Below, piece after piece: positions 1-24,057 of a stretch of 24,057 nucleotides of DNA. The stretch comes from a virus: positions 1 through 24,057 of IMG/VR virus record IMGVR_UViG_3300030331_000275; one strand, written 5' to 3'. The notes beneath the pieces were generated by a model. It searched no databases, was not told where the DNA came from, and saw only the letters and a list, made by a program, of their open reading frames with translations. Position 1 is the stretch's first letter, and every line of letters starts with the position of its first letter. A program made the translations under genes and the position numbers.

Positions 1-13
1 CTGTGCTTTTCAT
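1..13 (-). CDS. possible 5' end of a further small gene
   Basis: An ATG at 13 on the minus strand opens a reading frame (Met-Lys-Ser-Thr) that leaves the window after four codons. It is preceded by GAGTGG at about 5-nt spacing, a plausible Shine-Dalgarno sequence. The 60 bases between it and the stop of the 75-aa gene hold only a 9-codon reading frame and no hairpin. Too little is visible to say what it encodes, and the call rests on the start site alone. Confidence 0.3.
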
Positions 14-73
14 ATCAACCACTCAAATCTGGTTTCACACCCATAATATACAATGTTTTTCTTATCTAGTCTA

Positions 74-301
74 TTAGGTGACTACCTTTACTGTCCCACT
101 ATCGTTATATAATGCCCCAGTCTCCAATCCTGTAGGAGAAGTAGGAAGGTCTGTAAGTGTTATTTTGGTGCCTCTTAGCTCACCGGGGTTTTGTAGCTGT
201 ACTACAAGTTGTGTTAAAGAACGAACCATCTCATCAAAATACTGCCTGTCGTACTCTTCTGGTGCTAAGGGGAACTGCGGTGGTACAAGATCTCTACTCA
301 T
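74..301 (-). CDS. small conserved phage protein, 75 aa
   Basis: A 75-residue protein. Its first half is predicted helical and acidic (residues 14-40, with a Leu/Val-rich stretch at 29-36). Its second half is a compact beta segment ending in TGALYNDSGTVKVV. I recognise this layout from small conserved proteins in marine phage tail modules but know no function; a trimeric helical stalk with a small beta cap would fit a fibre or spike accessory subunit, which is inference. The ATG overlaps the stop of the 581-aa tail gene by 4 nt (ATGA), so the two are translationally coupled. No cysteines or signal peptide. Confidence 0.75.
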   Translation of the reverse strand: MSRDLVPPQFPLAPEEYDRQYFDEMVRSLTQLVVQLQNPGELRGTKITLTDLPTSPTGLETGALYNDSGTVKVVT

Positions 302-2043
302 CGTTTACCATCCGGTTGTATCTCGACACGAGGCGAACCAAGTCTCCAAGCTACGCCTAAGTTATCAGATTCTATCCGTAACCCAAACGATCTGCCTCTG
401 AGCCTTGTGTGGTTCTGTTCTGTTGTGTCGGTTACTGTTAACGCTTTTGAGGTTGTAAACCCACTTGCAGGAGATCGTTGTGATTTAAGAGTTATTGTTG
501 CTTCTTTTGTTGCAGAAGAACTTGAACGATCAAAACTAACATCAGGTATCATGCGGCGAATAAACAAGAAACCGTCACCATCACCAATGTCGATTGGCGC
601 AGACTCTATAAATGATGCTATAGCCACACCGTCAGCATCAGAGCCAATCTCGTGATCATATAGTTTACTTGGGTAAGATGTGTTTGAGGCAGAAGTAGTA
701 GCTAACGGGAAGTCGTTTATACCACGATCTAACCAAGCTGTTCTTTCAAGATTTCCGTGATACCAGATTTGCTGTTCATAGTTATAAACAACGTATCTAT
801 CATTCTCCCCCGCGCCTGTTTGAGACGGATAAAACCAAAAAACCTCACCAAAAGCTGCGTTTGACCCCGCAAACACCTTGTTAGCCTGTTGTTCATCAAA
901 ATCATCAAAGATGTAGTCTCTTAGCGTACAAGGCAATGGCTGAACACGACCATCATAAAGATAAAAACGATCTACGCCCATCCAAAAAACAGCGTCACCA
1001 ACAGCTACCGCAGAATTAACGCCACGAATAGTAGTTTGGTTTGAGAGTTGTGTAATACCAAAAGTAAAAGGTGGACCGATAAACTGCATGGAGTGCACAG
1101 AGCTGTCCGTAATTAACAATACTTCCCTACGAGTTTCTATCGCTTGGACGATTTCGGATCCATTGCCTATGCGTAAGTCACCCGCAGTATTTGTTGCCGT
1201 AGGAGCCCAATCAAAGGGGTCTTCTTGTGAGCTAAATCTCACAAGTAGGGGGTCTAAATCAGTTGACCCAACAGCATTTGTACCCACAGCAATAACATGG
1301 CGGTCTCTGTCCGACACAAGCACTTGATTTGCAAAGAGTGGAGCACTAGTGGAATAGTAATTTAATTCTCTTGCTCGTTCACCAAAACCAGTTGTTGCGT
1401 CCCAATAATATATTTTACCGCCGCGAATGTTAAATATAAGGTCTTCACCAAAATTATCGTGTTTCCAAAACCGTAGCTGATTTGTAGCAAGGGTGTCAGC
1501 AGGTTCATTCCAACCGTTTCTACCCCAAGTCCCTGCACCCCAGCCGTAACCACCGACAACGTTATCTAATCCGGGCGTTATTTCATAAGCCACGTTAGCT
1601 TCGCCGGATTCTACCAAGGAAACTTCTGCTCCTTGAGATATAGTAAAGGTGTAAGAGTTGTCATCAATCTTTGTTATAATATGCTCACCATTTAGCAAGC
1701 TAACCAGAGTTGTGTACAATCCGCCAAAGCTAGTATCAGAAACAGTTATATAGTCTCCAGTAGAAGCACCGTGATTGTTTTGAGTTACTGTGACGGTTGT
1801 GCTGTCTTGCGTTGTAGTAAAAGTAAGACCGCTATCTAAAGAAACACTGACCTGAGCAATCGCCGCTCCAACCGCTGTGGTGGCCGAAACACCTGTTAGT
1901 ATTACAGTAACAATACGCGGATTACCCGCTGTAGGTGTGAGAGAAAAACCTGTTACAGGAATGCTGCTACCACCTGAAGCAGCAGCAGTGCCAAGAGAAC
2001 TAGTGGAAGATAAGCCTGACGCAGAAACAGTAATATCAGCCAT
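298..2043 (-). CDS. large tail protein, C-terminal part of a split GWGAGTWG-family protein
   Basis: A 581-residue virion protein. Residues about 5-75 carry GLSST-type repeats (SASGLSSTSSLGT near 7-19, LTGVSATTAVG near 49-59), followed by a beta domain. From about residue 155 it matches the C-terminal bulk of a protein I know from marine phages: GWGAGTWGRNGWN, HDNFGEDLIFN, SMQFIGPPFTFG, RTAWLDRG, FIRRMIPDVSF and a WRLGSPRVEIQPDG end. That bulk looks beta-propeller-like, as expected of a tail nozzle or hub protein, but this is inference. In relatives I recall, the part encoded by the upstream gene is fused to it. Start ATG at 2043 has GGTGAG overlapping the upstream stop, so re-initiation is well supported and a sequencing error unlikely. 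Confidence 0.85.
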   Translation of the reverse strand: MADITVSASGLSSTSSLGTAAASGGSSIPVTGFSLTPTAGNPRIVTVILTGVSATTAVGAAIAQVSVSLDSGLTFTTTQDSTTVTVTQNNHGASTGDYITVSDTSFGGLYTTLVSLLNGEHIITKIDDNSYTFTISQGAEVSLVESGEANVAYEITPGLDNVVGGYGWGAGTWGRNGWNEPADTLATNQLRFWKHDNFGEDLIFNIRGGKIYYWDATTGFGERARELNYYSTSAPLFANQVLVSDRDRHVIAVGTNAVGSTDLDPLLVRFSSQEDPFDWAPTATNTAGDLRIGNGSEIVQAIETRREVLLITDSSVHSMQFIGPPFTFGITQLSNQTTIRGVNSAVAVGDAVFWMGVDRFYLYDGRVQPLPCTLRDYIFDDFDEQQANKVFAGSNAAFGEVFWFYPSQTGAGENDRYVVYNYEQQIWYHGNLERTAWLDRGINDFPLATTSASNTSYPSKLYDHEIGSDADGVAIASFIESAPIDIGDGDGFLFIRRMIPDVSFDRSSSSATKEATITLKSQRSPASGFTTSKALTVTDTTEQNHTRLRGRSFGLRIESDNLGVAWRLGSPRVEIQPDGKR

Positions 2044-2050
2044 GACTCAC

Positions 2051-2524
2051 CTATGAAGTTGTTACAGTAACATTTCCAACAGAGGCCGTAGCTGTAACGT
2101 AGAAGTTAATTTGTAGGTTTCCAACAAGCCCTGTAACATTAGAAAGCAGCGCACTCTGGAAGTTTTCTGCCTCTACTGTAACAGTTCCTAACGAAGTTGT
2201 CGCCTGATTACCTGTGGGTTTAGCAGGAATCATAAAAGTTGTTCTAATGGGAGTAATGTTAAAAACATTACCACTGCTTTCAATATAATACTTCTGATGT
2301 GTACCGATACCAATAAACGGCGTGTTATTTAAAGACTGCCATGAATGCAAAGCTCTTGGCGTACCGACTATTGTATCGTTTGTACGGGACTCCCACCCAC
2401 CTATCTTCTCAGGATAACCAAACCTAAAACGTATGAGGTCACTGTCAACCCACCCGCCTTCATTTGAGTAAGCTGTCGTGTCTTTAACCACCCCCGGCTT
2501 GAACTGTAGCTTGGTTAAAGGCAT
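2051..2524 (-). CDS. N-terminal part of the split tail protein, 157 aa
   Basis: Residues 1-95 carry a conserved block (MPLTKLQFKPGV, YSNEGGWVDSDLIRFRFG, YPEKIGGWE, IGIGTHQKYYIE, NITPIRT) that, in the relatives I recall, is the N-terminus of the same polypeptide as the next gene. From about residue 100 the sequence changes to GLSST-like repeat material (TTSLGTVTVEA, TATASVGNVTV) and stops with TAG at 2051. The next gene opens 7 nt later with the same repeat type. The break therefore lies inside a repeat insertion. The two products probably assemble together as one tail subunit. The SD for this start (GGAGAC) is encoded in the GDLA codons of the preceding paralogue. Confidence 0.85.
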   Translation of the reverse strand: MPLTKLQFKPGVVKDTTAYSNEGGWVDSDLIRFRFGYPEKIGGWESRTNDTIVGTPRALHSWQSLNNTPFIGIGTHQKYYIESSGNVFNITPIRTTFMIPAKPTGNQATTSLGTVTVEAENFQSALLSNVTGLVGNLQINFYVTATASVGNVTVTTS

Positions 2525-2902
2525 CTATGCTAAGTCTCCGTGAATAACGGTATTGTTTTCTGGCATATCATCTACTGCGGATGTGGTTGCGCCATGCAGT
2601 CTAATAGAAGAAGAATTTTTAGTGCCTATAGAAAGTATTCTATTGGAGGCTGACGTGCCTTCTTCTCCGCACATACCCACAGAAGCATAATTATCTGTGT
2701 TCATAGCGTTAGTGTAAGTAATAGTAGTGTCTCCTGTACCATTGTCATCTAGACTAGATACATTTAAAGAATCAAGATTACTCGTTGAACTTGATGTTGT
2801 AAAATTTACCCAAGCCTTCGCACTACCATTGACAACAAACTGCGTATCAAGCGACCCTGCGGTGCTGTGTTCTAGTTGGTCTGCTACAATTTTTCCAGCC
2901 AT
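2525..2902 (-). CDS. GDLA-family tail protein, paralogue 7
   Basis: A 125-residue member of the seven-gene family. It has the family core: SAKAWVNF near residue 27, then DSLNVSSLDDNGTGDTTITY and a TNAMNTDNY motif near 65-73, a variable stretch, and a C-terminal VIHGDLA. In marine phages this core is usually the distal module of long tail fibres; here it stands alone. Role inferred: receptor-binding or fibre-tip subunit. The GGAGAC encoding Gly-Asp of the GDLA end also serves as SD for the following gene at 2524. The start overlaps the stop of paralogue 6 by 1 nt (TAATG). Confidence 0.8.
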   Translation of the reverse strand: MAGKIVADQLEHSTAGSLDTQFVVNGSAKAWVNFTTSSSTSNLDSLNVSSLDDNGTGDTTITYTNAMNTDNYASVGMCGEEGTSASNRILSIGTKNSSSIRLHGATTSAVDDMPENNTVIHGDLA

Positions 2903-3312
2903 TATGCTAAGTCTCCATGAATTGAAAAAGTTCCAACATCAGGGTCTCTAACAGAATTTGAGTGGTTCATAATGTACGTTTTGCACGTTCCTGTTGTTAA
3001 ACCAGTGTTACTTTTGATGGTTACAAAAAGGCCAAAATTTCCAGCATCATCGTGGCAAGCACCGCCTAAAGTGTACGTGCCGTTTGCCATAGAGTTAGTA
3101 AAAGTATGAGTATAATCTCCTGTACCCCCGTCAGACAAACTGCTTTCATTAAAAGAGTCTGTTATAGATGCAGTGCCGCTACCATCAAAATTACACCAAA
3201 CCTTCGCCAACCCCTGCTGGAGATTAGTTGTTGTGCTGTTACCTTCGCCTGTCACAGCAATAGAGCCAGCAGTGCCTGTACCGGTGAGCGTGTTTACAAG
3301 AAGGGTACTCAT
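2902..3312 (-). CDS. GDLA-family tail protein, paralogue 6
   Basis: A 136-residue family member. Its N-terminal region (AGSIAVTGEGN, TTTNLQQGLAK at about 14-37) is nearly identical to that of paralogue 2, 3.4 kb away, including at DNA level, while the distal halves differ. The core DSFNESSLSDGGTGDYTHTF is followed by TNSMANGTY, a variable segment with two cysteines, and the C-terminal SIHGDLA. The shared head with divergent tail points to recombination between cassettes. It overlaps paralogue 5 by 4 nt (ATGA) and paralogue 7 by 1 nt. Likely a receptor-binding or fibre-tip subunit (inference). Confidence 0.82.
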   Translation of the reverse strand: MSTLLVNTLTGTGTAGSIAVTGEGNSTTTNLQQGLAKVWCNFDGSGTASITDSFNESSLSDGGTGDYTHTFTNSMANGTYTLGGACHDDAGNFGLFVTIKSNTGLTTGTCKTYIMNHSNSVRDPDVGTFSIHGDLA

Positions 3313-3704
3313 GCTAGGTCTCCATGAACAATACCGTTAGAAATATGTGTGTCATCAAGACTGCCAGTGTTTTGCTCAGATGTAGCAACAAAAACTTCTC
3401 CAGCGTTATCACCACGAATGACGCTACAATTTCTGTTAGAATTTGTTGCACCGTTATCAGAATTTGTTTCAGAAGCATCCCCACAACAGGACATATTCGT
3501 TGTGTTGCTCATATTGTTTGTTAGAGATATGGTCATTCTTCCGTTTGCGCGGTCATTCAATGAACTGATATTTAGCCCACCAGAAACTAATGTACTGTTA
3601 TTGGTTACGTTAAACAAAGCCTTTGCCGCACTAGCTTTATTCAGTGTAACCGCACCAGTACCAGCCTTATCAGCAATAGTATCTACATTCAATACACTGG
3701 TCAT
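3309..3704 (-). CDS. GDLA-family tail protein, paralogue 5
   Basis: 131 residues from the ATG at 3704. A TTG at 3716 would lengthen it, but the ATG has GGAG at 6-nt spacing and makes the usual ATGA overlap with the preceding fibre gene. The N-terminus (TSVLNVDTIADKAGTGAVT) matches the LxVDTI...G pattern of the family. The core is shortened (ALFNVTNNS, LNISSLNDRANG, TISLTNNMSNT), followed by a Cys-Cys pair, an Asn-rich variable segment and a C-terminal VHGDLA. It lacks the Lys-Ala-Trp of most siblings (KALFN instead). Role as for the rest of the family. Confidence 0.8.
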   Translation of the reverse strand: MTSVLNVDTIADKAGTGAVTLNKASAAKALFNVTNNSTLVSGGLNISSLNDRANGRMTISLTNNMSNTTNMSCCGDASETNSDNGATNSNRNCSVIRGDNAGEVFVATSEQNTGSLDDTHISNGIVHGDLA

Positions 3705-4159
3705 ACGATGCTCCAATACCCATTGACAGTCACGGTTGCAGACTGTGTGATTGGTCCTGCCGATACGCCGTTCTCATCGCTATCAATAGTAATGTCCGCG
3801 CTAATGGTCTGACCGTTCAAACGAATGATGCTGTTGTTACCCTTGAATGGGTAGCGGGTATCACTTTCAGTCTTAGTATACGAACTAGCCACGGCAAACG
3901 TGTCATACACAACCATCTCGACAATGTCATTCAAAGTAGCGGCTGTTACCAAAACAACGCTCGTGCCTGTTGTAGCGGCATAATCAGTTCCGGGCTTGAG
4001 AAGAACGCCGTTCTGATACACATCCATGTACAGACCATCTGTGTAAGTCAGTGTTTTACTGTCACCGTCACTGCCACTAAAGGTAGTCTGACTGGCAGTT
4101 GCTTGATACACAAAGCGATTGCGAACACCAAACTCTGGGGATTTTCCTATGTATGGCAT
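3701..4159 (-). CDS. tail fibre protein with MPYIG N-terminus, 152 aa
   Basis: Begins MPYIGKSPEFG, an N-terminal block I recognise from marine phage tail fibre proteins and shared with the 149-aa gene at 7103-7552 (MPYIGGVPAVN). The next part follows the usual layout of an attachment domain: FVYQATASQTTFSG, TDGLYMDVYQNGVLLKPGTDY, then a beta strand ending DIVEMVVYDTF. The C-terminal 45 residues are a short beta-rich cap (INGQTI-like, ITIDSDENG). It is much shorter than a full fibre, so it may act as an adaptor on which other subunits sit. The last codons, TGG AGC ATC, supply GGAG as SD for paralogue 5. Confidence 0.8.
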   Translation of the reverse strand: MPYIGKSPEFGVRNRFVYQATASQTTFSGSDGDSKTLTYTDGLYMDVYQNGVLLKPGTDYAATTGTSVVLVTAATLNDIVEMVVYDTFAVASSYTKTESDTRYPFKGNNSIIRLNGQTISADITIDSDENGVSAGPITQSATVTVNGYWSIV

Positions 4160-4163
4160 CTGA

Positions 4164-4694
4164 TTACCCCGCTATCTCTGTTACACTGATGTATGAAATA
4201 CCTCGTTCATAATCCCCAGAATTTGTGTCAGCAACTGTTCTGTTAGTGTACCAAGTAGCTGCACTGCCTGATCCCTGAACCACTCCCACTTTGTAAGCTA
4301 TTTGAGAGGTTGAGCTAGGTGTATCAAAATAACTGTAAAGTGCTGCTTCAGGTGTACTAGCTTGGTCTTCAGCGGTAATTCCAATCAGGGTGGTAGGAAG
4401 AACCGTAATATTTCTATTACCGTCAAGCGGTGCTGCTAATTTTGTGCTGTCCCTGTAAAAAAACCAACCAGAATTGTAAGTAATTGACATAGGAGTCCAT
4501 TCACCAACTACTTGAGCTTCAATTTTAATAATGCTGTTAGTTGATATAGGAGTAATATTTACAGCTAAGTGTGATAACTCTACATTTGTGGCACTTGCAA
4601 CAGCAGTGCTAGTTGTACTTGTGTACTGTGTATATTGCACTTGAATAATACCCCCAGCGGCATACCCACCTGCTCTTACTTTAGTTAACGCCAT
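4164..4694 (-). CDS. tail fibre tip-like protein, 176 aa
   Basis: Begins MALTKVRAGG; a beta-rich body follows (VQYTQYTSTTSTAVAS, VNITPISTNSIIKIEAQVVGEW, YNSGWFFYRDSTKL, YERGISYISVTEI). The ITP.S.NS.I.I and ..F.R..T.L signatures belong to a family I know as the distal domain of marine phage fibres, probably a trimeric beta-sandwich tip. Here it is a separate gene. Start ATG has GGAG at good spacing. A short GC hairpin with a U-tract (4706-4721) lies directly upstream and could reduce its transcription. Receptor binding is inference from family context. Confidence 0.75.
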   Translation of the reverse strand: MALTKVRAGGYAAGGIIQVQYTQYTSTTSTAVASATNVELSHLAVNITPISTNSIIKIEAQVVGEWTPMSITYNSGWFFYRDSTKLAAPLDGNRNITVLPTTLIGITAEDQASTPEAALYSYFDTPSSTSQIAYKVGVVQGSGSAATWYTNRTVADTNSGDYERGISYISVTEIAG

Positions 4695-4705
4695 TTACCT
4701 ACTCC

Positions 4706-4721
4706 AAAAAGGGGAAGCCCC
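4706..4721 (-). terminator. weak intrinsic terminator or attenuator
   Basis: Read on the minus strand the sequence is GGGG-CTT-CCCC followed at once by TTTTT. The stem is only 4 GC pairs with a 3-nt loop, so it would be a weak or partial terminator. It occupies most of the 32-nt gap between two fibre-module genes, an unusually large gap for this tightly packed operon. The downstream SD (GGAG) begins right after the U-tract. Confidence 0.45.
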
Positions 4722-4726
4722 ACACA

Positions 4727-5098
4727 TTATGCGTAAGGGCTAGTACCAAGTACGTCTGTATCCCAAGCTGCTTTTAGCTTTGCGATTGTGTCTGCATCAG
4801 TAATTGCTTTTGCAGCAGGTGCATCACGAAGTGCTTTCTTCTTGTTTACAGAAGCAGTCTTTGCGGTTGCATCGTCAGCCTCTAGTGCCTTCATGTACAC
4901 TACGTCTTCTGCATCGAGCAAAGGCGCACGAACTTCACGGATTTTATCCTTGAAGATTTCTTTTGCTTTTGTCATATCTTCAGAGATGACTTTGCCATTC
5001 AAAGTCCATGCTTCACGAAAGTGACGATCTGATGGAACGGTAACGGTTGAGGCATCAACCTGATTGCCGTCTTTATCTACAATATAAGTTGTTGCCAT
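4727..5098 (-). CDS. tail fibre assembly chaperone-like protein, 123 aa
   Basis: Soluble, mostly helical and charged, unlike its beta-rich neighbours. It contains VPSDRHFREAWTLNG at residues 22-36, followed by DMTKAKEIFKDKIREVRAPLLDAED and a KALEADDA segment. The P.DR.FR.AW motif followed by a KAKEI..D.IR..R helix is typical of small proteins encoded beside phage fibres and is often annotated as fibre assembly chaperone or DUF4376-like. I infer a folding or assembly role for adjacent fibre proteins. The 158-aa gene just upstream ends in a truncated copy of the same motif. SD is AAGGAGA, 6 nt before ATG. Confidence 0.7.
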   Translation of the reverse strand: MATTYIVDKDGNQVDASTVTVPSDRHFREAWTLNGKVISEDMTKAKEIFKDKIREVRAPLLDAEDVVYMKALEADDATAKTASVNKKKALRDAPAAKAITDADTIAKLKAAWDTDVLGTSPYA

Positions 5099-5109
5099 GA
5101 GGTTTCTCC

Positions 5110-5586
5110 TTATGCGGCTACAGTTTTATCAGTGGCTAAGTCTTCACTAATCTTCCAAGCGTTGCGCCACTCTCTTGTTGCTGGAAGCTGTTCTTTCTTG
5201 CATATTACCAGTTTTGGCTTATTACCGCTATCCCAATCACGCCAAACATGTTGAGGGCAGTCTTTCATTATGAGATATTCCAAGGCTTGCTCTTCTGTCA
5301 TAGCCTCAACAGGTTCTGTGTTATGTAAGAGATAGCCACGAGTATGCTTCTTAAAGTCTGGTTCTGCCTCGTCTTTAGCCAGTTCCCAGTAAACCCAAAC
5401 TGGTGGTAGGATACCGCCCTGCAATGCACAAGCCATCCAGTTAGGATCAGGCACAAGTATCTTGGCACACTCGTCTATGCTGTCTTCGTACACCACACGG
5501 TACTCTGACTGATAGGCTTCTAGGTTTTCTTTTGCCCAGCACAGTCTATCCCATAAGTGTGTGCCTTTAAACTCAGGTGTTTGCAT
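5110..5586 (-). CDS. fibre-module protein with chaperone-like C-terminus, 158 aa
   Basis: An aromatic and Cys-containing globular protein (PDPNWMACALQGG, PPVWVYWELAKDE, CPQHVWRDWD). I recognise it as a conserved hypothetical of marine phage tail modules without known function. Residues 133-150 (QLPATREWRNAWKISEDL) align with the start of the P.DR.FREAW domain of the following gene, which suggests a truncated duplicate or an old fusion. Its ATG at 5586 overlaps the stop of paralogue 4 by 1 nt and takes its SD (GGAGAC) from that gene's GDLA codons. Possible fibre assembly factor (inference). Confidence 0.65.
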   Translation of the reverse strand: MQTPEFKGTHLWDRLCWAKENLEAYQSEYRVVYEDSIDECAKILVPDPNWMACALQGGILPPVWVYWELAKDEAEPDFKKHTRGYLLHNTEPVEAMTEEQALEYLIMKDCPQHVWRDWDSGNKPKLVICKKEQLPATREWRNAWKISEDLATDKTVAA

Positions 5587-5966
5587 TATGCCAAGTCTCC
5601 AAAAATTGTTGCATCTCCTATGCCGGGGTCAGTCTGAGTGCCACTATTATTTTCTATATCCATTTCATAATTACTGGTTGTTCTGTTACAAATTCCTGCG
5701 GGATAAAAACTACCAGCATCTGTAGACCCACCTACACTAGAACTTGCAGCATAATCATCATTATTCATATTTGAAGAGAACGCAAAAGTGTAGTTTCCTG
5801 TGCCGTTGTCGGTGTCCGAACTAATGTTGAAAGAATCGCGTATCATGTCGCTGCTAGCCGTGCCAGTACCCTTTACATTAATCCAAGACTTTGCCAACCC
5901 CTCAACAGCATTAGGACCACTAGAGATACCGCTACCAAATTCAGCAAGTTCTGATGCTTTACTCAT
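5586..5966 (-). CDS. GDLA-family tail protein, paralogue 4
   Basis: 126 residues. The N-terminus (MSKASELAEFGSG) differs from the LxVDTI start of its siblings, then GLAKSWINVKGTGTAS leads into the core DSFNISSDTDNGTGNYTFAF and SSNMNNDDY. A variable distal part with one cysteine follows, then the C-terminal IFGDLA. The core fits the marine tail-fibre module most closely of all seven copies. The different N-terminus attached to a standard core again suggests module exchange. Overlaps paralogue 3 by 4 nt (ATGA). Receptor-binding or fibre-tip role inferred. Confidence 0.82.
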   Translation of the reverse strand: MSKASELAEFGSGISSGPNAVEGLAKSWINVKGTGTASSDMIRDSFNISSDTDNGTGNYTFAFSSNMNNDDYAASSSVGGSTDAGSFYPAGICNRTTSNYEMDIENNSGTQTDPGIGDATIFGDLA

Positions 5967-6346
5967 GCTAGATCTCCTGAAGTTTGCATACCATTAAAGG
6001 CTGGATTAGCGTTTGATTGAGATTGAATTTTTACACTGGTTGTTGTGGGGGTATGTATTTGTAAGTCAGATGAGCTATAATTTGTTACACCAGCAGAATT
6101 AGCATTTGTTGCAGTGGTTACACATTGACCATTTGAGGTATTAAAAGCACTACTATATGTCATTGTATTTTGTGTTGAGCTATCATCTGTAATGCTTGAT
6201 ATACTAAAAGAATCATACGGACTACCAGTATCATTCATAGACCAAGAACACCACGCCTTCAAAGTGCCCCCTGCAACAAAGCTCATGCCAATGGAGTTGT
6301 TACCCGCACTATCTTTTAAGGTGTTTACTCTTAGTTCGCTTGCCAT
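5963..6346 (-). CDS. GDLA-family tail protein, paralogue 3
   Basis: 127 residues. Family pattern: ASELRVNTLKDSAGNNS at the N-terminus, LKAWCSWSMNDTG near 29-41, DSFSISSITDDSS core, MTYSSAFNTSNG, variable Thr/Ser/Asn-rich segment, and a C-terminal TSGDLA. It is the most divergent in the distal half and has lost the GTGDYT stretch (SSTQNTMTY instead). The final codons GGA GAT CTA GC still provide GGAGAT as SD for paralogue 4. Overlaps paralogue 2 by 1 nt (TAATG). Confidence 0.8.
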   Translation of the reverse strand: MASELRVNTLKDSAGNNSIGMSFVAGGTLKAWCSWSMNDTGSPYDSFSISSITDDSSTQNTMTYSSAFNTSNGQCVTTATNANSAGVTNYSSSDLQIHTPTTTSVKIQSQSNANPAFNGMQTSGDLA

Positions 6347-6735
6347 TACGCTAAGTCTCCGTGTACTGAACCGTGCCTAATACCATCAGCAGAACTTCCA
6401 GATGAATTTACTGTTCTTAATTTATATGTGCTTGTTGACTCTGCTCTGCCGTGATACGGATAGCTTGTGTGAGCAGTAGACATAACACAAAAATCAGCGG
6501 CGTTCATAACACTAGTCATTGTGTGGTTGCTGTTTCCAGTGCCGATATCTGTAAATCCGCTTGTGTTAAACGAATCACCCGCAATGCTTGATGAACTATC
6601 AGTCACTGATGCAACCCAAGCCTTTGCTAGCCCCTGCTGAAGATTAGTTGTGGTTGAATTGCCTTCACCTGTGACAGCAATAGACCCTGCGGTGGCTACA
6701 CCCGTAATTGTGTCTACTTTAAGTATGCTTGCCAT
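6346..6735 (-). CDS. GDLA-family tail protein, paralogue 2
   Basis: 129 residues. Starts ASILKVDTITGVATAG, followed by SIAVTGEGN and TTTNLQQGLAKAW, nearly identical to paralogue 6. The core is DSFNTSGFTDIGTGNSNHTM with TSVMNAADF. The distal variable segment contains HTSYPYHGRAE, and the C-terminus is SVHGDLA. The shared 5' half with paralogue 6 but different 3' half marks a probable recombination joint after the LAKxW codons. Same inferred receptor-binding or fibre-tip role. Confidence 0.82.
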   Translation of the reverse strand: MASILKVDTITGVATAGSIAVTGEGNSTTTNLQQGLAKAWVASVTDSSSSIAGDSFNTSGFTDIGTGNSNHTMTSVMNAADFCVMSTAHTSYPYHGRAESTSTYKLRTVNSSGSSADGIRHGSVHGDLA

Positions 6736-7106
6736 TATGCTAGGTCTCCAAAAAACGCTATTGAATGTGCAGGATTTGTATCAGTGAGTGTGCCGCCTGA
6801 TGCGGTAACAGAACGAGTAATAAATGAAGATGCACTTGTATCATCAACTGTATGAGTCCGATTATAGCTACTGTCGTGATTGGCAATTAAAGCTGCTACA
6901 GCCAAAGCCGCAGTAAAGGCATTAGTGACTGCAACAGTATTTAATCCGGCAGAACCATCAGTAACACTAGATATGTTTAGCGAAATATCAGAATTGCTAC
7001 TGCCATCAGCCTGTAAGTTTCCTGTTACCTTTGCCGCTCTTTGCTTAGTAAACGTAGCCGCACCGCCAGATGTATTTTGAATTGTATCTGCTTTTAACGT
7101 ACTCAT
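6735..7106 (-). CDS. GDLA-family tail protein, paralogue 1
   Basis: 123 residues, first of the array to be transcribed. Starts STLKADTIQNTSGGAAT. The family KAW is replaced by AAKVTGN, and the core reads LNISSVTDGSAGLNTVAV with TNAFTAALA. The Ala-rich centre and the absence of GTGDYT make it, with paralogue 5, a subtype distinct from the others. C-terminus AFFGDLA. Its ATG overlaps the preceding fibre gene by 4 nt (ATGA). Assignment rests on both ends and the NISS..D core. Confidence 0.78.
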   Translation of the reverse strand: MSTLKADTIQNTSGGAATFTKQRAAKVTGNLQADGSSNSDISLNISSVTDGSAGLNTVAVTNAFTAALAVAALIANHDSSYNRTHTVDDTSASSFITRSVTASGGTLTDTNPAHSIAFFGDLA

Positions 7107-7552
7107 AGCGTCACCAATGTACCACCGCTTTCAACAGTCAGGGTAACACCTGAGTTGATGGTAAGTGGCCCTGTTACGTTAGCGTTTTCTGTGGATAGGA
7201 TAGTTGTGTTTGTAGCAAGAGTTTGAGCATTTGTTCTAAACAGGCCCCCAACTTTAAAATTACCCTTGTTTTCTGCGGCAGGAACAATAGTGCCTTCCTG
7301 TGGCGCAAGGTAGTTTACAAAGATGTTTCCTGTGCCGCTGGACGGCGCGGCGGTGAAGGTAAGTGTTGTGCCATCAGGAACAGTGTATGCGTTGCTATCT
7401 TGAACAACACCATCAACTGAAACCAGTATGTCCTGAACAGAATTAACAGTCGTGTTTAAGGTAAAGGTTGTGTCGGATCCGTCACCGTTAAACCGTTGCA
7501 CTGAAGGAGTGCTTTGAAAGTTAACCGCAGGTACGCCGCCAATATAAGGCAT
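7103..7552 (-). CDS. tail fibre protein with MPYIG N-terminus, 149 aa
   Basis: MPYIGGVPAVNFQSTPSVQRF is followed by DGSDTTFTLNTTVNSVQDILVSVDGVVQ-type sequence and ..FVNYLAPQE near residue 88. This is a common marine phage fibre N-terminal domain thought to attach the fibre to the particle. After about residue 95 come short beta repeats (TGPLTINSGVTLTVESGGTL) like the start of a beta-helical shaft, but the protein ends there. The seven-gene GDLA array begins immediately downstream, so this may be the truncated shaft to which those subunits attach (inference). Confidence 0.8.
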   Translation of the reverse strand: MPYIGGVPAVNFQSTPSVQRFNGDGSDTTFTLNTTVNSVQDILVSVDGVVQDSNAYTVPDGTTLTFTAAPSSGTGNIFVNYLAPQEGTIVPAAENKGNFKVGGLFRTNAQTLATNTTILSTENANVTGPLTINSGVTLTVESGGTLVTL

Positions 7553-7902
7553 TAGGTTATCTCCATAATACTCAAAGTCGCATCAATTTTAGCTGATGTG
7601 TCGCAATCTATTTTCAACACATCGGTAGTCTGCATAACCACTTTGTTACCCGCAAGTAGTTCTATAGAAGAACCTGCCGGAATAGGTATGTCCTTTGCTA
7701 GAAAAACAGTTTCGTTTGTCTCAGTGTCTGAGGTATCTGATACAAGTTGTACATCCGCAGTTACCTGACTTGTGTTAATGTTACAAAGCATCAACCCAAG
7801 AACAACTGAAGTCGTTGAACTTGGCACAGTGTATAAAGTCAAAGGTGTGCCAGCGGAGGTTGGCATAGCACTGTTTGTCTTTACTTTAAAAGTATTTGCC
7901 AT
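7552..7902 (-). CDS. conserved beta-rich virion protein, 116 aa
   Basis: A 116-residue protein with alternating hydrophobic strands (TLYTVPSSTTSVVLGLMLCNI, VTADVQLV, IPIPAGSSIELLAGNKVVM, LKIDCDTSAKIDATLSIMEI). The order VPSSTTSVVLGL..N....A...L, IPIPAGSS and a final small-residue strand is typical of a conserved hypothetical beta-sandwich protein in marine phage tail regions. Function unknown; a baseplate or fibre-collar role would be a guess. Overlaps the next gene by 1 nt (TAATG). Confidence 0.75.
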   Translation of the reverse strand: MANTFKVKTNSAMPTSAGTPLTLYTVPSSTTSVVLGLMLCNINTSQVTADVQLVSDTSDTETNETVFLAKDIPIPAGSSIELLAGNKVVMQTTDVLKIDCDTSAKIDATLSIMEIT

Positions 7903-7906
7903 CTTT

Positions 7907-8395
7907 TTATCCTAACGCGATTGCTAAAGCTGTAGCATCACCTGAAGAAATGTCCGTAATAAACGTGGTGCTTGCCGCCATTGTTGAAGTAAAATCAGTG
8001 ACCGCAGCACTTGAACCCCCACCATTACAGTGAATGATGCGAGACTCGCCGTTTGCTACGGTAACATTTGCCCCAGAGCCTTGGCTAAATATAACAGATT
8101 GACCAGAGCTATTGGTAACAAAATAAATTTTTTCTGCATTGTTGGGTGCAACGGTTATGGTATGAGTACCAGAAGGTGAACCAGAACAAACTAAAACTTT
8201 GTTCATGCCATCGCTAACCGTGCCATCTGATGTGGTTAGGGTAGAGCTAGTTCCAGACAACGTAAGAGTAACATTGCCATTTAAAGCGGTATCAATGATA
8301 TCAAAGTTGGTGTTTGTGGTATCGCCCCAAGTGCCGGATTGTTCACCTGTAGCTGGTTTTTCAATACCAGTGTTTGTGGTATAGCTACTTGCCAT
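7907..8395 (-). CDS. tail fibre-like protein, 162 aa
   Basis: The N-terminus YTTNTGIEKPATGEQSGTWG followed by DTTNTNFDIIDTAL is a characteristic marine phage fibre-start motif. The body is Ser/Thr/Gly-rich with repeated strands (LTLSGTSSTLTTSDG, HTITVAPNNAEKIYFVTN, VTVANGESRIIHCNGGG). It ends in a small Ala/Leu-rich helix. Likely a short structural fibre or collar subunit. The ATG directly abuts the stop of the large adhesin downstream (no gap). Confidence 0.8.
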   Translation of the reverse strand: MASSYTTNTGIEKPATGEQSGTWGDTTNTNFDIIDTALNGNVTLTLSGTSSTLTTSDGTVSDGMNKVLVCSGSPSGTHTITVAPNNAEKIYFVTNSSGQSVIFSQGSGANVTVANGESRIIHCNGGGSSAAVTDFTSTMAASTTFITDISSGDATALAIALG

Positions 8396-9796
8396 TTATG
8401 CTACCTCCTTCCAATTTGGAGTGCTTGTAATCGTTATGTCGCTCCAAGTATTTGTAGTAGACGGCACGATTTCCTGTACATTTGCATCTTGGTCAGGGAC
8501 AATCCTGCCCCACACGGTTACAATACCAGTATTTGTAGTGGCTTGCAATCCTGATACACCCACAGCCATATCATCTACTTCCACGACCCCAATAGAGGTT
8601 GTAGTTTGTAGTCCAGTTATTGAAGTGAATGCAGCACAAGAAACGCTAATTGTGCCCAAGGATACCGTAGAAGAAACCCCTGTTGGGAACACATTAGCGG
8701 ACGCTAATACTTGTTCGTCTCCAAACCCTATAGATCCAACGAGACCTGTTTCTCCAATAGCGGCACCGCCAGCCGCTAAAACTGTTCCTATGGCTGTTGT
8801 GGAACTAAGACCTGTAGCTACTGCCGAGCCTCCTGCGGCAACTGTTTCTGCACCCAAGGTGGTTGTGGAACTTACGCCTGTAAGAGCATATGTTGATTCT
8901 AAAATTACGGACCCAACAGAACCAGAAGCGGCCTGCCCACCAACGGAAATAGCCCCACCAGCTTGAACGACAATGGAACCAAGAGCAGAGGTGGCTGACG
9001 GTCCCGTAACAGCAATACCTGCCGAACCTGTGACGGACTCTGAGCCTAAAGCACTAGTGGCGGTTACAGCAGTTACAGAAACATCTACATTAGTAGCAGA
9101 GATGCTATTCCACGCACCTTCTCCCCAAGTGCCTCGACCCCATCCAGCATTAGTCGTATTAGGTATCTGAACAAATACACCAAAACTCTGTATCTCATCA
9201 TTAGTGCCTTGAGCAGTCGCCGTTGCGCTTACGCCAACAACACCTAATATTTCAAGGTAGGCATAGATAGCACCGGAGGTCGCACCATTTTGTGCGGAAT
9301 AAAACTCTAAGGTGCCATTGTTAATGGTGACTTCGGGAGAGCGAAGCCAAATATCATTGTTGCTACCACTACTACTGGTTTCTGCATAAAGGTAAAAACT
9401 ACCAGTATTACCAGAAGTATTCCCAGTATTACTAGAAGGAGTACCGCCGCTATCCCTTACAAACTTGCCTGAAGCACTAGTAGAAGTTCCCACTGCTTCC
9501 CATGAAGCGGGATATTCAGAATCTATAGAGTCTAAATTTCCAGAAGATACTTGAGAATTATCAACGGAAGCGTTGGTTTCAAAACCCTGACTTGAAGAGA
9601 AATCAGTAAAGCTGTTCCCGCCGATATTAAAATCATCAAGCTGGATGTCACCTGTAAAAGAACTTCCAGACTGATATAGTACAATAATTCTTGCCTGCTT
9701 ACCAATGAAAGCAGATATGTCCGCTGTTCGTTGCGTCCAAGTCGCATTATTCTGCGCGGGTATGCTTATTAGGCGACTTGTAAGCTGTAAAGACAT
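8396..9796 (-). CDS. large repeat-containing adhesin or fibre protein with MAM-like domain, 466 aa
   Basis: Three parts. Residues 1-57 resemble the second half of a MAM-type jelly roll (WTQRTADISAF, GDIQLDDFNIG). Residues 64-185 resemble the first half (GFETN, GSFYLYAETSS, IWLRSPEVTI, LEFYSAQNG), so the halves are in permuted order. Residues 218-230 are GWGRGTWGEGAWN, shared with the large tail protein at 298-2043. Residues 239-428 hold about nine repeats of near 22 residues of the form xxTGLSSTTxLGTxxV. The last 35 residues are a separate cap. Surface adhesion or receptor contact is the natural inference. Start codon and SD are buried in a perfect 12-bp hairpin. Confidence 0.8.
   Translation of the reverse strand: MSLQLTSRLISIPAQNNATWTQRTADISAFIGKQARIIVLYQSGSSFTGDIQLDDFNIGGNSFTDFSSSQGFETNASVDNSQVSSGNLDSIDSEYPASWEAVGTSTSASGKFVRDSGGTPSSNTGNTSGNTGSFYLYAETSSSGSNNDIWLRSPEVTINNGTLEFYSAQNGATSGAIYAYLEILGVVGVSATATAQGTNDEIQSFGVFVQIPNTTNAGWGRGTWGEGAWNSISATNVDVSVTAVTATSALGSESVTGSAGIAVTGPSATSALGSIVVQAGGAISVGGQAASGSVGSVILESTYALTGVSSTTTLGAETVAAGGSAVATGLSSTTAIGTVLAAGGAAIGETGLVGSIGFGDEQVLASANVFPTGVSSTVSLGTISVSCAAFTSITGLQTTTSIGVVEVDDMAVGVSGLQATTNTGIVTVWGRIVPDQDANVQEIVPSTTNTWSDITITSTPNWKEVA
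8513..9082 (-). repeat. array of about nine GLSST-type protein repeats
   Basis: Repeats begin near residues 239, 262, 284, 304, 326, 348, 370, 393 and 413 of the adhesin. Examples are AVTGPSATSALGSIVV, ALTGVSSTTTLGAETV, VATGLSSTTAIGTVL, FPTGVSSTVSLGTISV and ITGLQTTTSIGVVEV. At DNA level they are diverged, so the array is old or selected for variation. Single or double copies of the same unit occur in the genes at 298-2043, 2051-2524 and 12622-13077. Confidence 0.75.
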
Positions 9797-9817
9797 AGGA
9801 AAAAATTCCTATGTCTT
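9790..9817 (-). promoter_or_regulatory. hairpin sequestering SD and start codon of the adhesin gene
   Basis: A perfect inverted repeat: arms AAGACATAGGAA (9806-9817 on the minus strand) and TTCCTATGTCTT (9790-9801), loop of 4. The left arm contains the SD-like AGGAA and the stop of the upstream gene. The right arm contains the ATG of the 466-aa gene. No U-tract follows, so it is not a terminator. Folding would block ribosome binding; ribosomes finishing the upstream gene would open the left arm, which suggests translational coupling (inference). Confidence 0.65.
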
Positions 9818-10271
9818 ATGCAATACGGATAATTGCGTTAGATGCGTTTGCAGTTGGAAATTGAATTGTAAATGTACCAGATGTTGATGTTTTATTGGCA
9901 CCAAAATCAAGAGCTGCAACAGCTTTATTTGAATCAGATGAGTTATAAATCAACGCACCACGAGCTGTAATAGTTGCTGTAGTAAAGCTCAAATCTGCAA
10001 AATCAGTAAACGCGGTTGTGCCAGAAGTGGTCGGGGTAACATTTGTCAAAGATCCGCCACCTGATGCGTAAGACCCGCTATTTGCAACCTCACCTGTAGT
10101 TGTGAAAGCTGTTGTTGCCGCTCCTAGTGTAGCAGTTGTGCTAGATTTACCACCACCGCCAATCGCATAAAGGGCTAACTTAAACGTGTCCCCAGATGAG
10201 TTCGTAAAATTATGTGTCCCCACAAGAAGCTCTTGCTTAAAAGAGGTACACATTGCTTGTGTAATAGCCAT
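9816..10271 (-). CDS. conserved virion protein MAITQAMCTSFKQELL family, 151 aa
   Basis: The N-terminal block (MAITQAMCTSFKQELLVGTH, residues 1-20) and C-terminal block (ALIYNSSDSNKAVAALDFG, FTIQFPTANASNAIIRI) are strongly conserved in a protein I recognise from many marine phages. The centre is Gly/Ser/Thr-rich (GGGGKSSTT, YASGGGSLTNVTPT). Function is unknown; the beta-rich composition and position beside fibre genes suggest a structural part of the tail or collar. Its stop codon lies within the hairpin controlling the next gene. Confidence 0.8.
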   Translation of the reverse strand: MAITQAMCTSFKQELLVGTHNFTNSSGDTFKLALYAIGGGGKSSTTATLGAATTAFTTTGEVANSGSYASGGGSLTNVTPTTSGTTAFTDFADLSFTTATITARGALIYNSSDSNKAVAALDFGANKTSTSGTFTIQFPTANASNAIIRIA

Positions 10272-10273
10272 TT

Positions 10274-10564
10274 CTATATTCTCCTAATGAGGTCAGCCAT
10301 TTCGCTGTTTCCAGCCTTCACCATTTTATTAGCAATAGTACCACGTTCTTCGCGCCTTGCCAATTCGATGTAATGATACAATACTACACGTAAATGATTT
10401 TGAAAAGCCTCTGCTTGATCTCGTATAGGAGGTGGGGCTTGGTCAGATACACTCATTATCTTATCCATAGCTAACTCGACAATTTGCTTTGAGGTATGAC
10501 CACCTTCGTCCGAGGTCATCACATTAACAGGGTTTACATTTATACTACCTGATATATTAAGCAC
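10274..10564 (-). CDS. small conserved phage protein, 96 aa
   Basis: Starts with GTG at 10564, preceded by an excellent SD (GAGGAGG, 6 nt upstream), and overlaps the Rossmann-type gene by 8 nt. A short disordered N-terminus (INVNPVNVMTSDEGG) is followed by two predicted helices (KQIVELAMDKIMSV and FQNHLRVVLYHYIELARREERG). The highly charged helical C-terminal half could be a helix-hairpin binding or assembly module. I recognise similar small proteins in marine phage structural operons but know no function. Confidence 0.7.
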   Translation of the reverse strand: MLNISGSINVNPVNVMTSDEGGHTSKQIVELAMDKIMSVSDQAPPPIRDQAEAFQNHLRVVLYHYIELARREERGTIANKMVKAGNSEMADLIRRI

Positions 10565-11321
10565 TTTTTTCCTCCTCGTAACTTACGTTAGGTACATCAT
10601 GTCTTCCAATAAGAACAGGATCTTTAATATCTAACGGCTCTGGAGGATCTAAACTAGTGTCCTCAACAGCCTCTTCAATCTTACTTTTTCTTGATATTAT
10701 CAATTGACCGTTTTGAACTCGTTGAACCAAAGGATCGGTTAAACGATGATACCCGTATAATTTTTCTTCTTCAGAAACATTGGTATCAAGAAGACCAGAA
10801 CTTGGCGCAACCTCTATTTGAATGCCCTTAGAGATTGCAAAAGCACACCAAAACTCCACACAAGCTCTTCCTGCTTCTGCAAAATGAATATTTTGTTTGT
10901 AACTAAAATCAACACCAAAAATGTTTATTTTACTCACTTGTGCAGCAATAGCATAAGCCAAAGCATAAGATACAGTGTTGTTGAAATAGGCTATTTCTGT
11001 TTTAGTAATTACCTCTTGGAGTGGGTACTCTACTATTTCAGGCACCCGCTTATCTAAACAACAAGAGTAAATCGGACCTTTGTTTGGAGTTTGTAACAAA
11101 AACTCTTTTGCTATCCCTGTTTGTTTTCCGGCTTTAATGTCATCTAGAAAACGAGATGCCGGATCCATCATAAAAGTACGATCAACATGAAATATACCGC
11201 CAATGCAGTTTATTCCCCAAACCTCGTCGTACTTATTTGAAACTATTCTAGACTTTACGTAATCACTAAAACTACCGCCAAGAGCGACGATAGCTATATT
11301 ACTACCCTTTAACTTTTGCAT
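10557..11321 (-). CDS. Rossmann-fold protein, DUF115 / MptE-like or glycosyltransferase-like, 254 aa
   Basis: Residues 8-20 (NIAIVALGGSFSD) form a nucleotide-binding beta-loop-helix start; DEVWGINCIGG and TFMMDP follow, then NNTVSYALAYAIAAQ and INIFGVDFSY at about 114-142, and VEFWCAFAISKGIQIEVAP. This order resembles DUF115/MptE-like Rossmann proteins and the CstII-like sialyltransferase superfamily, which act on sugar- or pterin-type nucleotide substrates. The C-terminal 70 residues are acidic and probably disordered. It sits inside a purely structural operon, so glycan modification of virion or host surface is an attractive but unproven idea. The family assignment is tentative. Confidence 0.55.
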   Translation of the reverse strand: MQKLKGSNIAIVALGGSFSDYVKSRIVSNKYDEVWGINCIGGIFHVDRTFMMDPASRFLDDIKAGKQTGIAKEFLLQTPNKGPIYSCCLDKRVPEIVEYPLQEVITKTEIAYFNNTVSYALAYAIAAQVSKINIFGVDFSYKQNIHFAEAGRACVEFWCAFAISKGIQIEVAPSSGLLDTNVSEEEKLYGYHRLTDPLVQRVQNGQLIISRKSKIEEAVEDTSLDPPEPLDIKDPVLIGRHDVPNVSYEEEKSA

Positions 11322-11965
11322 TATTGTTTTTGTACCCTTGTTAGGCCAACTCTATAAGCGTCCGTGTTTTCAACAGCTTCTGCATAAAGTTTTAATCTGG
11401 TTAAAGATTCTACAAACCGTTGTTCGTATAACTGAGTGATTGTTGGCTCACCTTTCATAAAAGTATATGCTTCAACTAAACACCCGTATAACAATACATC
11501 CGGCGCATTTTCTCCAAACCAAGATGTACCTGAACTAGAAGAGGTTATGGATTGAGGTCTGTAGTAATAATGTAGCTCTGCCGTGTAAGCTTGATTAGGT
11601 GTTGGGGCTAAGATAAGGTTGTCTACGTCAAACAAGCCATAATATTTTGGAGTTCCGGTAACTGCGGGATCTGGAGCATATTCCTGCAAAAAGTTTACAT
11701 CTTTTTGAAGCAAAAACTCATTTGAACCGCTGTTAATAATTGAAAGTGAAAATGTAGCTAGATAATCACTGGGCAAGGCTAAAAATTTATTGCCAGAGGC
11801 TACTGATGCAGTGACGTTTTTCCTAAAATAATCTAAGTCAACAAGTTTAAGAATACGCTCTTCTGTGTTTTCAATAAAATTGTTAAGGTTGTTAACAAAC
11901 GTGGCTTCATCGTTTTCCACGTAGTCTTGTATTGCTTGTTTTAATGTTGTTAATGTATACGTCAT
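11321..11965 (-). CDS. head-to-tail adaptor-like protein, 214 aa
   Basis: The N-terminal helices contain YTLTTLKQAIQDYVEN and FIENTEERILKLVDLDYFR. A beta domain follows (ASGNKFLALPSDYLATFSLSI, GTPKYYGLFDVDNLILAPTP, AELHYYYRP), then C-terminal helices (LLYGCLVEAYTFMKGEP, YEQRFVESLTRLKLYAEA). This helix-beta-helix layout and size match phage adaptor proteins of the SU10/P22-gp4-like connector type that sit below the portal. A second protein of related layout lies at 13077-13745. Overlaps the next gene by 1 nt (TAATG). Confidence 0.7.
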   Translation of the reverse strand: MTYTLTTLKQAIQDYVENDEATFVNNLNNFIENTEERILKLVDLDYFRKNVTASVASGNKFLALPSDYLATFSLSIINSGSNEFLLQKDVNFLQEYAPDPAVTGTPKYYGLFDVDNLILAPTPNQAYTAELHYYYRPQSITSSSSGTSWFGENAPDVLLYGCLVEAYTFMKGEPTITQLYEQRFVESLTRLKLYAEAVENTDAYRVGLTRVQKQ

Positions 11966-11967
11966 TT

Positions 11968-12621
11968 TTACACTATTGTTATGTTTCCGACCATGCTGCT
12001 ATGCACAGTGCATTGATATACTAAAGAAGTATCACTTGGCTCATGCGGCACGATAAATTGTGTAACGCCTGTAACGCTGTTATAATTTTCTGTAACGCCT
12101 GTTGTGAACGCAGAACCTCCGGAACTAGTTCTTATTTGTAGGGGATGACCACTAACATGACTAGAGTTGTCTATTATGTAAGTATGTCCTTTGTAAAAGG
12201 TAAAATTAGGGTTATCTCCGGAAGTAGCACCCGGACCAGAAAATTGATAAGCTGATCCCGTAGCCGCCGTTGTAGTGTATTTAGTTACAGGACCAGTGGT
12301 TTCATCGTTTAACCTAATCCAAACCCCTCCGTGAGCAAAGTACAAACCCCCTGTAGCGTGAACATGAGCAATAGCACCGTGATAAGTTGAAGCACTTGGT
12401 AAGTCACTCAATGCACCATAGTAAAAAACAATTTTATTAGCACCAGAACTAACATCAAAAAGACCGTTTGCATCTATTATATCAGTTAGAACGCTAGAAC
12501 TGTTTCCTAACGCTGCATAAATCTCATTAAAATTGTCATTAATCTTATCCGCGCCAGCACGAAGAGTATCGCCAGTGCCATCGTTTGCGCTTGATCCAAT
12601 TCCTACTGTTTGTTTTGCCAT
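11968..12621 (-). CDS. fibre protein with C-terminal cupredoxin-like domain, 217 aa
   Basis: The N-terminus (VGIGSSANDGTGDTLRAGAD, then KINDNFNEIYAAL) is a recurrent phage fibre-start motif. A small middle domain (residues 63-105, ending GGVWIRLNDET) follows. Residues 137-217 form a cupredoxin-like beta sandwich: NFTFYKGHTYIIDNS, SGHPLQIRTSS, and YQCTVHSSMVGNI. The classic type-1 copper ligands His159, Cys204, His207 and Met210 are all present in the order and spacing of plastocyanin-like sites (C-x2-H-x2-M). Copper binding is inferred from the motif and could be absent in the virion. Confidence 0.75.
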   Translation of the reverse strand: MAKQTVGIGSSANDGTGDTLRAGADKINDNFNEIYAALGNSSSVLTDIIDANGLFDVSSGANKIVFYYGALSDLPSASTYHGAIAHVHATGGLYFAHGGVWIRLNDETTGPVTKYTTTAATGSAYQFSGPGATSGDNPNFTFYKGHTYIIDNSSHVSGHPLQIRTSSGGSAFTTGVTENYNSVTGVTQFIVPHEPSDTSLVYQCTVHSSMVGNITIV

Positions 12622-13077
12622 TTAAGCCTCGTCAAAAGTCTTATTTGTTGCGTCAAGTGTAACACTTGTCGAGTCAAAGGTCGATGCCGATGTTGACGCT
12701 GATATTGTTACAGATCCAAGTGCGATGGTAGAAGATAAACCTATTAATTGTATTGGCGTAACAACGTCATCACTAAAAGTAACCGTGCCAACTTTACCTT
12801 CTGCTTGGGGGACCAACTCATATTGCAAAGTAGTTGTATTAAAAGCAGGAAATTGAACCTTAGCGTTAAATATGTTATTAGTGTTTGGTCTAGGTTCTCT
12901 AAGTGTTTGTGGGTCATGTACTTTTTTAAAGGGTCCAAGTTGAGGATGTTTTCTTTCAAACTCATCCTTACCAACCAACAAACCGTTCCATTCTTTACGC
13001 ATGTCTCTGTATTTATAACGCATTCCAGAGCGATCAGATATGGCGTAAGCGTTTTTTCCAGAGGCGTATCTAGCCAT
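12622..13077 (-). CDS. conserved virion protein with GLSST repeat, 151 aa
   Basis: Residues 1-62 form a conserved basic and aromatic block (ARYASGKNAYAISDRSGMR, YKYRDMRKEWNGLLVGKDEF, KHPQLGPF) found in marine phage structural proteins. A Pro/Asn linker follows, and then a beta C-terminus with one GLSST unit (LIGLSSTIALGSVTIS, residues 111-126). That unit is also found in the adhesin and the split tail protein. The N-terminal block may anchor to the connector and the repeat may mediate contact between virion proteins (inference). Start overlaps the previous gene by 1 nt (TGATG). Confidence 0.75.
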   Translation of the reverse strand: MARYASGKNAYAISDRSGMRYKYRDMRKEWNGLLVGKDEFERKHPQLGPFKKVHDPQTLREPRPNTNNIFNAKVQFPAFNTTTLQYELVPQAEGKVGTVTFSDDVVTPIQLIGLSSTIALGSVTISASTSASTFDSTSVTLDATNKTFDEA

Positions 13078-13745
13078 CAGTTTGCCCTAAAGTAAGCATA
13101 TTCCGGAGTTACTGTGAAACTAGCTCTATCTCTGTCCTCTCCCATAGCTCTCTCAAACTCTTCCTCATATATAACTTTTAACATCTGAGTGCGTTCAGGA
13201 GCGCGTTTAAGTGAAAGATAATAGGCTAAACCGGCCGCTAAACAAGGATAGAACCTAAAAGGTACGTCCAAAGTGTTTACAGCAGTATCGGCATCATCTA
13301 TGCGTGTCAAAGCATTGTAAACGACCACATCCGTGCTGTTATCTGGTGTTGGCCACAAACGTAAGCTAGGCGTTACCTGTCTATCCAAGAAAAACTGTGT
13401 AGGTCTACCAGTGGTGGATTTAGTAGGAATGTTTAAATCGTCATCCCGACTAACTCTTGTTAAAGAAAAATCTGTGCTACTACGAGTCACAACAGCACTT
13501 AATATGTCTATTATGTCCGTAGACAGAGCGTATGTTCTTGTCCCGGAGGTTAAAGCTTGTGTTCGTTGTGTTATGGTCCATTGATTAAGACCACGATTGG
13601 CCCACTCAGCTAACATTAAGTTAAGAGACCGCCGCGCAGTTTTAAGGTCATAACCTGTCCTAACCTCTAACCCACAACGCTCAAAAGCCTCTTCTACGTA
13701 ATCAGATACGTCTAATTCAAAATCTACACTTCCAGAAACAGCCAT
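13077..13745 (-). CDS. head-to-tail adaptor / connector-like protein, 222 aa
   Basis: N-terminal helices contain YVEEAFERCGLEVRTG and ARRSLNLMLAEWANRGLNQW, the pattern seen in P22 gp4-like and related adaptors (an LN.ML.EW helix). A beta domain (YALSTDIIDILSAVV, RPTQFFLDRQ, PSLRLWPTPD, DVVVYNALTRI) and C-terminal helices (FYPCLAAGLAYYLSLKRAPE, YEEEFERAMGEDRD) complete the fold. It probably forms the ring under the portal. I chose ATG at 13745, which makes a TGATG overlap; a GTG at 13748 would add one residue. Confidence 0.75.
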   Translation of the reverse strand: MAVSGSVDFELDVSDYVEEAFERCGLEVRTGYDLKTARRSLNLMLAEWANRGLNQWTITQRTQALTSGTRTYALSTDIIDILSAVVTRSSTDFSLTRVSRDDDLNIPTKSTTGRPTQFFLDRQVTPSLRLWPTPDNSTDVVVYNALTRIDDADTAVNTLDVPFRFYPCLAAGLAYYLSLKRAPERTQMLKVIYEEEFERAMGEDRDRASFTVTPEYAYFRAN

Positions 13746-14422
13746 CACTTATCTTTCGCATACAAGTTATCAAATATCTGGTTCACATCCATTGTATAGT
13801 CTAAATCTGATTTTGAATAGTGTATATGCTGAGATGGCAAGAAATCTGGCGCACCCTCACCTGTTTCAAACCAAGCTGGATGTGTGACCCTTACACGATT
13901 GTTAGGCAGAGCAACGATGTTACCAGTATAAGGACCAGCATCCAGAAGCTCCAGAACATGGCTTTGCTTATGTTGCGCCGGGTCATCAGCTATCTCACTC
14001 TCAGTATAATCTACTGTAAAGTAATATTTAGCCGGATAAAACTCAGGTCCTATTTTAGCTATCCAAGGGCACGGATGAGCTCGATCTAAACGATAAACTG
14101 CGTGTGTATGGGACATACAGTCCCAAGGCTGCGCCAAATGGACAGGCATAGGTTCTGGCCATTCTTCAAAGGGGGTGTCTGCAACAAGCGCAGTTATAGG
14201 CATTCTTGCCCACATCGCTCCCCCATGCACGTTCTGTTCATCCGTGTCATCCGTTTCACAGCCGGTGAATATCATCTGAAAACTTAAACACCGGCTGGGC
14301 ATCGTGGTAACCGCAATCGCCATAGCGTGAAGAAACTCGCCATGATAATTAGAATGATTACATGTATACTCTCTCCGCACCCAGCATTTAAAATGCGGAA
14401 TATTACTTTGAAGATAGGGCAA
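13745..14422 (-). CDS. conserved phage protein of unknown function, 225 aa, TTG start
   Basis: Residues 1-20 (PYLQSNIPHFKCWVRREYT) and HGGAMWARMPITALV, PWDCMSHTHAVYRL and FYPAKYYFTVDYTESEIADDP are blocks I recognise from a conserved protein of marine phages. It is rich in His, Cys, Trp and Pro and soluble. No catalytic motif can be named. The start is TTG at 14422: conserved sequence begins right there, AAGGTG lies 7 nt upstream, and no ATG occurs until about residue 33. The SD and TTG are in opposite arms of a perfect 8-bp hairpin. Confidence 0.75.
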   Translation of the reverse strand: MPYLQSNIPHFKCWVRREYTCNHSNYHGEFLHAMAIAVTTMPSRCLSFQMIFTGCETDDTDEQNVHGGAMWARMPITALVADTPFEEWPEPMPVHLAQPWDCMSHTHAVYRLDRAHPCPWIAKIGPEFYPAKYYFTVDYTESEIADDPAQHKQSHVLELLDAGPYTGNIVALPNNRVRVTHPAWFETGEGAPDFLPSQHIHYSKSDLDYTMDVNQIFDNLYAKDK

Positions 14423-14438
14423 GGTCTTACACCTTGCC
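14418..14438 (-). promoter_or_regulatory. hairpin sequestering SD and TTG start of the 225-aa gene
   Basis: On the minus strand GGCAAGGT-GTAAG-ACCTTGCC forms a perfect 8-bp stem with a 5-nt loop. The left arm holds the SD (AAGGTG) and the last codons of the Lys-rich repeat gene. The loop holds its stop codon and the right arm holds the TTG start. No U-tract follows. Combined with a TTG start this would keep translation low unless a ribosome terminating upstream opens the stem (inference). Confidence 0.6.
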
Positions 14439-14723
14439 GCCTTTAGCCATGCCTTTCTTCTTCATCATGCCGCCTCTGGCCATCTTTTGGACCTTGCCGC
14501 CTTTAGCCATGCCTTTCTTCTTCATCATGCCGCCTCTGGCCATCTTCTGGACCTTGCCACCTTTAGCCATGCCCTTCTTCTTCATGCCAACAGCACCACC
14601 TTTTGCATAACCTTTTTTCTTCACCTTGCCACCCTTAGCCATGCCTTTTTTCTTCATGGTAGGGGCCACATTTCCAACAAGGCTAGATGCATACTCATCC
14701 ATTGTCATAAATTCTTTTGCCAT
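14427..14723 (-). CDS. Lys/Gly/Met-rich tandem-repeat protein, 98 aa
   Basis: After a normal 22-residue start (AKEFMTMDEYASSLVGNVAP) the rest is low-complexity and very basic. A MKKKGMAKGGKV core is repeated four times, joined by QKMARGGM or a shorter linker. There are no acidic residues after position 10, so it is very likely DNA- or membrane-binding and unstructured when free. It is a candidate packaged DNA-condensing or internal head protein, by composition and by its place next to other basic proteins. Repeat number probably varies among relatives. Confidence 0.75.
   Translation of the reverse strand: MAKEFMTMDEYASSLVGNVAPTMKKKGMAKGGKVKKKGYAKGGAVGMKKKGMAKGGKVQKMARGGMMKKKGMAKGGKVQKMARGGMMKKKGMAKGGKV
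14431..14658 (-). repeat. 60-bp tandem repeat inside the Lys-rich gene
   Basis: Two nearly identical 60-bp units (14431-14490 and 14491-14550, one visible difference) encode 20 residues each. A third partial copy (14551-14586) and a fourth core copy (14623-14658) share the 36-bp part encoding MKKKGMAKGGKV. The near identity of the first two units indicates recent duplication by slippage or unequal recombination. Confidence 0.9.
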
Positions 14724-14732
14724 TACTTGCTC

Positions 14733-15098
14733 CTATGCAATTTTGGTGCGTTTTCTTCTATTAGCCATCACAGCACCGCAACCACGTGCTACAACAGTTC
14801 CGGGGATCTTTTTTCCCCTAAAAGGTCTCTTAGGGCGTGTTACAGCCCCTCCTTTCCTTAAATTTGTTACCTTTGCAGGTTTTGTATTAGCGACCGTAGT
14901 CTTTCCTTTAGCTCCCGCTTTTTTCTTTTTACGCGCAGTCGCAGCGCGTTCACTCTTGGATAGACTATTAGCTTTAGATCTAGGCAAGCAACGATCAGGG
15001 TTTTTCTTATCTTTTGAAGTACCACATGGGCCTTTGATAGAGCCATCAGATCCAATCCTTACCCAGTCTTGTTTCAGCCATTGTTTTAACTGTCCCAT
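14733..15098 (-). CDS. small basic protein, DUF5872-like, 121 aa
   Basis: The N-terminus LKQWLKQDWVRIGSDGSIKG is followed by PCGTSKDKKNPDRCLPRSKA and SLSKSERAATARKKKKAG. This W..W..I..DG...PCG.S.......RC.P pattern with a trailing basic helix is what I know as a DUF5872-like domain of phages and large viruses (name not certain). The two cysteines at about 25 and 37 could bind zinc together with other residues, which is a guess. The C-terminal 60 residues are Lys/Arg-rich and probably disordered. Likely a virion nucleic-acid-binding protein (inference). Confidence 0.7.
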   Translation of the reverse strand: MGQLKQWLKQDWVRIGSDGSIKGPCGTSKDKKNPDRCLPRSKANSLSKSERAATARKKKKAGAKGKTTVANTKPAKVTNLRKGGAVTRPKRPFRGKKIPGTVVARGCGAVMANRRKRTKIA

Positions 15099-15388
15099 TA
15101 TGCAGTCCCTTGCTGCCTTCGTATTGCATTTTTACCCGCCTTTGCTATTCTAGCTTGTTCCGGCTTTTTTGCTACTTTAGCTCTTTGCTCCAAAACTGTA
15201 AGTATTTGTATCTTTCTAGCAAATGGTTTTTTTATTTTTTTAACTTTAGCAACCGTAGCCCTTGCGTCTGCGGGTGTAGCAAACTTTATAGATACGGTGT
15301 CTTTAGGGTTCTCATCCGTATATAGCCGACGACCAGACCCTTTAGGTTTTTTACCGGTTCCTTTTTTAGGATCTTTTGCGTTTCCCAT
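15098..15388 (-). CDS. small basic conserved protein GTGKKPKGSGRRLYTDENP family, 96 aa
   Basis: The first 33 residues (DPKKGTGKKPKGSGRRLYTD, then ENPKDTVSIKF) and a helical second half (TPADARATVAKVKKIKKPFA, RKIQILTVLEQRAKVAKK) form a conserved family I know from marine phages and giant viruses. No function is known. High Lys/Arg content and a short loop-helix fold suggest nucleic-acid binding. Its start lies 22 bases inside the end of the 44-aa gene, an unusually long overlap, and its stop overlaps the next start by 1 nt (TAATG). Confidence 0.72.
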   Translation of the reverse strand: MGNAKDPKKGTGKKPKGSGRRLYTDENPKDTVSIKFATPADARATVAKVKKIKKPFARKIQILTVLEQRAKVAKKPEQARIAKAGKNAIRRQQGTA

Positions 15389-15500
15389 TTTTCACCAACT
15401 TAGACAATGTTTTTGCCTGCCCAGCATGAAGTTTAGAGGCTTTTTTTAAACCTTTAACAACTTTACGAACTTTCCTTTTGTTTGAAGAAGTTAAACTCAT
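15366..15500 (-). CDS. tiny basic peptide, 44 aa
   Basis: Start ATG at 15500 makes an ATGA overlap with the 82-aa gene; stop TAA at 15366-15368. The peptide begins MSLTSSNKRKVRKVVKGLKK and ends SKLVKNGKRKRS, with about 17 Lys/Arg in 44 residues and no Asp or Glu. It is a single predicted amphipathic basic helix. The coupled start and shared composition with all neighbours argue that it is real despite its size. Possible DNA-condensing or internal virion peptide. Confidence 0.6.
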   Translation of the reverse strand: MSLTSSNKRKVRKVVKGLKKASKLHAGQAKTLSKLVKNGKRKRS

Positions 15501-15745
15501 CGGCCTTTCCTTTTTCCGCCTTTTGATTTTTTGGCGTAATTGGGGTCTTTACAGTATTTTGAAGCGGCCAAGTTTGCATACGCTGACGGGTATGTGTCAA
15601 ATGTACGTTTAGCCCATGCCTTGCCCTCCGGACAAATCTTACCACCACTTTTTACCTTTCCACCCTTTTTCATGCGAACTACGCCTTTTGAAACGCGTTT
15701 AGGTACAGGACACGCGGCTGCCCCTATTCTCACTGCACTGGTCAT
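15497..15745 (-). CDS. small basic Cys-containing protein, 82 aa
   Basis: The Lys-rich first part (VSKGVVRMKKGGKVKSGGKI) is followed by CPEGKAWAKRTFDTYPSAYA and NLAASKYCKDPNYAKK, a conserved block I recognise from small marine phage and large-virus proteins that often end in basic tails. The basic KKGGKVKSGGK echoes the repeat gene at 14427-14723. One cysteine lies in the N-terminal part and two flank the aromatic helix. Function unknown, nucleic-acid binding inferred. Its ATG directly abuts the upstream stop, and its stop overlaps the next start (ATGA). Confidence 0.7.
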   Translation of the reverse strand: MTSAVRIGAAACPVPKRVSKGVVRMKKGGKVKSGGKICPEGKAWAKRTFDTYPSAYANLAASKYCKDPNYAKKSKGGKRKGR

Positions 15746-15904
15746 TTAAAACACTTTCTGCACGACGGCTGCTGCAACAATTAAACCGGCTATACCCCAA
15801 AGCCTTTGATCTAACTTATCAAGTTGCTTTTGTATTTGAGCATATCGACCATTGCATTCCTTTTCATGCTTTTCTAATAGCTTTAAAACGTCGTCCGCTT
15901 TCAT
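15746..15904 (-). CDS. short coiled-coil plus membrane-segment protein, 52 aa
   Basis: Start ATG at 15904 overlaps the preceding stop by 1 nt (TAATG); stop TAA at 15746-15748. Residues 1-35 form a charged heptad-type helix (MKADDVLKLLEKHEKECNGR, then YAQIQKQLDKLDQRL), and residues 36-49 form a short hydrophobic segment (WGIAGLIVAAAVVQ) before a KVF end. This layout resembles XhlA/haemolysin-like holin accessory proteins or small membrane-anchoring virion peptides. Odd in its place, among basic soluble proteins far from the lysis block. Confidence 0.65.
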   Translation of the reverse strand: MKADDVLKLLEKHEKECNGRYAQIQKQLDKLDQRLWGIAGLIVAAAVVQKVF

Positions 15905-16188
15905 TAGCACTTCCATCTTTTACGAGCTTGCCTTAGCCTGCTATTTGGGTTTTTAGCTGCTTTAGGAAATTTTTTCATTTGACCAGCAGAACGAGCACAA
16001 AAAGACTTTCTTCTCTTTGCAGCTTTACTGCCGGGTTTTACTTTTCCTGTAACAGCCGTTTTTAATTTAGATCCGGGATTTGCTCTCCTATAAGCAGCCA
16101 CCCCAGCCTTAGTCATCCCCGCCCCAGACTTTGTGGGGCGGAAATTCTTTTTGTTTCGCTTCGGCATCTTATCGTTACGCGAAGCCAT
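15904..16188 (-). CDS. small basic protein, DUF6321-like, 94 aa
   Basis: Contains GMTKAGVAAYRRANPGSKLK, TAVTGKVKPGSKAAKRR and KSFCARSAGQMK, the hallmark of what I know as a DUF6321-like domain of T4-like cyanophages and other marine phages, ending RLRQARKRWKC. Very basic with two cysteines. Family function is not known to me. Position between capsid and tail genes suggests a virion component, perhaps packaged with DNA. The gap to the upstream gene is 7 nt. Confidence 0.78.
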   Translation of the reverse strand: MASRNDKMPKRNKKNFRPTKSGAGMTKAGVAAYRRANPGSKLKTAVTGKVKPGSKAAKRRKSFCARSAGQMKKFPKAAKNPNSRLRQARKRWKC

Positions 16189-16195
16189 GACTCAC

Positions 16196-16468
16196 CTAAT
16201 TAAAAAAGAATGTTACTGCTGTAATGTTGGTTAAAGTACCGACAAAAATATCAGTAACCCTAATACCTTCAGCAGGAATGTTTACAGAGTGTGTGTCAGA
16301 AGCATTGAAGTCTAAATCTAAGACCGTAGCACCGCCGGAACCATCTGTAATGGTAAGTCTTGGAGTCCCAGATGCAGTTTTTAATTGTATCTGTCGAATA
16401 CGAGCAGGACCGACACCGAGTGACCCGGTGCCAGTAATCCGTTTCGTTTTTACATCAGAGCTTGCCAT
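16196..16468 (-). CDS. small beta-rich virion protein, 90 aa
   Basis: A 90-residue protein of short strands (RIRQIQLKTASGTPRLTITD, GGATVLDLDFNASDTHSVNI, GIRVTDIFVGTLTNITAVTF). The pattern, with an IRQI.....G...L.I.DG start and a final Phe-rich strand, fits a small beta-sandwich decoration or collar protein. I recognise similar conserved hypotheticals in marine phages. Function not established. Confidence 0.7.
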   Translation of the reverse strand: MASSDVKTKRITGTGSLGVGPARIRQIQLKTASGTPRLTITDGSGGATVLDLDFNASDTHSVNIPAEGIRVTDIFVGTLTNITAVTFFFN

Positions 16469-16471
16469 GGC

Positions 16472-16555
16472 TTACTCTCCGTTCTTTTTCGTAGCCTTCT
16501 TAACGGGCTTTACAACCGTCTTGACAGACTTTTTACCACCGTTCAGCTTACCCAT
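16472..16555 (-). CDS. tiny basic peptide, 27 aa
   Basis: ATG at 16555 follows AAGAGG at about 7-nt spacing, and TAA ends it at 16472. The peptide reads MGKLNGGKKSVKTVVKPVKK then ATKKNGE: ten Lys and one Glu in 27 residues. It fills the 97-nt space between two beta-rich virion genes and resembles the tails of the later basic proteins. The SD, position and composition support it. As a very short gene it could also be a leader peptide. Confidence 0.5.
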   Translation of the reverse strand: MGKLNGGKKSVKTVVKPVKKATKKNGE

Positions 16556-16565
16556 GATAAGCCTC

Positions 16566-17048
16566 TTACGAAACAGCGGCAGAGAATGGAGTAGCTTCAC
16601 TGCCTGTTGCCGCGCCACGAAGCACGACAGAAAACACGTTTGATGCTACATCTTGAATTTCAATCGCACCGCCAAGAATACCACCGGTAGTCGTGCCGTC
16701 CAACGTAATCGTGTCGCTTGTTGCGGCAGTTTCGAAAATAGATGCTGTGTCGCCACCATCATTAGCCACAATCGCTACACCAGCCATAGTGTCATCGCCG
16801 TTAGCAACTTGAATTATATAATTGTTTGAGGTAATGGTAGTAGCCACAAAGAACTTGTAGATATTACCAGTACCGCTGGCAGCAGGAAGAGTAAGTGTCG
16901 CCCCACTCGCTACGCTTAAAACCATTGTCCGTCCCGCATGAGAAGCTGCGGTTAATGTAGCATCCGCAGTTATAGATACGAGAGAATTTGATCCTGAAAT
17001 AAAACCGCCAGTGGAAGTCACTGGACCCGAAAAAGTAGTTGCAGCCAT
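16566..17048 (-). CDS. beta-rich virion protein, 160 aa
   Basis: A 160-residue Ala/Thr/Ser/Gly-rich protein with alternating strands (SLVSITADATLTAASHAGRT, MVLSVASGATLTLPAASGTG, NIYKFFVATTITSNNYIIQV, FSVVLRGAATG). The pattern ..G.TLTLPA..G.G..Y.F.V is a recurrent motif of phage head-decoration or fibre-like beta proteins. It is the first gene after the capsid terminator and has a good SD (AAGGGG, 7 nt from ATG). Likely a major virion accessory protein; which surface it occupies is unknown. Confidence 0.72.
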   Translation of the reverse strand: MAATTFSGPVTSTGGFISGSNSLVSITADATLTAASHAGRTMVLSVASGATLTLPAASGTGNIYKFFVATTITSNNYIIQVANGDDTMAGVAIVANDGGDTASIFETAATSDTITLDGTTTGGILGGAIEIQDVASNVFSVVLRGAATGSEATPFSAAVS

Positions 17049-17073
17049 ATTTTTACCCCTTGCACAAGGTTTC

Positions 17074-17122
17074 GCTTTGTAGTCCGTGCAATGTCAGGTG
17101 GGCATGATCCTGTCTACAAAGC
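17074..17122 (-). promoter_or_regulatory. inverted repeat in the leader after the capsid terminator
   Basis: On the minus strand GCTTTGTAG (17114-17122) and CTACAAAGC (17074-17082) are perfect 9-base arms 31 nt apart, with CAGG and CCTG (17109-17112 and 17095-17098) able to pair inside. The element lies between the terminator and the 160-aa gene. It may be a structured 5' leader, an mRNA processing site or a protein-binding site. I see no convincing -35/-10 pair in the same gap. Confidence 0.4.
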
Positions 17123-17151
17123 TAAAGTTACGCCCAAAATTAATATATAAC

Positions 17152-17180
17152 AAAAAAGAGCGACTGTGAAGTCGCTCTTT
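17152..17180 (-). terminator. strong intrinsic terminator after the capsid gene
   Basis: On the minus strand AAAGAGCGACT-TCAC-AGTCGCTCTTT forms a perfect 11-bp stem with a 4-nt loop, followed by further T residues (a TTTTTT run in all after the GC-rich stem). It begins 19 nt after the capsid stop codon. It is the only strong terminator in the window and would make the capsid the last gene of the highly transcribed head unit. Confidence 0.88.
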
Positions 17181-17199
17181 GTGTTTCCAAACGGAAGTT

Positions 17200-18111
17200 T
17201 TATGCTGCGCCCGGTGTAGCAAACACACAACGCCAATCTGAAACACCAAAGCTATAACGCTCACGTGCCTTAAACCGCATGTTACCGGTGTCAAAATCAC
17301 CTTCCATAGCAGTTTTGATTGGAGAACGGTTAAAGTATTTGAAACCGTTAGGTGCATCAGTTTTGATGAAAAACGCATCTGTGTCTGTCAAGAAATGGTT
17401 GACTACCGCCCCTTCGGGAAGCATACCCATGTTCTTGATAGCATTTGCGTCGTTATCAGCCGTTGCTGAACGTAAGTTTGAGTTGATTACTCTCTCTGCA
17501 ATAAATTGCAATTCTTTTGGAATAATCAGCTTTGTACCACGAACAGCTATCTTCAAACCTCGTTCATCGGTAAACCCAGCGATATCTATCAACATCTGCT
17601 CAAGTGAAGTTTCATTCAAATCAGCGGCAGTTGACAGCAAATTACGCTGGTTGCCTGAAAGAGATGGGTGTGATGAAGAGCAAAGTGCTGCACCGTCACC
17701 GATTGCAGATGCGCCTGCTGTGAACGCGTTGTTCAAAATAGCCGCAGCTTTAATCTGTTTGGTCTGGGCCATAGAACGGGCCAGAGCCTTGGTATAGCGA
17801 GATGCCAAACGGTCATACAAGTTATCTTCGATAGCTTCCTCAGTAATTGAGAAGGCCAAAGCGATTGTTTCATGTGTGTACCGTGCGGTAAATGTTTCTT
17901 GAGCATCATCAAAAGAGACGGCTGCGCCCTCTTCTTTAGTTGGTGCTGTAGAAAATCCACCGAGCATCACCTCTTCTTCAAAAGAACGATCTGAGGCTTC
18001 TTCTGCAAAAATCTCAGCATGTTCGTTCTCATAACGGTCGTACTCAAGCCCAAAAAGTGCATTCAGACCGGGTTCTAGCTCTTTAGCTAGTTGTGCTCTT
18101 GAAATAGCCAT
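17200..18111 (-). CDS. major capsid protein, HK97-fold, Mu gpT-like, 303 aa
   Basis: The N-terminal helix (AISRAQLAKELEPGLNALFG) is followed by FEEEVMLGGFSTAPTKEEGA, AVSFDDAQETFTARY and YTHETIALAFSITEEAIEDN. Next come YDRLASRYTKALARSMAQTK, CSSSHPSLSGNQRN, and a C-terminal KARERYSFGVSDWRCVF strand. These follow the Mu-like head subunit (gpT) family, with N-arm, E-loop region, P-domain spine helix and A-domain. At 303 residues it is normal size with no separate protease domain. It follows scaffold-like and decoration-like genes and has a very strong SD (AGGAGG, 7 nt from ATG) and its own terminator, in keeping with high expression. Confidence 0.9.
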   Translation of the reverse strand: MAISRAQLAKELEPGLNALFGLEYDRYENEHAEIFAEEASDRSFEEEVMLGGFSTAPTKEEGAAVSFDDAQETFTARYTHETIALAFSITEEAIEDNLYDRLASRYTKALARSMAQTKQIKAAAILNNAFTAGASAIGDGAALCSSSHPSLSGNQRNLLSTAADLNETSLEQMLIDIAGFTDERGLKIAVRGTKLIIPKELQFIAERVINSNLRSATADNDANAIKNMGMLPEGAVVNHFLTDTDAFFIKTDAPNGFKYFNRSPIKTAMEGDFDTGNMRFKARERYSFGVSDWRCVFATPGAA

Positions 18112-18122
18112 GTCCTAGCCTC

Positions 18123-18755
18123 CTATATGCCGGTGTTTGCTGCGGTGCCTACGGCGGCAGCAAAGCCTGAGTTAAACGGTGCGTTCAAACGAACGATGTA
18201 CTGATGACCAACCGCTGAATAATCAGTATTACCTTCCTCTTCATAAAGGCCAACAATACGAACATCCAAATTCGCGGTGGTTGCAGCAGAGCTAATATCA
18301 AGCATGTCAGAGGATTTGCCTGTGTTAGTGCTACCGTTGTTAACACTAGCCATGTCACAGTTAGCAAAAACGTCAGCCAGTGCGGTTGCACGGTTTGTGT
18401 TAGTGCCATCTGCCACTACAACATATAGCTGCATCGGGTCATCATATATGTAAGCTTTTACCGGAAAGTTGGTGTTAACACTTACAGCGTTTGAACCGGG
18501 CCAATAATTAAGGTGGGTCGATTTACCGGTAACGGAATCAACGTACTCAACACCACCTAAAACGCCCAAAGGAGCTACTGCTTGATCAGAACAAATAATT
18601 GTTCCGGCAGAGCTTGGGATAACAATCCCACCGTTGTAGATAGCGGTTGTGTAGTTGTTGGCAATCTCATACATCGTCGTAGCGTTGTTGTTGATATTGC
18701 CGCCCGTTTTACCAATAGGACGAAGGCCAAAACCACCTGTTAAGGTATTTGCCAT
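18123..18755 (-). CDS. conserved head structural / decoration-like protein, 210 aa
   Basis: Begins ANTLTGGFGLRPIGKTGGNI and continues MYEIANNYTTAIYNGGIVIP, VAPLGVLGGVEYVDSVTGK, AYIYDDPMQLYVVVADGTN and VRIVGLYEEEGN, with an Asn/Thr-rich C-terminus. This is a family widely encoded directly upstream of the capsid gene in marine phages. The beta-barrel-like body and the position suggest a head decoration or stabilising protein (inference). It has a good SD (AGGAGA) and lies 11 nt from the capsid start. Confidence 0.78.
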   Translation of the reverse strand: MANTLTGGFGLRPIGKTGGNINNNATTMYEIANNYTTAIYNGGIVIPSSAGTIICSDQAVAPLGVLGGVEYVDSVTGKSTHLNYWPGSNAVSVNTNFPVKAYIYDDPMQLYVVVADGTNTNRATALADVFANCDMASVNNGSTNTGKSSDMLDISSAATTANLDVRIVGLYEEEGNTDYSAVGHQYIVRLNAPFNSGFAAAVGTAANTGI

Positions 18756-18786
18756 TAGTTTCTCCTAGTTGACAAAAAGGTAGCCA

Positions 18787-19275
18787 TCATTTCTGCGGGC
18801 CACCAAAAGTTACACGAGATTGACGATTAGGTTTATTAATCGTCATAGTCGAATGAGCGTTCTCTCTCATCATGTCAGAATCGACTGCTTCCATCTGATC
18901 AGCACTTCTTGAGTTGAAGTAAGCTGTTCTTTCAGCCACAGTTTCATTTGGTATGCGAGCAAGAACTAAACCACCTACTCCAAACACACCTTCATATTTA
19001 CCTGAGTCGATAACCGGAGCTTCAAAGTCAGGATACTCATCACTGCGGACAAGCTCATAACCTTCACGCAACTTTGCGCTGATATTTTTAGTATCGTCAA
19101 AACCACGAGTTTCAGCTCGTATCCAACGATGCTTATATCCATCCGGTGCAGGCGGTGCGTCTAACATAGACGGGGGAGCCCACGGCTTACGCCTAGCCGT
19201 CTTCTCCCTAGAGGTTTTTGCGCGAGAAGCACGATCTATGGCACCTTCAAACATTTCATTTTGTTTTTCGGACAT
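18787..19275 (-). CDS. conserved head-module protein, 162 aa
   Basis: A basic, disordered N-terminus (residues 12-38, ASRAKTSREKTARRKPWAPP) is followed by a compact domain: YKHRWIRAETRGFDDTKNIS, KLREGYELVRSDEYPDFEAP, YEGVFGVGGLVLARIPNETV and AERTAYFNSRSADQMEAVDS. It is a conserved hypothetical always seen by me between scaffold and capsid genes in marine phages. Probably a minor head component or assembly factor. No enzymatic motif. The gap to the scaffold gene is 4 nt. Confidence 0.75.
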   Translation of the reverse strand: MSEKQNEMFEGAIDRASRAKTSREKTARRKPWAPPSMLDAPPAPDGYKHRWIRAETRGFDDTKNISAKLREGYELVRSDEYPDFEAPVIDSGKYEGVFGVGGLVLARIPNETVAERTAYFNSRSADQMEAVDSDMMRENAHSTMTINKPNRQSRVTFGGPQK

Positions 19276-19279
19276 TCTC

Positions 19280-20161
19280 TTACTCCTTCACGTATTTCGC
19301 GTATTCTTCAAGCGGCACACCCAATTTCTTCGCTATTGCGACTTGGCTAGGGGTGAGTCTAACCGTTTTCCCACTACTGCGCCCAGAACTGTTGCGGGAT
19401 ACGGAAGCAACCGTCTGAGCGGGCCGTTTGCTACCACCGTTAAGCTTATGTGGAAATTCTGTCCGCATGCGCTTGTCTAATTCATTATAGTAGTCATCTG
19501 TCTGCGGGTCAAACCCTTCGTTCTCAACAAGCTTTTTATGTATGCCAAAAGCAGCATATGTCATAGCTTCATCTGAACCAAACCAGTCATTACGCGACGC
19601 CCACTGTTCCGCCTTCGGGTCCGGGCGGCGAGGTTGCTGCTGAGGCATAGGTGCCTGTACCTGCGCTTCCTGTTGAGCTTTAGCCTGTTGGGCATAGCGT
19701 TCTTGCTGAGCTTTAGCCTGTTCCGCGCGATCATTTTCAATCGCGAGTCTGGTGATCTTCCTCTGTGCCTCAACAACACCGTTAGTATCCCCAATCTCTA
19801 TAGCACGAGCCAACTCTTGTTCAGCAGAGGCTGTTTGAGTTTCCACACGATTACTATACTCTTGAACATAATTAGTGTCCAAAGCGTCCATGCGACTTTT
19901 TAACTGTTGCGCCTCAGCCTGTACATTTTTAGCGTACTGTATGGCCTCTTCTCTTTGACGCTCAACCTCTCGCATTTTCTTTGTAAGACGATCAATTCGC
20001 ATTTGCGTCTTACTTTTTGCTTTTTCAAAATTATCATCAGAGTCTTCTGACTCCGCAGCGAGAGGAGTGTCCTCCTCTTTTTCTTCGCTGCCTATTTCAA
20101 CCTCAGTTTCCTGAGCATCGTCCAGATCTAATTCAATCTGTTCTTTTTTGTCTTCTGCCAT
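19280..20161 (-). CDS. capsid scaffolding-like protein, 293 aa
   Basis: The acidic N-terminus (residues 1-45, many Asp/Glu) is followed by a long coiled coil at about 45-170 (TQMRIDRLTKKMREVERQRE, EAEAQQ-type heptads, QAKAQQERYAQQAKAQQEAQ). A Pro/Gln linker, a small domain (DWFGSDEAMTYAAFGIHKKL), and a basic C-terminus (LTPSQVAIAKKLGVPLEEYA) complete it. An acidic and coiled-coil body with a short basic capsid-binding end is the usual architecture of phage scaffolds. Its place between the GroES-like gene and capsid genes agrees. No serine protease motif, so capsid cleavage is not indicated. Confidence 0.85.
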   Translation of the reverse strand: MAEDKKEQIELDLDDAQETEVEIGSEEKEEDTPLAAESEDSDDNFEKAKSKTQMRIDRLTKKMREVERQREEAIQYAKNVQAEAQQLKSRMDALDTNYVQEYSNRVETQTASAEQELARAIEIGDTNGVVEAQRKITRLAIENDRAEQAKAQQERYAQQAKAQQEAQVQAPMPQQQPRRPDPKAEQWASRNDWFGSDEAMTYAAFGIHKKLVENEGFDPQTDDYYNELDKRMRTEFPHKLNGGSKRPAQTVASVSRNSSGRSSGKTVRLTPSQVAIAKKLGVPLEEYAKYVKE

Positions 20162-20170
20162 TTATTTCTC

Positions 20171-20623
20171 CTAGAAATGCAGGATATCTTCAGGTTCTTT
20201 GATACGAGCCAAGATCTCATCATCATTTAGGATGCGAACTTCACCACCATCAATACGGAAACGCGAGCCAGCATAACGGGCAAACATTACCCAATCAGAC
20301 TGCTTGCACCATGGACCAGAGGGAAACTTCTCTGTGTCCTTATAAGCCAGAGGCCCTACTTTTAGGACATAGCCAACCTGTGTAGATACTGTTTGCTCTT
20401 CAACAACCTTGTCTGGCAGGTAAATACCACCATCAGTCTTGCCTTTACCTCTGTAAGGTAAAATAAGCAAACGCCAGCCCGTCGGGTCTGGCATCCTTTC
20501 TAGAAGTGAACCACCTATGGCTTCGGGGTCCAATACTTTATCAGTGACATCTTTGTAAGCTTCTGTGAGGTTGGCGACTCCCTCTGCTACATCGTCAATG
20601 TTAACCTTTTGCGCCTCAGTCAT
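20171..20623 (-). CDS. groES: phage GroES-like co-chaperonin, 150 aa
   Basis: Residues 44-150 follow the Cpn10 fold: GWRLLILPYRGKGKTDGGIY with the mobile-loop hydrophobic tripeptide Ile67-Tyr68-Leu69, QVGYVLKVGPLAYKD, SDWVMFARYAGSRFRIDGGE and VRILNDDEILARI. The first 43 residues are an acidic helical extension absent from bacterial GroES. Like T4 gp31 it would cap host GroEL to fold the capsid protein; its place beside the scaffold and capsid genes supports this. Good SD (AGGAGC, 6 nt). Overlaps the 65-aa gene by 8 nt. Confidence 0.85.
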   Translation of the reverse strand: MTEAQKVNIDDVAEGVANLTEAYKDVTDKVLDPEAIGGSLLERMPDPTGWRLLILPYRGKGKTDGGIYLPDKVVEEQTVSTQVGYVLKVGPLAYKDTEKFPSGPWCKQSDWVMFARYAGSRFRIDGGEVRILNDDEILARIKEPEDILHF

Positions 20624-20813
20624 TACTTTGCTCCTGTTTATCTAGCAGGCTCTTGAGTTCCTGTTCCACGTGATCTAGGGCTTTTAAGTTGCCCATGAGC
20701 TCACGATACTGCTCCATGCTATTTACATTGTCATAAATTAACAAATCGTAAATAGCCTGACGCCGCTCTTTTACAATCCGAAAAACGGCCTCAGCAAAAT
20801 ATATTTCATCCAC
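20616..20813 (-). CDS. small helical protein, 65 aa, GTG start
   Basis: Acidic and almost entirely helical (EIYFAEAVFRIVKERRQAIY, DLLIYDNVNSMEQYRELMGN, LKALDHVEQELKSLLDKQEQ). Two helices separated by a DNVNS turn suggest a coiled-coil hairpin. The start is GTG at 20813 with GGAG at 8-nt spacing; no ATG lies in a better position. I recognise it as a small conserved hypothetical of marine phages, function unknown. It ends overlapping the GroES-like gene by 8 nt, so the two are coupled. Confidence 0.72.
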   Translation of the reverse strand: MDEIYFAEAVFRIVKERRQAIYDLLIYDNVNSMEQYRELMGNLKALDHVEQELKSLLDKQEQSND

Positions 20814-20845
20814 TCGTATATCTCCGCGCTAAATCTGATATCTTT

Positions 20846-21358
20846 TTATACCAGTATTAACGCAAAGTCACGCGTTTCTTCATTCCTTCTTAACCAGCCC
20901 TTACCAAAAGTCTCAAACGTCCGGAGACTGCGATAAAATTCTTCGCGCTCCTTAGCCAAATCTTCAATAACGCCCTCTGCGCCTTTGCCGTTTACGGCCG
21001 CAATAGTCAAAGGACCAATAGCCCCGTCCTGTGTAGCGTTCACAACTTTTTGTAAACCACGCGCCGCACGACCCGGACCGCTGTTCACGGCCCAGTCAAA
21101 GGTAGAAAAGTCAACTCCGCCGGGGAGCTCGTCGCCTTTTACCTTGTCCCAGTAAAGATTTTTGTAAATCATCTCTACGTGTTCATCAGGTATATTCTTT
21201 AGCTCCTCGACATCTTCGAGAGGCCGCTCTAGGAAATCAGCATATGTTTTATGTGTAATCCCTTTATTGGTCGCTCCACCCGGATCCTCCGGATGGTCAA
21301 CGAAGCCGCCCTCGTGTTTCAGCACAAGGGCTAAGCTTTTAAAAAAGTTAGCTTCCAT
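20846..21358 (-). CDS. endolysin, GH108-type muramidase, 170 aa
   Basis: Residues 10-33 (ALVLKHEGGFVDHPEDPGGA) contain the GH108 signature with catalytic Glu16 in HEGGF, followed by TNKGITHKTYADFL. YWDKVKGDELPGGVDFSTFD and WAVNSGPGRAARGLQ complete the catalytic domain. DGAIGPLTIAAVNG starts the C-terminal PG-binding-3-like part. It would hydrolyse the glycan strands of host peptidoglycan. There is no signal peptide, so release depends on a holin, and a 3TM holin gene lies immediately upstream, overlapping by 1 nt. Length is normal for the family. Confidence 0.93.
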   Translation of the reverse strand: MEANFFKSLALVLKHEGGFVDHPEDPGGATNKGITHKTYADFLERPLEDVEELKNIPDEHVEMIYKNLYWDKVKGDELPGGVDFSTFDWAVNSGPGRAARGLQKVVNATQDGAIGPLTIAAVNGKGAEGVIEDLAKEREEFYRSLRTFETFGKGWLRRNEETRDFALILV

Positions 21359-21753
21359 TATTTTGTCAAACCTTTTTGTTTTTCATATGTACGGAGTCCA
21401 CCAAGCCCCAACATGCCTAGCAACACGGTCATTAAAGTATCCATATCGAAAGCTGGGTAGGCCGGTGGAGTAAGACCAAGATACGCCGTCACCACATCAG
21501 CAATAGGAATAGCAAGAAAATGCACAAAGAGAGCAAGTCCACAAGTCCAACCAACGAAAGGTCTCCATCCAGCTACAAAAATATTTTTCGACTTCGCTTC
21601 CTCAGCGTTAATTGCAAGCTGTCCCTTTGCCAGCTCCTGCGCGTGTCGTTCTGCCATTGTCGCAATCTCATGCGCCAACTCATTCTTCTTATCTTTGTCT
21701 TCAACGAACTTACCTATCAGATCTGTTGCTGGACCTATTAACGCCTGTAACAT
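21358..21753 (-). CDS. 3TM holin, GTA_holin_3TM-like, 131 aa
   Basis: An amphipathic N-terminal helical region (residues 1-55) with DKDKKNELAHEIATMAERHA is followed by membrane segments at about 59-94 (FVAGWRPFVGWTCGLALFVH, FLAIPIADVVTAYLG) and 106-121 (LMTVLLGMLGLGGLR) and a basic tail. GWRPFVGWTCG is the signature of the 3TM holin family (also found in gene transfer agents). It would form the inner-membrane lesion that frees the adjacent endolysin. Overlaps the endolysin gene by 1 nt. Confidence 0.88.
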   Translation of the reverse strand: MLQALIGPATDLIGKFVEDKDKKNELAHEIATMAERHAQELAKGQLAINAEEAKSKNIFVAGWRPFVGWTCGLALFVHFLAIPIADVVTAYLGLTPPAYPAFDMDTLMTVLLGMLGLGGLRTYEKQKGLTK

Positions 21754-21756
21754 GAG

Positions 21757-21966
21757 TTACTCCTCAATAAAATCTAAAATTTCTCCGTTTAACATCATAA
21801 CTTTATATTCTTTGCAGGACCATTTCTGATCAAAGTTGTTTGTGTGACCCACGTTGCGTTTAATCTTGCGCCTCACAGACAAGCATTCGCCAAGAGATTT
21901 ATAGGGAGTATACTCTATGCGTTCCCCACCCATCACAAGCATTAACACAAACGTAACTTCAACCAC
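21757..21966 (-). CDS. small protein with hydrophobic N-terminus, 69 aa, GTG start
   Basis: Starts with GTG at 21966, overlapping the upstream gene by 8 nt. The N-terminal VEVTFVLMLVMGGERIEYTP is short and hydrophobic, followed by SLGECLSVRRKIKRN and WSCKEYKVMML with two cysteines that could form a disulphide, suggesting export to the periplasm. Similar in plan to the 72-aa protein at 22354-22572. Function unknown; the lysis neighbourhood makes a periplasmic lysis accessory or exclusion role possible. Confidence 0.6.
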   Translation of the reverse strand: MVEVTFVLMLVMGGERIEYTPYKSLGECLSVRRKIKRNVGHTNNFDQKWSCKEYKVMMLNGEILDFIEE

Positions 21967-22354
21967 CGTTTCGTATCTTTTCTAAATTTTCTTCTATTGT
22001 TGTTATTCTTTTTTCGTAAAACTCTAATGTCAACTTTTGTTGTTGGTCATAGGGGGCTTTACCGTCTTCTATTTGAGATTGAAGCTTTTCAAATTCTAAA
22101 GCTAAGTGCTCAATTAGCATGAATTGCTCAGAATCAGCCGGGAGGCTTCCCATCTCTCCTCTCGGCCACTTTATTCTAAACTCTGTATTGTGTTCGACAT
22201 CAGATTCCATCATTGTGATGTTGGTTTCAATTTGGTTTAAGCGTTCTATAATTCCAAAATATGCCCAAGTAGCAAGGGATGCCGCTGCGACCATAGATAT
22301 GATGTTGCGTAACGGAAGAGCTACTTCAGTATTTTCGTTAAGCTTTGCAGGCAT
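21959..22354 (-). CDS. single-pass membrane protein with coiled coil, 131 aa
   Basis: One membrane segment at about residues 16-36 (RNIISMVAAASLATWAYFGI) is followed by heptad helices (IERLNQIETNITMMESDVEH). A conserved-looking middle (FRIKWPRGEMGSLPADSEQF) and a second coiled coil at about 80-128 follow. With the N-terminus in the cytoplasm this is the layout of an inner-membrane spanin-like or pinholin-accessory protein, although no lipoprotein partner is visible. I know it as a conserved hypothetical of marine phages. Overlaps the upstream gene by 1 nt (TAATG). Confidence 0.7.
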   Translation of the reverse strand: MPAKLNENTEVALPLRNIISMVAAASLATWAYFGIIERLNQIETNITMMESDVEHNTEFRIKWPRGEMGSLPADSEQFMLIEHLALEFEKLQSQIEDGKAPYDQQQKLTLEFYEKRITTIEENLEKIRNGG

Positions 22355-22572
22355 TAATCACACACTCTTTTGCCAGCACAATCTTTAGGAAAACACTGGA
22401 TATTCATTTTGTAAAACTGATTCTTATAGTTAGCTTTCCACATATCCTTTTGTAACAAACGGTAACACTGTTCTTGTGTAAAAGATTGCTGCAATACTAT
22501 CTGATTGCCAACGTACATCCATTCGGCACCTGTATGTCCCCACATGGATATAACAAGAACAAACTCTTTCAT
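22354..22572 (-). CDS. small Cys-rich secreted-like protein, 72 aa
   Basis: The N-terminus EFVLVISMWGHTGAEWMYVG is hydrophobic without a typical charged signal, then QSFTQEQCYRLLQKD and a C-terminal half with Cys60, Cys65 and Cys71 (IQCFPKDCAGKRVCD). Four cysteines in 72 residues suggest disulphides and a periplasmic location. The F.LVISMWG...W.Y.GN start is one I recognise from marine phages. Function unknown. Coupled on both sides (ATGA upstream, TAATG downstream). Confidence 0.65.
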   Translation of the reverse strand: MKEFVLVISMWGHTGAEWMYVGNQIVLQQSFTQEQCYRLLQKDMWKANYKNQFYKMNIQCFPKDCAGKRVCD

Positions 22573-22775
22573 TTTTCAGAATTTAACCATACTGCTAGCG
22601 AACCTGTCATGGCACCCGTGACGACTGAAATTAGCGAAGCCTGCTGAGTTGTCAAATCCGGCTGTGAAAGTGCCCATTCTATGCACCTGATATACACGCC
22701 CGTCATGCACAACATCATAAATCTAGGCAGTATCTTTAGTTCTAATAGCTTTCTTGCTACGTCTTCCGCACTCAT
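22569..22775 (-). CDS. two-TM holin-like small membrane protein, 68 aa
   Basis: Two predicted membrane helices, at about residues 15-34 (LPRFMMLCMTGVYIRCIEWA) and 46-64 (ASLISVVTGAMTGSLAVWL), joined by a polar turn (SQPDLTTQQ), with charged ends (N-terminal SAEDVARKLLELK, C-terminal NSEK). That is class II holin architecture. Since a 3TM holin is encoded next to the endolysin, this could be a second holin, an antiholin or a pinholin. Overlaps both neighbours (TAATG and ATGA). Confidence 0.68.
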   Translation of the reverse strand: MSAEDVARKLLELKILPRFMMLCMTGVYIRCIEWALSQPDLTTQQASLISVVTGAMTGSLAVWLNSEK

Positions 22776-23221
22776 TAGTCAAACATCCCCTTCAACCATG
22801 CCACCCAAGCAACAAGTCCGGCCACCATTGAAGCAACTAACAGACCTGCTGCGCCTAAACCAATCGCTTCTGAGAGTTCTGCTCTTCTGCGTCTAGCCAA
22901 CTCCTCTCGCACCCTGCGTTCTTTTCTAGCATCTGCCTGAAATTTTTGCCAATCATGCCAAAGACCGGGCCGACCCGTGTATATCATTATCTGTTTTAAC
23001 TGTTGTTCCTTTTGACGAATGCTTTCCAGAGCCATAAACTCTTCAAGATCAGATGAACGGACTCCTGATTTCTTTTTCTTATTACCTTTTCGTTGCAGCT
23101 CTTCTTTGGCTATAACGAAATCCGATATGGCCTTTCCTGCTTTGGCTATATCCCCAGTATTCTGGACAGCCTTCTTGATAATTGTAAAGGCCGCATTTGC
23201 AGCCGCCAGTTCCGCTAAAAT
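22775..23221 (-). CDS. membrane-anchored helical protein, 148 aa, probable ATT start
   Basis: An ATG at 23035 would give only 86 residues, but the same frame stays open and clearly protein-like upstream to 23221. The added 62 residues are (I)LAELAAANAAFTIIKKAVQN, TGDIAKAGKAISDFVIAKEE and LQRKGNKKKKSGVRSSDLEE, which belong to the start of a family I recall from marine phages (conserved LAELAAANAAF). No ATG, GTG or TTG is available there. ATT at 23221 has AAAGGTGA 6 nt upstream and begins 2 nt after the portal stop. One membrane helix lies at about 120-143 (GLGAAGLLVASMVAGLVAWV). Lysis or membrane role inferred. Confidence 0.7.
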   Translation of the reverse strand: MLAELAAANAAFTIIKKAVQNTGDIAKAGKAISDFVIAKEELQRKGNKKKKSGVRSSDLEEFMALESIRQKEQQLKQIMIYTGRPGLWHDWQKFQADARKERRVREELARRRRAELSEAIGLGAAGLLVASMVAGLVAWVAWLKGMFD

Positions 23222-23223
23222 TT

Positions 23224-24057
23224 TTAATCACCTTTCTGTTTGATAAATTCACGCCGCTCTGCTGCATCTATGCGAGCCTGTGTTTGACGTTCTTGGCTTG
23301 CCAAGCGTTGCTGGAACTGGTCTGCTCTCATTCTCTGGTTTTGAGCATCAAGGTTTAGCTTAGCTGCGTCGTTCTGAGCATCAGCCTGTTCTGCCTGTGC
23401 CCTTATCTGAAGCTCTTGTTCTTTCAACTGAACCAGAGGATCTGGGCCTTGGCCAGACACCTGCTGTGACAACTGTTTCAACGCCTGCATACCCTCTGCA
23501 ACAAACTGTGCAGTAAGGCTTTCTATCGCCAACATTTCTTCTTCTGTTGCAGGTTGCCCGCCATCTGCCTGACGTTGTTGAATAAACTCAACAGCAGCCC
23601 TCTCTCTTGCAGCTATTCTTACATGTTCCATAATGTGCTTTTGTAAAGCTATACCTACCGCAGGCATACCGGCTACCATTGGTGTAGAACCAAAGACCAT
23701 ATGCGCCATGATGTGCGCTTCATGCTCCTGACCTTCAAAAGCTTTGAGCTGTATCATGTCCAAAACATCTATGTTTTCTTGTGCGGGGTCTTTTGGTTGC
23801 GGCTCTTCATCCGGCACACGACGCATGATACGGTCAGTGTCTTTAACACCAAGAGCATCATACATGTCCCTATACACTTCATACATGTTGTGCATCTCTG
23901 GTGCTGCACCAGCAAGCTGTAGCTTAGTTTGCGCCAGAGCTATGCGCTGTGCCTGAGAGAACACATTCGGGTCAGATACGGGTATAACATCTACACGGTC
24001 ATCAAAATCTCTTGCTTTTACAGAAGCTTCTGCACCCTCTACAGAATAAGGGTACTC
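23224..24057 (-). CDS. portal protein, C-terminal part (5' end outside window)
   Basis: 278 residues are visible, open to the window edge, so the start is not seen. VEGAEASVKARDFDDRVDVI, PVSDPNVFSQAQRIALAQTK, LQLAGAAPEMHNMYEVYRDM and YDALGVKD form the clip and crown region of portal proteins of marine short-tailed phages (DFDDRVDV.PVSDPN..S.AQR is diagnostic to me). The remainder is a long Gln/Ala-rich helical barrel-like tail (LKEQELQIRAQAEQADAQND and following). The portal dodecamer forms the DNA gateway at one capsid vertex. The stop TAA at 23224 lies in the leader of the next gene. Confidence 0.85.
   Translation of the reverse strand, partial: EYPYSVEGAEASVKARDFDDRVDVIPVSDPNVFSQAQRIALAQTKLQLAGAAPEMHNMYEVYRDMYDALGVKDTDRIMRRVPDEEPQPKDPAQENIDVLDMIQLKAFEGQEHEAHIMAHMVFGSTPMVAGMPAVGIALQKHIMEHVRIAARERAAVEFIQQRQADGGQPATEEEMLAIESLTAQFVAEGMQALKQLSQQVSGQGPDPLVQLKEQELQIRAQAEQADAQNDAAKLNLDAQNQRMRADQFQQRLASQERQTQARIDAAERREFIKQKGD
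23228..23235 (-). promoter_or_regulatory. strong Shine-Dalgarno supporting the ATT start at 23221
   Basis: AAAGGTGA on the minus strand closely matches the anti-SD complement. It is followed by TTAAAA and then ATT in the LAELAAANAAF frame, an ideal 6-nt spacing. A GTG inside this SD (23229-23231) opens the +1-related other frame and is not itself preceded by an SD. Confidence 0.6.

Follow-up and report, generated by a model that had tools for sequence, protein, structure and literature searches.

Evidence for a conserved, gene-specific AUU start codon at the head of an exchanged gene module in marine phages

Introduction

Where does translation start in a gene whose reading frame opens without ATG, GTG or TTG? 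This question is raised by a linear virus DNA of 24,057 bases, the whole of which is referred to here as the window. Its minus strand holds an open frame of 148 codons (ILAELAAANAAF..., 22775-23221) with the motif LAELAAANAAF. The original prediction was that this frame lacks a canonical start and begins with ATT. This is correct up to an internal methionine: the earliest ATG, GTG or TTG in the frame is the ATG at 23035. Therefore, standard ORF lists give only an 86-residue product for this locus. Two recoding or error scenarios had been proposed beside the ATT start, and initiation at the internal methionine has to be weighed as well.

In the literature consulted, natural AUU starts have been described for a very small number of genes, namely infC, pcnB and cvfC1 (PMC5472188, PMC9410913, PMC13009471). 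No example of a phage gene with a natural AUU start was found in the open-access literature searched.

Results

The start region

In the start region the minus strand reads ...AAACAGAAAGGTGATTAAAAATTTTAGCGGAACTG.... The ATT (23219..23221) lies 6 nt downstream of AAAGGTGA and 2 nt after the TAA stop (23226-23224) of the preceding gene, exactly as predicted. The Shine-Dalgarno (SD) sequence AGGTGAT (23227..23233, minus strand) is located 5-6 nt before the ATT within the last codons of that gene, and its predicted duplex with the anti-SD has an energy of -10.8 kcal/mol. The upstream gene, of which the 3' part is present (23224..24057, minus strand), was assigned to portal proteins (PHROG 1216, E 2.4e-8; 46% identity to the portal of Phage DSL-LC04). 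A TGA two codons before the ATT closes the LAELAAANAAF frame upstream. The run next to the start had been described as A5/T5; it consists of A5 followed by T4.

The start column in homologous genes

Homologues were collected by three routes. In IMG/VR, 80 loci with ATG, TTG, GTG or ATT in the start column were retrieved at the protein level, a second retrieval used a DNA pattern in which the third base of the start codon was left open as ATH, and a third pattern, leaving the start codon untouched, added more homologues. In 173 distinct homologous genes the start column was occupied by ATG (135), ATT (23), TTG (13) or GTG (2) and by no other codon; these totals are no estimate of the natural frequency of ATT, because the retrieval routes were mixed and one of them sought ATH. 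The absence of ATC and ATA from the start column is unaffected by this mixture. With ATT, ATC or ATA allowed, the ATH scan of viral contigs yielded 31 contigs from 29 datasets, and all 31 carried ATT. For comparison, ATT makes up 47% of the internal isoleucine codons of the same genes (ATT 101, ATA 92, ATC 21).

Thus, the predicted ATT start was borne out by the start codons of the homologues, with which it is column-exact. As in AUU-initiated genes of the infC and pcnB kind, AUU stands where homologues have ATG, GTG or TTG, and no alternative canonical start is at hand: an in-frame stop is found 2-13 codons upstream in all ATT contexts, and none of them has a canonical in-frame start within 15 codons upstream of the ATT. 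A gene start in the same column is annotated in the three phage isolates examined, Pelagibacter phage Mosig and Roseobacter phages CRP-361 and CRP-3. The ATT form was found in no isolate; all contigs carrying it are metagenome assemblies. Eight relatives were detected in bacterial genome contigs, in MAGs, and the start column could be read in four of them (L235-L237 and L242), with ATG in each.

The original prediction had also offered a one-base error, an extra A in the A5 run that hides a true GTG start at 23231. With one A fewer, the frame would indeed read GTG-Ile-Lys-Ile-Leu-Ala-Glu-Leu. Against this, contigs from other metagenomes (L004, L006, L106, L109 and L110) have the identical A5T4 junction, and five other contexts, which have no portal junction, show ATT at the same column. 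Since the junction recurs in independent contigs, an assembly or sequencing error is excluded for practical purposes.

Initiation solely at the ATG at 23033..23035 (residue 63), with the upstream part untranslated, would make use of the first canonical in-frame start and give the 86-residue protein of the truncated call. Within the ATT group, however, dN/dS is 0.036 for codons 2-62 and 0.054 for the rest of the gene. This strong purifying selection indicates that the codons before Met 23035 are translated as protein. Furthermore, 78 diverse homologues all share the pattern LAEL.AAN.A without change, and the isolate phages are annotated from residue 1. A start at Met 23035 alone is therefore very improbable.

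Upstream contexts and ribosome binding

The ATT form is found behind six unrelated upstream contexts: the portal C-terminus, AAGAGGCGAAA, TAGGGAGATTTTAAA, AAAGGGGTAAGAAA, TAGGGAGGCAGTT and TAAGGGAGTCAAAA. Each of the six has its own SD at 5-9 nt from the ATT, as expected for AUU-initiated genes. The SD word is AGGTGAT in the window type and GAGG, GGAG, AAGG(GG), GGAGG or AAGG(GAG) in the others. An SD-like word was present 4-10 nt before only 19% of the internal in-frame ATT codons of the same loci; at this rate, six of six contexts would have an SD by chance with P about 5e-5. ATT contexts are predicted to pair more strongly with the end of the 16S rRNA (median -8.8 kcal/mol) than ATG contexts (median -6.2 kcal/mol), with P 0.006, or 0.014 when the six contexts are counted once each. 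RNA folding of the start region did not separate the two forms; ATG and ATT versions alike gave a hairpin further down, within the coding sequence.

The comparison of contexts also bears on the second proposed alternative, in which ribosomes would initiate at GTG 23231 and then make a programmed +1 shift on AAAAATTTT. The portal context does hold this GTG together with a slippery-looking run. For a programmed +1 frameshift, an upstream start and a slippery site conserved in all members would be expected; they were found in the portal context only. The other five ATT contexts lack the GTG and A5T4 arrangement but keep the ATT column, and the homologues with ATG and TTG need no shift. Because GTG 23231 is confined to the portal context, the frameshift does not explain the other contexts and fails as a general explanation; for the window, too, we rate it as highly unlikely.

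In order to see how far AUU is used elsewhere in these phages, gene starts were projected from ATG-starting homologues in about 230 sequences including the window (1.69 Mb). A non-canonical start column was strongly backed, by 118-128 homologues, for the gene described here and for no other. A general use of AUU starts was rejected: as far as checked, the other rows of this survey were antisense or overlapping spurious frames or had few votes.

The protein and its neighbours

The 148-residue product (22775..23221, minus strand) is predicted to be helical. In the AlphaFold2 model (mean pLDDT 86.6) helices span residues 2-22, 26-47, 58-82 and 87-143. A C-terminal transmembrane helix is predicted for residues 119-143 (22793..22867, minus strand; Kyte-Doolittle up to 2.15), and such a segment is predicted in all 173 homologues. 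The arginine-rich stretch just before it suggests a tail anchor with the N-terminus inside and the C-terminus outside. The protein matches PHROG 32327, a family of unknown function, with E 4.5e-10 over 142 residues. There was no match in Pfam, and nothing below E 0.5 in a fold search against the PDB; good matches of the model in BFVD were uncharacterised viral proteins only. A known lysis family (holin or spanin) was found neither in Pfam nor in PHROG function nor among PDB folds.

Downstream on the same strand follows a gene for a small membrane protein of 68 aa (22569..22775), whose start overlaps the stop of the AUU gene (TAATG). A relative of this gene comes directly after the AUU gene in all 23 ATT loci. 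In 13 of the 16 distinct stop junctions listed, the stop is overlapped by a start (TAATG; ATGA in L104), the exceptions being L023, L024 and L094. Next are a 72-aa gene (22354..22572), which overlaps the 68-aa gene by 4 nt and is present in 8 of the 23 ATT loci, a 131-aa gene with a weak holin-like match (21959..22354; PHROG 20984) and a 69-aa gene (21757..21966), overlapping the latter by 8 nt. These are followed, also on the minus strand, by a holin of the GTA_holin_3TM family (21358..21753; Pfam PF11351, E 5.5e-18) and an endolysin of glycosyl hydrolase family 108, GH108 (20846..21358; Pfam PF05838, E 2.6e-28). As the 3TM holin and the GH108 endolysin follow in the window, a link of the AUU gene to lysis is possible. 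Within the available flanks, a relative of the 3TM holin was located near only 3 of the 23 ATT loci.

Two further observations were made elsewhere on the minus strand of the window. At 2525-3716 and 5586-7106, at least seven consecutive or near-consecutive genes encode proteins of 123-136 residues ending in GDLA. Most of these genes overlap or abut, and they look like a tandem paralogue family, perhaps tail or fibre related. A strongly basic protein of 98 residues with repeated KKKGMAKGGKV units is encoded at 14427-14723.

Module exchange

When the window was compared with loci of other contexts, DNA similarity started at -3 to -6 from the start codon and extended downstream for at most about 1.5 kb. 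Upstream of this edge the DNA is unrelated or strongly diverged between the contexts compared. In two further context types the portal protein is 37-54% identical to that of the window and the AUU protein 92-99%. From the position of the edge and the diverged portals we conclude that a module is exchanged whose left boundary is at the ATT. Only 3-6 nt ahead of the AUU belong to the shared DNA, and the SD thus comes from whichever phage receives the module.

The window (21740-23225) shares a module of roughly 1.5 kb, from the AUU gene to the 69-aa gene, with L002, L005, L016 and L029. DNA identity over this module is mostly 74-87%, with 37-54% identity of the adjoining portal proteins. Similar modules beside diverged portals indicate exchange between lineages. 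In L018 and L041, which belong to the TTG lineage, the module is rearranged such that the LAEL gene comes after the 68-aa gene and those that follow it; both parts show about 80% DNA identity to the window.

In a codon tree calculated without codon 1, five changes between ATT and other starts were counted, of which at least two are forced by well-supported branches. One of the five concerns L094, a very long branch with only 57% identity and with other sequence around its ATT. L023 and L024 (ATT) pair with L022 (ATG). Given the poor resolution of the tree and likely recombination of the module, the independent origins of ATT can be put no more closely than two (forced) to five (by parsimony).

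Discussion

The comparison of dozens of virus fragments shows that the AUU start, in a gene which many marine viruses of bacteria carry, is genuine and conserved and did not arise by a sequencing error. Very probably, these phages use SD-positioned AUU initiation as a conserved and gene-specific trait in part of a marine-phage family, at the head of an exchanged module. The SD is observed upstream of the AUU at 23221-23219 and would position the ribosome there. The AUU would then be read by the initiator tRNA at a reduced rate, as in infC, pcnB and cvfC1. Thereby the gene of a putative C-tail-anchored membrane protein would head a horizontally exchanged module of overlapping genes near lysis genes.

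Comparable starts are known from bacteria. The infC gene of Escherichia coli has a natural AUU start at an ordinary ribosome site like the phage gene (PMC5472188, PMC9410913), but it encodes IF3 and uses AUU for feedback, whereas a membrane protein is encoded here. For pcnB of E. coli, the AUU start is described as limiting a protein other than IF3 (Binns and Masters 2002, in the account of PMC9410913). According to this account, limitation was measured for this bacterial chromosomal gene; for the phage gene it is inferred. Conserved starts with strong SD pairing, as in the phage gene, were reported for cvfC1 (AUU) and ccpN (AUA) of Staphylococcus aureus (PMC13009471). Those are non-phage genes studied by retapamulin ribosome profiling and reporters, while the phage start was deduced by sequence comparison. 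The sigR gene of Streptomyces is likewise a case of a non-canonical start outside infC which gene callers missed; its start is GTC, not ATT, and repression by IF3 was demonstrated (PMC5472188). PHROG 32327 covers the AUU protein as a sequence family and is silent on start codons; most of the homologues found here start with ATG.

What the AUU does for the phage can be discussed with less certainty. The role that we consider most likely, with an even chance, is that of a throttle which would hold the membrane protein at a low level compared with the product of the virion gene before it. Expression of the 68-aa membrane protein, whose gene overlaps the stop of the AUU gene, may likewise be held low. 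The lowering effect of AUU is inferred from work on E. coli, S. aureus and other bacteria and not on the hosts of these phages. Sensitivity of the AUU gene to IF3, as originally predicted, would be plausible because IF3 discriminates against such codons (PMC5472188). The limitation of a protein of the lysis region, also part of that prediction, may likewise apply; holin and endolysin genes are close by in the window. A phage-encoded IF3 as partner was looked for by its IF3_C domain, which was absent from 11 related phage contigs, many of them fragments. A more far-reaching view is rather doubtful: here the AUU would regulate a mobile membrane-protein module from its edge and travel with it. 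Translation would depend on the level of IF3 or on the translational state of the host, would rise as initiation fidelity drops late in infection, and would work in any genome that supplies an SD.

Alternatively, AUU may be used without a regulatory role, as a tolerated mutation or by-product of recombination whose function is sustained by a good SD together with, in the window, ribosomes that terminate 2 nt before it. We regard this as a serious possibility, if somewhat less probable than limited expression. With shared DNA reaching only 3-6 nt beyond the ATT on the upstream side, the original start region may have been lost when the module was captured; versions with ATG, TTG and GTG are nearby in the tree, and the portal stop 2 nt away is well placed for re-initiation. 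On the other hand, ATT was kept over a synonymous divergence of about 0.5 per site, although ATG is one base change away, and in several ATT contexts no gene ends directly beside the start. Non-ATG starts are over-represented in the family of the AUU gene (29 of 157, against 102 of 2033 in other genes of the same loci), a comparison which is biased upward because the set is partly ATT-enriched and the comparison genes came from ATG queries.

AUU starts as such were already known; new is their recurrent, mobile and gene-specific use in phages. The comparative evidence for AUU initiation is unusually clean, with one column, six contexts and neither ATC nor ATA. Since callers limited to ATG, GTG and TTG cut 62 residues from the protein described here, the annotation of viral metagenomes may overlook AUU starts systematically. 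Furthermore, the gene offers a natural test case for the question why a phage retains an inefficient start codon.
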